This document shows positions 1-64,000 of a stretch of 64,000 nt of DNA, piece by piece. How positions within the stretch are numbered: position 1 is the first letter of the stretch; every line of letters begins with the position of its first letter. Below the pieces are notes generated by a model. It was not told the origin of the DNA. It saw only the letters and a program-made list of their open reading frames with translations, and ran no database searches. Made by a program: the position numbers and the translations under genes. This DNA comes from an uncultured Acidobacteriaceae bacterium (GTDB taxonomy: Bacteria; Acidobacteriota; Terriglobia; Terriglobales; Acidobacteriaceae). The stretch lies in assembly GCA_903849645.1 (NCBI GenBank), contig CAINJJ010000003.1, positions 62,001 through 126,000 of the forward strand, written 5' to 3'.

Positions 1-51
1 TGCGGCGGAGACCAGCATGAGCTGGCTCGTTTTGTTGAACTTCATGCGCAT
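1..51 (-). CDS. N-terminal fragment of a secreted protein, probably a lactonase-like paralogue (runs off left edge)
   Basis: Seventeen codons are visible, starting at an ATG at 51 (a second ATG follows at 45) and reading MRMKFNKTSQLMLVSAA, which looks like the start of a signal peptide. A GAAAG stretch immediately precedes the start. The arrangement (Met-Lys-Phe near the start, then a hydrophobic stretch) echoes the downstream-facing neighbour at 187-1500, so a tandem paralogue is plausible. The rest of the gene is outside the window, so the function is only inferred. Confidence 0.5.
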   Translation of the reverse strand, partial: MRMKFNKTSQLMLVSAA

Positions 52-83
52 CTTTCGTCAGCGGGCCTGAGGACGCGGCCCGA

Positions 84-139
84 AAAACCTGTTTGGAATC
101 GAACTCCGGGCGCCCTGAGGGGGGTGGGCCCGGAGTTCG
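84..139 (-). terminator. Stem-loop after the lactonase-like gene, possible terminator
   Basis: A perfect 12-bp inverted repeat (100-111 with 128-139, arm CGAACTCCGGGC) encloses a 16-nt loop. On the minus strand a TTTTT run follows about ten bases after the stem (84-88). It lies between the stop of the gene at 187-1500 and the start of the next minus-strand gene. The gap between stem and T-run is longer than in a classical intrinsic terminator. Confidence 0.5.
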
Positions 140-186
140 GCTACGTTCTTGAAGACTGCAGGTAGATCACAGCCTGGAGCAAGGTG

Positions 187-1500
187 CTAGCTGGTACGCC
201 CATCGACGATGCACCAGGTGGCGGGTCCGGTGAGGGTATAGCTGCTGGCCACTCTCAAGCTTCTGAGCACGCCGGAAACCTGGTCGATGGACCGGCCTGT
301 GACGGTGGAGTCGTTGAAGTTGGCCGTGTAGACGAACTGATTGGAGGGGTCCTCGACGAGACACTGGGGGCCTGCGCCCGAGCCGTAGGGTTCTCCAGCC
401 TGCGTGGTCAACTGGTGCGAAGCCGGGTCAATGGTGTAGCCGGCGATGCCGCTCTGGGCATTGTTGGGATCGGTGTTGTTGCCCTGGTTGGCGACGTAGA
501 CCCATTTTCCCTTGTTCTCGACGAGCAGAACGATGGGATTGGAGAGCGTGGGGTCATCGGCCACGGCTCCGCCGGTCTGCGCCTGCAGTGCGCCACCGCT
601 GACGGTGAAGGGCAGAATCTGGCTGGGAGAGGTGGTTCCGTTGACGGTAATCGGCTCGTTGTCGAGGACGTAGATGTAGCTGCCGCCGTTAATGATGGCG
701 GTGGCATGGAAGGCGTTCAACGGCTGAGAGCTGTTTTGGCTGATCGACAACTGCCCATTGGAGGCGTTGTAGGAGTACGGGAAGACAGAGTCGCCGGTGG
801 CCGGGCTGCCGCTGAGGGTGAGCAGGCTGGCGCTGGCCAGGGTGACGTCAATCGGATTGGCCGGGACCGGGAAGTAAGGCAAGGCAGCGCCGCTGGCCGT
901 AGTGACCTGGGCATTGACGACGAGCTGAAGGCGACCCGTGTTGGGGTTGACCTGGAAGGCGGTAATGTCGCCGCAGGTGGTGGCCGACGCGCCCAGCGCC
1001 AGGGCGCAGGCGGCGTTGGACGGCGAATCGTGGTCAAGCACGTAAAGGTAGTTGCCGGAGGTGTCGGAGATGAGCCGGAAGGGGTTGATTCCCTGGGTGT
1101 AGAAGGTTTCCTGGGCGGTGAGGATGCCGTTGCCGCCGACCGCGAACTGCGTGATGTTGGAGTTCTGGCAGGGGTCCGCGGTGGTGCAGACGGAGCCGCC
1201 GGTGGAGTTTACGCCGCGGTTGAGGACATAGAGGAAACGGCTGCCATTGAGCAGGACGGCGCGGACCGGGTTGGCTCCGCCGGAGGAAACGGGAAGACCG
1301 TTGATGTTGGAGAGCTTGCCGGTGTTGTGGTCAATCTTGAAACCGGAGATGATGCCTTTGCCAGAGGTCGAGGCGGTAACGGTGCCGGTGACATACAAGA
1401 AGCCGACCGAATAACTCTGAACACAAGAGGTAACGCTGAGAATAACGCCGGCGGAGAGGGCGCTCATCAGAAGTGCCTTGCCGAATTTCATGAACTTCAT
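187..1500 (-). CDS. Secreted lactonase-like beta-propeller lipoprotein (YncE / PF10282-type)
   Basis: This is a 437-residue protein with an N-terminal hydrophobic signal ending at a candidate lipobox cysteine (VTSC, Cys26). The body is made of repeated propeller strands of the form F/W-x-Y-V-x-N/D (FLYVLNRG, YLYVLDHD, YIYVLDNE, WVYVANQG, FVYTANFN). This spacing is seen in the 6-phosphogluconolactonase/YncE-like seven-bladed propeller family. Enzyme activity is not assured; many acidobacterial members are uncharacterised. The ATG at 1500 has AAGGAA five bases upstream, and a TACAAT -10-like box lies at 1584-1589. A short N-terminal fragment at 1-51 suggests a tandem paralogue. Confidence 0.8.
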   Translation of the reverse strand: MKFMKFGKALLMSALSAGVILSVTSCVQSYSVGFLYVTGTVTASTSGKGIISGFKIDHNTGKLSNINGLPVSSGGANPVRAVLLNGSRFLYVLNRGVNSTGGSVCTTADPCQNSNITQFAVGGNGILTAQETFYTQGINPFRLISDTSGNYLYVLDHDSPSNAACALALGASATTCGDITAFQVNPNTGRLQLVVNAQVTTASGAALPYFPVPANPIDVTLASASLLTLSGSPATGDSVFPYSYNASNGQLSISQNSSQPLNAFHATAIINGGSYIYVLDNEPITVNGTTSPSQILPFTVSGGALQAQTGGAVADDPTLSNPIVLLVENKGKWVYVANQGNNTDPNNAQSGIAGYTIDPASHQLTTQAGEPYGSGAGPQCLVEDPSNQFVYTANFNDSTVTGRSIDQVSGVLRSLRVASSYTLTGPATWCIVDGRTS

Positions 1501-1831
1501 GCGATTCCTTCATCCTGGTCCGGCGTGCGCCGCCAAGTTTGTTCGTTCCACAGCAGAGCTGGGTTGGGACAGGTCCCTGTTGCATTGTAAAAGCCAAGGG
1601 CGTGTTGTGCCTAGTTTCGCACGGAGAGTTGGGAAAACGCTGCGTTTTCCGTGGCCGTCTCACCCCATGCGAGACGACCTGGCGCCCCTGGAACGATGGA
1701 ATCCAGATCTCAGGCGCGGATGGGGTTTGGACGCGAGAGAGGCGTCAAAGGTCAACGCGGGGGGGCGAAGGTGGGCTGGAGGGGGCGGGCAAGACTCAGG
1801 AGAGCCTTGCCCGCCGGTTGACCGGAGCGGA
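1501..1831. other. Intergenic region upstream of the lactonase-like gene
   Basis: About 330 bases separate the lactonase-like start from the stop of the M13 peptidase gene. The only signals I see are a minus-strand TACAAT hexamer at 1584-1589, which would give a leader of about 77 nt, and a small inverted repeat GGGAC-AG-GTCCC at 1566-1577 near the predicted transcription start. No convincing -35 box, RNA gene or coding sequence is visible. Confidence 0.4.
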
Positions 1832-3910
1832 CTACCAGACGCGGCAGGAGGTGGCGGGGAACATGGGCTGTCCCTTGGTGCAGCCGAAGGCCTTGCCAAA
1901 CTCGTCAAAGTTCTGCACGGAGCCGTTGACGCGCCAGCGGCCGGGGGAGTGGGGGTCAGTGAGGGCGGCCTGGCGGGCGGACTGCTCGGTCTGGTTCTGG
2001 CACCATACCTGGGCGAAGCCGAGGAAGTAGCGCTGGGCCTCGGTGTAGCCGTCGATCTTGTCGCTGATGGCCTTGCCCTGGGCGGCGAGCGTGTCCAGGA
2101 GGGCCAGGTAGGCGATACGGAGGCCGCCGTTGTCGGCGGTGTTCTCGCCCAGGGTCAGTTCACCCTTGAGCATCTGGGCCGGGGTGTCGCCCTTGGCGGG
2201 GGCAGCCTCAAAGCCGCTGTACTCGTCGGCGACGCACTTGGTGCGCTCGGTGAAGGCCTTGCGGTCGGCGGGCGTCTGCCACTCGCGGAGGTTGCCCTGG
2301 CCATCGTACTTGGAGCCCTCATCGTCAAAGCCATGGGTCATTTCGTGACCGATGACCACGCCGATGCCGCCGAAGTTGACGGCGGGGTCGATGGTGAAGT
2401 CGAAGAAGGGCGGCTGCAGGATGCCGGCGGGGAAGTTGATGTCGTTGAAGGACGGGTCATAGTAGGCGTTGACCGTGGGCGGCGTCATGCCCCATTCCTT
2501 TTCGTCCACGGGCTTGCCGAGGTGGCCGAGGTTCCAGTCGAGCGCGAAGACGGCGTTGCGATGGAGGTTGCCGAGCAGGTCGTTGCGATCGACCTTGAGG
2601 GCGGAGTAGTCGCGCCATTTCTCCGGGTAGCCGATCTTGTTGCGGATGAGGGCGAGCTTTTCAGCGGCAGCCTTCTTGGTGGCGTCGGACATCCAGGGGA
2701 GGTCCTTGATGTCGTCGCCGAGGGACTTCTCCAGGGCGGCGACGAGCTTGTCCATGCTGTCCTTGGCGGCCGGCGGGAAGTTCTGCTTGACCCAGCCCTG
2801 GCCCACGGCCTCGCCGAGCGCGCGGTCGGTCATGCTGGTGCACTGCTTCCACCGGGGGGTGGGTTCCTTTTGGCCGGCGAGGGTCTTGCCGAAGAAGGCG
2901 AAGTTCTCGTCAAAGAAGGCCTTGGGGAGGTTGGTGGCCGAGGCGTGGAGGGTGTGCCAGCGGAAGTAAGCCTTCCAGGCGTCCACAGGCTCCTTGGCAA
3001 TCAGGTCGTTCACGGCCTTGAAGAAGTTGGGAGTGGCGACGTTGAGGGTGTCAAAGTGGCCCACCTTCACGTCCTTGAAGTAGATGGAGTAGTCGAGGTC
3101 GGGGGTGAGCTTCTGGAAGTCGGCCACGGTATAGATGTGGTAGCGGTTTTCCGGCTCGCGGAGGTCGGTGCGGCTGGTGGAGGCCTGGGCGAGAGCGGTT
3201 TCAATCTCGAGGACGGCCGCGGCTTCCTTCGCCGACTGCTCGGGGGAATCGCCGGCCAGGGTGAACATTTTGGTCAGGTGCTCGGTGTACTGCTGGCGGA
3301 TGGTCTTGAAGCGGGCGCTGTCGACGATGTAGTAGTCGCGGTCAGGGAGCGAGATGCCGCCCTGGAAGACGCCGGCGATCTGCTTGGTGGAGTCCTTGTC
3401 GTCCTGGCTGACGCCAAAGTTGAAGAGGGGCGCGGGACTGCCGGTCGATTCCAGGTCGCCCATGAGCGCGCCGAGGGCTTTCGCGTCCTTGAGTGCGTCG
3501 ATGCGCTTGAAGGCGGCTTCGAGGGGCTTGAGGCCCTTCTGCTCCACCAGGGCGGTGTTCATGCAGGCGGCAAAGTAGTCGCCGTACTGCTTTTCCAGCG
3601 GATTGGTGGGCTTGGCGGCGGCGGCGTCGAGCTCCTGCCAGAGCAGGTAGCGGTTGCGCTCGCCGAGCAGGGAGAAGGAGCGGGCCCAGCGGACCTGGTC
3701 GCCGGGAATGGGATTGTTCTTGACCCAGTTGCCGCAGGCGTACTGATAGAAATCGCTGCAGGGGTCGGCGGTCTTGTCGATGGCCGAGAGGTCAAAGCTC
3801 TTGATGGCGGCGGGCGGGGCGGGCTTGGCGGCGTCAGGCGCCGCGGGAGCCTGCGCATAGGCGGTTCCAGCCGCGATCAGCAGGATGGAGGCAAGGCGAA
3901 CACAGTTCAT
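1832..3910 (-). CDS. M13 family zinc metallopeptidase (neprilysin/PepO-like), secreted
   Basis: The 692-residue protein starts at the ATG at 3910, with AGGAAA upstream, and has a signal peptide (about residues 1-19, ending AYA). The M13 signatures are all present: HEMTH with zinc ligands His522 and His526 and catalytic Glu523, a GENTAD motif giving the third ligand Glu589 and Asp593, an NAYYDP substrate-binding motif near residue 480, and the terminal CRVW (CxxW). The N-terminal M13 domain begins around DPCSDFYQYACGNW. The family cleaves oligopeptides; an extracytoplasmic role in peptide turnover is likely. The length is normal for the family and the gene appears intact. Confidence 0.95.
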   Translation of the reverse strand: MNCVRLASILLIAAGTAYAQAPAAPDAAKPAPPAAIKSFDLSAIDKTADPCSDFYQYACGNWVKNNPIPGDQVRWARSFSLLGERNRYLLWQELDAAAAKPTNPLEKQYGDYFAACMNTALVEQKGLKPLEAAFKRIDALKDAKALGALMGDLESTGSPAPLFNFGVSQDDKDSTKQIAGVFQGGISLPDRDYYIVDSARFKTIRQQYTEHLTKMFTLAGDSPEQSAKEAAAVLEIETALAQASTSRTDLREPENRYHIYTVADFQKLTPDLDYSIYFKDVKVGHFDTLNVATPNFFKAVNDLIAKEPVDAWKAYFRWHTLHASATNLPKAFFDENFAFFGKTLAGQKEPTPRWKQCTSMTDRALGEAVGQGWVKQNFPPAAKDSMDKLVAALEKSLGDDIKDLPWMSDATKKAAAEKLALIRNKIGYPEKWRDYSALKVDRNDLLGNLHRNAVFALDWNLGHLGKPVDEKEWGMTPPTVNAYYDPSFNDINFPAGILQPPFFDFTIDPAVNFGGIGVVIGHEMTHGFDDEGSKYDGQGNLREWQTPADRKAFTERTKCVADEYSGFEAAPAKGDTPAQMLKGELTLGENTADNGGLRIAYLALLDTLAAQGKAISDKIDGYTEAQRYFLGFAQVWCQNQTEQSARQAALTDPHSPGRWRVNGSVQNFDEFGKAFGCTKGQPMFPATSCRVW

Positions 3911-4114
3911 CGAATTTCCTCGTATTGGGTGGGTCAACCGGCCGGGTCCAGGGGCGCCGTGGGCGCGAGGAGCAGGGCCAGGATCGAGTTTGGAACAGCC
4001 AAAAATGTGCGGGCTGCGTTGCTGAAAAGCCTATCACGCAAGGGGATGGACAGGCGGTGCGCGCTGTTTTGCTGCACTTGACCGGTGCAAGGGACCGCGC
4101 GGGGCCGGATTTGC

Positions 4115-4120
4115 TACACT
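4115..4120 (+). promoter_or_regulatory. Candidate extended -10 box of the amidohydrolase gene
   Basis: TACACT preceded by TGC (an extended -10 pattern) lies 35 bases before the start codon at 4156. No -35 box is evident at standard spacing. Confidence 0.35.
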
Positions 4121-4155
4121 CCGCTAGCGGTTTCCCCATCAACGGAGGACAGGAA

Positions 4156-5466
4156 ATGCTCAAGTGGCAAAGTGTTGCCGTGGCAGTGCTTGCGGCGGGA
4201 TGTGCGGTTGGATTGTGGGCCCAGCCGGCGCCGAAGGCAGCAGCGAAACGCACGCTGGTGCGGGCCGGGCACCTGCTGGATGTGAAGACCGGCAAGCTGA
4301 GCGACAACGTGACAATTGTGGTGGCGGGCGAAACGATCGAGTCCATCGGGCCGAGCGCGCAGGTGAAGGCGCAGGCAGGGGACACGGTGGTGGACCTGGG
4401 CGCAATGACCGTGCTGCCGGGGCTGATCGACGTGCATACGCACCTGACCATGGACACCAACTTCGATCCGTATCACGAGCTGACGATGACGGACGCGAAG
4501 GAGGCCATTACGGGCGTGGTGAATGCGCGGACCACGCTGCTGGCCGGGTTCACCTCGGTGCGCAACGTGGGCGCGGGCGGCTTTACGGACGTGGACCTGC
4601 GCGACGCCATCAACAGTGGGCAGGTGGATGGCCCGCACATGCAGGTGAGCGGGCCGGCGCTGGGGATTACCGGTGGGCATTGCGACGACAACCTGCTGCC
4701 CGCGCAGTATCACCTGGTGGGTGACGGCGTGGCCGACGGCATTGCGGTGGTGCAGCAGAAGGTGCGGCAGAACATCAAGTACGGTGCGGACCTGATCAAG
4801 ATCTGCGCCACGGGCGGGGTGCTCTCCAAGGGCGACGATCCACAGGCCTCGCAGTACACGCTGGAGGAGATGCGGGCCATTGTGGCGGACGCGCACCGGC
4901 TGGGGCGCAGGGTGGCGGCGCACGCGCATGGGGCGCAGGGGATTCTGTGGGCCAGCATGGCAGGGGTGGACTCGATCGATCACGGCAGCTACATCGACGA
5001 GGCGGGCATCGCGGAGATGAAGAGGGACGGGACCTACCTGGTGCCGACGCTTTACCTGGAGGACTGGATTATCGAGAAGGGCAGCCTGCCGCCCTTCTAT
5101 CACCAGAAGATGGTGGACGTGAGCGCGGTGGCCAAGGGGAACATCAAGCGGGCGATGCTGGCGGGGGTGAAGATTGCGCTGGGCACGGACGCGGCGGTGT
5201 ATCCGCACGGGCTGAACGCGCACGAACTGGACGTCTATGTGAATCAGCTGGGGATGGCTCCGCTGACGGCGCTGCAGACGGCGACGGTAAACGCGGCCGA
5301 CCTGATGGGATGGAGCGCGAAGACGGGCAGCCTGGAGCCGGGCAAGTGGGCGGACATCATTGCGGTGGGGAAGAATCCGCTGGACGATGTGCGGGTGCTG
5401 CAGAATGTGCCGTTTGTGATGAAGGCGGGCGTGGTCTACAAGAACGAGGGCGCCGCCGGACGGTAG
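4156..5466 (+). CDS. Secreted metal-dependent amidohydrolase (imidazolonepropionase/Xaa-Pro dipeptidase-like, M38 superfamily)
   Basis: This 436-residue protein starts at the ATG at 4156 behind a strong GGAGGACAGG ribosome site, with a signal peptide ending near LWAQ. Amidohydrolase-superfamily metal-site motifs are visible: DVHTHL (His94, His96), a lysine in LIKICATGG likely to be carboxylated, HAHG, DHGSYID, and the aspartate in ALGTDA. Secreted acidobacterial members of this group are often annotated as prolidase-like amidohydrolases, but the substrate cannot be read from sequence. It is the only gene on the plus strand before the synthase at 5596. Confidence 0.9.
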   Translation: MLKWQSVAVAVLAAGCAVGLWAQPAPKAAAKRTLVRAGHLLDVKTGKLSDNVTIVVAGETIESIGPSAQVKAQAGDTVVDLGAMTVLPGLIDVHTHLTMDTNFDPYHELTMTDAKEAITGVVNARTTLLAGFTSVRNVGAGGFTDVDLRDAINSGQVDGPHMQVSGPALGITGGHCDDNLLPAQYHLVGDGVADGIAVVQQKVRQNIKYGADLIKICATGGVLSKGDDPQASQYTLEEMRAIVADAHRLGRRVAAHAHGAQGILWASMAGVDSIDHGSYIDEAGIAEMKRDGTYLVPTLYLEDWIIEKGSLPPFYHQKMVDVSAVAKGNIKRAMLAGVKIALGTDAAVYPHGLNAHELDVYVNQLGMAPLTALQTATVNAADLMGWSAKTGSLEPGKWADIIAVGKNPLDDVRVLQNVPFVMKAGVVYKNEGAAGR

Positions 5467-5595
5467 GGCGTAACAAGGGACGCGCGGCGGCCGGGAGCCA
5501 TGGCCGGCCGCGCACGGGATATGATGGGATTTCACGCGCCCGACGGAAGCAGGATGCGTTCCGGCGGGCATTTTCATGCGGCAGGTCGGGAAACG

Positions 5596-7230
5596 ATGAA
5601 GGAAAGCAACGCCAGAAAAGTGGAGCTGTTTGACACCAGCCTGCGGGATGGGATGCAGCAGCCGAACCTCGAGATTTCAGTACCCAACGCGGTGAGCCTT
5701 TTGCAGCGCATGTCGGCCTTCGGGGTGCGCTATGCGGAGATCGGATTCGCGGGGGCCAACCAGTTTGTGGGCGACCTGACGACCGGTCTGGAGGGCGCGG
5801 ATACCGGGGCGATGAAGCTGGCCCTGTTTGGCCGGTCGCGCGGGCGGGGCATGAAGGTGGCTGACTGGCCCGACGTGCAGTTCATTGTGGGCCACAGGGA
5901 GCGTGTGCCTGTGGCGGTGATCGTGCTCAAGTCCAGATTGCTGGACGTGATGCGGTCGCTGGAGACCACGCCGGAAGAGAACCTGCTGATGGCCTATGAG
6001 ACGGTTGCCTACCTGCAGGACAAGGGCCTGGAAGTGATAGTCGACCTGGAACACGCGATGGATGCGTGGTGCGGGCGGCGGGAGAATGGCGAGCCCAGCG
6101 ACGCAGACGCGGCCAAGCGCACGCGGGCGTATTTTCTTGAGGTGGCGGCGCAATGTGTGGCTCAGCGGGTGAGCCGGCTGGTGGTCTGCGACACGACGGG
6201 CGGCGCGAGCCCGGAGGAAGTGGGCGACGTGTTCACGAGCCTGCGGAGGGAGTTTGCCGCGGGGAGCTTCGGCTTCCACGGGCACACGGACCGCGGGCTG
6301 GGCGTGGCCAATACGCGGGCGGCCGTTGCGGCGGGAGCGGTGCAGGTGCAGGGCACGGTGCTGGGCACCGGGGAGCGCTGCGGCAACGTGAACCTGACCA
6401 CCGTGGTGGGCAGCATGCAACTGCGGGGCGAGGCGGAGTTTGTGCCGGCGGAGAGCCTGAGCGGGCTGACCAGCCTGGCGCACTCGGCCTATGCGGCGTT
6501 TGGGCTGGAAGTGCCGCACGGAGCGCCGATTGTGGGCACGGGGGCGTTTGGCACCTGGGCAGGGATGCACGGGAGCAGCGAGCGGAAGAATCCCGGCGCC
6601 TACCTGTGGTGCGACCCGGCGAAGGTGGGCGCGAACCCGGTGATTGGCGTCAACGGGCAATCGGGGAAGGCGAACATCATTCTCCTTTCAGAGACGCTGG
6701 GCGTTGCGCTGGATTCCAGCCAGGCGCAGGCGTTCATCGAGGCCAACCAGGCGATGATCGAGGGCGGCGGCTTTACGTCCAGCGAAGTGTCGTTCCGGGT
6801 GGCATGCATGAAGGTGCTGGGGACGCTGCGCAATCGCTTCAACATCAAGAGCTGGCGGGTGATTGACGAGTCAGACGAGACGCGGAACCGGTATGTGCAG
6901 GCGTCGATGCTGCTGTCCGTCGGCGATGCGGCGGTGAAGACGACCCGGGCAGAGGGTGCGGGTCCGGTGGACGCGCTGACCAAAGCCATGCGGCAGGAGC
7001 TGGAGAAGTGGTACCCGGTGATTGCCGAGATGCACCTGGGGCGGTTCAGCGTGACGGCCATTGACGTGTCGGCGCACGACACGGCGGCGCATGTGCGGGT
7101 GACGGTGAGCTTCCACGCGGACGGGCACGAGCCGTGGACGACGGCGGGCGTGAGCAGCGATCTGAACCAGGCGGCGCTGATGGCGATTGTGGACGGGTTC
7201 CACTACTGGCTGCTCAAGAACCAGGACTGA
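5596..7230 (+). CDS. cimA: (R)-citramalate synthase / 2-isopropylmalate synthase-family enzyme
   Basis: The 544-residue protein has the DRE-TIM metallolyase signature near its start (LFDTSLRDGMQQ), a C-terminal catalytic-barrel motif GFHGHTDRGLGVANT, a GTGERCGNVNL segment and a C-terminal LeuA-type regulatory domain (about residues 400-540). The order and length match the CimA-type citramalate synthase subgroup, which condenses pyruvate and acetyl-CoA on a route to isoleucine. A 2-isopropylmalate or homocitrate synthase role is not excluded. In-frame ATGs exist from 5500. I chose 5596 because homology begins just after it, though the ribosome site there is poor. Confidence 0.8.
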   Translation: MKESNARKVELFDTSLRDGMQQPNLEISVPNAVSLLQRMSAFGVRYAEIGFAGANQFVGDLTTGLEGADTGAMKLALFGRSRGRGMKVADWPDVQFIVGHRERVPVAVIVLKSRLLDVMRSLETTPEENLLMAYETVAYLQDKGLEVIVDLEHAMDAWCGRRENGEPSDADAAKRTRAYFLEVAAQCVAQRVSRLVVCDTTGGASPEEVGDVFTSLRREFAAGSFGFHGHTDRGLGVANTRAAVAAGAVQVQGTVLGTGERCGNVNLTTVVGSMQLRGEAEFVPAESLSGLTSLAHSAYAAFGLEVPHGAPIVGTGAFGTWAGMHGSSERKNPGAYLWCDPAKVGANPVIGVNGQSGKANIILLSETLGVALDSSQAQAFIEANQAMIEGGGFTSSEVSFRVACMKVLGTLRNRFNIKSWRVIDESDETRNRYVQASMLLSVGDAAVKTTRAEGAGPVDALTKAMRQELEKWYPVIAEMHLGRFSVTAIDVSAHDTAAHVRVTVSFHADGHEPWTTAGVSSDLNQAALMAIVDGFHYWLLKNQD

Positions 7231-7310
7231 GGCGAAACGGGACGGTTTGCGCGTTGGCCGGGCGGGCGGAGGTTCTTTACATCCCGCCCATGGGCCTGCC
7301 AAACTGAAAC

Positions 7311-8861
7311 GTGGACACCCAGACGATCGTCATTCTCGATTTTGGTTCGCAATACACGCAACTGATCGCACGGCGCATTCGCGAACTCAATGTTTTTTCC
7401 GTTGTGCTGCCCTGTACGGCGCCCCTCACTGAGATTCAGGCATTGAAGCCGTTGGGAGTGATCCTCTCGGGCGGTCCATCGTCGGTCTATGACGCGGATG
7501 CACCGGCGGCGGACCCGCGGCTGCTGGAACTGGGCGTGCCAACGCTCGGCATCTGCTATGGGCTGCACTTTATCGTGCATCACCTGGGCGGCAAGGTGCT
7601 GTCTGCGCCGCTGCGCGAGTACGGGCACGCGGAAGTGACGATCGAGGACGGGGCGACGGCGCTGTTTGCGGGGCTGCCGGCGAAGATCCAGGTGTGGATG
7701 AGCCACGGGGACGAGGCCCAGGAGCTGCCGGCGGGATTTCACCGCACGGCCGTCACCTCGAACGCGCTGGCGGGCATTGCCAACGAGGAGCGGCGCATCT
7801 GGGCGGTGCAGTTTCACCCCGAGGTGCACCACACGCCGCTGGGACCGCAACTGATCCGGAATTTTGTCTTCAACATCTGCGGCGCGGCGGGCGACTGGAC
7901 GCCGGCGCACTTCATCGAGAGCACGGTGAGCGCGATTCGTGCGCAGGTGGGGGCAGGGCACGTGATCTGCGGGCTGTCCGGCGGGGTGGATTCGTCCGTG
8001 GCGGCGGTGCTGGTGCACAAGGCCATCGGCAGCCAACTGACCTGCATCTTTGTGAACAACGGAGTGCTGCGCAAGAACGAGTTCGAGAGTGTGCAGAAGA
8101 ACCTGCGCGACAAGCTGGGGCTGAACATTGTGGCCGTGGACGCCAGCGAGCGGTTCCTGAGCAAACTGGCGGGGGTGACCGACCCGGAGACCAAGCGCAA
8201 GCGCATTGGGGCGGAGTTCATCGCGGTGTTTGACGACGAGGCTGCGCGAATCGCCAAGGAGACCGGGGGGGTGGACTGGCTGGTGCAGGGGACGCTCTAT
8301 CCGGACGTGATCGAGTCGTCGAGCGTAAAGGGGCCGAGCCAGACCATCAAGAGCCATCACAACGTGGGCGGGCTGCCGGAACACATGAAGCTGAAGCTGA
8401 TTGAGCCGCTGCGGGACCTGTTCAAGGACGAGGTCCGGCGCATTGGCCGCGACATGGGGATGCCAGACGACGTGCTGGGCCGGCAACCGTTCCCCGGACC
8501 GGGGCTGGCGGTGCGCATCCTGGGCGAAGTGACCCCGGAGCGGGTGGCGCTGCTGCAGGAGGCCGACGAGATTGTAGTGGCGGAGATCAGGGCGGCGGGG
8601 CTCTACAACCAGATATGGCAGAGCTTTGCGGTTCTTCTGCCAGTGATGAGCGTGGGCGTGATGGGCGACCAGCGGACCTATGCCTACACCTGCGCGGTGC
8701 GGGCGGTGCAGTCGGAGGACGGCATGACCGCGGACTGGACGCCTCTGCCCTATGAGGTGCTGAAGAGCATCTCCAGCCGGATTGTGAATGAGGTCCGGGG
8801 CATCAACCGGGTGGTGTACGACATTACGTCAAAGCCGCCGGGGACGATCGAGTGGGAATAG
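7311..8861 (+). CDS. guaA: GMP synthase (glutamine-hydrolysing)
   Basis: This 516-residue enzyme converts XMP to GMP. The class I glutamine amidotransferase domain comes first ([18 protein letters not shown], nucleophile Cys in GICYG, His/Glu in FHPEVHHT). The ATP pyrophosphatase domain follows (P-loop SGGVDSSVA), and the dimerisation domain ends with the family tail KPPGTIEWE. The start is a GTG at 7311 with no clear Shine-Dalgarno sequence. Length is standard and the gene is complete. Confidence 0.97.
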
Positions 8862-8891
8862 CCTTCATTGTGTGGCGTAGATAGAAAAAAG

Positions 8892-8900
8892 TGCCATAAT
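8892..8900 (+). promoter_or_regulatory. Extended -10 promoter of the AbrB/VapC module
   Basis: TGC followed by CATAAT gives an extended -10 at 8892-8900. The predicted start of transcription is near 8907, leaving a leader of about ten bases that carries AGGGTGG before the ATG at 8917. The short leader suits autoregulation by the antitoxin. Confidence 0.45.
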
Positions 8901-8916
8901 TACTCCAGGGTGGCAG

Positions 8917-9165
8917 ATGATGACGGAAACGGTAGTTCTCGGAGAAAGTGGCAGGATTGTCCTTCCCGCGGCAATGCGGAAGGAACTCGGGCTAAAGGCC
9001 GGTGATCGCCTGACGATCAGCAACGATCAGGGCGCGATCCGCATTCTGAGCAGAAAGATGGCACTGGAGAGCATCCGGGAGGACATCATCCGGCAGCGTG
9101 GCAGCTTGGCAGGATTGCTTGACGAGTTTCTAGTCGAGCGGCGAGAGGAAGCCGGGCGTGAGTAG
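8917..9165 (+). CDS. AbrB/MazE-type antitoxin of a type II toxin-antitoxin pair
   Basis: The 82-residue protein begins with a swapped-hairpin AbrB domain (about residues 4-48; LGESGRIVLPAAMRKELGL, then KAGDRLTI), the DNA-binding fold of VapB/MazE antitoxins. A charged helical tail (ESIREDIIRQR...EFLVERREE) probably wraps the toxin. Two ATGs are adjacent (8917 and 8920). Its 3' end overlaps the toxin start by eight bases, so the two are translationally coupled. It should neutralise the PIN RNase and repress its own promoter. Confidence 0.88.
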   Translation: MMTETVVLGESGRIVLPAAMRKELGLKAGDRLTISNDQGAIRILSRKMALESIREDIIRQRGSLAGLLDEFLVERREEAGRE

Positions 9166-9562
9166 GGCCGTCTTGGACGCCTCGGCCGTTCTGGCATTGA
9201 TCCTCAACGAGCCGGGCAGCGAACGCGTGGATGCGCTGCTGGACGAGCTGGAGTTGGGCTCCGGAGTTGAAGTTTTCATCAGCTCCGTCAACTGGTGCGA
9301 AGTTCTGACCAGAATGCAACGCGAGAAGCTGAATCTCTCGGGAGAGCGCCTTGCGGCGGTCCTGAGCGGCGTCGAACTGGTTCCGTTTGCCAGGAGCGAC
9401 GCAGAAGCTGCGGCTACCTACTCAAATTTCAGTCGCGCGCTTTCACTCGGAGATCGATCGTGCCTGGCGCTGGCCAAAAGCAATCAGGCAACCGCATGGA
9501 CCGCTGAGCGGCTTTGGAGCCAGTGCAATCTGGATGTGTCCATCGAGTTGATTCGTCGCTGA
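9158..9562 (+). CDS. vapC: PIN-domain RNase toxin (VapC family)
   Basis: A 134-residue PIN-domain protein starting at a GTG inside the antitoxin's last codons. The acidic residues expected for the metal site are present: Asp in AVLDASAVLALI, Glu in the NWCEVL segment, and Asp in SLGDRSCLALA. A final aspartate is less evident; the C-terminal stretch reads TAWTAERLW, where the fourth acid is usually D or E. VapC enzymes cut specific RNAs when not held by the antitoxin. The pair with the AbrB protein is a standard two-gene module. Confidence 0.88.
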   Translation: MSRAVLDASAVLALILNEPGSERVDALLDELELGSGVEVFISSVNWCEVLTRMQREKLNLSGERLAAVLSGVELVPFARSDAEAAATYSNFSRALSLGDRSCLALAKSNQATAWTAERLWSQCNLDVSIELIRR

Positions 9563-9582
9563 AGGATGCCTGTTGAGGTGAG

Positions 9583-10389
9583 CTAGACCGTCTTCCGCCG
9601 CGTGTACCACGCGAAGGCCGCGGTGCCGAGCAGAATCACACCCATCATGCCGATCCAGGTGAGTCCGGCGAGCTGGCCAACCTGGGCCTCGCGTGCCTCG
9701 ACCTCACGCATGTTGCGCCCGGCGAGGACAAAGCCGGGGGTGGCGCCGTGCACCCTCTGGAGGACGGCGGCGATGCGGACTCCGTGCTCGCGGCCGAGGA
9801 CCGGCTGCCAACTGATGCGCGCTTCGCCCCTGCGGCGAACACTGTCAAAAACACCAGGCGGCGGAACGGGCGTCTGTCCGTTGAGCTCCGCCTGGGAGGC
9901 GAGCGGGCGTCCCTGTTCGTCGTAGACGATGACAAAGGGCGTGAGGCTGCGGGCGATGTCGACCTTTGCGGCGCCTCCGGCGATGGCAGCCAGGGCACTC
10001 TGGTCGAGGCCGCCCTTCTCAAGGACGGCGACGAGGTCGGTGGCCATCGCGATCTGGGGATCGTTGGCGCCCTGGCGCAGAACCTGCTGGGGGATGACGT
10101 TCAGGGCCAGAGCCAATCCGGTGGCGAGGGCGGCGAGGACCAGCGCGTTGTAGACGAGAGCGGGGCGAGCGAAGGATTGACGCATCATGGCAAGGTGCTC
10201 CCTGGTGAGCGAGACGGCGAGGTCGCGGAGGACGAGGGCGATGAGCGAGCGGCGGGAGATGGAGCGTTCCTGAAGGGCGTCGCGGAGGGTCTGGACCATG
10301 GCCGGAGCGTAGGCGTCGCGAAAGGGCTCGGGGTAGAGGCGGAGGGCGAGCGAGTAAAGGCGCAGCAAGCGGGCGGAGGAGGGGGTCAT
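9583..10389 (-). CDS. Membrane protein of unknown function, co-encoded with PadR
   Basis: The 268-residue protein opens with a segment rich in Leu, Arg and Tyr (LRLYSLALRLYPEPFRDAY...MVQTLRDAL) like the cytoplasmic prefix found in acidobacterial PadR-linked permeases. A transmembrane helix follows at about residues 78-97, then a roughly 135-residue extracytoplasmic region (including TPFVIVYDEQGRPLAS), and a second helix near 245-262 before a basic tail. The middle resembles a small sensory-like domain, which is an inference. The start codon overlaps the padR stop by four bases (ATGA), so the two form an operon. Confidence 0.75.
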   Translation of the reverse strand: MTPSSARLLRLYSLALRLYPEPFRDAYAPAMVQTLRDALQERSISRRSLIALVLRDLAVSLTREHLAMMRQSFARPALVYNALVLAALATGLALALNVIPQQVLRQGANDPQIAMATDLVAVLEKGGLDQSALAAIAGGAAKVDIARSLTPFVIVYDEQGRPLASQAELNGQTPVPPPGVFDSVRRRGEARISWQPVLGREHGVRIAAVLQRVHGATPGFVLAGRNMREVEAREAQVGQLAGLTWIGMMGVILLGTAAFAWYTRRKTV

Positions 10390-10766
10390 GCGCGGCCTCC
10401 ATTCGGCAGCAGGCCGAGCGCGCGGGCGGAGGCGACGGCGGCGTCAAGGCGGGCGAGCTCGGCGGCGAGCGCGGCCTGGCCGAGACCGGTGAGGCGGTAG
10501 TAGCGGCGGCGCTCGTCGTCAGAGAGGCCAGACTCCTCGACCAGGCCGTCGCGCATCATGCGGTCGAGCGAGCCATAGAGGGTGCCGGGGCCGAGGCGGA
10601 CGGCGCCGCCCTGGGGTTCGCGGGCGTCTTTCATGATGGCGTAGCCGTGCTTGCCGCCCCATGCGGCAGAACCGGCCGCGGAGGAGTTCTGGCCCTCGGC
10701 CAGGGAGAGCAAGATGGCGAAGACGGCGGGGGAGAGCGGAGAGACGGGCGAGGTTCCAGTTGCCAT
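10386..10766 (-). CDS. PadR-family transcriptional regulator
   Basis: The 126-residue protein has the PadR winged helix (LSPAVFAILLSLAEG, then YAIMKDA, then GPGTLYGSLDRMMRDGLVEES, then RRYYRLTGLGQAAL). The start at 10766 is preferred over the upstream in-frame ATG at 10802. The 10802 ATG would place an operator-like palindrome and the promoter inside the coding region. It is translationally coupled to the membrane protein at 9583-10389, the probable target of its regulation. Confidence 0.93.
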   Translation of the reverse strand: MATGTSPVSPLSPAVFAILLSLAEGQNSSAAGSAAWGGKHGYAIMKDAREPQGGAVRLGPGTLYGSLDRMMRDGLVEESGLSDDERRRYYRLTGLGQAALAAELARLDAAVASARALGLLPNGGRA

Positions 10767-10802
10767 GGCTGGAATATATATCCGAAACGGATATATCCGC
10801 AA
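10767..10802 (-). promoter_or_regulatory. PadR autoregulatory promoter/operator
   Basis: On the minus strand a TTGCGG (10797-10802) and a TATATT (10773-10778) are separated by 18 bp and end six bases before the padR ATG. A perfect inverted repeat ATATATCCG-AAA-CGGATATAT (10776-10796) fills the spacer and overlaps the -10. A third copy of the half-site lies at 10791-10799. There is no Shine-Dalgarno sequence, so a leaderless transcript repressed by its own product is the simplest reading. Confidence 0.65.
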
Positions 10803-10831
10803 GGGAAATGTTTACTCTTCTGGTTCGAGTT

Positions 10832-11428
10832 TTACCGGGTTTCCGGCTTGAGTTCCGGTCCGCGGAGCGCCGCTACTTCGCGGGAGAGGGCGTCGAGGCG
10901 GGCGAGCAACTCGGTGTGCTGCTTGTCCGCGCCCGAGGGTTCGAAGGCCTCCACATAGAAGGTGCCGTTGGGTTCGAGCTCGCACTTGTGCACCTGGTGG
11001 AAGTTCTCAAAGCCCTGGCGGTGAATCACGTCCAGCAGCTCTTCGCGGGTGAGAGATTCGCGCCGGAGGGCCTTGAGGTCGACCTGGCCGTTGTGTATCA
11101 GGACTGCGGCCCGGCCCTCAATGGCGCGGGTGAGGCGCCTGGAGCGGAAGAGGACGCGCACCACCAGCCAGTTGATGGCCAGCAGGCTGAATGCGCCGAT
11201 GACGCCGCCGGTCACCGAATTGTCCTCGCCGATGATGGCGTTCTGGACGGTGTTGGAGAGCGAGAGAAGGACGACCAGGTCAAAGGGGTTGAGCTGGGCC
11301 AGTTCGCGCTTGCCAAAGAGGCGCAGCAGCAGAACCAGGACCAGGTAGACGATGACCGGGCGGAGCAGCTTCTCAAGAAACGGAAGCGGCAACTGGAACA
11401 TGTGGTCGAAGAGGACGGAGTGCGGCAT
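10832..11428 (-). CDS. DUF421 / YetF-family membrane protein
   Basis: The 198-residue protein has two or three N-terminal membrane helices (residues about 20-105) followed by a cytoplasmic YetF-type domain. Characteristic stretches are RLFGKRELAQLNPFDLVVLLSLSNTVQNAI, seen in part in family members, and then LIHNGQVDLKALRRESLTREELL. The C-terminal coiled tail is polar. The YetF family is widespread but has no firm biochemical role. It ends just 66 bases before padR on the same strand, yet the promoter between them suggests separate transcription. Confidence 0.9.
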   Translation of the reverse strand: MPHSVLFDHMFQLPLPFLEKLLRPVIVYLVLVLLLRLFGKRELAQLNPFDLVVLLSLSNTVQNAIIGEDNSVTGGVIGAFSLLAINWLVVRVLFRSRRLTRAIEGRAAVLIHNGQVDLKALRRESLTREELLDVIHRQGFENFHQVHKCELEPNGTFYVEAFEPSGADKQHTELLARLDALSREVAALRGPELKPETR

Positions 11429-11528
11429 GAATCGAGGATAGAACAGTCGACAGTGGGCAGTGGACTACGTCCGGCCCCTGGGCGTGGCGGGATGAGGCCC
11501 GCGGGCCGCAGGGGCGCCGGCCGAGCCG

Positions 11529-12671
11529 CTATTTATTCGCGGCGGGCTGGTAGTCCTTGTAGGTGACGTTGAACAGGGTATGGCGGACGGAGTACCGTGC
11601 GGCGTAGTTGTCGCCGTTGGGCACGACCTCGGTGAAGGTGAAGCTCCGGACCGGCAGGACATAGGTCTTGCCGCCGACGGGGACCGGGGCGTAGTCGATG
11701 CGCATGTCTTCCTGGTGGACAAAGTCGGTGGGCTTGAGTTCGGCCTGGGTGACGACGCGGAGGATGGTTCCGGTCTCGGGGTCGATGAAGAAGAGCCCGT
11801 GGTAGGCGGCGATGGTCTTGAAGGGCTTCCAGGAGGTGCCAGTCTGGAAGTTGGGTGTGGTTCCTTCGTAACCCATGCGGCCGGCGTCTTCGGTGATGGG
11901 GAAGCAGCAGTAGTTGACTTCGTAGTGGGACTTCTTCTTGTCGATGGCGAAGGCGAAGACGGCTGCCGGCTTGCCGTTGATCAACTGCCAGCGGAGCCAG
12001 TTGAGCTTGCCGGCCGCCGCGGCTTCCTGCAGGATGACGCTGAGCACGGGGCCGGGGCCGCCTTCGGAGACCTGGCCGTTCTGGCCCCAGGGTGTCTTCT
12101 GCTTGACGGGCGGAGTGACGTCGAGTCCCTTTTCGCTCATGATCTGCTCGGTATGGGTTCCGAGGGCGCGCATGAAGGTGCTGGGGGTGGACCAGAGGCG
12201 CTCGTTGTTGGGCATGTTGGAAGTCATGCCGGAGTTGGTGCGGATGCCTTCGACGCCGTCCTGAAAGCGGGTGGTGACGCGGGAGGCGGCGAGGCGGGGG
12301 TTCTGCATATAGGTCTTGGTGACGAAATCGATCGCTTTGGCGAGGATGGCCTTCTGGCCGGCCACGTCAGGGACAGGAGTGGCGGGCAGGTCGGCCGGAG
12401 CCGGCGGCAGGATGGAGCTGCGGCCTTCCAGGACGTACATCTGCTCGGTGGCGAGGGGGCCGGGAATGAGCGGCGCCATGCTGTTCATGGCGGCTTCGGT
12501 CAGCTCTTCGCCCAGTTCGACTTCCTTGAGGCGCGTGGCCACCTCGGCGTCGGTTTTGTGGGCTTCGCGGAGGGAGGCGAGGGTCTGCCGGAGTTCTTCA
12601 ACGGTGGACTTCTTGGCGGCCCATGCGGGAGTCGTGGAAAGGATGAGAGCAAGAATGAGAAGCGGTTTCAT
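11529..12671 (-). CDS. Secreted protein of unknown function, paralogue 1 of a three-gene array
   Basis: This 380-residue protein has a clear signal peptide (ends AWAAKK). Its body shares a module with the next two upstream genes: a helical start (TVEELRQTLAS...KTDAEVATRL...EELT), a PLATEQMYVL segment, the SHYEVNYCCFP motif with paired cysteines, a YHGLFFIDPETGTILR motif, and a final YAARYSVRHTLFNVTYKDY strand. I do not recognise a known catalytic site. The periodic beta-rich second half suggests an extracytoplasmic binding or outer-membrane-associated fold. The array context points to duplication and divergence. Confidence 0.8.
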   Translation of the reverse strand: MKPLLILALILSTTPAWAAKKSTVEELRQTLASLREAHKTDAEVATRLKEVELGEELTEAAMNSMAPLIPGPLATEQMYVLEGRSSILPPAPADLPATPVPDVAGQKAILAKAIDFVTKTYMQNPRLAASRVTTRFQDGVEGIRTNSGMTSNMPNNERLWSTPSTFMRALGTHTEQIMSEKGLDVTPPVKQKTPWGQNGQVSEGGPGPVLSVILQEAAAAGKLNWLRWQLINGKPAAVFAFAIDKKKSHYEVNYCCFPITEDAGRMGYEGTTPNFQTGTSWKPFKTIAAYHGLFFIDPETGTILRVVTQAELKPTDFVHQEDMRIDYAPVPVGGKTYVLPVRSFTFTEVVPNGDNYAARYSVRHTLFNVTYKDYQPAANK

Positions 12672-12777
12672 GATGGTGGGCCCTTTGGCGCCTGCAGTGC
12701 GTTAAGAAATGCGCTCGGCCGGTTGAAGGCGGCGGCTCGCTGGTTCTGATGGGGCCGCCGCGGTCAAGGTGGCCGAT

Positions 12778-12805
12778 GCGCGGCGGCTCGTTGGAGCCGC
12801 CGCGC
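12778..12805. repeat. Strong 12-bp stem-loop between paralogues 1 and 2
   Basis: A perfect inverted repeat with arm GCGCGGCGGCTC and a four-base loop sits between the stop of the gene at 12824-14017 and the start of the gene at 11529-12671. No T-run follows on the minus strand, so it is more likely an RNA-stabilising or attenuating structure than an intrinsic terminator. A weaker related hairpin lies at about 12729-12762. Confidence 0.5.
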
Positions 12806-12823
12806 CGTCATGCGGTTCAGCGG

Positions 12824-14017
12824 TTATTTTGCGGCCGCGTAGTCCTTGTACTCGGCGGTGAAGAGGGTGTGGCGGGTGGAGTACTTGCCGGCGCCGGAGT
12901 CGCCGTTGGGCACCACTTCGGTGTTGATGACGCTCTTGACGGGGACGACCAGTGGCTTTCCATCGACAACGACGGGGCCGTAGTCGATGCGCTGATCCTC
13001 CTGGTGAACGACATCGGAGTTTTTGAACTCGGCGATGGTGACAAGGCGGACGATGATGCCCGTGTCCGGGTCGATGAAGATCTCGCCGTGGTAGGGCACC
13101 GTGGCCTTGTAGTTATGCCAACTGGTCACAGTCTGGAGATTGCCCTTGGCGCCGCCGGAAGCGCCTGGAGAGCCGCCGGGCTGGCCGGCGCCGTTAGCTC
13201 CCGAGAAGCGGACCGAGCCGGTCTGGTCGACGTCGGGGAAGCAGCAGTAGTTCACCGCGTAATGGGACTTTTTCTTGTCGACGGCGAAGGAAAAGACGCC
13301 GGCGGGCTTGCCGTTGATGTTTTCCCAGCGCAGCCATGCCAACTTGCCTGTGGCCTGCGCTTCCGAAACGACGGTGCTGAGCACTGGACCCTGGCCCTGA
13401 AGGGCAGTTTGGCCGTTCTGGCCCCAAGGAGTCTTGTCCTTGGCGGTGGAGAGCTTTTCGGCTCCGTTCTGGGAGTCGACCGGGGACTCCGTGGAGTTGA
13501 TGTAGTGAACAAACTGGCTGGCCGTGACCAGGGAGGAGTCGCTTCTCATCTCCTTGGCGCTGGATTCCATGCCGGAACTGGCGGCGACGGCCTCGATGTT
13601 GTCCTGGAAGCGGATGGTGGTCTTGGTGGCGGAGAGATGGGGCAACTGGGCGTAGGTCTTGGATGCGTAATCGGTTGCCTTGTCCAGCAAGGCCTTTTGC
13701 GCCGCGGCGTCCGGCGCCGGGGTGGTGGGCAGGTCGGCTGCCGGCGGCGCCAGTGCGGCGCTGCGGGCCTCAAGCACATAGACCTGCTCGGTGGAAAGCG
13801 GGCCAGGGACGAACTCGACCAGCGAGTTCATGGTGCCGCGGGTCAGCTCCTCAGTGAGCTCAATTTGCTTGAGCTCGGTGGAGACCTCGGCATCGGTCTT
13901 CTTGGCCGTGTGCATGGACGAGAGCATGTCCTTGAGCTGCTGCACGGTGACTTTCTTGGCGGCCCAGGCGGGAGCCACCGCCATCAGAACTACGAGAATC
14001 CAACCAAACCGTTTCAT
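12824..14017 (-). CDS. Secreted protein of unknown function, paralogue 2 of a three-gene array
   Basis: This 397-residue protein begins with a signal peptide (ends AWAAKK) and aligns by eye along its length with the gene at 11529-12671: TVQQLKDMLSS, KTDAEVSTEL, LSTEQVYVLEARS, SHYAVNYCCFPD, YHGEIFIDPDTGIIVR, then YSTRHTLFTAEYKDY. An extra Gly/Ala/Pro-rich insertion (about residues 270-292) follows the double-cysteine motif. Function is unknown. Both paralogues keep the paired cysteines, so a disulphide or metal role there is possible but unproven. Confidence 0.8.
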   Translation of the reverse strand: MKRFGWILVVLMAVAPAWAAKKVTVQQLKDMLSSMHTAKKTDAEVSTELKQIELTEELTRGTMNSLVEFVPGPLSTEQVYVLEARSAALAPPAADLPTTPAPDAAAQKALLDKATDYASKTYAQLPHLSATKTTIRFQDNIEAVAASSGMESSAKEMRSDSSLVTASQFVHYINSTESPVDSQNGAEKLSTAKDKTPWGQNGQTALQGQGPVLSTVVSEAQATGKLAWLRWENINGKPAGVFSFAVDKKKSHYAVNYCCFPDVDQTGSVRFSGANGAGQPGGSPGASGGAKGNLQTVTSWHNYKATVPYHGEIFIDPDTGIIVRLVTIAEFKNSDVVHQEDQRIDYGPVVVDGKPLVVPVKSVINTEVVPNGDSGAGKYSTRHTLFTAEYKDYAAAK

Positions 14018-14108
14018 GCGTTCATTCCTCCGAAGATTAGGAGCGGAGCGATTGTAACGATTTCACCGCGCTCCTGGCTGTGATGGTGCGGAGATAAAGC
14101 GATAAATC

Positions 14109-17100
14109 TCAAGGTTTCCCTCCCAGCGCCGGGAAGGGGAGAGTGACGGAGCCCATGCGGCCGGAGTTTTCATCCACCACCAGGACACGGAGGGAGGCCA
14201 TGCCCGGCTTCAACTGGACGAAGTGGTCGAAGGGGACGCCGGTGGGGAGGAGGTTCTGATAGGTGGAGGACTTGAGGCGGAGGCCGAGAGTCTGGCCCTC
14301 GACCTGGGCGTGGAGGCCCTCGTCGTCGCGCTGGATGAAGAAGATGTCGAGCTTGTCGGTCCAGCGGCCTGCCTGCTGCTCAAGGCTCAGGTCGGAGGCG
14401 GCGATGGAAATCTTCAGGTTGGCGCCGGGATTCATGGCCGCGCCGGTGGCGGAGACGGCGATTTCGCCCGCGTCCGTGGGCAGCCAGACCGCCTGCTGGA
14501 AGCGCTCCCGGAGGGTGGCGGGCTCCTTCTGGTAGAGATAGCCGGTGCGGTAGCGGAGAGAGACGCCGCCGCGCTTTGCCAGCTTGACAGTGATGGCGTG
14601 GTACTGGTCGTCAGCGGGACCCTGGGGAGAGAAGCTCAGGAGGCAGGTGGCCCGGCCGTCGTCAACCACGCCGGAGAGCTGGGCGGCCAGGTCGCCGGAA
14701 CGGCGGATGACGCGGCCTCCCGTGGCGTCGGCGACCTCGCGGATGGGGCCCTGGATGGGGTGCATGTCCTGCTGCATCTGGGCCGTGATGCGGCCGGGGC
14801 CCATGTTGCGGCCCACGGCGCCGCCGTTGAGGCTGGCGGTGTCCTGGGCTGCCTGGTTGAGCTCAACGTTGCGGGTGCGGACGTCGGCGGTAATGGCCGC
14901 GCTCTCAAGCTGGGAGACGTCCATGGGGAAGACGGCCACATGGGCGTCGTTCATGGCCTCCTGGACGCGCCGGGCAAAGGAGCCGATCATCCTGGGGCTC
15001 TTGTCGATGGCCACGGCCTGATTTTCCCAGTCGGCGAAGACGTTGTCAGTGGAGACCCAGACCAGGTTCTTGTGGCCGGCGATGGCGGAGAGGTGGCGCG
15101 CGACCCCGACAAGCACGAGCAGCGAGGAGCGGGCAGGGTTCGAGCCCTCCGAGCGGAGCATGGGGTCCACGGTGGTTTCGGTGTCTGGAACGTCAATCTG
15201 GTTGCCGTTGACCGAGTTGAGATCGGCTACGGAGTGGACGGTGTCAAACTGCTGGCGGTTACGCCTTTCTTCGTCGCCGGCCTGAGAGGCCGATTGCGCC
15301 GAGGGCATCCACTTTTGAAGGACCGCGATGAGGGCCGGATGGTCGGTGGTGATCTCCACCAGGACGCGGAAGCCGGTGCGGGTGATGGTGTAGAGGCCGA
15401 CGCGCTCGCCGGGGGCCAGGGATGTGAGGAACTTGAGCATCTGCTGGCGGGTCCAGGTGAGATCGCCCCAGGCGATGTGGCTCTCGTCGATAAGCAGGAT
15501 GGTGGAACCGGACTCGGAGGGCGGCGCGGCCGCCGAGCCCTCGGGAAGGGGTGCGGGGCGATTGGAGAAGATTTGTTCCGTGGGGGTGGGGAGGGGGGCG
15601 GCGGCTGAGGCAGAGGCGAACCGGGAGAAGAAGCGAATCTCCTGGCGGCGGCCGTTGTCATACACCTCGAAGTCCTCAGCCTTGAGGTCCTGGACGGGGT
15701 GGTTCTTCTTGTCATAGGCCACCACACCCACATCCACAAGCCGGGAGCTCAGCTTGAAGGAGTAGCTGCCCTCCGGCGCTTGAGGAAGGCTGGCCGGCTG
15801 GTCGGGAACGCCCTTGGCGGCGGTAAGGCTGATCTCTGGAATGACGGGCTGGGCGGGCGCCGGGGGCGCGACGGGCGCGGGCGGCGGGCCGGGCGGAGGA
15901 ACAGCGGAGGCTGTTTCCGCGGCTGGAGGCGGGTTGGGCTGGGCGGTTGCGGCGGCCGTCTCGGGAGCCGGTGCGGCGGGTTCGTCGGAGGGCGCGGGCG
16001 GAGGGGCATCCGCGGCGTCGGCGACTATGCGGACGGTGGAGCCGAGGCGGTGATAGCGGGTAAAGGTGGTTTCGTTGATCAGCAGGACAGGGCTGCTGGC
16101 ATGGGCAACGAGACCGCCGCCCCAGGCACGGTCGACGGCGGTGTTGGAGGCGATGGGGCCGCCGGGTCCCGCTGCGGAGGCGGCGCCCTGGGTTTCTTCC
16201 ATGGAGAAGGCGAGACTGCGGACGGGACAGGTGCAGATGCGGTCGCCGATAGGGACGTGGCCATATTCGACCACGGTGGCAGCGCGGAGGAGCGGGTCGC
16301 CGCTGCTCAACTCGGCCTCCAGGGTAATGCGCAGGATCGCTCCGGTGGCGGGGTCGATGGAGAGCGAGCCGTGGTAGCCGGGAGTTTCGGTGTAAGGCTT
16401 CAAATTGGCGCCGGGCAGGTTGGAGACCGGAACGGTCATGTCGCGCCGGCCGCCAGCCTGATGCTGGATGGCGATCGGGGCGTCGCTGAGGCAGCAGTAG
16501 CTCACGGCATAGTGGGAGGCGGCGCGGGGGACGGAGTAGCGGTAGACGGCCGCGAGCCCCGCGGCGCTCTGCTCCCAGTGGTGAAAGCTGACGGAACCGT
16601 GGGCGGCATCGGTCAGCACGACGGACATGGCGGGACCGAACTCGCCCCAGGTGTGGAGGCCGAGTTCCTGCTGTGCTTTCTGCGCGGGGGCCGCGGCAGA
16701 GGCGGCCTCCGTGTCCTGCACTTCCTTGCCGTCGCGGAAGGTGATCTCGCGGGTGGCGGAGCCGACGGGATGGAGTCCGGCGCGCACCGGCCAGTCGCCT
16801 CTTGCCAGCACCTGCGGGGAGTCGTCAAACCGGGTAGTGGTGCGGGAGGCGAAGAAGTTGGGCAGGCGGGGCAGGGACTGCGCGACGTAGCCGCGAGCCG
16901 CATCGAGAAGGCGCTGCTGGGTCGCGGCATCGGGAAAGGCGGTGGCGGGCAGTTCAATGGCCGGCGGGTCAAGAAAGGCGGACTGGTCGGCGAGCAGCTT
17001 GAGAGCCAGCGCGGTGCGCGGTCCGAGCGGAACCCGTGCGGCCAAGCGATTCAGGGTCGGGTCGGTCAGCCGCTCCGACAGAGCGAGATCTCCCAGCCTG

Positions 17101-17240
17101 TGAGCGATCTCGGCGTCAGCCTTGTGTGCCGCCGAGTCTGCAACAAGGGACTGCTCCAACTGCGCGACGGTGTTTCGCCGGGCGGCCGCAGCGGTCATTG
17201 TCAGCGCTGTGACCAATCCCAGCACAATCAGCTTTCGCAT
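14109..17240 (-). CDS. Paralogue 3 fused to a VWFA-related (acidobacterial) domain
   Basis: The 1043-residue protein starts at the ATG at 17240 (GGAG five bases upstream) with a signal peptide. Residues about 20-400 are a divergent copy of the module in the two downstream genes (TVAQLEQSL, HKADAEIAHRL, SHYAVSYCCLSD, YHGSLSIDPATGAILR). A Pro/Ala-rich linker (about 440-500) leads to a VWFA-related domain of the type named for Acidobacteria (FKLSSRLVDVGVVAYD, DLKAEDFEVYDNG, then TILLIDESHI and LVWVSTDN). The MIDAS-like motif is degenerate. It is probably a secreted or surface protein; the ligand is unknown. Confidence 0.85.
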   Translation of the reverse strand: MRKLIVLGLVTALTMTAAAARRNTVAQLEQSLVADSAAHKADAEIAHRLGDLALSERLTDPTLNRLAARVPLGPRTALALKLLADQSAFLDPPAIELPATAFPDAATQQRLLDAARGYVAQSLPRLPNFFASRTTTRFDDSPQVLARGDWPVRAGLHPVGSATREITFRDGKEVQDTEAASAAAPAQKAQQELGLHTWGEFGPAMSVVLTDAAHGSVSFHHWEQSAAGLAAVYRYSVPRAASHYAVSYCCLSDAPIAIQHQAGGRRDMTVPVSNLPGANLKPYTETPGYHGSLSIDPATGAILRITLEAELSSGDPLLRAATVVEYGHVPIGDRICTCPVRSLAFSMEETQGAASAAGPGGPIASNTAVDRAWGGGLVAHASSPVLLINETTFTRYHRLGSTVRIVADAADAPPPAPSDEPAAPAPETAAATAQPNPPPAAETASAVPPPGPPPAPVAPPAPAQPVIPEISLTAAKGVPDQPASLPQAPEGSYSFKLSSRLVDVGVVAYDKKNHPVQDLKAEDFEVYDNGRRQEIRFFSRFASASAAAPLPTPTEQIFSNRPAPLPEGSAAAPPSESGSTILLIDESHIAWGDLTWTRQQMLKFLTSLAPGERVGLYTITRTGFRVLVEITTDHPALIAVLQKWMPSAQSASQAGDEERRNRQQFDTVHSVADLNSVNGNQIDVPDTETTVDPMLRSEGSNPARSSLLVLVGVARHLSAIAGHKNLVWVSTDNVFADWENQAVAIDKSPRMIGSFARRVQEAMNDAHVAVFPMDVSQLESAAITADVRTRNVELNQAAQDTASLNGGAVGRNMGPGRITAQMQQDMHPIQGPIREVADATGGRVIRRSGDLAAQLSGVVDDGRATCLLSFSPQGPADDQYHAITVKLAKRGGVSLRYRTGYLYQKEPATLRERFQQAVWLPTDAGEIAVSATGAAMNPGANLKISIAASDLSLEQQAGRWTDKLDIFFIQRDDEGLHAQVEGQTLGLRLKSSTYQNLLPTGVPFDHFVQLKPGMASLRVLVVDENSGRMGSVTLPFPALGGKP

Positions 17241-17463
17241 CTTGCTCCATCCCGCTTCAACGGGTTCCCGAATCATAGTCGTTGCATGCTTCGCAAAGGG
17301 AGGAGGAAGTTCAATACGCGTTCCCGCTCTCGCAGAGCGAGCGTATGTGCAACAGTGGCGGACTGCCAGCCTACCTATTTGGATGGACGGAAAACGCCGG
17401 TGAAAGGCTCCCTGGTTTCTGAGGAAATTGGTCCTGGTCTCCGGGAGCGCGAGATCCGAAAGG

Positions 17464-18402
<939 letters not shown>

Positions 18403-18488
18403 GGTCAAGAGTTTTTGCCCCGAGAACTAGAGTGGATGTGGCCGGCCGCGGTCTGCAACCGGGAGGTGGAGACAAACAATGCCGGTGA

Positions 18489-19904
18489 CTAAAAAATCAT
18501 CTTGCGCGGCTTTCCCTGCTGCGCCTGGTAGCTGGCCGGCCTTCCCACGCTGACATAAGTGAAGCCGTGATCTAGCATGACCTGCGGCTTGTAAAGATTG
18601 CGACCGTCAATCACGATGGGGAAGCGGACCAGCTGATTGAGCCGCACGAGGTCGAGGGTGGCGAAGGCCTTCCAGTCGGTGAGGATGAGGACGGCATCGG
18701 CGTCCTTTGCGGCCTCGTAGATGCCGGAAGCATAGCTCATCTTTTCCGAAGTCGGCAGGACCGCCTGGGCTCGCTCCATGGCTGCCGGATCATAGGCCGA
18801 TACGGAGGCGCCGGCATCGATGAGCTTGCGGATGACGTCGATGGCGGGGGACTCCCGAATGTCGTCGGTATCTCCCTTGAAGGCCAGCCCCAAGGCGGCA
18901 AGACGCTTGCCGCGCAGGGTCCAGAGCGCGGCGCGCACCTTGTTGAAGAACACTTCCTTCTGGGTCTCATTGATCTTGCGGACTTCGTTCAGAAGCTGGA
19001 AATCGACGCCCTGCTGCTGCGCCACCCAGTGAAAGGCGGCCACATCCTTGGGGAAGCAGGACCCGCCGTAGCCGAGGCCCGCCCTGAGGAAGCGGGGGCC
19101 GATGCGGTTGTCCATGCCCATGCCGGCGGCAATGTCTTCAATGTCCGCATCGACCGCCTCGGCCAGGTTGGCCACGGCGTTGATGAAGGAGATCTTGAGG
19201 GCGAGAAATGCATTCGATGCGTGCTTGATAATTTCGGAGCTTTGCGCGGAGGTGACCAGGAGCCTGGCCGGGGCGGCGGGGGTGCACATGCCCTGGAGTG
19301 CAAGGGGCTGGGCATAGTAACTGCCGCCGGTGAGCGGCTCATAGATGCGGCGGAGGACCTGGGCCGCTCGTTCGGTGTTTGCGCCCACGACGATTCGGTC
19401 GGGGTGGAGAAAGTCCATGACGGCGGTGCCTTCGCGCAGGAACTCCGGATTGGAGACCACGTCGAAACCTTGGGGGTCCACGCCATGGCGGTGCATCACG
19501 CGGTGGATCCATTCATTGGTGTAGACCGGGACCGTGCTCTTCTCAACGATGACCTTGTAGCCGTTCACGGCGCGCGCGATCTCGGAGACGACGGCTTCAA
19601 CGAAGGAGAGGTCGGCCGCGCCGGTGTCGCCCTGCGGGGTGCCGACGGCGATGAAGATGGCCTCGCTGCGCTTGACCGCTTCGGATAGGTCGGTCGTGAA
19701 AACGACCCCCTTGCCCCCGTGCCGCACAAGCAGTTCGGGGAGATGTTCCTCGTAAATCGGCACCCCGCCTTCGCGGAGGAGGCGCACCTTGGCTTCGTCG
19801 TTGTCAACGCAGGTGACCTGATGGCCCATCTCGGCAAAGCAGACGGCGGCCACAAGGCCCACATATCCAGAGCCGATGATGCAGATTGAGACTGGGTTTG
19901 CCAT
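18489..19904 (-). CDS. ugd: UDP-glucose 6-dehydrogenase
   Basis: The 471-residue protein shows the UDP-glucose/GDP-mannose dehydrogenase layout: the NAD-binding motif GSGYVGLVAAVCFAEMGH at the N-terminus, a central dimer domain (NAFLALKISFINAVANL), the catalytic Cys in GYGGSCFPKD, and a C-terminal substrate domain (LGLAFKGDTDDIRESPA). It oxidises UDP-glucose to UDP-glucuronate with two NAD+. With the downstream decarboxylase it forms a two-step route to UDP-xylose for surface polysaccharide. A small stem-loop (19930-19951) lies just upstream. Confidence 0.96.
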   Translation of the reverse strand: MANPVSICIIGSGYVGLVAAVCFAEMGHQVTCVDNDEAKVRLLREGGVPIYEEHLPELLVRHGGKGVVFTTDLSEAVKRSEAIFIAVGTPQGDTGAADLSFVEAVVSEIARAVNGYKVIVEKSTVPVYTNEWIHRVMHRHGVDPQGFDVVSNPEFLREGTAVMDFLHPDRIVVGANTERAAQVLRRIYEPLTGGSYYAQPLALQGMCTPAAPARLLVTSAQSSEIIKHASNAFLALKISFINAVANLAEAVDADIEDIAAGMGMDNRIGPRFLRAGLGYGGSCFPKDVAAFHWVAQQQGVDFQLLNEVRKINETQKEVFFNKVRAALWTLRGKRLAALGLAFKGDTDDIRESPAIDVIRKLIDAGASVSAYDPAAMERAQAVLPTSEKMSYASGIYEAAKDADAVLILTDWKAFATLDLVRLNQLVRFPIVIDGRNLYKPQVMLDHGFTYVSVGRPASYQAQQGKPRKMIF

Positions 19905-20296
19905 GTGCTGGTGCTGACTCCTTGGCGGCTTCCCGCGGCCTGCGGCGGGAAGGTTCCTGCCGGTAAGGCATTCAGTCGGCGCGCTGAATCCGGAGCGGCC
20001 CTGGCTGTGAAGGCGGAAGATCGTTTTTCCGGTCTTGCCCGGTTTCCTGGAGACTCACCCATCGTTCGCGATGGCCCGGAACCCGCTCCTCACAGGCTAT
20101 CCGGTGCAGGGGGGATGGGGCAAACTTTATCTCGAACCGACAGTGGGAGCGGGCCCGGAACTGGATGCGCAGGGCTGGATGAACCGTCCGAGCCGGCCAT
20201 CTCTGTTGGCGGGAACCCCGGAAAGGGTATTCTCGCTGAGAATGAAGGGCGCCGCCCGCGCCGCGCTTCACAAGCCGGGGGCGGTGGGGAGTGGAG
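19905..20296. other. Intergenic region between divergent ugd and HD-domain genes
   Basis: Nearly 400 bases without a supported gene. A stem-loop TTCCCGC...GCGGGAA (19930-19951) lies 26 bases upstream of ugd. Short open frames here have no ribosome site or recognisable motif. The two divergent promoters presumably lie here, but no hexamer pair stands out. Confidence 0.4.
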
Positions 20297-20905
20297 ATGA
20301 GCGAGAGCGGGTGGAGAGGTTCGGTTGTGGACTATATCCGTGGCGCGGCCAGGCCGGTGGATAAGTTTGGCCATCAGCCGCGGCTCTATGCCCTGGCGAC
20401 GCGTCTGGGCGAGGGGCTGGCGTATGACGACGAAGTCCTGTTTGCGGCGGCGTGGATGCACGACCTTGGCGTCTTCATCGGGCACAGGCCGGAAGACCCG
20501 GAGGCGCTGGCGCGCTGGGATCATGTGCCTTATACCGTTGCGCGGAGCCGGGAACTGCTGGTGGCGTGGGGCTTCCCAGCGGACAAGCTGGATGGGGTCG
20601 CGGAGGCAATCCGGACGCATCAGGCCAAGGATGAGCCGGTGCAGATAGAGGCGGTGCTGCTGCGGGATGCGGATATTCTGGAGCAACTGGGCGCGATAGG
20701 GGCCTTGCGGGCGCTGGCCAAGGTCGGGCAGGATACCCGCTTCGCAACCTTCTCCGCGGTGCTGCCGGTGCTGCGCCGGGCGGTGGAGCAGTTGCCTGGC
20801 TGTGTGCTCCTGGAAAGGTCGAAGGAGTTGGCCGCCGAACGGGCGGCGGTGCTGGCCGGGTTTATTGCGGCTATCGATGTGGAGGCCGGGGAGTCTCTTT
20901 GTTAG
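20297..20905 (+). CDS. HD-domain phosphohydrolase-like protein
   Basis: The 202-residue protein carries an HD-superfamily metal site: His in KFGHQPRL, the HD pair in WMHDLGVFIGH, a His in IRTHQAKD and an Asp in LLRDADILEQLG. This fits small HD proteins that act on nucleotides or phosphate esters, but the substrate is unknown. The ATG at 20297 follows GGGGAG at good spacing; a GTG two codons upstream is the alternative. It stands alone, divergent from ugd. Confidence 0.82.
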   Translation: MSESGWRGSVVDYIRGAARPVDKFGHQPRLYALATRLGEGLAYDDEVLFAAAWMHDLGVFIGHRPEDPEALARWDHVPYTVARSRELLVAWGFPADKLDGVAEAIRTHQAKDEPVQIEAVLLRDADILEQLGAIGALRALAKVGQDTRFATFSAVLPVLRRAVEQLPGCVLLERSKELAAERAAVLAGFIAAIDVEAGESLC

Positions 20906-21065
20906 CAGCTCTAGTTCATTTCTGGAACCGGCTGGACGAGTTGTTCTGATTTGAACGCCCATTTGAGGCCTACCCTGGCGGAGTGCCGGAGTCGGCTTTT
21001 ATGGATTTGAAAAAAAGGCTGTTAGGGTAGAGGGTTGTTGTAGTGCATTCCTGAGGAGACATGGC

Positions 21066-21692
21066 ATGAGGCTGAGTGTTTTCATCGGTTTATTTCTGTC
21101 AGTTGTTTTAGGGATTGGAGCGGCGGCTGTCTCCGGACAGTCGGTTCACTCGGCGACGCGCAACGGCGGAGGCGGTTCGGGCCCGTTGGCCATCGGCGTG
21201 GGGATTTCTGATTACGACGTGGATTTTGGGAAAGGGCGGATGCTGGGAGGCACATTATGGGCCGACTATTTTCCGGGTTTTGTTCCAGGGCCGTTGCGTG
21301 GCATTGGCATGGAAATGGAAGCGCGCGACATTACCTTGAACCGGTCTTCGTCGCAGCCGTCGAACCTGCGCGAAGAGACCGCGGGCGGCGGAGTGATTTA
21401 CGCCTGGCCCCACTTCCGCAAGTTCCACCCCTATGCCAAGTACACGATGAGTTTTGGAGGCATATACTTCGGTCTTCCGAGCGGAGTGGTTCAACCCCAC
21501 CCTTATACCCACGACACGCGCACGGTGACGGCTTACGGGGGAGGAATTGACTATCACGCGGTGGGCAGTCTCTGGGTGAGGGGCGAGTATGAGTATCAGC
21601 AATGGCCTCATCTCTTTGGCCGCTCCGCTCTAAATCCTCAGGGCGTTACGGTGGGCGCGGTTTATCGCTTCAACGCGTTTCATTTGCGTTGA
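21066..21692 (+). CDS. Outer-membrane beta-barrel protein of unknown function
   Basis: A 208-residue protein with a signal peptide (ends near VSGQS) and alternating amphipathic strands: AIGVGISDYDVDFG, GGTLWADYFPGF, GIGMEMEARDITL, YAKYTMSFGGIYFG, YGGGIDYHAVGSLWVRGEYEYQQW, VTVGAVYRF. The pattern and size fit an eight-stranded OmpA/OmpW-like barrel. GAGGAG precedes the start. It sits next to polysaccharide genes, but a functional link is only a possibility. Confidence 0.8.
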   Translation: MRLSVFIGLFLSVVLGIGAAAVSGQSVHSATRNGGGGSGPLAIGVGISDYDVDFGKGRMLGGTLWADYFPGFVPGPLRGIGMEMEARDITLNRSSSQPSNLREETAGGGVIYAWPHFRKFHPYAKYTMSFGGIYFGLPSGVVQPHPYTHDTRTVTAYGGGIDYHAVGSLWVRGEYEYQQWPHLFGRSALNPQGVTVGAVYRFNAFHLR

Positions 21693-22015
21693 GGCAGGGG
21701 AAATCTGACGGCGTGTCCCATCGAAAGGGCGCCGTATTTCTCTGAAAATGAGAGCAATCGGAGAGAAGGCGTTCAATTTTGGGCAGCGAAAAGGGTGTAA
21801 ATCGCTCACGATTCCCTCGCAGGCTGCCTGTCAAGTCCGCGTGTGCTCGGGTTTGGCCGTTTATGGAATACTTGAGGGGATGGCGGCGAAACATGTCCCC
21901 TGGCGGCATCCTCGATACGCCATCCGGCGGATTCAGGTGTTTCGTCGAATTTGGTCAATTGACCCAACTGGATGCTTGAATCTCTCTGATTCAAGGCTTA
22001 TGGGAGTCCCGGAAA
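21693..22015. other. Intergenic leader of the GDP-mannose epimerase-like gene
   Basis: About 320 bases. The only distinctive structure is near the 3' end, where two perfect inverted repeats precede the epimerase start (21953-21995, described separately). I see no coding or RNA gene in the remainder. Confidence 0.4.
21953..21995 (+). promoter_or_regulatory. Two adjacent inverted repeats upstream of the epimerase gene
   Basis: A perfect 12-bp palindrome GGTCAATTGACC (21953-21964) is followed ten bases later by CTTGAATC-TCTCT-GATTCAAG (21975-21995). They end 20 bases before the ATG at 22016. They could be operators, or the second could be a leader hairpin masking the ribosome site GGGAG at about 22001-22005. 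Confidence 0.5.
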
Positions 22016-23008
22016 ATGAAGATCGAGAATGCAAGGCTTCTGGTATGCGGAGGGGGCGGCTTTATTGGCGGCCACCTGGTGAACACGCTGTTCGCGAAGG
22101 GCGCAGCGAGTGTAAGAGTTGTGGACATCAAGCCGTTTGAGGAGTGGCACCAGAAGCACTCCGCCGCGGACAACCGGGTGCTTGATCTCCAGCTTCGCGA
22201 GTCGTGCGTCGAGGCGGCCGAGGGCATGGACGGGGTGTTTCAACTGGCGGCCGACATGGGCGGCATGGGATTCATCGAGAACAACAAGGCCCTGTGCATG
22301 CTGAGCGTTCTGACCAACACACACATGCTCATGGCTGCGCGGAAGGCGGGCGTGCAGAGGTTCTTCTACTCCTCTTCGGCGTGTGTCTACAACGCCGACA
22401 AGCAGAAGATGCACGAGGTTGTGGCCCTCAAGGAAGAGGACGCCTACCCTGGAATGCCTGAAGACGGCTATGGGTGGGAGAAGCTGTTCAGCGAGCGCAT
22501 GTGCCGGCATTTCCGCGAGGACTTTGGCCTGGAGACGCGGGTGGCGCGTTTTCACAACGTGTATGGCCCGCTGGGCACCTGGAACGGGGGGCGCGAGAAG
22601 GCCCCGGCCGCCATCAGCCGCAAGGTGCTGGAGGCCAAACACTCCGGCTTGCATGAGATCGAGATCTGGGGCGACGGGCACCAGACGCGCAGCTTCATGT
22701 ACATCGATGACTGCACCAAGGGCATAACCGACATCTTCGAGAGCGATATTCTGGAGCCCATCAACCTTGGCTCCAGCGAGCTGGTGACCATCAACCAACT
22801 GGTGGACATGGCGGAGGATATTGCGGGGATAAAGTTGAAGCGCAACTATAACCTGAGCGCTCCCAAGGGCGTGAACGGCCGCAACAGCGACAACACGCTG
22901 ATTGAGAAACTGCTGGGGTGGGAGCCTTCCATCCGCCTGCGCGACGGGATGGAAAAGACCCTGGCGTGGATCGAGCAGCAGATGTTTGCCGGGGAGGCTT
23001 CGCGGTAA
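22016..23008 (+). CDS. GDP-mannose 3,5-epimerase-like SDR enzyme
   Basis: The 330-residue extended SDR protein has the Rossmann motif CGGGGFIGGHL (residues about 11-21), a catalytic YSSSACVYN segment and the YGWEK proton-donor motif. RFHNVYGPLGTWNGGREKAPAA is close to the signature of plant-type GDP-mannose 3,5-epimerase, which makes GDP-L-galactose and GDP-L-gulose. Bacterial relatives act in polysaccharide synthesis, and exact substrate specificity should be treated as tentative. It is followed at 23189 by a glycosyltransferase on the same strand. Confidence 0.85.
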   Translation: MKIENARLLVCGGGGFIGGHLVNTLFAKGAASVRVVDIKPFEEWHQKHSAADNRVLDLQLRESCVEAAEGMDGVFQLAADMGGMGFIENNKALCMLSVLTNTHMLMAARKAGVQRFFYSSSACVYNADKQKMHEVVALKEEDAYPGMPEDGYGWEKLFSERMCRHFREDFGLETRVARFHNVYGPLGTWNGGREKAPAAISRKVLEAKHSGLHEIEIWGDGHQTRSFMYIDDCTKGITDIFESDILEPINLGSSELVTINQLVDMAEDIAGIKLKRNYNLSAPKGVNGRNSDNTLIEKLLGWEPSIRLRDGMEKTLAWIEQQMFAGEASR

Positions 23009-23188
23009 GGTTGCTCTGGCGACCTGGCTTTAAGCAGCGAAAAGGCTGGAAAGCCATGGCAACTCATCATGATCTGAGACATGGCCGGCTTTCCGCCTAC
23101 GGGAAGCTCACGGCAGGTTGTCTGATCGGCGGGTCGAGCGCAGTTCCGGCAAGATCCAAAACAGCGAGCGTTGCGCCCAGGAGAAGCA

Positions 23189-23944
23189 ATGGACAAGGGA
23201 GTTCGCTTTCAGCAGATTCTCGGGATCCGCTTCTTCGTGGGCAGCGCGCTGCAGGCCATCCTGCAGGTTGCGCGGGATGGGGGGCTGGTGGTGGTGCCGG
23301 CCGCGCCCGCGCTCAAGAATCTGGCTCACGACGCGCCCTACCGCGAGGCGCTGCTGGGCGCGGATTTTGCCATCGCCGACAGCGCGCTGATGGTGGTGCT
23401 TTGGAACCTGATCGATCAGCATAAGATTCCCAAGCTTTCCGGGCTCAAGTATCTGCGGGCGCTGATCAAGTTTCCCGAGTTCCGGGAGCCGGAGGCCACC
23501 TTTTGGGTGATGCCGACGCCGGCATCGGCGGCGCGGAATGTGGCCTGGCTGCGCCTGCAGGGGATCGAGCCAGTGGACGAGGCTGTCTACCTGGCTCCGA
23601 TGTACGGACGTGTCATTGCAGACGCGGAACTGTTGCGGCGGCTGGAGGAGCGCAAGCCGCGGCACATTGTTCTGGGAATCGGCGGGGGAACCCAGGAACG
23701 GCTCGGCCTCTATCTGAAGCAGAACCTGAGCTATCGTCCGGCCATTCACTGCATCGGCGCGGCCATTGCATTTCTCTCCGGCGACCAGGTGCGGATTCCG
23801 GAGTGGGCGGATGAGTGGGGGATTGGCTGGCTGCTGAGGACCATCTCCGACCCCAGGCGCTATGCGCCCCGCTACTGGGAGGCGCGCCACCTGGCGCCCA
23901 TGATGCTGCGCTACCGGGACCGGCTGCCGGCTCAGGGCGCTTGA
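23189..23944 (+). CDS. WecG/TagA/CpsF-family glycosyltransferase
   Basis: The 251-residue protein has family features: an early ADFAIADSALMV segment (equivalent of the DG-containing acceptor loop), a central HIVLGIGGGTQERLG motif matching the GxPxQE-type nucleotide-sugar region, and a C-terminal AIHCIGAAIAFLSGDQ followed by WGIGWLLRTISDPRRYAPRYW. The family (GT26) transfers N-acetyl-mannosaminyl-type sugars to lipid carriers. The start at 23189 is supported by AGGAG. A terminator follows, so it ends the polysaccharide segment. Confidence 0.87.
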   Translation: MDKGVRFQQILGIRFFVGSALQAILQVARDGGLVVVPAAPALKNLAHDAPYREALLGADFAIADSALMVVLWNLIDQHKIPKLSGLKYLRALIKFPEFREPEATFWVMPTPASAARNVAWLRLQGIEPVDEAVYLAPMYGRVIADAELLRRLEERKPRHIVLGIGGGTQERLGLYLKQNLSYRPAIHCIGAAIAFLSGDQVRIPEWADEWGIGWLLRTISDPRRYAPRYWEARHLAPMMLRYRDRLPAQGA

Positions 23945-23965
23945 TTGAACGGATTTGTTTCCAAG

Positions 23966-24003
23966 GCCTCCCGCGCTGTTGCGCCGGGGGCTTTTTCTTT
24001 TTT
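23966..24003 (+). terminator. Intrinsic terminator after the glycosyltransferase gene
   Basis: A near-perfect 11-bp stem (23966-23976 with 23981-23991, TGTT loop, one mismatch and one wobble) is followed by a T-rich run (23992-24003). Confidence 0.85.
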
Positions 24004-24100
24004 GGCGGAGCCTAACCTGCCTGTTTTGAGGAGACCCGCACTTGTCTGTGACGGCGGCCTGTTTCCCAAATCAGGGTTTTGATGGACAATCAAGGACGAT

Positions 24101-25810
24101 ATGAGCATTCGAATCGCAGTTCCCGCAGAACTTCGCGACGCCGTGAACGCGGCCGCCGCCGACTGGCAAACAAACCATAAGATCGAGCGTTTCTGGCAGA
24201 AGGACCCCGGCCTCTGGACCCGCGACGGCGAGGAGAACTGGCTGGGCTGGACGGATATTGTCGAGCGGGAGCAAAAGGAACTGGCGGCCCATGCCGCCCT
24301 GGCCTCCGACGTGAAGGCAACCGGCTTCAAGTCCCTGCTGCTGCTGGGGATGGGCGGCTCAAGCCTTTGTCCGGAGGTGCTGGCGGTGACCTTTGGCCAG
24401 CAGGCGGGCTTTCCCGCCCTGCACATTGTGGATTCCACCGACCCGGCGCAGGTGAAGGCGGCTCGCGACAAGGTCAACCTGGCGGAGACGCTGGTCATCG
24501 TGGCCAGCAAGTCCGGCTCGACGCTGGAGCCGAACGTGCTGAAGCAGTACTTCTTTACCGAGATGCAGGCGGCCGTGGGCGCCGGCAAGGCGGGCACCCA
24601 TTTTGTGGCGATCACCGACCCCGGCTCCAAGATGGAGCAGGTGGCCAGGGCCGACGGCTTCCGGCATATCTTTTATGGCGACCCCAGGATCGGCGGGCGG
24701 TTCTCGGCGCTGTCGAACTTTGGTGTCGTGACAGCCACGGCGGCCGGCCTGGATACAGGCAAGCTGCTGGCCGAGGCGGCGAAGGCCGTGGCGGCGGCCA
24801 AGCTGGGGCTGGACGAGAATCTGGCGGTGCAACTGGGCCTGCTGATGGGCACGGCCGCCAACGCCGGACGGGACAAGATCACCATCTTCACTTCCCCGGA
24901 GATCTACGACCTGGGCGCGTGGATGGAGCAGTTGATCGCCGAATCGACGGGCAAGCTGGGCAAGGGGATCACGCCGGTGGACCGCGAGAGGATCGCCGCG
25001 CCGGAGGTCTACGGGGCTGATCGCATCTTCGCCTACATCCGCTACGCGGGGACGGCGGACGCGAGCCAGGACGCCAAGGTTGCGGCTATCGAGGCGGCGG
25101 GCCACCCGGTGGTGTGGATTGAGATTGCCGACCTCTACGAGATATTCGGGCAGTTCTTTACCTGGGAGGTGGCGACGTCTGTGGCCGGCGCGGTGATGGG
25201 CATCAACCCCTTCAACCAGCCCGACGTGGAGTCGGCCAAGATTGAGACGCGGGCATTGACCGCGGCCTATGAGGAGACGGGCACACTGCCCACGCGGGAG
25301 CCGATCCTGGTGGACGCGGGCGTGAAGATCTATGCGACCGAGGCCTATGCGGAGAAGCTGAAGGCTGCCGCCCCGGCCGAGACGCTGGTGGGGCTGTTGC
25401 GGGCGCATCTCAGCCAGATTCACGCCGGGGACTACTTTGCGGCGCTGGCCTATCTGCCCATGTTCGCCGAGCATGAGGCGGTGATTCAGGGATTGCGGCA
25501 CAGGGTGCGGGACGCCAAACGGGTGGCGACGTGCCTGGGCTTTGGGCCGCGCTTCCTGCACTCGACAGGCCAGGACTACAAGGGTGGCCCCAATACCGGC
25601 GTGTTCCTGCAGATCACGGCGGACCACGCGGTGGATGTGGCCATTCCGGAGCAGAAGCTGAGCTTTGGCGTGGTGATTGACGCGCAGGCGGCGGGCGACC
25701 TGGCGGTGCTGGAGGCGCGCGGCAGGCGGACCTTGCGGGTTCACCTGGGCTCGGATGTGGCCGCCGGGCTGAAGTCTCTGGCCGCGGCTGTGGACCAAGC
25801 ACTGGCATAG
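24101..25810 (+). CDS. pgi: Glucose-6-phosphate isomerase of the transaldolase-PGI fusion type, encoded alone
   Basis: This 569-residue protein matches the isomerase half of the bifunctional transaldolase/phosphoglucose isomerases found in several phyla. It has LLLGMGGSSLCPEVL (sugar-phosphate binding), VASKSGSTLEPN (the classic SKSGxTxE loop), a GRFSALSNFG motif, and a C-terminal region with HSTGQDYKGGP. No transaldolase domain precedes it: the ATG at 24101 follows AAGGA, and a terminator lies upstream. It interconverts glucose-6-phosphate and fructose-6-phosphate. The extended C-terminus (beyond about 430) is typical of the fusion-type family. Confidence 0.88.
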   Translation: MSIRIAVPAELRDAVNAAAADWQTNHKIERFWQKDPGLWTRDGEENWLGWTDIVEREQKELAAHAALASDVKATGFKSLLLLGMGGSSLCPEVLAVTFGQQAGFPALHIVDSTDPAQVKAARDKVNLAETLVIVASKSGSTLEPNVLKQYFFTEMQAAVGAGKAGTHFVAITDPGSKMEQVARADGFRHIFYGDPRIGGRFSALSNFGVVTATAAGLDTGKLLAEAAKAVAAAKLGLDENLAVQLGLLMGTAANAGRDKITIFTSPEIYDLGAWMEQLIAESTGKLGKGITPVDRERIAAPEVYGADRIFAYIRYAGTADASQDAKVAAIEAAGHPVVWIEIADLYEIFGQFFTWEVATSVAGAVMGINPFNQPDVESAKIETRALTAAYEETGTLPTREPILVDAGVKIYATEAYAEKLKAAAPAETLVGLLRAHLSQIHAGDYFAALAYLPMFAEHEAVIQGLRHRVRDAKRVATCLGFGPRFLHSTGQDYKGGPNTGVFLQITADHAVDVAIPEQKLSFGVVIDAQAAGDLAVLEARGRRTLRVHLGSDVAAGLKSLAAAVDQALA

Positions 25811-25944
25811 AACAGGCGGTCCCCTCAGCGCTGTGCGGAACTTTTCTTCGCGGTCCGGGTTCCCACCCATGACGGCTTCCATGGCTCCTCGTCTAAACGA
25901 TGTGGAGCCGGAAGCGGGAATTCCGGCAGAGGAGAAACGCAACG

Positions 25945-27249
25945 ATGGATCGGCCAATGGTCAAGAAGATCTTTTGCCAGGCTCTGGCATGGGCGGGAGC
26001 GGCAATGGTTTGCGGCGTGATTGCCCTGGCTCAGCAGTCAGGCGCGGGCGCGGGGCAGGGTGCGGGAGTCCGCACCGACGGCCAGATCGAGATGGACGTG
26101 GTGCATGCCCTCGACGCCTCGAAGGCGCTCAAGAACGACATGATCACAGCGGCGACGATTCAGAGCGAGGTTACGCTCTCCGGGACCGTGGCCAGCGAGG
26201 CCTCAAGCGAGCTGGCGGAGGCAATCGCCGGACGCGTTGCCGGCGTGACCAGGGTGAACAACCACCTGAAGGTGGGCAACCCGCAGGAAGCGCAAAATGA
26301 AGCGGGGACGGACGCCCAGCCCATGAGCGAGAACATGCCGGAGGATGCCGTGGCTCCGCAGGCAGCGCCGCAGAGCCCGGACGGCTCCATGGCAGCGCCC
26401 GATCAGCCTCAGGGCGGCTTGCAGCAGCAACCGCAGGGCTACCCGCAACAGCCTGGCTCTCCACAGCAGCCGCCCTATGCGCAGCAGCCCGGCTATCCGC
26501 CGCCGCCGCGGCCTGGGTATCAGCCGATGCGGCCTCCGCAGAGCGCTTATCAGGAGCCATCCGGCCCGGTGACCATTCCGCAGGGGACGGTGTTGCAGGT
26601 GCGGACCACGGAGCCGGTGAGCAGCAAGCGAGCCTCGAACGGGACTGGAGTGCAGTTCACGGTGATCCAGGATGTGGCCTTCGGCGGGGTACTGGCGATT
26701 CCGCGAGGCGCAACGGTGCATGGGGTGGTAACGGAATCGAAGAAGGCAGGTGAGCTTTCCGGCAGTCCGGAGCTTGCTCTCATGCTGACTTCACTGGACC
26801 TGGGCGGGCAGAGCTACACGCTGGAAACCGACCAGTTCAAGGTGAAAGGACCCAGCAAGACCGGGCAGACGGTGGGCAACGCCTTTGGCGGAGCGATTCT
26901 GGGCGCGCTCATCGGCGGCGCGGTGGGTCGGGGGCCGGGAGCAGCGATTGGCGCGGCGGCAGGCGCGGGCGCAGGCACGGCTGCTTCGGCGGCTTCGTCC
27001 GGGCCAGGGGTCTGGATTCCCGCCGAGGCGCGGCTTGATTTCCACCTGACGGCGCCGGTGACGTTAACCCCGGTGAACCAGCAGGAGGCAAACCGGCTGG
27101 CGCAGGGGCTTTACCAGGGCGGTCCAAGCCTTTACCGGCGCGGCTATCCGGCCTATGGAAGGCCCTACTATGCCGGGTATCCGTACGGCTACCCGCCTGT
27201 GTATTACCGGCCCTACGTCATGATGGGCGGGTACTACTCCTGGCGTTAA
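25945..27249 (+). CDS. Secreted BON-domain protein with Pro/Gln-rich linker and glycine-zipper tail
   Basis: This 434-residue protein has a signal peptide (ends near ALAQQ), then a BON domain (about residues 35-110: DGQIEMDVVHALDAS, VTLSGTVASEA, GVTRVNNHLKV). A long Gln/Pro/Tyr-rich linker (about 130-205) follows, then a beta domain beginning VTIPQGTVLQVRTTEPV, a glycine-zipper (GNAFGGAILGALIGGAVGRG) and a Tyr/Pro/Gly-rich end. BON domains bind phospholipid or peptidoglycan-associated surfaces, so an envelope role is likely. GAGGAG precedes the start at 25945; an ATG at 25957 is the alternative. Confidence 0.85.
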   Translation: MDRPMVKKIFCQALAWAGAAMVCGVIALAQQSGAGAGQGAGVRTDGQIEMDVVHALDASKALKNDMITAATIQSEVTLSGTVASEASSELAEAIAGRVAGVTRVNNHLKVGNPQEAQNEAGTDAQPMSENMPEDAVAPQAAPQSPDGSMAAPDQPQGGLQQQPQGYPQQPGSPQQPPYAQQPGYPPPPRPGYQPMRPPQSAYQEPSGPVTIPQGTVLQVRTTEPVSSKRASNGTGVQFTVIQDVAFGGVLAIPRGATVHGVVTESKKAGELSGSPELALMLTSLDLGGQSYTLETDQFKVKGPSKTGQTVGNAFGGAILGALIGGAVGRGPGAAIGAAAGAGAGTAASAASSGPGVWIPAEARLDFHLTAPVTLTPVNQQEANRLAQGLYQGGPSLYRRGYPAYGRPYYAGYPYGYPPVYYRPYVMMGGYYSWR

Positions 27250-27274
27250 AGAGTTGAAGGGCAGTCGGGGGAAT

Positions 27275-27311
27275 GCGGGCGCCGCTCAGGATGCGGCGCC
27301 CGCTTGATTTT
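27275..27311 (+). terminator. Intrinsic terminator after the BON-domain gene
   Basis: A perfect 11-bp stem GCGGGCGCCGC (27275-27285) with 27293-27303, a seven-base loop, then TTGATTTT. Confidence 0.85.
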
Positions 27312-27383
27312 GGCGGCAAACAGCCGGTGGAAAGGCGCGGGCAAGGTTGGTATGGATGAGCGCCAGGGCGGTCCCTGCTCGTC

Positions 27384-27389
27384 TATAAT
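27384..27389 (+). promoter_or_regulatory. Consensus -10 box upstream of the PpiD-like gene
   Basis: A perfect TATAAT predicts transcription starting near 27396 and a leader of about 117 nt before the ATG at 27513. No matching -35 is seen. The leader shows no recognisable riboswitch. Confidence 0.5.
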
Positions 27390-27512
27390 GCTAGAGAATC
27401 GCATCGAGCGAGAATTGCGCCGTCCGCCAGAAGTCCCAGAGAAGCTTTATGTCAAGCTGAAAGGGGCAAACAATCGGCCTGCGCACAGAGAGTTGAAGGT
27501 TCAAGTCCATCC

Positions 27513-29480
27513 ATGATCCGTTTCCTGCAAACTGACAATCGCATCACCAAGGCGCTGCTTGTGGTCATTATCGGCGCCGCTTCCGTGTCCATGGTGGTTT
27601 ACCTGATTCCCGGTCTGACCGGCCAGGGCTCCACCGCCGCCGACACCTATGCCACGATCTATCCCCACTGGTACAGCCGCTTTTTGTCTTCGGGCGACGT
27701 AGTGAGCCAGCAGCGGGTGAGCCAGCTTGCGCGGCAACAGATGCAGCGGCAAAAGCTGCCCGATTCGCCGTTCATTGTGAACTACTTTGAACAGCAGGCG
27801 GGGTCGCAACTGGTGCGGCAGCAGATTCTGCTGTCAGAGGCGGAGAAGCTCGGCATTCGCGCCACGGATGACGATGTGGCCGCGTTCCTGCACAAGGGCC
27901 AGTTTGGCGAATACCTGTTCCCGAACGGGCAGTACATCGGTTCGGACCGCTACGCCGCTTTCGTGGCCGCGCAGTTCAACCTGTCGGTGTCGGAGTTTGA
28001 GCAGGAAGTGAAGCAGGACATCCTGGTCAGGCGGCTGCAGGCGCTGATCACCGCCGGCGTTTCCGTGGGCGACCAGGAAGTGCGCGACAGCTATCGCAAG
28101 CAAAACATCAAGGTCAAGTTCGACTACGCGGTGATCGCTTCGGACGAGCTGCGCAAGACGATCAATCCCTCGGACGGCGACCTGGCGAACTTCTTCAAGC
28201 GGAACGCGGCGCGGTATGCCTCGGCGGTTCCCGAGCAGCGCCAGATCACCTATTTCGCCTTCACGCCCAATGAGCTGCCGGGCGGGTTGCCGCAGGTGAG
28301 CCAGCAGGAGATTCAGCAGTACTTTACCGCGCACCAGTCCGAGTACCAGGTGCCCGACCAGGCTCGTTCGAAGCACATTCTCATTAAGCTGGAGGCGGGC
28401 GCGGACGCCAAGGCGGACGCCGCGGCCAAGGCCAAGGCCGAGGGCATCCTCAAGCAGATTCAGGCCGGCGGCAACTTTGCCGATCTGGCCAAGAAGAACT
28501 CCGACGACCCAGGGAGCAAGGAGTCGGGCGGCGAGCTGGGCTTTGCCAAGCGCGGCACCATGGTGCCGGAGTTTGACACCGCCATCTTCAACCAGAAGAT
28601 CGGCGAAACCAAGATCGTGAAGTCGCAGTTTGGCTATCACATTGTGCAGGTGGAGGAGCGGCAGACGGCGCACGCGCAGGCGATCAACGAAGTGCTCCCG
28701 ACCATTCAGGCCACAATCATTCGCCAGAAGGCGGCGCAGGCGGAAGAGAGCTTTGCGCGCAACCTGACCTCCGAGGCCATCAAGGACGGCCTGCAGAAGA
28801 CGGCGGCGGCGCACCACCTTGAGGTGGTCACGACTCCGCTGGTGGGCTCGCAGGGCGTGATCTCGGCGCTGCCCGATTCATCGGCGGTGATTGGGAAGGC
28901 GTTCCAGTCCAAGCAGGGCGATCCGGCGCAGTTTGCGCCCACCGGCGAAGGCTATGCGATCTTCCAGGTGACGGGAGTTGCCGCGGCGCATGCGCCGAAC
29001 TTTGACGAGTACAAGACGAAGATTGCCGAGGACTACCGCGACGAGCAGTTGCCGATTCTGCTGAACCAGAAGACCAAGGAGCTGGCAGACAAGGCCAGGT
29101 CTCTGAACGATCTGGCCAAGGCGGCGAAGGAACTGGGCGCGACCGTGAAAACCAGTGATCTGGTGGGCGCGAGCGGCCAGGTTCCGGACTTCGGCCAGGT
29201 GGGCCAGATCGCTCCCCAACTGCTGGACATGAAGGTGGGCGACCTGAGCGGTCCCATCAATGCGCAGCGGACGGGCGTGGTGGCCAAGATCGTGGACAAG
29301 CAGGAGCCTTCTCCGGAGGAGATTTTGAAGAGCTTTGACCAGACCCGCGACCAGATTCTGGAGCAGCGCCGTTCGGAGGCGTTCAACGTGTTCCTGAACT
29401 CGATTCTGGACGACTACAAGAAGCAGAAGCGCATCCTGATGAACGCCAAAGCCAAGAGCGAGGAAGTTCCGGCGACCTAA
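27513..29480 (+). CDS. Membrane-anchored peptidyl-prolyl isomerase (PpiD/SurA-like foldase)
   Basis: The 655-residue protein is anchored by one N-terminal helix (about residues 13-34: TKALLVVIIGAASVSMVVYLI). A SurA_N-type chaperone region follows, then a parvulin domain (about 283-385: ARSKHILIKLEAG, GGNFADLAKKNSDD, GGELGFAKRGTMVPEFD, FGYHIVQVEE). A second substrate-binding region precedes the Lys-rich C-terminus. This is the PpiD arrangement of a periplasmic folding factor for exported and outer-membrane proteins, relevant to the many secreted proteins in the window. It ends at a clear terminator. Confidence 0.93.
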   Translation: MIRFLQTDNRITKALLVVIIGAASVSMVVYLIPGLTGQGSTAADTYATIYPHWYSRFLSSGDVVSQQRVSQLARQQMQRQKLPDSPFIVNYFEQQAGSQLVRQQILLSEAEKLGIRATDDDVAAFLHKGQFGEYLFPNGQYIGSDRYAAFVAAQFNLSVSEFEQEVKQDILVRRLQALITAGVSVGDQEVRDSYRKQNIKVKFDYAVIASDELRKTINPSDGDLANFFKRNAARYASAVPEQRQITYFAFTPNELPGGLPQVSQQEIQQYFTAHQSEYQVPDQARSKHILIKLEAGADAKADAAAKAKAEGILKQIQAGGNFADLAKKNSDDPGSKESGGELGFAKRGTMVPEFDTAIFNQKIGETKIVKSQFGYHIVQVEERQTAHAQAINEVLPTIQATIIRQKAAQAEESFARNLTSEAIKDGLQKTAAAHHLEVVTTPLVGSQGVISALPDSSAVIGKAFQSKQGDPAQFAPTGEGYAIFQVTGVAAAHAPNFDEYKTKIAEDYRDEQLPILLNQKTKELADKARSLNDLAKAAKELGATVKTSDLVGASGQVPDFGQVGQIAPQLLDMKVGDLSGPINAQRTGVVAKIVDKQEPSPEEILKSFDQTRDQILEQRRSEAFNVFLNSILDDYKKQKRILMNAKAKSEEVPAT

Positions 29481-29509
29481 GCAATCTGGAAGCAAAGAGC
29501 GGCAGAGAA

Positions 29510-29543
29510 GCCCGCACTCCCGAAAGGGGATGCGGGCTTTTTT
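29510..29543 (+). terminator. Intrinsic terminator after the PpiD-like gene
   Basis: A 12-base stem with minor mismatches (29510-29521 with 29526-29537), GAAA tetraloop and a run of six T. Confidence 0.92.
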
Positions 29544-29610
29544 CACACTGGCAACCTGAGTTTGTACTGTTGGAACCACCGCTTGTTGCGATGGCGGAGA
29601 TAATACAGTC

Positions 29611-31152
29611 ATGCATTTTGAACGTTCATCCGGAGTCCTTCTACATCTGAGTTCGCTGCCGTCGTATGGGGGGATTGGCGATCTGGGACCGGCCGCTCAC
29701 GAGTTTGTGGGCTTTCTGGGCCGCGCGCGGCAGCATGTCTGGCAGGTTTTGCCGCTTTGCCCCACGGGCTATGGCAACTCGCCTTATGCGGGGTCGTCGG
29801 CGTTCGCGGGGAACCCCTACCTGATCAGCCTGGAGTACCTTTCCGACTGGGGCTGGATCGACGGGGAGCGCATTGGCGGCCTGGCGGGACGCGGCGGGAA
29901 CGTGGACTTTGACGCCGTGGAGCGGTACAAGCTGCCGCTGCTGCACGAGGCGGCGGGGAACTTTCTGGATCGGGCGCCGCACGACCCGGCGATGGCCAGG
30001 CAGTGGGCAGAGTTCGAGACGTTTTGCCGGGTGGAAGAGAGCTGGCTAACGGATTACGCGCTCTATGCGGAGCTGCGCCGCAAGTTCAACACCGGGGCAT
30101 GGACGGCGTGGCCCGAGGCGCTGCGGCGGCGTGAGCCGGAGGCCCTGGCGCAGGCGGCTCTAGCGAGCGGCCGTGCGCTGGCGCGGGAGCAGGTGCTGCA
30201 GTTCGCCTTTTCAAAACAATGGACGAACCTGCGCGCGGCGGCGGCGCAGAAGGGCATCCGGGTCCTGGGCGACGTGGCCATCTTCGTCAACATGGATTCG
30301 GCCGACGTTTGGGTGCACCCAGACCTGTTTGAACTCAACGAGGAACTGGAGCCGGTGCGCATTGCCGGCGTGCCGCCGGACTATTTTTCGCCGACCGGCC
30401 AGCGCTGGGGCAACCCGCTCTATCGCTGGGACGTGCTCGCGGAGCAGGGATTCGCCTGGTGGATCGACCGGATCCGCCGCGCCTGCCAGCTCTACGACAT
30501 TGTGCGCCTGGACCACTTCCGGGGCTTCGAGGCCTACTGGGCCATCCCCGCGGACGAGGAGACGGCCATCCATGGCGAGTGGGTGAAGGCGCCGGGGCTG
30601 GAGCTGTTTCGCGCGCTGGAGGCGGCGCTGGGGCCCCTGCCGCTGGTTGCCGAGGACCTGGGCGTGATCACCCCGGAGGTGGATGCGCTGCGCATCGAGA
30701 TGGGCCTGCCGGGCATGAAGGTGCTGCAGTTCGGCTTCGATGGCTGGGAGTCGCACATGCATCTGCCCCACCTGTTTACGCCGGAGACGGTGGCCTATAC
30801 CGGCACGCACGACAATGACACGACGATGGGCTGGTGGCGGACGACGAATCCTGCGACGCGAGCGGCGGTCGAGGCGTATGTGGGGCCGGTTGCCAATCGC
30901 CCGGTGTGGCCGCTGATCCGGGCCACCGAGGCCAGCGTGGCGGAGCTGGCGATCTTTCCCGCGCAGGATCTGCTGGAGTTGGGCTCCGAGGCACGCCTGA
31001 ACACGCCGGCCGTTCCCTCCGGCAACTGGAGCTGGCGTACGCCGGAAGGGGCGCTGAATGCGGAGATTGCCGGGAAACTGGCGGCGCTGGCGGAAGTGAC
31101 GGACAGGGATAACGATCCGCTGGGCAAGCCAAAGGTGAAGACAAAGGCCTAG
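29611..31152 (+). CDS. malQ: 4-alpha-glucanotransferase (amylomaltase, GH77)
   Basis: This 513-residue enzyme carries the GH77 signatures: SSGVLLHLSSLPS at the start, GYGNSPYAGSSAFAGNP, the nucleophile Asp in IVRLDHFRGFEAYW, the acid/base Glu in LVAEDLGVI and the third Asp in TGTHDNDTTMGWW. It transfers alpha-1,4-glucan segments between maltodextrins in glycogen and maltose metabolism. Length is normal. The stop codon overlaps, by three bases, the stop of the convergent gene at 31149. Confidence 0.97.
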   Translation: MHFERSSGVLLHLSSLPSYGGIGDLGPAAHEFVGFLGRARQHVWQVLPLCPTGYGNSPYAGSSAFAGNPYLISLEYLSDWGWIDGERIGGLAGRGGNVDFDAVERYKLPLLHEAAGNFLDRAPHDPAMARQWAEFETFCRVEESWLTDYALYAELRRKFNTGAWTAWPEALRRREPEALAQAALASGRALAREQVLQFAFSKQWTNLRAAAAQKGIRVLGDVAIFVNMDSADVWVHPDLFELNEELEPVRIAGVPPDYFSPTGQRWGNPLYRWDVLAEQGFAWWIDRIRRACQLYDIVRLDHFRGFEAYWAIPADEETAIHGEWVKAPGLELFRALEAALGPLPLVAEDLGVITPEVDALRIEMGLPGMKVLQFGFDGWESHMHLPHLFTPETVAYTGTHDNDTTMGWWRTTNPATRAAVEAYVGPVANRPVWPLIRATEASVAELAIFPAQDLLELGSEARLNTPAVPSGNWSWRTPEGALNAEIAGKLAALAEVTDRDNDPLGKPKVKTKA

Positions 31153-31697
31153 CGCGACAGGTCAATGTATTCGAGGGCGCGCTCCTTGGGAAAGGCGTAG
31201 ACCTCCAGCATCCTGTCGATGAGGGCGAAGGCCTCGGCGTCGCGGATTCCGGAGGCGAAGCGGATGGTCTTGTCCGCGGCCTCAAAGCAGAGTTGGCTCT
31301 CGCGGCGCGAGCGGCCCGCTCCGCTTGCCGGCTGGAAGCGCAGATTGCGCACGTCGCTGGTGCGGAAGGAACGGCGCGAGAAGGCGAAGCCGGCAACGCT
31401 GCGGGTGAGGTCGAGGTTGCCGCTATCAAGCGTGAGCGTCGTCTTTCCGGCAAGGCTCCAGATAATCGTCATCGAGACGAAGACCAGCGCGACAGCCCAG
31501 AAAAGAAGCCAAACATAGAGAAAGTTGTCGGGCTTTGTGGAGAGGGCACTGGAGATGGCCTTCCAGCCGCCAAAACCCCAGGCCGCGAGCCAGAAGCCCA
31601 TGAAAAGCACGCCCCAGCCGGATTTGGCGGGGATGTCGACGCGAATACCGAGGCCGGTGCGCTCCCATCTGAGCCTGCCGGCAAGTTGATCGGTCAT
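31149..31697 (-). CDS. Small two-helix membrane protein of unknown function
   Basis: The 182-residue protein has two transmembrane segments (about residues 28-50 and 63-87) and a C-terminal cytoplasmic-type beta-rich domain (TLTLDSGNLDLTRSVAGF, RNLRFQP, then CFEAADKTIRFASGI...AFALIDRMLEVY). This resembles small PH-like membrane proteins, but I assign no function. The ATG at 31697 follows GGAGAA at good spacing. It is convergent with malQ, whose stop codon it overlaps. Confidence 0.75.
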   Translation of the reverse strand: MTDQLAGRLRWERTGLGIRVDIPAKSGWGVLFMGFWLAAWGFGGWKAISSALSTKPDNFLYVWLLFWAVALVFVSMTIIWSLAGKTTLTLDSGNLDLTRSVAGFAFSRRSFRTSDVRNLRFQPASGAGRSRRESQLCFEAADKTIRFASGIRDAEAFALIDRMLEVYAFPKERALEYIDLSR

Positions 31698-31800
31698 GGG
31701 AGCAGTTCTCCGTGGAAAGGTGTCAGTCTGGAAAGATGGTACCGCGTCTTCATGGCGGGTGGTGGGGGGATTTCGCTGAGGGGCTGCAGACGACATTCAA

Positions 31801-31842
31801 GAACAAAAAGAGCGGCGCAGCCGTTGAGGCCTGCGCCGCTCT
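31801..31842 (-). terminator. Intrinsic terminator after glutamine synthetase
   Basis: A perfect 12-bp stem AGAGCGGCGCAG (31831-31842 with 31809-31820, read on the minus strand) is followed by TTTTG. Confidence 0.93.
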
Positions 31843-31891
31843 CTTCTGCTGGTATCCGCGGTCCGGGAAACGCATTGGACCGCAGGCTGGT

Positions 31892-32908
<1,017 letters not shown>

Positions 32909-33149
32909 GAATCTCCTTTTGCGGAAGCCCTTTGCTGGGTTGCAAGAAGATCGTAGGGCTTGGAGCATAAGGAACACATGAAGATTTCCAGCCGGCATTT
33001 CGCGCTGATTGGATTGGGTTCTGGAGTGCTTCGGCGGATCGCCCTTTGCGGGCTGCGCGAATGGCCGCTTTATGGCGGGCCGCTCAAAGCGGCGCCTCCC
33101 AGGCTCCGCGCGGCAAGCGCAAGCCGCACTTCAGATGCACGGAGCAACC

Positions 33150-33335
33150 TCAACGTTGGAGCAGTTGCGCGCGGTCCTGCTCCAAGCCCGATTCCTGTGG
33201 AGGGGACGAGCCCAATTCAGAGGGAATGGATCTGGGAGCGCGGAAGTCAAGGTAAGCGGCCAGGGCAATGATCAGCCCGATGGCCAAGAGCAGGGCGCCG
33301 ATGAGCGCTTTGTCCAAGGAGATGTCACCGTGCAT
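33150..33335 (-). CDS. Small single-pass membrane protein
   Basis: This 61-residue protein starts at the ATG at 33335, preceded at ideal spacing by AGGAGG, one of the best ribosome sites in the window. It has one hydrophobic helix (ALIGALLLAIGLIIALAAYL, residues about 10-29), a short basic segment and a polar tail with SSPPQESG. No known family is recognised. The perfect ribosome site and clean membrane segment argue that it is real although short. Confidence 0.65.
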   Translation of the reverse strand: MHGDISLDKALIGALLLAIGLIIALAAYLDFRAPRSIPSELGSSPPQESGLEQDRAQLLQR

Positions 33336-33589
33336 GGGATCCTCCTGAGCTGGGGGTGGCTTCGGTGGACGAAATGTGACGGTCAACGATTGAGGGAAAG
33401 AAATCCCTGACAACAGCATTGGGCGGGCCGCCGGAGAAGGTTGGTCAATCCCGCTCTCCGGGGTGCGCCCATTGGGATAGACGCACAATTTTTGGAAGAG
33501 AAACAGGACGAACGGGAGCGGGGCGATTCTTTACGAAGACCCGCGGCAGGCGGGCCGGGGGCAAGGCGCCGCGACTGGCTGGAGGGGGT

Positions 33590-34593
33590 CTACTGCTCGT
33601 CTTTGCCGGGGCGGAGCATGAGGTCCTTGATGGCTTCGCGGGGGTCCTTGCCTTCATCGAGGATCAGCTCCATCTGCTCGGTGATGGGCATCTCGATGCC
33701 GTGCTGGCGTGCCAGGCCAAGCGCGGCGCGGGTGGTGAGAACGCCCTCGGCCACTTTGCCGCCCAGTCCGGCAAGGATGTCAGGGAGTTTGCGTCCCTGG
33801 CCCAGCTCGCGTCCCACGGTGCGGTTGCGGCTGAGCGAGCCCGTGCAGGTGAGCACCAGGTCGCCAACGCCGGAGAGCCCGGCCAGAGTGTCGCGCTGGC
33901 CGCCGCAGGCAACGGCGAGGCGCGTGATTTCTGCAATGCCGCGGGTGATCAGACCAGCGGCCGAGTTGTACCCGAGGCCCACGCCCGCGGCCACGCCGGC
34001 GGCGATGGCGATGACGTTCTTGAGGGCGCCGCCGAGTTCCACGCCGATAAGGTCGGTGGAGGTGTAGAGGCGAAGGGTCTCGGACGAGAACTCCTGCCGG
34101 ATGCGGGCCGCGATGGCCGGGTCGTCAAATGCCACGGTGACCGCAGTGGGCTGGCCCTGGGCCACCTCCAGGGCAAAGCTGGGGCCGCTGAATGCGCCCA
34201 CGGGCAGGTGGAGACCGGCCTCCGCGAGGCTGGCGGCGATGACCTGGGACATGCGGAGGTAGGTGCGGTCTTCAACCCCCTTGGTGGCGCTGACCACAAT
34301 CTGGCCGGCGTGGAGATGCGGCCGGAGGCGGGCCAGGGTGGCGCGAAGGAACTCGGAAGGGACGACGGAGACCACGATCTCCGCGCCGGCCACGGCCGCG
34401 TTGTCACCGGTGACGGTGATCTCGGCGGGCAGGGGGAAGCCGGGGAGGAAGAGGGTGTTTTCGCCGGCGTCGATAATCTCCTGGGCGGCCTGGGGGCTGT
34501 GAGCCCAGAGGGAGATCTGGTGACCGCCGCGGCGATGGAGCGACAGGGCGATGGCGGTTCCCCAGGCGCCTGATCCGAGTACGATGATGCGGC

Positions 34594-34597
<4 letters not shown>
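33590..34597 (-). CDS. gpsA: NAD(P)-dependent glycerol-3-phosphate dehydrogenase
   Basis: The 335-residue protein has the N-terminal nucleotide motif GSGAWGTAIA (residues 7-16), SVVPSEFLR, GPSFALEVAQGQPTAVTVA, and the catalytic lysine in GALKNVIAIAAGVAAG. It reduces dihydroxyacetone phosphate to sn-glycerol-3-phosphate for phospholipid synthesis. Its ATG overlaps the plsY stop by four bases (ATGA), so the substrate maker and the first acyltransferase are translationally coupled. Confidence 0.97.
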
Positions 34598-35244
<647 letters not shown>

Positions 35245-35331
35245 AACGATTGAGTTTAGCAGGTGGAAGGCGTCACTGGGCGCGGGAGTTCGGTGCATGG
35301 CCCGGCTCTGAAGCGCTGGGCCATGTGCCGC

Positions 35332-35745
35332 TCAGAGGTCAGACAGGGCGCGGCGCGCGGAACGGACTTCAGCAGCCAGAACCTGGAGGATTCGGAGCGA
35401 GAGCATGGGGTCGGCCTGCATGAGGCCGGTGAACTGATCGCGGCTGACGTAGCTGACCTGAGCGCCGTCGCGGGCAATGGCCGTGAGGGTGTAGGGCTGG
35501 TTGCCGATGAGGCCGGGGAGGCCGAGCAGCGAACCGGCCTCGGCCTGAATGGACATGACGGGCGCGCCGCCAGGGGTGTCCATGGTGAGCGTGGCTTCGC
35601 CTTTGTCGAGGATATAAAGTCCGGCGGGGTCGTCGCCCTGGTGAAACAGGACGCGGTCTCCGCCGCAGGTGATTGACGTGGAACTCTTTTCGAGCGCCTT
35701 GATAAGTTCCGGGTCGGCAACAAACGCCGCGGGGTCAAGCTTCAC
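35332..35745 (-). CDS. Stand-alone cyclic-nucleotide-binding-domain protein
   Basis: The 137-residue protein is essentially one cNMP-binding beta-roll (GDRVLFHQGDDPAGLYILDKGEATLTM, then GSLLGLPGLIG, then TLTAIARDGAQVSYVSRDQF) followed by a C-helix (LRILQVLAAEVRSARRAL). There is no helix-turn-helix domain. The phosphate-binding cassette has LLGLPGL rather than a canonical GExxL...RxA, so cAMP binding is uncertain. It starts at GTG with GGAGG seven bases upstream. A TGTGA-N6-TCACA site lies 100 bases upstream. plsY follows 87 bases downstream on the same strand. Confidence 0.85.
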   Translation of the reverse strand: MKLDPAAFVADPELIKALEKSSTSITCGGDRVLFHQGDDPAGLYILDKGEATLTMDTPGGAPVMSIQAEAGSLLGLPGLIGNQPYTLTAIARDGAQVSYVSRDQFTGLMQADPMLSLRILQVLAAEVRSARRALSDL

Positions 35746-35844
35746 AGTGGGCCTCCGGGGATGAAAGCGGAAGATGAGACTTACGAATAAAAGGACGGAC
35801 GGTTGGCCCTAGCGCTCATCTTTTCATCGAGGGTAAGAATTGCG

Positions 35845-35860
35845 TGTGACGGGGGTCACA
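35845..35860. promoter_or_regulatory. CRP/FNR-type operator
   Basis: The sequence TGTGA-CGGGGG-TCACA matches the classic cAMP-receptor-protein half-sites at exact spacing. It lies 100 bases upstream of the cNMP-domain gene that starts at 35745, the nearest gene it could control. Confidence 0.55.
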
Positions 35861-36149
35861 TATTGCTGGTCAAAGCAGCTCTCGCCGGCAGCGAGTTTGA
35901 GAACAATTCAGCGCGACTGCCTATGCGCACCGGATGGCGGGTCTGCCTCGCAGGGTGAAGCAAGCGCGACTCAGAACCGACACAGGCCGCAAGGCCTGAG
36001 TTAGCCGGAGATATATCGCGCATGTCTGCCGGGAGCAAATGGGCGGTTAAGCAGAGTTATCCAATTGAGAGAACAACGGATCGAGTCACGCATTCCTGGG
36101 ATGGACTTTTCTCAGGAGATAGAGTCCAGTGAGTTTTGCGGGCTTTATC

Positions 36150-36170
36150 GGCACCTCTGAAGTCGCGCCC
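36150..36170. repeat. Degenerate REP-like palindrome
   Basis: GGCAC-CTCTGAAGTC-GCGCCC resembles the repeat arms at 42968 and 55805 (shared CTGAAGTC core) but has decayed arms. Confidence 0.5.
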
Positions 36171-36207
36171 TTTCAAAACAGGAACCACGATCAGGGGGGC
36201 GGGCGCG

Positions 36208-37452
36208 CTAGCGAAGGCGGCGGCGGATGAGGTCGAGGGCCTGTTGGGTGGCCCATTGGCGGACGCGGTCGCGGTCGCCGCGGAAGGTCTTCTCGAGGAC
36301 CTCGGTTTTTTGCCCGTCGGAGAGGGCAATGTAGACCAGGCCGACGGGCTTGGTCTCGGTGCCGCCAGTGGGGCCGGCAATGCCGGTGACCCCGAGGCCG
36401 AGGGTGGCGCCGGTGCGTTGGCGGATTCCCTTGGCGAGAGCTTCGGCGACCTCGTGGGAGACCGCGCCATGCTGGGCGATCAACTCGGGCGGGACGTTGG
36501 CGAATGAGGTCTTGAGTGGGTCGGAGTAGACAATGGCCCCGCCGAGGAACGAGCGGGAGCTGCCTGGTACAGCCGTAATGCGGCCGGCGACCATGCCGCC
36601 GGTGCAGCTTTCAGCCACGGCGAGGGTGGCTTGGCGCAGGCCGAGATAGTAGAGGACGATCTGCTCAAGGGGCTCGCCGTCGGTGGAGTAGAGCCAGTCT
36701 TCAAGGGCCTCCTCCATGCGTCCGGCCAGCTCGTCGACGCGGTGCTGCGCCGCCTCAAGACTGGCCTTGGTGCAGAGCAGGGTGAGCTGGATGTCTCCGG
36801 CGTGGGCCAGGATGGTGGTTTCTACGTCGTGGTACTGGGTGTAGATGGGGGCCAGAAGCTTGTCGGCCTGGGACTCGGGAATCATGGCGGCGCGCAGGGT
36901 GCGCTTGGCGATGAAGCGGGCGGGCAGCAGGGAGCGCAGGCGCGGGGTGCACTCGGCGTCGAAGAGGGGGCGGCACTCATTGGGCGGCCCTGGGACCAGC
37001 ATGATGAGCTTGCGGTAGCCGGAGTAGGTGGTGTCGAGCCATTGGCCGGGGGCGCTGCCGTTGGGGTTGGACAGCACGATGGCGCCTTCGAGCACGTCGG
37101 CCTGCTTGAGGTTGTTCTGGGGCATGGGGATGCGCCAGGCGGCGGCGCGTGCGTGAAGGGCGGCCACCTGGGCGGCGTCGCGGCGGAGGGTGAGCGAGAG
37201 GGCTTCCGCCACCGCCTCGCGGGTGAGGTCGTCTTCCGTGGGGCCTAGACCGCCCATGAGGACCAGGATGTCGGCCCGGCCGAGGGCGACGCGGATGGCG
37301 CCGACAAGGTCTTTGCGGCGGTCGCCGACGATGGTCTTGAAGGCGACGGTGACTCCGAGCTCGTTGAGCTTTTCCGTGAGATAGAGGGAGTTTGTGTCCT
37401 GCCGGAACGGGGTGAGCATCTCGGAACCGACAGCGATGATCTCAGATTTCAT
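36208..37452 (-). CDS. cinA: CinA-family protein (NMN amidohydrolase / competence-damage protein)
   Basis: This 414-residue two-domain protein has an N-terminal MoCF-like COG1058 domain (IIAVGSEMLTPFRQDTNS, MGGLGPTEDDLTREAV) and a C-terminal CinA/PncC domain (LAVAESCTGGMVAGRIT, SYVSHEVAEAL-like region, LGVTGIAGPTGGT). It probably recycles nicotinamide mononucleotide to nicotinate mononucleotide; the N-terminal pyrophosphatase activity is known in some homologues. Neighbouring pgpA and rimO on the same strand form a context often seen with cinA. Confidence 0.95.
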   Translation of the reverse strand: MKSEIIAVGSEMLTPFRQDTNSLYLTEKLNELGVTVAFKTIVGDRRKDLVGAIRVALGRADILVLMGGLGPTEDDLTREAVAEALSLTLRRDAAQVAALHARAAAWRIPMPQNNLKQADVLEGAIVLSNPNGSAPGQWLDTTYSGYRKLIMLVPGPPNECRPLFDAECTPRLRSLLPARFIAKRTLRAAMIPESQADKLLAPIYTQYHDVETTILAHAGDIQLTLLCTKASLEAAQHRVDELAGRMEEALEDWLYSTDGEPLEQIVLYYLGLRQATLAVAESCTGGMVAGRITAVPGSSRSFLGGAIVYSDPLKTSFANVPPELIAQHGAVSHEVAEALAKGIRQRTGATLGLGVTGIAGPTGGTETKPVGLVYIALSDGQKTEVLEKTFRGDRDRVRQWATQQALDLIRRRLR

Positions 37453-37559
37453 AAGGGCAGCTTTCAGCTTCCAGTCTGGCCAGGACGTGGCGATGCGGCC
37501 GGGCCATGGCGCGGGGATGCGAATCGAAAAAGCCCTAAGCCTGAGCTACTAACTCAAAG

Positions 37560-38609
37560 CTAGAAGAGTGTGAGGCCTTCGACTCCCAAGTCCACATCAT
37601 AAACGGCTTCGTTGGTGGCCAGGATGGTGGAGCCGAGCGGAGAGAAGGCCACGCCGACGATGTTGGCCCCTGCCAAGACAAGCGCGGCCTCGCCCTGCGG
37701 CGAGATGCGGACCAGGCCGCGCTGCCCGTGGAGGCAGGCAGCCACGTAGACGTCGCCCTCGCGGGAGAGGGCAAGGCCCTGGGGGCGGCCCAGCCCGCGA
37801 TACCAGGCGCGGGCGCTGCCGTTGGGGTCGATGGCCCAGATGGCGTCGTTGGAGGAGAGCATGGGGCCGGAGACGTAGAGGGTGCCTGCGGTGTCCACGG
37901 CCAGGTGGTAGGCGGCGACGCTTGGCTCCAGGGTGGCGTAGACGAAGATGCGGCGCTGGGGGTCGATCTTGAAGATGGTGCCGCTGCGGTCGCCGACAAA
38001 GAGGTTGCCCTGGGCGTCAAAGGCGGCGCCGGTGGCCACGCCCATGCCTTCTGCATAGACGGTAAAGTCGCCCGCCGCATCGACGCGATAGACAGTGCCC
38101 TCGGCGCGCGATGTGACAAAAAGGTCGCCCTCGGGGTTGAACGCGAGCCCGGTGGCGTTGAGGATGCCGGTGACGAAGGGCGTGCCGCGGCCGTCGGGGC
38201 TGACGCGGACGATGGAGACGGGCGTCTCCTTGCCGCGGGGGCCGGAGATGGTGGCGTAGATCATGCCCGAGCGGCTGACGGCGGGACTGGTGACGGGGTG
38301 AAGGCCGTCGGAGAGCTGCCGGGCGACGCGCAGGGGGGCGGAGTTGCTGGCCCCGGCAGCGGTGCGGACCTCGACGAGTCCGGTGGAAGCCTCTTCTGGA
38401 ACCCGCAGGGCCAGGCGGCCAGGGCGGCTCATGAGCACGTGCGCCGGTTCGCCATCGACCGAGGCGGTAGGCAGGGTCGAGCGTTGTGCGCCGAGATTCT
38501 GGCCGATCAGCTCGACTTCACCAAAAGGCAGTGCGGCCGCGGGAACAACGTCATCGATGCGCGGACGGGGAAGCGTTTCTGCGGCGGAATGTGTGCTGGC
38601 GCGAGGCAT
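37560..38609 (-). CDS. IPT/TIG plus NHL/SMP-30-like beta-propeller protein
   Basis: The 349-residue protein begins with an IPT/TIG-like immunoglobulin fold (about residues 15-95: VVPAAALPFGEVELIGQNLG, ...LALRVPEEASTGLVEVRTAAG). A six-bladed-type propeller follows, with repeats such as GLAFNPEGDLFVTSR, GAAFDAQGNLFVGDR, HLAVDTAGTLYVSG, GLALSREGDVYVAA. No signal peptide is evident. The ATG lies one base after the pgpA stop, so translation is coupled, but ligand and role are unknown. SMP-30-type lactonase activity is possible though the metal site is not clear. Confidence 0.78.
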   Translation of the reverse strand: MPRASTHSAAETLPRPRIDDVVPAAALPFGEVELIGQNLGAQRSTLPTASVDGEPAHVLMSRPGRLALRVPEEASTGLVEVRTAAGASNSAPLRVARQLSDGLHPVTSPAVSRSGMIYATISGPRGKETPVSIVRVSPDGRGTPFVTGILNATGLAFNPEGDLFVTSRAEGTVYRVDAAGDFTVYAEGMGVATGAAFDAQGNLFVGDRSGTIFKIDPQRRIFVYATLEPSVAAYHLAVDTAGTLYVSGPMLSSNDAIWAIDPNGSARAWYRGLGRPQGLALSREGDVYVAACLHGQRGLVRISPQGEAALVLAGANIVGVAFSPLGSTILATNEAVYDVDLGVEGLTLF

Positions 38610-38610
38610 A

Positions 38611-39117
38611 TCAGATCCAGTGGTGCAGCAACCAAGCTACACCCAAAGCATACAGGCCCGCGGCCACATCATCGAGAACGATGCCCCAGCCCTCGGGCAG
38701 GCTTTCAAGCTGGCGAACCGGGAAGGGTTTGGTGATGTCAAAAATTCGAAAGAGAAGCAGGGCGAGCAGGGCGTGACGCCAGTCGGCGCGGCTGCCGAGC
38801 AGGGTGATCCACTGGCCGGCGACCTCGTCGATGACGACGCACTGCGGGTCCTTGCGGCCGGACTCGCGGGCCACGCGGGTGGCGGCGGGGATGCCGAGGA
38901 GCAGGGTGAGGGCGATTCCGGCAATCAGGGCCAGAAGGAGGGTTTGCGGAGCGGGCTGCAGGCCCCAGGCAAAGGCGGCCCAGAGCAGCACCGCGGCCAC
39001 CGAACCCCACGTGCCGGGGCCGGGCTTGCCGAGGCCGGCGCCGAAGAAGGTGGCGATGGTCCAGGCCCAGCGGGTTTTGCGGGTAGCGGGCTCGGTCACT
39101 GGAGCGGAGTTACTCAT
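38611..39117 (-). CDS. pgpA: Phosphatidylglycerophosphatase A
   Basis: This 168-residue membrane enzyme has FFGAGLGKPGPGTWGS at the N-terminus, a VIDEVAGQWITL motif with conserved acidic residues and the C-terminal ILDDVAAGLYA-type segment, all typical of PgpA. It dephosphorylates phosphatidylglycerol-phosphate. The start at 39117 overlaps the yacG end by eight bases. An open frame continues upstream to 39372 but runs antiparallel to nothing known and overlaps yacG, so it is not used. Confidence 0.93.
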   Translation of the reverse strand: MSNSAPVTEPATRKTRWAWTIATFFGAGLGKPGPGTWGSVAAVLLWAAFAWGLQPAPQTLLLALIAGIALTLLLGIPAATRVARESGRKDPQCVVIDEVAGQWITLLGSRADWRHALLALLLFRIFDITKPFPVRQLESLPEGWGIVLDDVAAGLYALGVAWLLHHWI

Positions 39118-39334
39118 CGTTCGAGCCTCGATCTCCGCCCATGCCGCCGAGGTCTTCCAGGACATCGGGGTCGAGGATGGGGGAGCTGATCTTGTAGACG
39201 CCGGAGGCCCACTTGCCGAGGTCGATCTTGCGGCAACGGTCGCTGCAGAAGGGGAAGTCTTCGTCAGAGAACTGCACCAGTTGAGCGCAGGTGGGGCAGC
39301 GAAGGAGCTTTGCGGATTTTTTCTTGGTGGCCAT
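39110..39334 (-). CDS. yacG: DNA gyrase inhibitor YacG-family zinc-ribbon protein
   Basis: The 74-residue protein has a four-cysteine zinc ribbon (CPTCAQ...FPFCSDRCRKIDLGKW), where CxxC-x(n)-CxxxC and the following IDLGxW match YacG. The family binds GyrB in other bacteria; the role here is inferred. The protein is longer and more acidic at the C-terminus than E. coli YacG. Start at 39334; the upstream in-frame ATG at 39379 gives a basic extension with no family match. Confidence 0.88.
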   Translation of the reverse strand: MATKKKSAKLLRCPTCAQLVQFSDEDFPFCSDRCRKIDLGKWASGVYKISSPILDPDVLEDLGGMGGDRGSNDE

Positions 39335-39460
39335 GGGAGCGAAATGCCGCCTGCGGGGCGGTCCATGAACATGGTACAAGGTGGGACTTGGGGCGCATTC
39401 AGGCCGGATCGCTGGAGACTGGATTTCAGACGTTACAAAGCGCCCTGCGGCAACTGGCCG

Positions 39461-39964
39461 TCAGGGCAGCAGTTTCTCGAAGTAGCGAACGGTCTTGGCT
39501 CCGTTGTGGATGGCCGCCTCGCCGATGACTGCAAAGCCCATCGACTGATGGAAGGCATCGGAGGCCGGGTTGGGCGGAGCTGCGTTGATCTCGCAGACCA
39601 CGCTACGATGGCCGGCCTGGATGGCCCAGGCAAAGAGATCCCGATAGAGCCTGGCCGCGATGCCCTGGCCGCGCGCGGCGGGGGCAACGATGATGCGGTC
39701 GATGTAGAGGAAGGAGCGGCGACGGTCTTTGAACCACTGGAAGTTGGGGTTGACGTAAGGGGCGTCCTGATCGAGCGCGAGCAGGAGGGCGGTGCGCCCG
39801 CTATCGACTCCTCGGGCATAGGCGCAGATGGCCAGCAAGGACCGCAACGACGCTTCTTCGAGATGCGAGGTCTCAGCCGCGTGGGCATTGTTGAGCGGCA
39901 GCATGGCCTGCACGTCCGACTGCCGCAGATCCTGGATTTCGGCGGGTTCAATCGCTTGGTTCAT
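39461..39964 (-). CDS. GNAT-family N-acetyltransferase
   Basis: The 167-residue protein shows GNAT motif A (LYIDRIIVAPAARGQGIAARLYRDL, with the acetyl-CoA pyrophosphate loop RGQGIA) and a motif B-like stretch (SDAFHQSMGFAVIGEAAIHNG). The substrate is unknown; it might acetylate a protein or small molecule. It is divergent in neither direction: it sits between yacG and rimO on the minus strand, with a short gap to rimO. Confidence 0.88.
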   Translation of the reverse strand: MNQAIEPAEIQDLRQSDVQAMLPLNNAHAAETSHLEEASLRSLLAICAYARGVDSGRTALLLALDQDAPYVNPNFQWFKDRRRSFLYIDRIIVAPAARGQGIAARLYRDLFAWAIQAGHRSVVCEINAAPPNPASDAFHQSMGFAVIGEAAIHNGAKTVRYFEKLLP

Positions 39965-40026
39965 GGAGTCGCTTTGTTGGTGATTGGGTTCGGATGCTTT
40001 GCGGGATGGACGGAACTGGCCGCCGC

Positions 40027-41550
<1,524 letters not shown>

Positions 41551-41556
41551 ACCTTG

Positions 41557-41562
41557 ATTGTA
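41557..41562 (-). promoter_or_regulatory. -10 box of rimO at leaderless spacing
   Basis: TACAAT ends six bases before the GTG. This is the same spacing as between the SRP RNA -10 and its predicted 5' end. Confidence 0.5.
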
Positions 41563-41641
41563 CCGGGGAAGCGAATTGCGCGTGGTGCAGCAGAGGGGTT
41601 CATTTCCGCCGCCTTGGGACAATCGGGCTGCCCGCAGGTGG

Positions 41642-41647
41642 TAAAAT
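41642..41647 (+). promoter_or_regulatory. -10 box of the SRP RNA gene
   Basis: TAAAAT ends six bases before the predicted 5' end (41654) of the SRP RNA, which gives an internal yardstick for promoter spacing in this genome. Confidence 0.6.
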
Positions 41648-41653
41648 CAACCA

Positions 41654-41755
41654 GTGCCGGGTCCTACGCGACGTAATCCCGCCAACCCCGCCAGGTCCGG
41701 AAGGAAGCAACGGTAACGGGCTAGTGCGTGTGCAGTGGGATACCCGGCGCTTTTT
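41654..41755 (+). ncRNA. ffs: Small signal recognition particle RNA (4.5S-type)
   Basis: The RNA of about 97 nt folds as a single hairpin: GCCGGGT (41656-41662) pairs with ACCCGGC (41742-41748). The conserved core CAGGTCCGGAAGGAAGCA (41692-41709), with GGAAGGAAGCA forming the Ffh-binding loop, is intact. A TTTTT run at 41751-41755 terminates it. The short bacterial form lacks the Alu domain. It sits between divergent rimO and fabH. Confidence 0.95.
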
Positions 41756-41760
41756 ATTAC

Positions 41761-41788
41761 GGGATCAGGGATCAGGGGTCAGGGATCA
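41761..41788 (+). repeat. Four heptanucleotide tandem repeats
   Basis: GGGATCA is repeated at 41761, 41768, 41775 (as GGGGTCA) and 41782, directly after the SRP RNA terminator and before the fabH ribosome site. A related heptamer array occurs at 57706. Confidence 0.85.
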
Positions 41789-41832
41789 CGGATGCAGAGA
41801 CCGGCTGGCTGCCCTTCGCAAGGAGAAATGCA

Positions 41833-42849
41833 TTGAGCCTTACCGTTCGCCCCATTGTGGGCACCCGCGCCAAGATTACAGCCCTCGGCACCTATGTCCC
41901 TCCTGAAGTGATCACCAACAAAGACCTGGAAAAGATGGTCGAGACCAACGACCAGTGGATTCTGGAGCGGACCGGCATTCGCGAGCGGCACAAGCTGGCG
42001 GCAGGCAAGGGCACCAGCGACATGTGCGTCGAGGCAGCGAAGAAGTGCCTGACGGCGCGCGGCATCGAGGCTACCGAGGTTGAGGTCGTCATTGTGGGCA
42101 CGGTGACGCCGGACATGATGTTCCCGGCCACGGCCTGCCTGGTGCAGGACAAGATTGGCGCCAAGGGCGCTTGGGGATTTGATGTTTCGGCCGGCTGCTC
42201 GGGGTTTGTGTTTGCGCTGCAGGCGGGCGTCAAGCTGGTGGAGAGCGGCGCGCACAAGAAGGTCCTGGTGATTGGCGCGGACGCCAACACGCGCATGACA
42301 GACTACACCGATCGCACGACCTGTGTGCTGTTTGGCGACGGCGCGGGCGCGGTGCTGATTGAGCCGGCGGAAGAGGGCGAGGTCGGCTTCATCGACTTTG
42401 TGCACGAGGTGGACGGGTCCGGCGGCGTTTCACTGAACCTGAAGGGCGGCGGCAGCCTTAACCCCTCAAGCCACGAGACCGTGGACAAGAAGATGCACTA
42501 CATCTTCCAGGATGGTCCGGCGGTCTACAAGTTCGCGGTGCGCAAGATGGCCGAAGCGACCGGGAAGGTGCTGGAGCGGAACGGAATCACCGGCGCGGAT
42601 CTGGGCTGCTTCATTCCTCACCAGGCCAACAAGCGCATCATCACCGCCACCGCCGACCGGCTGGGCATGGACCCGGAGCGGGTGATCATCAACATCGAAA
42701 AGTACGGCAACACCTCGGCGGGAACGATTCCGCTGGCGATGGAGACGGCCATCGAAGAGGGCAAGCTGAAGAAGGGCGACCTGGTGCTGCTGGCGGCCGT
42801 GGGCGCCGGCTTCTCCGTGGGCGCTTGCCTGCTGCGCTGGGAGATCTGA
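41833..42849 (+). CDS. fabH: Beta-ketoacyl-ACP synthase III
   Basis: This 338-residue enzyme condenses acetyl-CoA with malonyl-ACP to start fatty acid synthesis. The triad is Cys122 ([10 protein letters not shown]), His263 ([10 protein letters not shown]) and Asn293 (GNTSAGTIP). The best start is a TTG at 41833, seven bases after AAGGAG. There is no in-frame ATG near the homology start. The upstream frame runs through the SRP RNA and is not coding. Confidence 0.96.
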
Positions 42850-42879
42850 AGAACAGCTTCAAGAGGTCAGGGAGATGAA

Positions 42880-43029
42880 CAGGCTGCGGAAAAAGGCCTG
42901 TCCTTGGGGAGGAAGCTTGAAAAGCACACCCCAGGGGCTGAAGCCCTCTTGATTTGATTAGCTTTATGGCACGACTGAAGTCGTGCCCTGACACTTCGTG
43001 CCTTCCCCATCGAGCTTTTCCGCAGCCTG
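42880..43029. mobile_element. MITE/REPIN-like palindromic element with 14-bp terminal inverted repeats
   Basis: The 150-bp unit is bounded by CAGGCTGCGGAAAA (42880-42893) and its exact reverse complement (43016-43029). Inside are two palindromes sharing a CTGAAG centre: GGGCTGAAGCCC (about 42935-42946) and GGCACGACT-GA-AGTCGTGCC (42968-42987). It encodes nothing. Flanking target duplications are not evident. Confidence 0.7.
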
Positions 43030-43211
43030 TATAGCTCTGTTGCTTATATGGTACTTGCGCCACGACTGAAGTCGTGCCCTGATGCTTCATGCCTTCCCCA
43101 TCGAGTCTTTCCGCAGCATGTTAAGCTCTATTGCTTATATGGTACTTACGCCACGACTGAAGTCGTGCCCTCCCCCATCGAGTTTTTCCGCATCCTGATA
43201 AAGCCCCCTGC
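42966..43211 (+). repeat. Three tandem ~91-bp partial copies of the element
   Basis: Copies begin at about 42966, 43060 and 43151, each with the CACGACT-GA-AGTCGTG palindrome followed by a CCCCATCGAG and TTTCCGCA segment. The third is truncated and diverged. The period includes about 30 bases beyond the right terminal repeat (GCTTATATGGTACTT). Confidence 0.8.
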
Positions 43212-43314
43212 CCCCCCCCCTCGGTTCGCCGGTCCGAGAAACTGACCCATCCGTCTTTGTTCTCAAATGCCGGGCCGCTGGGGTGTGCGGCCCTGGCGTT
43301 GGAGGCAAACGCGG

Positions 43315-44388
43315 CTAGCGGGGGCCGAGGTGGAGGCTGGAGATGTCCTGGAGGAAGACGCCGGTGGAGTGGGATCCAGGGGTGGAGTCGCGGGTAGAGG
43401 TGAAGACGAGCCAATGGCCGTCGGGCGAGATGGACGGGTAGCCGTCAAAGGCGTCGTTATAGGTGAGGCGGACCTGCTCATCGCTGTTGAGGTCGCCGAG
43501 GAAGATCTCGTAGTTGTGGGGCGGCAGGACCTTGACGAAGACGTAGTGATGTCCGTCGGGAGCGGGGAAGGGAGACCAGTTGGTGCCGTCGTCGTGGGTG
43601 AGGGCGCGGAGTCCTGTGCCGTCGGACTGGATGGTGTAGAGGGTCATGGGCAGGCCCTTCTTTCCGGCCTTGGCGTCCTCCGAGCGCCAGGCGCGGAAGA
43701 TGATGGTCTTGCCGTCGGCGAAGACAAAGGAGCCGCCGGGCTCCCATCCATCCAAGTGGGTGATCTGCACGGGATTGGAGCCGTCGGGGTTCATCTTCCA
43801 CAGCTCCATCTTTCCGGAGCGCTGGCTGCCGAAGAGGATCCACTTGCCGTTGGGCGCGACCGAGACCTCGGCGTCGTAGACGGAGTTGTTGGTGAGGCGC
43901 TTGACGTCGGTGCCGTCCAGGTTGGAGGTGTAAAGCTCGGCGCCCTGCGGGTAGGCGCTGGGGTCGGAGTAGTTGTTCTTGTCCAGCTCGGGGTGATCTC
44001 TGGAGGAGGTCCAGATGATGCGCTTGCCGTCGGGGAAGTAGAAGGAGCAGGCGTCGTCGCCCTTGTCGTTGATGCGGCGAATGTCGGTGCCGTCGATCGC
44101 GAGGGTGTAGACGTGGTAACTGGAGTCGCCGTCGCGCTTGGCGTTGCCGATGATGTGCGTGCCATCGGGGGAGAAGTAGAACTCCGCGCCGGGGCCGAGG
44201 TTGGGAATCCGGTGGACGGGGAGTTCCGTGCCCTGGGCGGCGGCGTTGGGCGCGGGCGCGCTGGAGGGGGCCGGGCTCTGGGCCGCGGCGAACCCGCAAC
44301 CCAGGGCGAGAAGGGCTGCGAGTACCGTCCGTGCGCTGGCGGCGCGGCCTGCTGCGCGCCGGGCTGTTGCGATGGGTAAGAGTGTCAT
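43315..44388 (-). CDS. Secreted TolB-like/PD40 beta-propeller protein
   Basis: The 357-residue protein has a signal peptide (hydrophobic core LAALLALGCGFAAA) and a series of PD40-type strands: FYFSPDGTHIIG, FYFPDGKRIIWTSS, VAPNGKWILFGSQRSG, FVFADGKTIIFR, PAPDGHHYVFVKV, ISPDGHWLVFTSTRD. This is the WD40-like fold of TolB and DPP-IV N-terminal domains, but without a TolB N-domain or a protease. Ligand and role unknown. The ATG at 44388 is preferred; GAGGAA lies upstream. A TonB-receptor remnant precedes it. Confidence 0.8.
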   Translation of the reverse strand: MTLLPIATARRAAGRAASARTVLAALLALGCGFAAAQSPAPSSAPAPNAAAQGTELPVHRIPNLGPGAEFYFSPDGTHIIGNAKRDGDSSYHVYTLAIDGTDIRRINDKGDDACSFYFPDGKRIIWTSSRDHPELDKNNYSDPSAYPQGAELYTSNLDGTDVKRLTNNSVYDAEVSVAPNGKWILFGSQRSGKMELWKMNPDGSNPVQITHLDGWEPGGSFVFADGKTIIFRAWRSEDAKAGKKGLPMTLYTIQSDGTGLRALTHDDGTNWSPFPAPDGHHYVFVKVLPPHNYEIFLGDLNSDEQVRLTYNDAFDGYPSISPDGHWLVFTSTRDSTPGSHSTGVFLQDISSLHLGPR

Positions 44389-44449
44389 GTCGTTCCGTTC
44401 CTCATGGGGTTGGGTAGGTGGGTCGGTTGGCAAGAGCGTTGAAAGCATC

Positions 44450-44718
44450 TTAGAAGATCAGCTTGAGAGCGAGCTGGGCGTTGAATGGCTCACCCGGTCC
44501 GATGCCGGGCAGGCCGAATTGCTGGCCGTTGGTCGATGAGATGGGAAGCGTGAAGTTGGCGCCGGGACCGGCGGGAATCAGCAGGTTCGCGCCCAGAAAA
44601 GTGGGGTTGCCGAGGTTGGCGTGGTTGAAGACATTGAACAGCTCGGCGCGCAGTTGGGCATGGAGGCGTTCGGTGATCCTGGTGCTTTTGACCACGGTCA
44701 GATGTTGGAAAGGAAGTT
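44450..44718 (-). pseudogene. C-terminal remnant of an acidobacterial-type TonB-dependent receptor
   Basis: A stretch of about 85 residues reads STRITERLHAQLRAELFNVFNHANLGNP near its start and ends FNAQLALKLIF. This is the typical C-terminal end of large acidobacterial TonB receptors, including the terminal aromatic residue. Upstream the frame ends at a stop near 44720 and no further receptor sequence follows. The gene has lost roughly nine tenths of its length, or this is the edge of a deletion. Confidence 0.7.
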
Positions 44719-44741
44719 TTCAAGACGAAAAGACGCCGAGA

Positions 44742-44775
44742 TGCAAAACGGCCCACGATCAGGATCGTGGGCCGC
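44742..44775 (-). terminator. Intrinsic terminator after the GH172/DUF2961 gene
   Basis: A perfect 12-bp palindrome (44750-44761 with 44764-44775, arm CGGCCCACGATC) is followed on the minus strand by TTTTG. It would end transcripts from 44971-46209 before the receptor remnant. Confidence 0.85.
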
Positions 44776-44970
44776 AAGAGATCTCGAAAGGTGCTTTAGG
44801 GGCTAGGCGGAGATAAGGGAACACACCGCATTGCCGGCAGCACACGAGAACTCGCGGCTACAACAACAGGTGGAGGAGATGAGATAAGTCTGGCTCATGG
44901 AAACTGTGAAATGACTATAGCGCGTTGCTTCTCCCAGTGCAAGAGAGGCGGCTGGCTGCCGGGTGCTGGC

Positions 44971-46209
44971 TTATTCGCCTGTGGGGACCGGGGCGGCGCC
45001 GGGACCTCCCTCGCGAAAGAGCCGGGGCACGCGGGCGGCGGGCGCGGGCAGGGCGGGGAACTCGGCGTGGGGCTCGGTCTGGTACCAGTAGGCCGTGGTG
45101 TAGAAGTTGTCGGAGCGATGGTTGGCGTGGCCGTGCTCCATGGTCACGCGGATGGACTTTTCAAAGGTGATGGGGCTCTCGACGTGCCAGCGGTAGAGGC
45201 AGTAGCGGCCGCCGATGCGTTCGGCATCCACAATCAAGGGCGCGCCCTGGCGCTGGTTGGCGAAGGGCTGGCCGTGAAAGTCCCACGCGCCGTTGTAGTA
45301 GTCCTCCGTGCCGGTGCCGTTGATGGTGGGCTGGGTGTCGCCGTCGATGAAGATCATGTCGTCGCCTTCGCCGAACCAGCCGCCCTGGTTTTGCAGCACG
45401 CCGTGGGTTACGCCCACAAAGTGGCCGCGCCCGGTGGCTTCAAGAAAGGTGTAGTTGCCCTCGCCGGAGAGGTTTTTGGCGTCGCCCACGGGCGCGTCCC
45501 AGTTGTTTTCCCATTTGTCGGTCCAGCCCTTGCAGGGGGCCTGCTGGCGATACTGAGCGTGGAAGCGGGCAATGTTGGGGGGCAGGGCGGGGAGGGTGAC
45601 ATAGTCCGCCGCAAAGTAGAGGCTGTCGGTCTTGACCTTTCCCTCGTTGGTGACGGTGATGCGCGCGGCAGAGGCAAAGGGCATCTGGAAGTAGGCGTTG
45701 AGCGCCTGCACGGGGGCAACGGCGGTAAGCTCCGACTGGTAAACGAAGTATTCGCCAAGGCAGAGGCCAAAAAAGTCGCCGATGGGCACTTCGATGGAGG
45801 GAGAGGACTCACCGTCCCACCAGGCGCGCAGGACCAGGTTTTTGAGGTGCATGGGGTCGGGAGAGTTGATGGTGAACCAGAGATGGGTGACGACCCCGGC
45901 GCCAGTGGCTTCCAGGATGGTGGCGGCGTGGCCGGGCTCCACTGGAACAGCGTCGCTGTTGCCGCCGGAGCGGTCCCAGCTTGAGGAGCGGCGGGTCTTG
46001 TAGTCGCGCAGCCGCGCCTGGGCGAGCAGCTCTTCCGGGACGGCGGGCTCGGCGGGGTGAGGCGGCTCGGCGACGGGGGTCTTTGTGGCTCCCGATGCCG
46101 CGGAGGCGGTGAAGCCCAGGAGTCCGGCTGCGGAGACACCGGCGACGGAGGCCAGGCCGCCCAGCAATTTGCGGCGTTCAGGCAGGGATGTGGGCTTGGC
46201 AGAATGCAT
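44971..46209 (-). CDS. Tat-exported DUF2961/GH172-family glycoside hydrolase-like protein
   Basis: This 412-residue protein begins with a twin-arginine signal (ERRKLLGGLASVAG) and continues as a DUF2961 protein. Family motifs include a WDRSGGN start, GAGVVTHLWFTI, VPIGDFFG, GDDMIFIDGD, GTGTEDYYNGAWDF and a YRWHVESPITFEKSI strand. Members of GH172 include difructose-dianhydride and D-arabinofuranose-active enzymes, but DUF2961 as a whole is broader, so the sugar is not assigned. GGAGGAG precedes the start. The gene is terminated at 44742. Confidence 0.85.
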   Translation of the reverse strand: MHSAKPTSLPERRKLLGGLASVAGVSAAGLLGFTASAASGATKTPVAEPPHPAEPAVPEELLAQARLRDYKTRRSSSWDRSGGNSDAVPVEPGHAATILEATGAGVVTHLWFTINSPDPMHLKNLVLRAWWDGESSPSIEVPIGDFFGLCLGEYFVYQSELTAVAPVQALNAYFQMPFASAARITVTNEGKVKTDSLYFAADYVTLPALPPNIARFHAQYRQQAPCKGWTDKWENNWDAPVGDAKNLSGEGNYTFLEATGRGHFVGVTHGVLQNQGGWFGEGDDMIFIDGDTQPTINGTGTEDYYNGAWDFHGQPFANQRQGAPLIVDAERIGGRYCLYRWHVESPITFEKSIRVTMEHGHANHRSDNFYTTAYWYQTEPHAEFPALPAPAARVPRLFREGGPGAAPVPTGE

Positions 46210-46319
46210 AGGGGGTCTCCTCCGGAGCAGCGATGGATGAAAGCGTGTTGTAGACTGGTTTGCCGGGGGCTGTCAAGCGGGGCAGTCCGCCGGGCAGGCG
46301 GCACAACCCCGCCGGCAGG

Positions 46320-46589
46320 CTACTGCTCGACAAAGTTGTGGCTGTCGGCAGCGGTGAGGGTCATGCCGTAGATTTCACGGAGCTTTTCAATCTCCCGGAG
46401 GGACTCCGGCGAGAATGGTGTCTTGTTGTCGAAGGCGTGGAGCACGATGCCCTCCAGCAGGTCGCCGAGGGTGATGTCTTTGAGTTCAGCGAAGGCCTTG
46501 AGCACCTTCAGCATCCGCTTTTCGATGCGGACGCCGGTTTGGACGCGCTCGACCAGGATAGGGGCGGGTTTGGAGTCTGTGTTCGTCAT
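46320..46589 (-). CDS. Small ribbon-helix-helix-like DNA-binding protein
   Basis: The 89-residue protein has a short N-terminal strand (ERVQTGVRIEKR) followed by two helices (MLKVLKAFAELKDI, LGDLLEGIVLHAFD), the Arc/MetJ-type RHH pattern. The C-terminal half is an acidic helix. The promoter has direct repeats at the start codon (see below), consistent with autoregulation. No toxin-like partner is adjacent, so it may be an orphan regulator. Confidence 0.7.
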   Translation of the reverse strand: MTNTDSKPAPILVERVQTGVRIEKRMLKVLKAFAELKDITLGDLLEGIVLHAFDNKTPFSPESLREIEKLREIYGMTLTAADSHNFVEQ

Positions 46590-46625
46590 GTGTACCAATG
46601 TACCAGGGTAACTTAATAACGGCAA
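46590..46625 (-). promoter_or_regulatory. Promoter/operator of the RHH-like gene
   Basis: On the minus strand TTGCCG (46620-46625), 17 bp, TACATT (46597-46602) and seven bases precede the ATG. A direct repeat GGTACA-TT-GGTACA covers the -10 and leader. No Shine-Dalgarno sequence is present. Confidence 0.6.
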
Positions 46626-46820
46626 CTGCTGATCGGTATTTTGTAAGGATGGCAGTGAGCCTTTACGGCCTCTGGGACTTGGCGGAAGAGCCAAAAGTGG
46701 GAAAAGAAATGTCTGGAGGCAACCATTCCCTCGGGCGTTCGCAGGGTTTCCCGCACCCCCCTCCAGCCTGTTATGGTCAGTGAGGAAACATCGATGACTC
46801 CTCCTTAGGAACCCGCGGTT

Positions 46821-48071
46821 ATGGGCAAGCGTTGGCGAATCCGGATACTTCTGTTCCTGGCCGTACTCGGCCCCGGATTCATTACCGCCAACGTGGATAA
46901 CGACTCCGGCGGGATCCTTACCTACTCGCAGGCAGGCGCGCAGTTTGGCTACTCGCTGCTGTGGACCATGCTTCCCATCACCATTGCCTTGATCGTGGTG
47001 CAGGAGATGTGCGCCCGCATGGGCGTGGTGACGGGCAAGGGGCTCAGCGACCTCATCCGCGAGGAGTTTGGGCTGCGGCTGACGTTTGTGCTCATGATCC
47101 TGCTGGTGGTGGTGAACTACACCAATGTGGTGACGGAGTTCATTGGTATCGCCGGCTCGCTGCATCTGTTTCATGTCTCCAAGTTCATCAGCGTGCCGCT
47201 GTGCGCGGCGCTGGTCTGGTACATGGTGGTGAAGGGCAGCTACAAGAGCACGGAAAAGATCTTCCTGATCGCCTCGGTGGTCTATATCGCCTATATCTTT
47301 GCCGGGGTGTTGTCGCAGCCGAGCTGGCACGACGCCCTGCTGGCTACGGTCAAGCTGCCGGCGCGCTCGGTGTGGAGCGACAAGGCCTATATCTACACGG
47401 CCATTGGCGTGGTGGGCACCACGATTGCCCCGTGGATGCAGTTCTACCTGCAGTCGTCGATTGTGGAGAAGGGGATTCGCGTGAAGGACTACGCGGCCTC
47501 GCGGCTGGATGTGATCATCGGCAGCTTCTTCACGGACATTGTGGCGTGGTTCATTGTGGTGGCCTGTGCGGCGACGCTCTATGTGCATGGGATGGGGGCC
47601 ATCCAGGTGGCCTCGGACGCGGCGGAAGCGATGCGCCCGCTGGCTGGCGACTACGCGTTCCTCCTGTTTGCCTTCGGCCTGTTCAACGCATCGCTGTTTG
47701 CGGCCTCGATTCTGCCTCTTTCGACTTCGTATACCGTTTGCGAGGGCCTGGGTCTCGAGTCGGGCGTGGACAAGCGGTTCAAGGAAGCACCGGTCTTCTA
47801 CTGGCTCTATACGGCGCTGATTGTGGGCGGGTCGGCCACGGTGCTGCTGCTGCCGGACGCGCAACTGATCAACGTCGCGATCTTGTCGCAGGTGCTGAAC
47901 GGCGTGCTGCTGCCGGTGGTCATCATCCTGATGCTGCTGCTGATCAACCGCAGCGACCTCATGGGCAAGTACAAGAACTCGCGGCTGTGGAACGTGATCG
48001 CCTGGGGCACCAGCATCATCGTCATCGGGATGACGATGGTGATGCTGTGGGGCATGATGCCGGGGCATTGA
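46821..48071 (+). CDS. Nramp/SLC11-family metal transporter with divergent metal-site motifs
   Basis: The 416-residue protein has about eleven membrane helices with the LeuT-fold Nramp layout. Helix 1 reads GPGFITANVDNDSGGI, where canonical transporters have DPGN. Helix 6 reads GTTIAPWMQFYLQSS, where canonical ones have MPHNLYLHS. Loss of the DPGN and MPH motifs is a feature of Nramp-related (NRMT-like) proteins, some of which carry magnesium, so the ion should not be assumed to be manganese or iron. Not in an operon with known metal genes. Confidence 0.82.
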   Translation: MGKRWRIRILLFLAVLGPGFITANVDNDSGGILTYSQAGAQFGYSLLWTMLPITIALIVVQEMCARMGVVTGKGLSDLIREEFGLRLTFVLMILLVVVNYTNVVTEFIGIAGSLHLFHVSKFISVPLCAALVWYMVVKGSYKSTEKIFLIASVVYIAYIFAGVLSQPSWHDALLATVKLPARSVWSDKAYIYTAIGVVGTTIAPWMQFYLQSSIVEKGIRVKDYAASRLDVIIGSFFTDIVAWFIVVACAATLYVHGMGAIQVASDAAEAMRPLAGDYAFLLFAFGLFNASLFAASILPLSTSYTVCEGLGLESGVDKRFKEAPVFYWLYTALIVGGSATVLLLPDAQLINVAILSQVLNGVLLPVVIILMLLLINRSDLMGKYKNSRLWNVIAWGTSIIVIGMTMVMLWGMMPGH

Positions 48072-48114
48072 GAGTCCAAAACACGCAGCACGGGCTCGGC
48101 CGTTATCCTGAATC

Positions 48115-48834
48115 GTGACAACAACGCCCATCACGCCACCCACCCTGCCGCCAGGGAAGCCGCCGCGCAAGGGCCGTCTGCGGTCCATCGTTCAATGGGC
48201 TGCCCTCGTCGTGCTGGCTCTCTGGTCGCTTGCCGCGCTGCTGCTGGTGGCCGCGCGCTGGATTGACCCGCCGACCACCGCACTGCACATCGAGCGCCGC
48301 ATGCAGGCCTGGATTCACGGCAAGCCGTACCACGAACGATCCACCTTCGTGCCGCTCAGCCAGATCTCGCCCGACTTTCAGCATGCCGTGATCGCCGCCG
48401 AGGACACGCGCTTTTACCAGCACCACGGGTTCGATTGGCAGGAGCTCGAGATCGCGGCCAGGGAGGATATGGAAGGCGAGCGCACGCGCGGCGCCTCCAC
48501 CCTGACCCAGCAACTGGTCAAAAACCTCTTTTTTGGCACCGGCGGCTCGTTTGTGCGCAAGGCGGGGGAGTTCACCCTGGTGCCGGTTGCGGAGCTGGTC
48601 CTGGGCAAGCAGCGGATTCTGGAGATCTACCTGAACGTGGTCGAGTGGGGTCCCGGCGTCTATGGCGCCGAGCCGGCCTGCCGAGCCTGGTACCGGACCG
48701 GGGCACGGAATGCAAGCCGGGAAGAGGCGGCACGGCTGGCTGCGATCCTGCCGGCTCCGCTGAAGCGGCGGCCCGAGCGCATGAACAACTACAGCAGTGT
48801 GATCTTGAAGCGGATGGACCAGATGGGCTGGTAG
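48115..48834 (+). CDS. mtgA: Monofunctional peptidoglycan glycosyltransferase
   Basis: This 239-residue enzyme has one N-terminal membrane helix (about residues 27-48) and the GT51 domain: the catalytic Glu in IAAEDTRFYQHHGFDW, GASTLTQQLVKNLFF and LEIYLNVVEWGPGVYGAE. It polymerises lipid II into glycan strands on the outer face of the inner membrane. It starts at GTG, with TATCCT ending five bases before it and no ribosome site, which hints at a leaderless message. Confidence 0.96.
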   Translation: MTTTPITPPTLPPGKPPRKGRLRSIVQWAALVVLALWSLAALLLVAARWIDPPTTALHIERRMQAWIHGKPYHERSTFVPLSQISPDFQHAVIAAEDTRFYQHHGFDWQELEIAAREDMEGERTRGASTLTQQLVKNLFFGTGGSFVRKAGEFTLVPVAELVLGKQRILEIYLNVVEWGPGVYGAEPACRAWYRTGARNASREEAARLAAILPAPLKRRPERMNNYSSVILKRMDQMGW

Positions 48835-48835
48835 G

Positions 48836-49276
48836 TCAGAGCAGCTTGCCCGCCGCCAGGTCGCGGATCAGGCCCCGGTCGGCGGCGAGGAAGTCGTACT
48901 CGGGCAGGTCTTCGAGACGAGTCCAGCGGAACTGCTGGAAGATGCGGTTTTCCAGCTCACCGGAAAACTCGTGGACGGCGAAGAACTGCAGGTCGACGGC
49001 GCCGCCATGCCGGTAGTTATGGCGGATGCGGATGATGCGGGGGCCGATGGTGGCCTTGATGCCGAGCTCCTCGTCGAGTTCGCGGGCCAGGGCCTGTTCG
49101 GGGGTCTCGCCGGCTTCGATCTTGCCGCCGGGAAACTCCCACTGCAGGGCCATGGGCTGGTCGGGACGGCGCTGGCAGATGAGCACCTCGCCGCCGCGGA
49201 CGATGAGAGCCGCTGCCACGAATCGCAACGCGGGTCCGGCAGGGCGGGGACTGGAAGTTGACTGGCTGTCTTCCAC
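48836..49276 (-). CDS. NUDIX hydrolase, MutT-like
   Basis: The 146-residue protein contains the NUDIX box GGKIEAGETPEQALARELDE-EL-GI (G-x5-E-x7-RE-x2-EE-x-G form) and a LQWEFPGGK lead typical of the (8-oxo)-dGTP-cleaving MutT group. Exact substrate is not certain. Its stop nearly touches the mtgA stop (convergent, one base apart). The GTG at 49276 is favoured by a TACAAT ending six bases upstream; the ATG at 49309 is the alternative. Confidence 0.9.
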   Translation of the reverse strand: MEDSQSTSSPRPAGPALRFVAAALIVRGGEVLICQRRPDQPMALQWEFPGGKIEAGETPEQALARELDEELGIKATIGPRIIRIRHNYRHGGAVDLQFFAVHEFSGELENRIFQQFRWTRLEDLPEYDFLAADRGLIRDLAAGKLL

Positions 49277-49282
49277 GCTTCG

Positions 49283-49288
49283 ATTGTA
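49283..49288 (-). promoter_or_regulatory. -10 box of the NUDIX gene at leaderless spacing
   Basis: TACAAT ends six bases before the GTG at 49276. No ribosome site is seen. Confidence 0.45.
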
Positions 49289-49295
49289 AACGCAC

Positions 49296-49327
49296 CAAAA
49301 GGGATGCAAGCCGAAGCGGGCATCCCT
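49296..49327 (-). terminator. Terminator after the HAD phosphatase gene
   Basis: The stem AGGGATGC (49320-49327 with 49300-49307, minus-strand sense) is followed by TTT. It separates the HAD gene from the NUDIX gene. Confidence 0.65.
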
Positions 49328-49372
49328 GGGTGTGGTGTGATCAAAGCGGTCTTGCCGTTTGCGGAGGCGGAA

Positions 49373-50134
49373 TTACTCTCCCGCGACGCCTGAATGAATG
49401 CCCTCGGCGGCCTGGGGACGGAAGTAGCCCCAGCCGTTCTTGGCGGCCGCGGCCAGCAGCGCCGGAGAGGGGTTGACGGGGTAAGCGTTGCGCGCAATCT
49501 GCAGCATGGCGAGGTCGTGGATGGAGTTGCCGAATACGGCGTCGGGACGCTCGAGGCCGGCCCGCTTGAGGGCGATGGCCTTGCCTTCATCGGTAGGCAC
49601 GTCGAGAATCTCGCTGGAGATGAGTCCGGCGGTGACGCGCACCTCGGCGGCCAGCACACGCTCCTCGGGAATGCCAAAGGAGCGCACGCCCTCGGTAACC
49701 ACCCATTTGTTGGTGGAGCTGACGGCCCAGAGTTCAACCTCGGCCTTGCGCAGGGTTTCAAGCAGGGCGGCGATCTCAGGGAAGATGCGGGGGCGGACGA
49801 ACTCCTCGAAATAGAGGGCGGCGGCGGAGCGGAGTTCCTTCTCACGCAGGCCTGCATAGATCTGCACCATTTCGCCGCAGATGTCGAGTTCGCTGACCTT
49901 GCCGGCGAGATAGGCGCGGTAGCGGGTGTCAATGCCATCGCTGATGGGGCGGGAGACCAGTCCCTGCTCGAGCGACCAGACCATGAAGCCGTAGCCGGAG
50001 TCGCCGCTCCAGATGGTTCCATCGCAGTCAAAGACGGCGACGCGGGGTTTGTTTTCGAGAACCAGCCGTTCGAGCTCTGGGGCGGTCCACTTGGGGATTT
50101 CAATCTGTGTCGGTGTCAAACGATCCTCAATCAT
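49373..50134 (-). CDS. HAD-superfamily phosphatase (HAD-IB, SerB-like)
   Basis: The 253-residue protein has HAD motif I (AVFDCDGTIW, nucleophile Asp), a motif II serine (AVSSTNKW), a motif III lysine (DEGKAIALK) and motif IV as FGNSIHDLAML. The first motif IV acid of GDSxxD is replaced by Asn. A cap of helices lies between motifs I and II (about residues 40-130). It is probably a small-molecule phosphatase such as a phosphoserine phosphatase relative. Start at 50134; weak ribosome site. Confidence 0.85.
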   Translation of the reverse strand: MIEDRLTPTQIEIPKWTAPELERLVLENKPRVAVFDCDGTIWSGDSGYGFMVWSLEQGLVSRPISDGIDTRYRAYLAGKVSELDICGEMVQIYAGLREKELRSAAALYFEEFVRPRIFPEIAALLETLRKAEVELWAVSSTNKWVVTEGVRSFGIPEERVLAAEVRVTAGLISSEILDVPTDEGKAIALKRAGLERPDAVFGNSIHDLAMLQIARNAYPVNPSPALLAAAAKNGWGYFRPQAAEGIHSGVAGE

Positions 50135-50362
50135 ACTCACACATACTCTTTTTCCTATTCTCCCCCAACTGGGCATGTTTTTGCACGTAAAGGTTTGGAG
50201 AACAGTGTCACAGGATGAACCTGGGCCGCGGATTGGCACGAGTTTGGAGGATGGAGGCAGATTCTGGGAACGGCAGGAGCGGGGCGGCCGGGGTTTGCGC
50301 TGGGGTGGCGGGCGCTGCTATATGTGACCGAGAGCAATTTGAAGCCGAATGGAGAAGATCGA

Positions 50363-50866
50363 ATGGAGCGCAGACGGTTTATGCGGGTGGTTGGGATGGC
50401 GGGGCTGGGCGCGGCGGCGCTGGCGAGCGAAGCAAGGCGCGGGCTGGGACAGTTTTCCGCAGCGGCCGGCTCGGAGAGCGCGCTGTCGATTCCGGAGTCG
50501 GCGCAGGTGCAGCCGGAGGCGTTGGCCGGGCTGATTCAGGCCGGCGGAGCGGCAAAGCCGGTGATCTTCCAGGTGGGGTCGAAGATCTTTTTTGGCGAAG
50601 GGCATATCGCGGGGTCGGTGTTTGCGGGGCCGGGTTCGCAGGCCGCGGGGCTGCAACTGCTCAAGAGCATCGTGGCTACGACGAAGAAGGACGCGGCGAT
50701 TGTGCTCTACTGCGGCTGCTGCCCCTGGACGCGCTGCCCCAATATGGGTCCGGCTTACAAGCAACTGCACGATCTGGGATTCACCCATGTGAAGGCGCTC
50801 TACCTGGCCAGCAACTTTGGCGATGATTGGGTGGCGAAGGGCTATCCGGTGGAGCATGGCAAGTAG
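50363..50866 (+). CDS. Secreted rhodanese-like protein with a cysteine-rich active loop
   Basis: The 167-residue protein has a twin-arginine-like leader (MERRRFMRVVGMAGLG) and a compact rhodanese-like domain (residues about 50-165: PVIFQVGSKIFFGEGHIAGSV, LYCGCCPWTRCPN, YKQLHDLGFTHVKAL). Where typical rhodaneses have one cysteine in a CxxxxxR loop, this loop is CGCCPWTRC, with four cysteines. It may bind a metal or haem or handle thiols rather than transfer sulphur from thiosulphate. It overlaps the TlpA gene at 50856 by eleven bases. Confidence 0.82.
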   Translation: MERRRFMRVVGMAGLGAAALASEARRGLGQFSAAAGSESALSIPESAQVQPEALAGLIQAGGAAKPVIFQVGSKIFFGEGHIAGSVFAGPGSQAAGLQLLKSIVATTKKDAAIVLYCGCCPWTRCPNMGPAYKQLHDLGFTHVKALYLASNFGDDWVAKGYPVEHGK

Positions 50867-51377
50867 GACTGTGCGCCGGGCATGGGCAGCGCTGCTGCTG
50901 GGGCTGCTGCTGGCGGCGGGAAAGCCGGGCGCGGCCATGCCGCCGGAAGACCCGCTGCTGAACAAGCCGGCGCCGGCTTTTGTGCGCGACGACCTGAGCG
51001 GAAGGCACGTGGATTTGGCCGCCTACCGGGGCAAGGTGGTGCTGCTGAACTTCTGGGCCTCGTGGTGCGCTCCCTGCCAGTTGGAGATGCCGCGGTTTGC
51101 CGCCTGGCAACACCAGTACGGCGCGGCGGGGCTGCGGGTGGTTGGCGTATCCATGGATGAGGAAGCGGCGGGGACGCGGCGCGTGTGCCGCAAGCTGGGC
51201 GTGGACTATCCGGTGGTGATGGGCGACGCGGAGCTGGGCACGCTCTATGGAGGCGTCTTCGGGCTGCCGGTGACCTACCTGATTGGCCGGGACGGGCAGG
51301 TGCGGGCCAGATTCCAGGGCGAGAGCGACCTGAAAGCCATGGAAGCCAGGATCCGGGAGCTGCTGGACGGTCGATGA
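50856..51377 (+). CDS. TlpA/ResA-type extracytoplasmic thioredoxin-like protein
   Basis: This 173-residue protein has an uncleaved-type or cleaved N-terminal signal helix (WAALLLGLLLAAG) and a thioredoxin fold with active site FWASWCAPCQLEMP and cis-proline LPVTYLI. It is expected to reduce disulphides outside the membrane, as in cytochrome c maturation. Overlap with the preceding rhodanese-like gene means coupled translation and suggests they act together on thiols. ATG at 50856 with GGAG. Confidence 0.9.
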   Translation: MASRTVRRAWAALLLGLLLAAGKPGAAMPPEDPLLNKPAPAFVRDDLSGRHVDLAAYRGKVVLLNFWASWCAPCQLEMPRFAAWQHQYGAAGLRVVGVSMDEEAAGTRRVCRKLGVDYPVVMGDAELGTLYGGVFGLPVTYLIGRDGQVRARFQGESDLKAMEARIRELLDGR

Positions 51378-51461
51378 GCAGCCGCTGTTGTCGAAGTTGA
51401 GTCCATGATGAACGAGGTTCGGCACGACCACGCGACCGGGCCGGGGAACCCCTGGCGCGCC

Positions 51462-51467
51462 GATAAT
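51462..51467 (+). promoter_or_regulatory. -10 box of the xerD-xerC operon
   Basis: GATAAT ends seven bases before the GTG at 51475, consistent with a leaderless or nearly leaderless message. Confidence 0.4.
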
Positions 51468-51474
51468 CGGGAGT

Positions 51475-52509
51475 GTGGAGACGGCCCGCAACCTGCCGCT
51501 ATTGAAGGACTACCAGGCGTACCTGCGCGTGGAGAAGGGGCTGCGGCCCCTGACCTGCGAGGCCTATGACAGCGACCTGAAGATCTTTGCCGAGTTCATT
51601 GAGAGCCGGCACGGGGTGCTGCTGACGGCCACCCAGGAAGACGTTTCGGCCTTTCTTGAACACCTGCGGCATCACGGCATTGATTCGCGCTCGTCGGCGC
51701 GCAAGCTGAGCTGCCTGCGGGGCTTCTACAAGTGGCTCCTGCTGGACCGGCGCATCCACCACGACCCAACCCTCAATATCGAGTCGCCCAAGGCCTGGAA
51801 GGTGCTGCCCAAGTCACTGGCGGAGGTGGAGGTTGCGGCGATGCTGGAGCGTGCCGAGCGGTCGGCGGAGCATCCGCAGGCGCGGGCCACGGCTCTGCGG
51901 GACCGGGCGATTCTTGAACTGCTCTATGCGGGTGGGCTGCGGGTCTCAGAGGTGACGGCGCTGGGGACCAGCGACCTGGCCCTGGACCTGGGCCGGGCCC
52001 AGGTGCGCGGCAAAGGCGACAAGGAACGGATTGTGCCGCTGGGTCGAACGGCGCTGGAGGCCCTGGAGACCTACCTGCGCGAAGGACGGCCGCACCTGGC
52101 GCGCATCAGCTCGGCAAAGAAGCGCGGGGGCGCGCAGCAGGATGCGACCCGGCTTTTTCTTTCGATTCGGGGGATGCCCTTGACGCGCCAGTGGGTGTGG
52201 CACCTGGTAAAGACGGCCGACAGCACGGCGAGCCCGCACCGGCTGCGGCACAGTTGCGCGACGCACATGGTGGAGCACGGGGCGGACCTGCGCAGCGTGC
52301 AACTGCTGCTGGGCCATGCCGACATTTCGACCACGCAGGTGTATACGCACCTGGCGCTGGGACGCCTGAAGGCGGTGGTGCGAGCGCATCATCCGCGGGC
52401 CCGGCGGCAATTTGGCCCGGCGGAGGGGGCGCCCACGCAGGCCAAGACCGGCAGCCGTGGCGGGTTGAGACTGGTGACGGCCTCTACGCCTCCCGAGGAG
52501 AGCCATTGA
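51475..52509 (+). CDS. xerD: Site-specific tyrosine recombinase, XerD-like
   Basis: The 344-residue protein has the N-terminal SAM-like core-binding domain (residues about 10-100) and a catalytic domain with the tyrosine recombinase residues: Arg156 (GGLRVSE), a Lys in GKGDKER, His255 and Arg258 ([10 protein letters not shown]), His281 (LGHADIS) and nucleophile Tyr290 (VYTHL). XerC/XerD act at dif to resolve chromosome dimers. The Gly/Arg-rich tail beyond residue 310 is longer than usual. Start is a GTG. Confidence 0.93.
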
Positions 52510-53480
52510 GCCTGACGGCTGCCCCAAACGAGACCTCGCTGGATGGGTTGGTGGACGACTACCTGCGTGTGCTGGCCAACGAGCGGGGCGCATCGGCGCA
52601 TACGCTGCGCGCCTATCAGCGAGAGCTGCACGGGTTTGCCGCCTGGGTGAGCGAGCAGTACGGGCCGGAGCAGAGAGTGGAGCAGATAGAGCACACGCAC
52701 ATTCGCGCTTACCTGGGGACGCTCTATGACCGGGGATTGCAGAAGGCATCGGCGGCGCGGGCGCTGGCGGCGATTCGAGGCTGGTTCAAATGGCTGGCCC
52801 GGGCAGGGCATCTGGAGCAGAACGCGGCCTCGCTGGTGGCCACGCCGCGGCTGCCGAAGCACCTGCCGCGGGTGCCCTCCATCGAGCAGATGAACCGCGT
52901 GGTGGAGTCGGTGGGTGAGGATGCGGCGAGCTGGCCGGCGCGGGACACCGCGATTCTGGAGCTGCTCTATGGCTGCGGCGTGCGCAACGCGGAGCTGACG
53001 GGGCTCAACCTCGAAGACATTCACTGGGCCAACGAGGCGATCCTGGTGCGCGGCAAGGGGCAGAAGCAGCGTTATGTTCCGCTGGGGGATGCGGCGGCGC
53101 TGGCGCTGCGGAGCTACCTGGCGGAGCGGTCCGCGCTGCTGGCGGCGGCGGGCGAGGGGCAGGGCCGGACGACGCCCGCACTCTTTGTGAACCTCCAGTT
53201 GCGCGGCCTGGACAAGCCGGGCGGCGAGGCGCGGCTCACAACGCGCAGCGTGGGCCGGATTGTGAAGCGCATCGCGGTGCTGCGGGGGCTGTCGGCGGAG
53301 GTGCATCCGCATACCCTGCGCCACGCCTTTGGGACGCACCTGCTGGAAGAAGGCGCGGATCTGCGCGCCATCCAGGAACTGCTGGGGCATGAGCGCCTGT
53401 CAACGACGCAGCGCTATACGCAACTCACGACGGCGCAGCTCACGGTGGTGTATGACCGGACCCACCCGCGGGCGCGGTAA
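52506..53480 (+). CDS. xerC: Site-specific tyrosine recombinase, XerC-like
   Basis: This 324-residue recombinase starts at a TTG overlapping the xerD stop by four bases, with GAGGAG just upstream. It has a core-binding domain ([19 protein letters not shown]) and the catalytic residues in [11 protein letters not shown] (Arg), RGKGQKQR (Lys), [19 protein letters not shown] (His, Arg), [10 protein letters not shown] and the tyrosine of RYTQL. Spacing is standard. It and the XerD-like protein are translationally coupled, so both partners would be made in a fixed ratio. Confidence 0.93.
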
Positions 53481-53710
53481 GAAACCAGAGCCGTTCTTCC
53501 GCCGGAGTGGCTGAGTCAGTTGTTCCCCGCACCCCTCACGTCGTCTGCCGGGTCTCCGCGGACGCCGCGGAGGTGCTGGGGATCTGCCATGGCGCACGGA
53601 AGGGGCCGCGGTATTTCTGAGGGGGCGATTGCCCAAAGAAACATCCGGTAGGGTATCTTTCCATCAGAAGAATTCAAGCCAGTGAAGTCGATTTTTTTGA
53701 AGGAGGCTCC

Positions 53711-54865
53711 ATGGAGCCGGAAGTTGAGCCCGTTGTGCCGGAAGTGAAGCCGGCGGAATATCTTTCGCTTGCCGCAGCCGAGGGGGAGGACGCGGCAATC
53801 ACCGCAGAGGCTGTGGCCGCGCGGGGGTTGTCGTGGGTGTTCAAGGGCGAAGGGGGATTGCGCGCCGGATGGTCGGTTCTGCTGTTCCTGGTGCTGTTCT
53901 TTCTCTGCATGTCGCTGGTTGGCGTGATCTTTTATGCGCTGCACCTGGTGGGCAAAAAGAGCGGGTTTACGGCGAGTTCGACGCTCTTCGGGGAAGCGGT
54001 TCCATTCCTTGGCCTGGCGGGGGCGGCGGCGATGGTGGCGCTGATTGAGCATCGGAGGAGCCTGCTGGCGTTTAACCTGACGGGCCCGCGGCCGGTGGCG
54101 CATTTCCTTTCAGGACTGGCGGCGGGGTTTGTGGCTCTGTCGGCGCTGATTGGCGCGCTGGCGTGGGGCGGGTGGCTGCATTTTGGGCCGGTGGCGCTGT
54201 CAGGCGGGGCGATTCTGACCTTTGGCGTGACCTGGGGCTGCGCGTTCCTGCTGGTGGGCTGCTTTGAGGAAGGGATGTTCCGCTGCTATCTGCAGTTCAC
54301 CTTGACGCGGGGCATCAACCTCTGGTGGGCGCTGGGGATTGAGGCGGCGGTGACGCTGGACCTGGTACTGCGAGCCAAGGGCAACGGCATCTGGGGCGTG
54401 TATGCGGTGGTGGCGCTGGGGCTCGTTCCGTGCGTATGGCTGCACCTGAAGAAGGCGGAGAGCGCGGGGTTCTGGCAGGCGGCGTGGGTCACCTCCACGC
54501 TGTTCGGGTTCATTCACACGGGCAACAACGGGGAAAACTGGATTGGCATCTTTGCCGCGGCGGCCATCGGGTTTGTGTTTGTGGTGAGCATCCGGGTGAC
54601 GGGGTCGGCGTGGTGGGCCATTGGCTGCCACGCGGCGTGGGACTGGGCGGAGACGTATTTCTATGGCACGGCGGACAGCGGCAATGTGGCCACGGGACAC
54701 CTGCTGACGGCCGCGCCGGCGGGCAATGTGCTGTGGAGCGGCGGAGCGGACGGGCCGGAGGGCAGTTTGCTGGTGCTTGGGATCATTGTGCTGCTGCTGG
54801 CGGCGCTGCTTGCGCTTTATGGGCGGAGGCAGCCCGCGGCAGCCGCTCCTCAACTGGCCGGATAG
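53711..54865 (+). CDS. CPBP-family intramembrane glutamic protease
   Basis: This 384-residue polytopic membrane protein has the CPBP/ABI motifs: EEGMFRCYLQ (Glu186, Glu187, Arg191 in motif EExxxR), a FIHTGNN motif and a HAAWDWAETYF motif. An acidic N-terminal stretch precedes the first helix (about residue 55). The substrate is unknown; these proteases are related to Rce1. GGAGG precedes the ATG at ideal distance. It is followed by the penicillin acylase gene after 40 bases. Confidence 0.88.
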   Translation: MEPEVEPVVPEVKPAEYLSLAAAEGEDAAITAEAVAARGLSWVFKGEGGLRAGWSVLLFLVLFFLCMSLVGVIFYALHLVGKKSGFTASSTLFGEAVPFLGLAGAAAMVALIEHRRSLLAFNLTGPRPVAHFLSGLAAGFVALSALIGALAWGGWLHFGPVALSGGAILTFGVTWGCAFLLVGCFEEGMFRCYLQFTLTRGINLWWALGIEAAVTLDLVLRAKGNGIWGVYAVVALGLVPCVWLHLKKAESAGFWQAAWVTSTLFGFIHTGNNGENWIGIFAAAAIGFVFVVSIRVTGSAWWAIGCHAAWDWAETYFYGTADSGNVATGHLLTAAPAGNVLWSGGADGPEGSLLVLGIIVLLLAALLALYGRRQPAAAAPQLAG

Positions 54866-54905
54866 CGGGGGGTGCGCGGCGGCGGGGTTATCCTGTGGGA
54901 GACCC

Positions 54906-57698
54906 ATGCCTGACACCGAATCTCTAACTCAAGCGCCCGTTCGTCGTAAGAAGTTTGTGCCTGGCCGCAAGCGCAAGGCTCTGCGGATTGTGCTGTGGAC
55001 CGTTGCCGGCCTGCTGGCCGCGGTGGTGGTGGCCGCGGGAGCGGGCGTGCTGTGGCTGCGCGCGGCGGCCAAGGCCGCGCTGCCGGTGCTGGACGGAGAA
55101 CTGCGCGTGGCGGGGCTGTCGGCCCCGGTGACCGTGCGGCGCGACGGGCACGGGGTGCCGCACATTGAGGCGGCAAGCCAGGAAGACCTGTGGGTGGCGC
55201 AGGGGTACGTGACGGCGCAGGACCGGCTGTGGCAGATGGACGCCTTCCGCCGCAACGCCAACGGGGAACTGGCGGAGGTGCTGGGCTCGTCGCTGATCAA
55301 GCACGACACGGCGCAGCGGGTGTTGCAGTTCCGGCTGACGGCGCGGCGCATCTATGCCAACCTCTCGGCGGTGGACCGGGCGCGGCTGGACGCCTATGCG
55401 CGCGGGGTCAACCTCTTTATCGCGCAACATGGGGATACGCTGCCGCCGGAGTTCAAGCTGCTGGGCTACCGGCCGCAGGCGTGGGCCGGGGTGGACTCGC
55501 TCTCCATCGGCATGATGATGGTGCAGATGCTGGACACGCACTGGGATGTGAAGCTGAGCCGGGAGCGGATTGCGGGGCTGTTGAACGACCCCAAGCTGGA
55601 GGCGGACCTGTATCCGGTGGGGTCGTGGCGGGACCATCCGCCGACCGGGGAACTGTTGGATCTGAGCCAGCCGCATCCGGAGTTGCAGCCGCCGAGCGCG
55701 GACGACGAGGAGGACGACCGGAGCCATGCGGGGCTGGAGCAGGCGCGGCCTTTGGACCGGTTGACCTCAGGGGCTGAAGCCCCCGGTTATTTTGGGCGGC
55801 TTGCGGCACGACTGAAGTCGTGCCCTGACACTTCGAGCCTTTCTTCGGCAGCCTGTGAGATTCCGGCTTCCCACGCCCAGGTGAGTGGGTCCAGTTATCA
55901 CGCCCAGGTGAGTGGGTCCAGTTATCACGCCCAGGGGAGTGGGTCCAGTTATCGCGCCCAGGTGAGTGGGTCCAGTTATCACGCCCAGCCTGAAGCTCAT
56001 GCTTACCAATCCAACCCTGGCGATGGGGCGGGAGTTTCGACCAGTGGCGAGGACACGGCGGCGCTGCGGGAGGCGATGGGATTGCCCGCCTGCGCGGGGT
56101 GCACGCCGGGGTCGAACAACTGGGTAATTGCGGGCAAGCACACGGCGAGCGGCAAGCCGCTGCTCTCAAACGATATGCACCTGGGGCTGACGGAGCCGAA
56201 TATCTGGTTCATGGCCGACCTGAGCGCGCCGGGGTATCACGCGGCGGGCGTGACGCTGCCGGGGATGCCGTTTGTGATTGCGGGGCACAACGAGCACGTG
56301 GCGTGGGGATTCACGGCGCTGTATGCGGATGTGCAGGACCTGTACATCGAGAAGCTGGACGGGAAGGGCAACTACGAGGGGAACGACGCGGCCTGGCATG
56401 CGCTGACGGTGGACCATGAGGTGATCAAGGTGCGCGGCGGCAAGGATGTGGTGCTGGAGGTGGAGAGCACCGACCACGGGCCGCTGCTGAATCCGCTGTT
56501 TACGAAGGAGAAGCGGGCGATTGCGCTGAAGTGGACGCTCTATGACACGACGCTGAACGCGCTGCCGCTCTGGGAGATGAATACAGCCGGCAACTGGGGG
56601 GAGTTTTCAGCGGCGCTGGGCAAGTGGTGCTGGCCGACGCAGAACGTGGTTTACTCCGACGACCAGGGGCATATTGGCTATCACGCGGTGGGCAAGGTGC
56701 CGACGCACCTGGGCGGACCGTGGGGCAAGCCTCTCTCTCGTGACGCGTTGAACGAGCACTACGAGGGGCAAGGCTACATTCCCTTTGACCAGATGCCGAA
56801 TGCATTTGATCCGCCGTCGGGGCTTCTGGCGACGGCCAACTCGCGGGTGACGACCGAAAAGTCGCCCTACCCGCTGGCTTTGGAGTGGGTTGAGCCGTAC
56901 CGGGCTGAGCGGATTTACAAGATGCTGCAAGGGCGGGACGGGCTGGGGCGGGCGGACATGCTGGCGGTGCAGACGGACGTTTACAGCGAGGTGGACCAGG
57001 AGCTGGGGCAGCGGTTTGCCTACGCCATTGACCACACGCCGGGAGTGGACGCGCGGCTGAAGAAGGCGGCGGACCTGATGCGGAGCTGGGATGGGAAGCT
57101 GACCGCGGACTCGGCCGCGGCGTCGATTGTGACCGAGACGCGGCGCGCGCTGTGGCCGCTGATTCTGGAGCCAAAGCTGGGCAAGGACGCCGGGGAGTAC
57201 CGCTGGTCGGAGTCGAACTTTGCCGAGGAAGAGATTGTGATGCACGCGAACGCGCAGTGGCTTCCCGCGGCCTACAAGAACTGGGACGCGCTGCTGACAG
57301 ACGCGGTGCGCAAGGCGATGGAGGCGGGCAAGGCGCCGACGGATGTGACCGGATGGGCCTATGGAAGCTGGCACGTGGTGGACATCGAGCATCCGCTGGC
57401 GGCGTTTTTGCCTGTAGTGGGCACAGTGGCCGGGACCGGCGCGCAGCCTCTGAGCGGCGACACGACGACGGTGAAGCAGGTGGGACGGGCCTTTGGGCCT
57501 TCGCAGCGGTTCACGATGGACTGGAGCGACGTGGACGGGTCGACGGAGAATATTGTGCTGGGCGAGAGCGGGAACCCGTATAGCGCGTATTTTCGCGATC
57601 AGTGGGACGCCTACTACGGCGGGACGACCTTTGCGCTTCCCTTTACGCCGGCGGCGGTGGGGGCGCAGACGCGGCATACGCTGCGTTTGGCGCCATGA
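54906..57698 (+). CDS. Penicillin acylase-family Ntn hydrolase with repeat-derived linker
   Basis: The 930-residue precursor has one N-terminal membrane helix (about residues 24-48), an alpha-subunit region (VPHIEAASQEDLWVAQGYVTAQDRLWQMD), a linker, and the beta subunit beginning at catalytic Ser403 (GSNNWVIAG). Maturation would cut before Ser403 and release the linker. Residues about 287-361 of that linker come from a palindromic repeat element plus a 27-bp minisatellite (four HAQVSGSSY-type units). The frame is intact. The family acts on amides such as acyl-homoserine lactones or beta-lactams; substrate unknown. GGGAG precedes the ATG. Confidence 0.9.
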   Translation: MPDTESLTQAPVRRKKFVPGRKRKALRIVLWTVAGLLAAVVVAAGAGVLWLRAAAKAALPVLDGELRVAGLSAPVTVRRDGHGVPHIEAASQEDLWVAQGYVTAQDRLWQMDAFRRNANGELAEVLGSSLIKHDTAQRVLQFRLTARRIYANLSAVDRARLDAYARGVNLFIAQHGDTLPPEFKLLGYRPQAWAGVDSLSIGMMMVQMLDTHWDVKLSRERIAGLLNDPKLEADLYPVGSWRDHPPTGELLDLSQPHPELQPPSADDEEDDRSHAGLEQARPLDRLTSGAEAPGYFGRLAARLKSCPDTSSLSSAACEIPASHAQVSGSSYHAQVSGSSYHAQGSGSSYRAQVSGSSYHAQPEAHAYQSNPGDGAGVSTSGEDTAALREAMGLPACAGCTPGSNNWVIAGKHTASGKPLLSNDMHLGLTEPNIWFMADLSAPGYHAAGVTLPGMPFVIAGHNEHVAWGFTALYADVQDLYIEKLDGKGNYEGNDAAWHALTVDHEVIKVRGGKDVVLEVESTDHGPLLNPLFTKEKRAIALKWTLYDTTLNALPLWEMNTAGNWGEFSAALGKWCWPTQNVVYSDDQGHIGYHAVGKVPTHLGGPWGKPLSRDALNEHYEGQGYIPFDQMPNAFDPPSGLLATANSRVTTEKSPYPLALEWVEPYRAERIYKMLQGRDGLGRADMLAVQTDVYSEVDQELGQRFAYAIDHTPGVDARLKKAADLMRSWDGKLTADSAAASIVTETRRALWPLILEPKLGKDAGEYRWSESNFAEEEIVMHANAQWLPAAYKNWDALLTDAVRKAMEAGKAPTDVTGWAYGSWHVVDIEHPLAAFLPVVGTVAGTGAQPLSGDTTTVKQVGRAFGPSQRFTMDWSDVDGSTENIVLGESGNPYSAYFRDQWDAYYGGTTFALPFTPAAVGAQTRHTLRLAP
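55766..55856 (+). repeat. REP-like element inside the acylase gene
   Basis: Two CTGAAG palindromes (GGGGCT-GA-AGCCCC at 55770-55783, GGCACGACT-GA-AGTCGTGCC at 55805-55824) are followed by a TGACACTTCG and CAGCCTGT end, matching the right half of the element at 42930-43030 in order and spacing. Confidence 0.8.
55872..55988 (+). repeat. 27-bp coding minisatellite in the acylase linker
   Basis: Four near-identical 27-bp units start at 55872, 55899, 55926 and 55953, followed by a nine-base partial unit. Each encodes a nine-residue unit like HAQVSGSSY. Units differ by one base at two positions. Confidence 0.92.
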
Positions 57699-59545
57699 AA
57701 AAACAGGGACGAGGGACGAGGGACGAGGGACCAGGAACCAGGGGCGAGGGACCAGGGACCTGGGGCTGGGGGAGATTTGTCGGCCCTGGATGGATTTTGC
57801 TGGCGGCGGCTGTGGCGACGGCTCCGCAGGTGCTGCGGGGGACTTCGTGCGGACACGACTTCGACTTTCACCTGGTTTCCTGGCTGGACTGTGTGCGGAG
57901 CTGGCGCGAGGGGATTGTCTACCCGCATTGGGCGTCGAGCCCGAACTTTGGGGCAGGCGAGCCGCGGTTTGTCTTCTATCCGCCGCTAACCTGGATGCTG
58001 GGCGCGGGGCTGGGGCTGGTGCTGCCGTGGACGGCGGTGGCGGGCGCGCTGACATTTTTGTTGCTGGCGGCTGCGGGACTGGCGACACGCGCTCTGGCGC
58101 GGCTGGCGCTGCCTGGGGGCGCTGCTACCGTGGCGGGGTGCGCGGCGCTCCTGTCGGGCTATGCGCTCTTCACGGCCTATGAGCGGTCGGCGTTTGGGGA
58201 GCTGGCGGGGGGCTTCTGGATTCCACTGCTGCTGCTGTTGATTTTGCGGGAGCGGGAGGCGGGGGCTTCGACGTGGCGACGCGCGCTGGACGGCTCCACG
58301 GCGCCGCTGGCGCTGGTGGTGGCGGGGGCGTGGCTCTCCAATGCGCCGCTGGGCGTGATGAGCTGCTACCTGCTGGCCGCGGTGGCCCTGGCGCTGGCGG
58401 CGGTGCGCCGCTCGTGGGCCCCGGTGGCGCGGGCTGCGATGGCGGCGGCTCTGGGGCTGGGCCTGGCGGCCGTCTACCTGGTTCCGGCGGCGGTGGAACA
58501 GAACTGGGTGAATATACGCCAGGCGGTGGATGACCCCGGAGAGCGGATCGAAAACAGTTGGCTGTTTGCGCGGCACCTCGACCTGTCGCTGGATTTGCAC
58601 GATGTAGAGCTGACGCGGGTGTCGGTGCTGGCGGTGAGCATGATTGCGCTGGCGCTGGGCGGGGGGCTGGTGGTGTGGCTGCGCGGGCGGCAGCAGGTAG
58701 AGACCCGGCGTGTGCCGCGGGGGTGGTGGTTGGTGATGGCGCTGATCCCTGCCACCGTGCTGGTGATGCAACTGCCGGTGTCGCTGGCGGTGTGGGATGC
58801 GCTGCCGCGGCTGCGGTTTTTGCAGTTTCCGTGGCGGTGGCTGGTGGCGGTGGAGGCCCCGCTGGGGATTGCTGTGGCGGCCGCTTTGGGGGAGCTCTGG
58901 CCGCTGCGGCGCTGGCTGCGGGTGGCGCTGGTGGTCGGCTGCGTGGCGGCGGGCATGGCGGCGCCGGCGGTGGCGGGGCTGCTTTTTTTTCAGGGCTGCG
59001 ATGAGGAAGACGCGGTATACCCGATGCTGCAGGTCTTTGAGTCGGGGCAGGGGTTTGAGGGAACCGACGAGTACGCCCCTCCGGGTGCGGACAACACGCT
59101 GGTGCCGGTTGGGTTGCCGGCGGCCTGCCTGGTGCGGGACCCGTTGACGAGGCTGGGAACAGGCCCGGAGAGCACCGCGCCGGAGTGGGAGCCGGGGCAG
59201 GGAAGCTGCGATGCGGTGTTTGGGGCCTATCCCAAGGTTTGGGCGGCGCGGCCGGAGCACCTGCGGATTGGGGCCACGACTGCGCATGCCGGGTACCTGG
59301 TCTTGCGGCTGCGAAGCTATCCGGCCTGGCGGGTGACGGTGAATGGAGCAGAGGTCACGGGGTTGCCCGTCCGGAAAGACGGCCTGATAGCCGTACCTGT
59401 GCCGCAGGGGATGGTGGACCTGCGGGCGGACTGGACGACGATGCCGGACGTGCTGGCGGGGCGCTGGGCGAGCGGATGGGCCCTGCTGCTGGGGACAGGA
59501 CTGTGGTGGGTGGAGCGGAGGCTGCTGCGGCCCGGTTTATCATGA
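57695..59545 (+). CDS. Large polytopic membrane protein of unknown function
   Basis: This 616-residue protein starts at an ATG that overlaps the acylase stop (ATGA). After a repeat-derived N-terminus (residues about 4-25) come roughly ten hydrophobic segments, a conserved-looking early loop (CGHDFDFHLVSW...HWASSPNFGAGEPRFVFYPPL) and a C-terminal extracytoplasmic domain (about 470-590). The early loop with acidic and aromatic residues resembles GT-C or YfhO-like glycosyltransferase membrane proteins, but this is tentative. It is followed six bases later by ispA. Confidence 0.72.
   Translation: MKKQGRGTRDEGPGTRGEGPGTWGWGRFVGPGWILLAAAVATAPQVLRGTSCGHDFDFHLVSWLDCVRSWREGIVYPHWASSPNFGAGEPRFVFYPPLTWMLGAGLGLVLPWTAVAGALTFLLLAAAGLATRALARLALPGGAATVAGCAALLSGYALFTAYERSAFGELAGGFWIPLLLLLILREREAGASTWRRALDGSTAPLALVVAGAWLSNAPLGVMSCYLLAAVALALAAVRRSWAPVARAAMAAALGLGLAAVYLVPAAVEQNWVNIRQAVDDPGERIENSWLFARHLDLSLDLHDVELTRVSVLAVSMIALALGGGLVVWLRGRQQVETRRVPRGWWLVMALIPATVLVMQLPVSLAVWDALPRLRFLQFPWRWLVAVEAPLGIAVAAALGELWPLRRWLRVALVVGCVAAGMAAPAVAGLLFFQGCDEEDAVYPMLQVFESGQGFEGTDEYAPPGADNTLVPVGLPAACLVRDPLTRLGTGPESTAPEWEPGQGSCDAVFGAYPKVWAARPEHLRIGATTAHAGYLVLRLRSYPAWRVTVNGAEVTGLPVRKDGLIAVPVPQGMVDLRADWTTMPDVLAGRWASGWALLLGTGLWWVERRLLRPGLS
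57706..57768 (+). repeat. Heptanucleotide tandem array translated at the start of the membrane protein
   Basis: Nine 7-bp units of the form GGGACGA (variants GGGACCA, GGAACCA, GGGGCGA, GGGACCT, GGGGCTG) run from 57706 to 57768. The total is 63 bases, so the frame is kept with nine copies. Other copy numbers not divisible by three would shift the frame. Confidence 0.85.
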
Positions 59546-59551
59546 GAAGCG

Positions 59552-60442
59552 ATGAAAGTTGACGTGAAATCACTGATTCAAGAGGGCGCGGCGCTGACCG
59601 ACCAGGCGCTGGAAGAGTTGATTCCCGCGCTGGGGACCGTGCCGGCCTCGATTCATGGGGCCATGCGGCACTCGACGTTTGCCGGGGGCAAGCGGCTGCG
59701 GCCGGTGCTGGCCATGCAGGCGGGCATCACCCTTGCCGGGGCGCTGCCGGCGGGGATTGAGCGGCTGGGCGCGGCGCTGGAGATGCTGCACACCTACTCG
59801 CTGATCCACGACGACCTGCCCGCGCTGGACAACGACGACCTGCGGCGGGGCAAGCCGACCTGCCATGTGGCCTTTGGCGAGGCGATCGCGATTCTGGCCG
59901 GGGATGCGCTGCAGACGCGGGCTTTTGAAGTGCTGGCCGGGCTGGATGCGCCGCCTGCCGCGACAGTGCAGATCATTGGGCTGATCGCCAACGCCGTGGG
60001 CACGGTGGAGGGGATGATTGGCGGCCAGGTCCTGGACATCGAGAGCGAGCATCAAAAGCCGACGGCGGAGCTGGTGGAAGCGATTCACCGGGCCAAGACG
60101 GGGGCGCTGATCCGGGTGAGCGTGGTGGCGGGGGGCGTGTACGCCGGGGCGAGCGCGGAGGATGTGGCCCGGCTGGACACGTTTGGGCGCAAGGCGGGGC
60201 TGGCCTTCCAGATTGCGGACGACGTGCTGGACATGACGGCGGACTCGGCGACCCTGGGCAAGACGGCAGGCAAGGACCTGGCGACGGAAAAGGCGACCTG
60301 GCCGGCAGTTTTTGGCATTGAGCAGAGCGAACGGGACGCGGCGCGGCTGATTGAAGAGGCGTTTGCGGCGCTCGAACCGTATGGAAGCCGGGCGGACGGG
60401 CTGAAGGCCGTGGCGCGCTACCTGGTGGAGCGGAAAAACTAA
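59552..60442 (+). CDS. ispA: Polyprenyl (farnesyl/geranyl) diphosphate synthase
   Basis: The 296-residue enzyme has both aspartate-rich motifs: DDLPALDNDDLRRGKP (first) and DDVLDMTADSATLGKTAGKDL (second), plus the FARM/GKRLRP segment near residue 48. It joins isopentenyl diphosphate to an allylic primer, probably giving geranylgeranyl or farnesyl diphosphate. It lies downstream of the membrane protein with a six-base gap. Confidence 0.93.
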   Translation: MKVDVKSLIQEGAALTDQALEELIPALGTVPASIHGAMRHSTFAGGKRLRPVLAMQAGITLAGALPAGIERLGAALEMLHTYSLIHDDLPALDNDDLRRGKPTCHVAFGEAIAILAGDALQTRAFEVLAGLDAPPAATVQIIGLIANAVGTVEGMIGGQVLDIESEHQKPTAELVEAIHRAKTGALIRVSVVAGGVYAGASAEDVARLDTFGRKAGLAFQIADDVLDMTADSATLGKTAGKDLATEKATWPAVFGIEQSERDAARLIEEAFAALEPYGSRADGLKAVARYLVERKN

Positions 60443-60445
60443 GCC

Positions 60446-60772
60446 ATGCTGAGCGAAGAGGACATCTACACCGCGCTGCGGGACTGCTTTGACCCGGAGG
60501 TCAAACTGAACCTGGTGGATCTGGGGCTGATTTACTCGGTGGCGACGGGGCCAGACCCGGATTCGACGCCGGCGTGGCCGCGGCAGTGGGTGCAGGTGAC
60601 GATGACCCTGACGACCCCGCAGTGCCCGGCCAGCGGACTCATCTTCGAGCAGGTGAACAATCGCCTGGCGGGGATTCCTGACATCAGCAAGGTGGATGTG
60701 GCGCTGGTGTGGGAGCCAAAGTGGACAGCCCACCGCATCAGCGAGGCCGGCCGCAAGCAGTTGGGAATCTAG
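60446..60772 (+). CDS. MIP18/DUF59-family Fe-S assembly factor (SufT-like)
   Basis: The 108-residue protein has the MIP18 fold markers: FDPEVKLNLVDLGLIY, a TLTTPQCPASGLIFEQV stretch with the conserved cysteine in TxxxCP, and VDVALVWEPKW. These proteins help mature iron-sulphur clusters or act in PaaD-type systems. It starts three bases after the ispA stop. Confidence 0.88.
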   Translation: MLSEEDIYTALRDCFDPEVKLNLVDLGLIYSVATGPDPDSTPAWPRQWVQVTMTLTTPQCPASGLIFEQVNNRLAGIPDISKVDVALVWEPKWTAHRISEAGRKQLGI

Positions 60773-60795
60773 CGGCCGGGTAGCGTGAGCAGGCC

Positions 60796-61128
60796 CTAGC
60801 GGGCCAGGATGCGGTCGAGGGTCTGGCGTTTGGCGTCGATTTCTTCCACAGCGCCTTCGACCTTGCCGATGATCTGCTGCACCTGATCGATGAAGCCGGG
60901 CAGGGCGCTCCAGATGGTGAGCAGGGCCTGTTTCTGGTCGAGCAGGGCCAGGGCCGTGCCGGCCGAGGCGGCCACAACGCCCGCGCGACGCCGGCCGCTC
61001 ATGAGCAGCAGGCCGCCGGCTACGAGCGCGGCTCCGGCGGCATATCCGGTCCAACTGGGGGATTCACTCTGGTCCGCGGCGCGGTTGACGCCAGAGTTGA
61101 CGGGCTTGGAAAGGGGAACAACCACCAT
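60796..61128 (-). CDS. Small membrane protein of unknown function
   Basis: The 110-residue protein starts at an ATG with AAGGAG seven bases upstream. It has two short hydrophobic helices (YAAGAALVAGGLLLMSG and AGVVAASAGTALALLD) and an amphipathic, partly coiled C-terminus (IDQVQQIIGKVEGAVEEIDAKRQTLDRIL). Similar small proteins are seen in envelope stress contexts, but no function is assigned. It and the next gene face away from ispA. Confidence 0.65.
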   Translation of the reverse strand: MVVVPLSKPVNSGVNRAADQSESPSWTGYAAGAALVAGGLLLMSGRRRAGVVAASAGTALALLDQKQALLTIWSALPGFIDQVQQIIGKVEGAVEEIDAKRQTLDRILAR

Positions 61129-61190
61129 AAACTCTCCTTCTGTTCCGGAGCCGCCGGGGCGGGGAGCGGAACCTTGTTCTCTGGATTGGT

Positions 61191-61499
61191 TCAGTCGAGG
61201 TCGAAGTCGCGGAGTGGCTTGCCTTCGGGGGCGTCCTTGGCCTTGCGGAGAGCCTCGGCGAACTTCTTTTCCAGCAGATCCGCCTTGTTTTTCTCCGCGT
61301 CGATGGACTGGCGGAAGATGGACTCCTTGCGCTCGTCCTGCTCGCGCATGGCTTTGGCGGCGGTTTCGAGGTCCTCGAACATGCGCTTGCGGGGCGCAGG
61401 GGTATGGCTCACCAGCAGGCCGGTAGCGGCATCGATCTTGAGCATGGCACCGCAATCGGGGCAGGCGACTTCGAAGGTCTTTTCGTTGTTGCTGGTCAT
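61191..61499 (-). CDS. Small zinc-ribbon/coiled-coil protein of unknown function
   Basis: The 102-residue protein opens with a CPDCGAML half zinc ribbon (EVACPDCGAMLKID), then a Lys/Glu-rich helix likely to form a coiled coil (FEDLETAAKAMREQDERKESIF...DAEKNKADLLEKKFAEALRKAKD) and ends DFDLD. One CxxC pair alone might bind zinc as a dimer. Start at 61499; an ATG at 61511 is possible. Confidence 0.6.
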   Translation of the reverse strand: MTSNNEKTFEVACPDCGAMLKIDAATGLLVSHTPAPRKRMFEDLETAAKAMREQDERKESIFRQSIDAEKNKADLLEKKFAEALRKAKDAPEGKPLRDFDLD

Positions 61500-61559
61500 T
61501 TCGTAACCCATTGTAGGCTTTGGGCGGGTTGGTTGCACAGGGGGTGTTTGGATGCCGAG

Positions 61560-61600
61560 TGTACATGACGTACATATTTAAGCGTACGTTGTGGTAACAT
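61560..61600 (+). promoter_or_regulatory. Promoter/operator of the Phd-VapC module
   Basis: An inverted repeat TGTAC-ATGAC-GTACA (61560-61574) and a further CGTAC (61584-61588) precede an extended -10 TGG-TAACAT (61592-61600). The -10 ends six bases before the ATG at 61607, so the antitoxin message may be leaderless and self-repressed. Confidence 0.55.
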
Positions 61601-61606
61601 TCCCTC

Positions 61607-61903
61607 ATGGAAGTGCCGATTACGCAGTTTCGCAAGGAGATTTTCGCCTTGACCAGCCGGGCGCTGGATGGGGAAGAGGTTTGGGTGACGCACCGGGGGC
61701 GGCGGCTCAGAATCGTCCCGGAGGGTCAGCCAACCACGCGCCTGAGCCGGATAGCGCCGATGCAGGTTCTGAGTGGCGGGGGAGCGGAGGAAGCCGCGCT
61801 GCTGGACGAGATGAGACGAAGCTGGGAGGCCGACTGGGAGCGCGATTTTGGCCCTGCGCCCGGCATGGATGCTTCATCGGGGAAGTCAGGCGCTGGATCA
61901 TGA
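61607..61903 (+). CDS. Phd/YefM-family antitoxin
   Basis: The 98-residue protein has an N-terminal Phd-like DNA-binding fold (EVPITQFRKEIFALTSRALDGEEVWVTHRGRRLRIV) and a flexible C-terminal tail with acidic and Ser/Gly residues that would contact the toxin. Its stop overlaps the toxin start (ATGA). No ribosome site precedes the ATG. Confidence 0.88.
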   Translation: MEVPITQFRKEIFALTSRALDGEEVWVTHRGRRLRIVPEGQPTTRLSRIAPMQVLSGGGAEEAALLDEMRRSWEADWERDFGPAPGMDASSGKSGAGS

Positions 61904-62280
61904 TTGCGTACCTGGACACGCAGGCGCTGGTGTGGCTGGCGCAGGGCAGCCTGGACGACATCAGTCCCAGGGTCGCCCGGCTGCTGGAAGCGGCGGACCT
62001 GCTGATTTCGCCGATGGTTCTGCTGGAACTGGAGTATCTTCACGAAGTCAAGCGGATCAAGCTGCCGGCCCTGGATATTCAGATGAAGGTGGCGCACGAG
62101 GTGGGGCTGCGTGTGTGCGAACTGCCGTTCGCGGCAGTCGCCGGCGCGGCGCTGAACGAGAAGTGGACGCGCGACCCGTTTGACCGCCTGATCGTCGCCA
62201 ACGCCAAGGCGAATGGATTTGCCTGGCTGATTTCGGCCGATGAAGAGATAGCGCGCCACTATCCCCGCACCGTCTGGTAA
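61900..62280 (+). CDS. vapC: PIN-domain toxin (VapC-like) of the Phd module
   Basis: A 126-residue PIN-domain protein. Metal-site acids are in MIAYLDTQALVWL (Asp), LLELEYLHEV (Glu), and DPFDRLIVANAKANGF (Asp). It should cleave RNA when free. The gene is coupled to the antitoxin by a four-base overlap. This is the second PIN toxin in the window, with a different antitoxin family from the one at 8917. Confidence 0.88.
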   Translation: MIAYLDTQALVWLAQGSLDDISPRVARLLEAADLLISPMVLLELEYLHEVKRIKLPALDIQMKVAHEVGLRVCELPFAAVAGAALNEKWTRDPFDRLIVANAKANGFAWLISADEEIARHYPRTVW

Positions 62281-62505
62281 GGGCGTGCTCGACGAAGGGC
62301 GAAGCCGGGATTTGACCTCCGAAAATGGAGTCATGCCATTTCAGGGCAAGGCCGTTGCCAAGTGCATCGGAGAACAGTCTATTCTGGAGAGAGACTCGCG
62401 TCCCCGAAGTTTACGTACGTCTTCCGCAAGCCATGGGAAGCAGACAGGAAGCCGGCGGCTGGCCGCACGGTGGACTGCGCTCCCTGGGACCCGAAGAGGA
62501 GAACG

Positions 62506-64000
62506 ATGAAGAACAGGATTTTGCGCAGTTTGGTTTGGATGGCTCTGGCTTTGGCGGCGGTTGCGCCCCTGGCCTGGGCGCAGGGGCAGGTTGCGGGAGA
62601 CTGGCAGGGAAACCTGGTGACAGGGACCACGACGCTGCGGCTGGTGGTGCACATCACCGCCTCCCCGGAGGGTGTTCTCTCGGCCACCATCGACAGCATC
62701 GATCAGCACTCGATGGGCATTCCGATCTCGACGATTGGCTTCCAGGACGGCAAGCTGAGCCTGAAGCTGGATAAGCCGGAGGCATCGTATGAGGGCGTCC
62801 TCAACCCGCAGGCGACCGTGATCACCGGCACGTGGACGCAGGGCAGCCCGCTGGCCCTGGACTTCAAGCGCGTGGTCCGGCAGGACGCGGCGGTTCCAGT
62901 GGGATCTTCGGACATCGACGGCAAGTGGGCGGGCCCGCTGAATCTGGGCGCGGCGCAACTGCACCTGACCATCCGCATCGTGAATACTCAGGATGGGCTG
63001 AAGGTGTCGCTGGAGAGCTCTGACCAGAATGCGGCGGTGATTCCGGCGACGCGGGTGATCCGCAACGGCAAGCAGCTGGCGCTGGAGTTCAAGTCCATCG
63101 GCGCGACGTTCCTGGGCGATATCGCCGCGGATCTGCTGTCGATCGAGGGCATTTTCAAGCAGGGGCAGGACCCCGAGCACCTGGTTTTGAAAAGGGTGAC
63201 GGACTCCGCGCAACTGGAGCGGCACAGGCCGCAAAACCCGGTGAAGCCTTATCCCTACAAGGAAGAGGAAGTGACCTTTACCAACACGGCGGCAGGGGCG
63301 ACGCTGGCCGGGACGCTGACAATCCCCGCGGGCAAGGGGCCGTTTCCGGCGGTGCTGCTGATTGCCGGTTCGGGTCCGCGCGACCGCGACGAGACGCTGC
63401 TGGGACACAAGCCGTTCCTGGTTCTCTCCGACTACCTGACGCGCAAGGGCATTGTGGTGCTGCGGGCCGACAAGCGGGGCATCGGCAAATCGACGGGCGA
63501 ATATGCCACGGCGACGACGGCGGACTTTGCCGCGGATGCGGCGGTTGGGGTGGAGTTTCTGAAGGGCCGGCCGGAGGTGGACGGCAAGCTGATCGGTCTG
63601 GTGGGGCACAGCGAGGGCGGCCTGGTGGCGCCGCTGGTGGCCTCGACCAGCAAGGATGTGGCCTACATTGTGCTGCTGGCCGCCAACGGCCTGCCCGGCG
63701 ACCAGGTGGTGATCGAGCAGACCCGGCTGGCCGCTGAAGCCAACGGGATGGACGCCGAAGAGGTGGCCAAGAGCACCGAGCGGGAGAAGAAGCTGCTGGC
63801 GATTGTGGCCAAGGACACAGACAACGAGCAACTGGAGAAGGACCTGCGCGACGAACTGGCGGGCAATGTGCCGATTGCACAGATCAACCCGCAGATCCGG
63901 GCGCTGACCTCGCCCTGGTTTCGCTACTTCATGAACTATGACCCGGCCGTGACGCTGCGCAAGGTCTCCTGCCCGGTGCTGGCCCTGAACGGAGAGAAGG
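62506..64000 (+). CDS. Secreted alpha/beta hydrolase (runs off right edge)
   Basis: About 498 codons are visible. A signal peptide (ends LAWAQG) is followed by an N-terminal beta-rich region of two similar halves (DWQGNLVTGTTTLRLVVHI and KWAGPLNLGAAQLHLTIRI), and then an alpha/beta hydrolase domain: LLIAGSGPRDRDE, KRGIGKSTGEY, and the nucleophile elbow GLVGHSEGGLVAP (Ser). The fragment ends before the catalytic His would appear. The ATG at 62506 follows GAGGAG. The substrate is unknown (esterase or peptidase-like). Confidence 0.88.
   Translation, partial: MKNRILRSLVWMALALAAVAPLAWAQGQVAGDWQGNLVTGTTTLRLVVHITASPEGVLSATIDSIDQHSMGIPISTIGFQDGKLSLKLDKPEASYEGVLNPQATVITGTWTQGSPLALDFKRVVRQDAAVPVGSSDIDGKWAGPLNLGAAQLHLTIRIVNTQDGLKVSLESSDQNAAVIPATRVIRNGKQLALEFKSIGATFLGDIAADLLSIEGIFKQGQDPEHLVLKRVTDSAQLERHRPQNPVKPYPYKEEEVTFTNTAAGATLAGTLTIPAGKGPFPAVLLIAGSGPRDRDETLLGHKPFLVLSDYLTRKGIVVLRADKRGIGKSTGEYATATTADFAADAAVGVEFLKGRPEVDGKLIGLVGHSEGGLVAPLVASTSKDVAYIVLLAANGLPGDQVVIEQTRLAAEANGMDAEEVAKSTEREKKLLAIVAKDTDNEQLEKDLRDELAGNVPIAQINPQIRALTSPWFRYFMNYDPAVTLRKVSCPVLALNGEK

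Follow-up and report, generated by a model that had tools for sequence, protein, structure and literature searches.

A probable RAYT-type palindromic element and a minisatellite in frame in the inter-subunit linker of an acidobacterial penicillin acylase

Rickettsia palindromic elements (RPEs) were reportedly described by Ogata et al. in 2000 and 2002, and we know of no transposase for them. According to PMC10969869, they are mobile palindromes that lie in frame in many unrelated genes, housekeeping genes included, and in this respect the element reported here resembles them. The settings differ, however: RPEs occur in reduced intracellular genomes, whereas the present carriers are free-living soil Acidobacteria that possess a REP-associated tyrosine transposase (RAYT) gene with flanking element copies, and in which one and the same linker has been hit repeatedly. 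The element works like an RPE but is not filed as one, the two being likened by behaviour.

A second parallel is offered by the intragenic REPs of RAYT/TIRYT systems (Di Nocera et al. 2013, PMC3733652); the portion of that paper available to us describes RAYT palindromes inside dnaE2, tRNA synthetase and DNA-repair genes, as is the case here. The same portion records one instance of a shared site, in two recB genes, and makes no mention of coding insertions in Acidobacteria or in an acylase linker. In the present case, the linker and a loop of alaS are each occupied in several species. Third, REPINs (Bertels and Rainey 2011, PMC3116915) are inverted doublets for which mobilisation in trans by a RAYT has been proposed, and the linker inserts of three genomes discussed below (G027, G031 and G043) are such doublets. 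REPINs are, however, described as extragenic, and the copy in the window, by which we mean the whole 64,000-nucleotide stretch of DNA analysed, is a single unit in which inspection by eye revealed no tag of the GTAG type.

The host gene brings in a further known system. Penicillin, cephalosporin and AHL acylases, with MacQ as an example (PMC5566955), have a spacer peptide between the alpha part and the nucleophilic serine which is cut during maturation. A difference from these known spacers is that, in some of the species, repeat DNA has enlarged the linker examined here; its processing is predicted. Our literature search found no published insertion in an acylase spacer. Thus, in-frame coding palindromes are already known, both in Rickettsia (PMC10969869) and as intragenic REPs (PMC3733652), while our searches found no description of the acidobacterial case, with at least two repeat families reusing one acylase linker and with occupied and empty sites in pairs, which we regard as new.

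It has been a long-standing question, since the Rickettsia elements, whether coding palindromes are carried along without harm or furnish material for new protein parts. The present finding places in-frame palindrome capture in free-living bacteria, where a likely transposase is identified and where the hosts include a named isolate genome, that of Terracidiphilus gabretensis, with an insert in alaS. It documents, in natural genomes, how mobile DNA turns into protein, and the occupied and empty linker and alaS sites allow expression, processing and stability to be compared in pairs with and without the insert.

The acylase and the insert in its linker

The open reading frame at 54906-57698 (+) encodes 930 residues and belongs to the Ntn-hydrolase penicillin acylases (S45). 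The Pfam profile PF01804 matches residues 74-918 with a score of 620.8 bits (E=6e-186), and the nearest solved structures among the PDB matches are the D-succinylase 7eby, cephalosporin acylases and penicillin acylases. A membrane helix is predicted at the N-terminus (residues 21-57). Ser403, numbered from the ATG at 54906 and encoded at 56112-56114 (+), pairs with the first residue of solved beta chains (4hst_B, 1gk9_B, 1ghd_B and others) and is accordingly the predicted nucleophile and beta-chain N-terminus. The Gly402-Ser403 pair is invariant across 46 aligned sequences, and autocleavage would take place between these two residues.

The AlphaFold2 model (mean pLDDT 76.8) is confident for the alpha helices up to residue 235 and for the beta part; pLDDT falls below 50 for residues 253-382 and 397-402, and no secondary structure is assigned up to residue 380. 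From the pLDDT profile and the alignment, the inter-subunit linker is delimited as residues 253-402 (55662-56111, +), of which 253-382 are predicted to be disordered, followed by a short helix at 381-391 and then by Gly402/Ser403.

Two repeats are read within this linker, and the frame stays open through all 930 codons, both repeats included. The first is the palindromic element at 55764-55869 (+), corresponding to residues 287-322 and recognised through BLASTN matches and an alignment of its copies as a twin hairpin with a tail. Its two perfect palindromes are GGGGCTGAAGCCCC at 55770-55783 (+), read from the sequence and conserved in the genomic copies, and GGCACGACTGAAGTCGTGCC at 55805-55824 (+), the 16-bp core of which has many exact copies, as detailed below. 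The second is a 27-bp minisatellite at 55872-55988 (+), residues 323-361, for which TRF reports 4.3 copies with 95% match; its unit, CACGCCCAGGTGAGTGGGTCCAGTTAT, encodes the peptide HAQVSGSSY in frame. Since the insert falls within residues 253-382, it enlarges a tether that is predicted to be disordered.

The earlier note on this DNA had placed both repeats in frame ahead of Ser403 and had pointed to the same repeat DNA as a non-coding element at 42.9 kb. Both statements agree with our analysis, the latter in the form of three tandem copies at 42928-43182 (+) with about 91 bp spacing, 3' of a gene whose end lies near 42850. The note had also derived about 75 residues of the linker from this 42.9-kb repeat DNA, which is true for only about 36 of them. 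The other 39 are minisatellite, the 27-bp unit of which has no second copy in its own genome and none elsewhere in the genus (79 genus genomes searched), and a derivation of all 75 residues from the 42.9-kb element is therefore ruled out.

A separate array of 7-bp units (GGGACCA/GGGACGA) lies at 57705-57766, directly 3' of the acylase stop codon. The following gene appears to carry it in frame at its N-terminus (MKKQGRGTRDEGPGTRGEG...), as a second repeat capture adjoining the acylase.

The repeat family, its transposase and captures in other genes

The element is not a one-off local repeat, a candidate that was ruled out, but a genome-wide family. The 16-mer CACGACTGAAGTCGTG has 41 exact copies in the 4.54-Mb genome to which the window belongs (G000), as opposed to none for the reversed control, and the whole element gives about 56 BLASTN matches in the same genome; together these counts establish a repeat far beyond chance. 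The aligned copies have a common layout, CAGGGGCTaAAGCCCC, about 20 nt, and CGGCACGACTGAAGTCGTGCCC, occurring singly or in tandem and often with the tail TGACACTTCG...TTTTTCCGCAGCCTGT. Among congeners, a genome contains between 0 and 63 copies of an exact 19-mer, a spread that is as expected for a mobile element. In one array (L066, G000:C30:68929-69463), at least six copies follow each other in tandem with about 92-bp spacing, which suggests expansion after insertion.

How the element might move is indicated by its neighbours. At three places, two copies in inverted orientation, at a distance of 534-560 bp, bracket a RAYT gene (L069 at G000:C36, L203 at G031:C5 and L221 at G031:C197), scoring 106, 105 and 115 bits, respectively, with NF047646, the cut-off of which is 80 bits. 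The family is also a high-copy, short and mostly extragenic palindrome, as RAYT palindromes are. Inspected by eye, the aligned copies show no GTAG or CGTC tag next to either of their hairpins; according to PMC3733652, acidobacterial repeats of the TIR type need not carry such a tag. The same paper defines REPtrons or TIRtrons by an inverted palindrome pair around a RAYT gene and names an acidobacterial transposase group with flanking inverted repeats. Because inverted pairs surround RAYT genes in three places, the element is best read as a RAYT-mobilised palindrome, and both the flanking position and the REPIN literature (PMC3116915) point to the RAYT as the enzyme that would move it.

Genes are largely avoided. 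In a census of copies found by search plus the stretches around them, exact copies inside genes number 4 of 37 in G000 and 5 of 33 in G009, a strong depletion (p <1e-17) calculated with an assumed coding density of 85%. The long open reading frames over the intergenic copies L087, L102, L103, L075 and L098 lack any Pfam match and were taken as spurious, and the LpxD case (L070), where the element lies upstream of the likely start codon, was not counted.

In-frame captures extend well past the acylase, and the idea that the linker is a unique acceptor of inserts is ruled out by their presence in housekeeping genes. In G000, the reading frames of alaS, argS and dnaE2, an error-prone polymerase gene, run through a copy of the element (non-alaS captures L082 and L093). 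In G009, codon-preference scoring followed by a family search identified it in ileS, mnmE (several units), cca, der and an iron-sulfur oxidoreductase (L166, L167, L179, L186 and L187). Other members of the genus have it in recN, an AddA/RecB-like helicase, rlmB, a RarA-like ATPase, tsaD, uvrC, a YdiJ-like dehydrogenase and further alaS genes; the remaining non-alaS captures in our list are L225, L226, L230, L240, L242 and L245. To our knowledge, none of these other proteins with captured inserts excises or discards a segment.

The captures in alaS share one loop in several species (L074 at G000:C23, L113 in T. gabretensis, which is G005, and L235, L239, L248 and L251). G000 and G005 have this loop occupied, but in G003 and G007 it is short and lacks the element. 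The insert of T. gabretensis encodes the peptide VTGHDFSRAESAPQK. Separately, the alaS loop of G013 (L114) contains a tandem repeat encoding SGELASSQ, and a related stretch is found in G011 (L121), from which it appears that minisatellites also grow in the tolerant alaS loop.

Two regularities were found among the captures. First, in the reverse orientation, seven of the eight non-acylase captures use the frame GHDFSRA, although each of the three reverse frames is open in 37-48% of the non-coding copies (frame bias p ~0.002). Second, translation (tRNA) and DNA-repair genes seem over-represented, a concentration that was noticed after the fact in a small sample and that echoes the tRNA synthetase and DNA-repair genes named in PMC3733652.

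Why the linker would tolerate the insert

We consider it highly probable that a RAYT-copied twin-hairpin palindrome, surviving in frame in a disordered linker, is the best explanation of the acylase insert. RAYTs, which are IS200/IS605-like HUH enzymes, would copy short twin-hairpin palindromes around acidobacterial genomes, and most insertions into coding sequence would be purged by selection. The survivors would be those with a length that is a multiple of three, free of stops in the host frame and situated within a loop or linker that is disordered. Such conditions are offered by the linker of the acylase, which is unconserved, predicted to be disordered and placed between the folded alpha part and Ser403, and which has been struck several times in related species. 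In the genome of the window, a hairpin unit would have been captured, and the in-frame 27-bp minisatellite would then have grown in this tolerant region. That disordered loops tolerate insertions accounts for every capture, and the inserted peptide would be neutral.

A more specific account is that the insert is tolerated precisely because autoproteolysis cuts out and discards the linker, such that the peptide is never part of the mature enzyme. This account is possible, if doubtful. The insert does sit before the invariant Gly402-Ser403 and, in the predicted structure, entirely inside the disordered linker, and PMC5566955 describes a family-wide two-step processing with spacer release. The same paper, however, reports for MacQ, an Ntn acylase, that spacer density is kept and visible in the mature structure and that a mutant which escapes cleavage still has activity. 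In the present protein, moreover, the position of the second cut is unpredictable, so the peptide could remain as a tail of the alpha chain. Above all, the element is also in frame in alaS, argS, ileS, dnaE2, mnmE, cca, der, uvrC, tsaD and others. Captures being common to tolerant loops and linkers, disposal of the linker is not needed to account for them.

Having raised the role of tolerance, we would add a more far-reaching proposal, which we think unlikely, namely that RAYT palindromes keep supplying Terracidiphilus and related Acidobacteria with new protein segments. Such segments would have preferred reading frames and be concentrated in translation and DNA-repair genes, and some of them, those of the acylase linker and the alaS loop, would be kept by selection as useful tethers.

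The linker in related genomes and the number of insertions

The acylase has an orthologue in 72 of 80 Terracidiphilus-group genomes, which include named members such as T. gabretensis as well as many acidobacterial MAGs. Measured automatically in 60 sequences from the motif P.GSWRD to the serine, the linker is 54-92 residues long without the element, as against 129-166 residues in five carriers. These five of the 72 genus orthologues are G000 (the window), G043, G027, G031 and G095; exact palindrome cores outside the linker were absent from the orthologous acylase ORFs scanned.

The five inserts are not alike. That of G000 is a single unit in the forward orientation and that of G095 a single unit in reverse, and G027, G031 and G043 carry inverted doubles with the shape of a REPIN. 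The tails differ as well, being TGACAC in G000, G043 and G095 and TTTCAA in G027 and G031, and so do the insertion points in the linker. In G010, the linker contains a 93-bp insert of an unrelated family, which has at least 40 matches in the G010 genome. Empty sites with uninterrupted sequence are found in sisters, namely in G024 for G031, in G014 for G043 and in G004 for G010. Outside the genus, twin-hairpin inserts with the same layout are present in the same linker in L289 (a Terriglobia bacterium) and L323 (Candidatus Sulfotelmatobacter). Repeated relatives of the L289 insert occur in each of these two genomes. The earlier note had argued that mobile repeat DNA was turned into coding sequence in the linker before Ser403, and had proposed an alignment of orthologues as the check. 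The orthologues bear this out: they do not all carry the same linker, most of them lack the insert, and occupied and empty sites alternate between sister species.

On a tree of 78 rows from which the linker columns had been removed, the insert requires four changes. The grouping of all five carriers as one clade is rejected (AU p=0.0002), and a clade of G000, G095, G027 and G031 is compatible with the data (AU p=0.21). In the larger, 78-row tree, G000 and G095 are sisters, yet their inserts have opposite orientations. We regard two insertion events within the genus as firm; four or five are more likely, based on the orientations, the different tails and element types, and the empty sister sites. 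The case for five strictly independent gains is weakened by the AU result, with which a common origin of four of the carriers is compatible. The copy in the window is single where those of G027, G031 and G043 are double, and it is possible that it represents an ancestral double that was partially deleted.

Could there have been a single ancestral insertion, retained in a few lineages and precisely lost in the others? Four of the five carriers do share one loosely supported region of the tree, consistent with the higher of the two AU values, and the sister relationship of G000 and G095 would fit. We consider this quite unlikely, however, given the rejected five-carrier clade, the opposite orientations in these same two sisters, the clean empty sites, and the two kinds of tail at unlike insertion points.

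It is very unlikely, in our view, that the inserts are functional, with mRNA hairpins or the peptide slowing translation or lengthening the alpha-beta tether and so tuning folding or autocleavage. The RNA of the window's element folds better than shuffles (z -2.9), one linker is hit recurrently, and a single frame dominates the reverse in-gene captures, all of which speak for such a role. Yet 67 of the 72 species do without the insert, the inserts vary in orientation, length and family, including the unrelated repeat in G010, and recurrence is also predicted by tolerance alone. An assembly or annotation artefact, that is, a repeat-driven misjoin or an untranslated region, is hardly credible: repeats often break draft assemblies, and several of the carrier and relative genomes are draft MAGs, but both flanks of the insert belong to the same acylase gene with its uninterrupted frame, and the same pattern is seen in independent assemblies.

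A few minor observations concern individual acylase loci. The contig of L257 (JARLGO010000408.1), labelled as a Geothrix sp. MAG, encodes an acylase 75% identical to the Terracidiphilus type and is probably mis-binned. In L050/L254 (G031:C163), the acylase match stops at residue 873 and the frame continues to 1471 codons, which suggests either a misassembly or a frameshift close to the C-terminus. Finally, two acylase linkers from outside the genus, L287 and L293, contain other repeat-like stretches (CTCGGGATGACAAGA and CCTTCGGGATGACACCGG), possibly captures of further repeat families.
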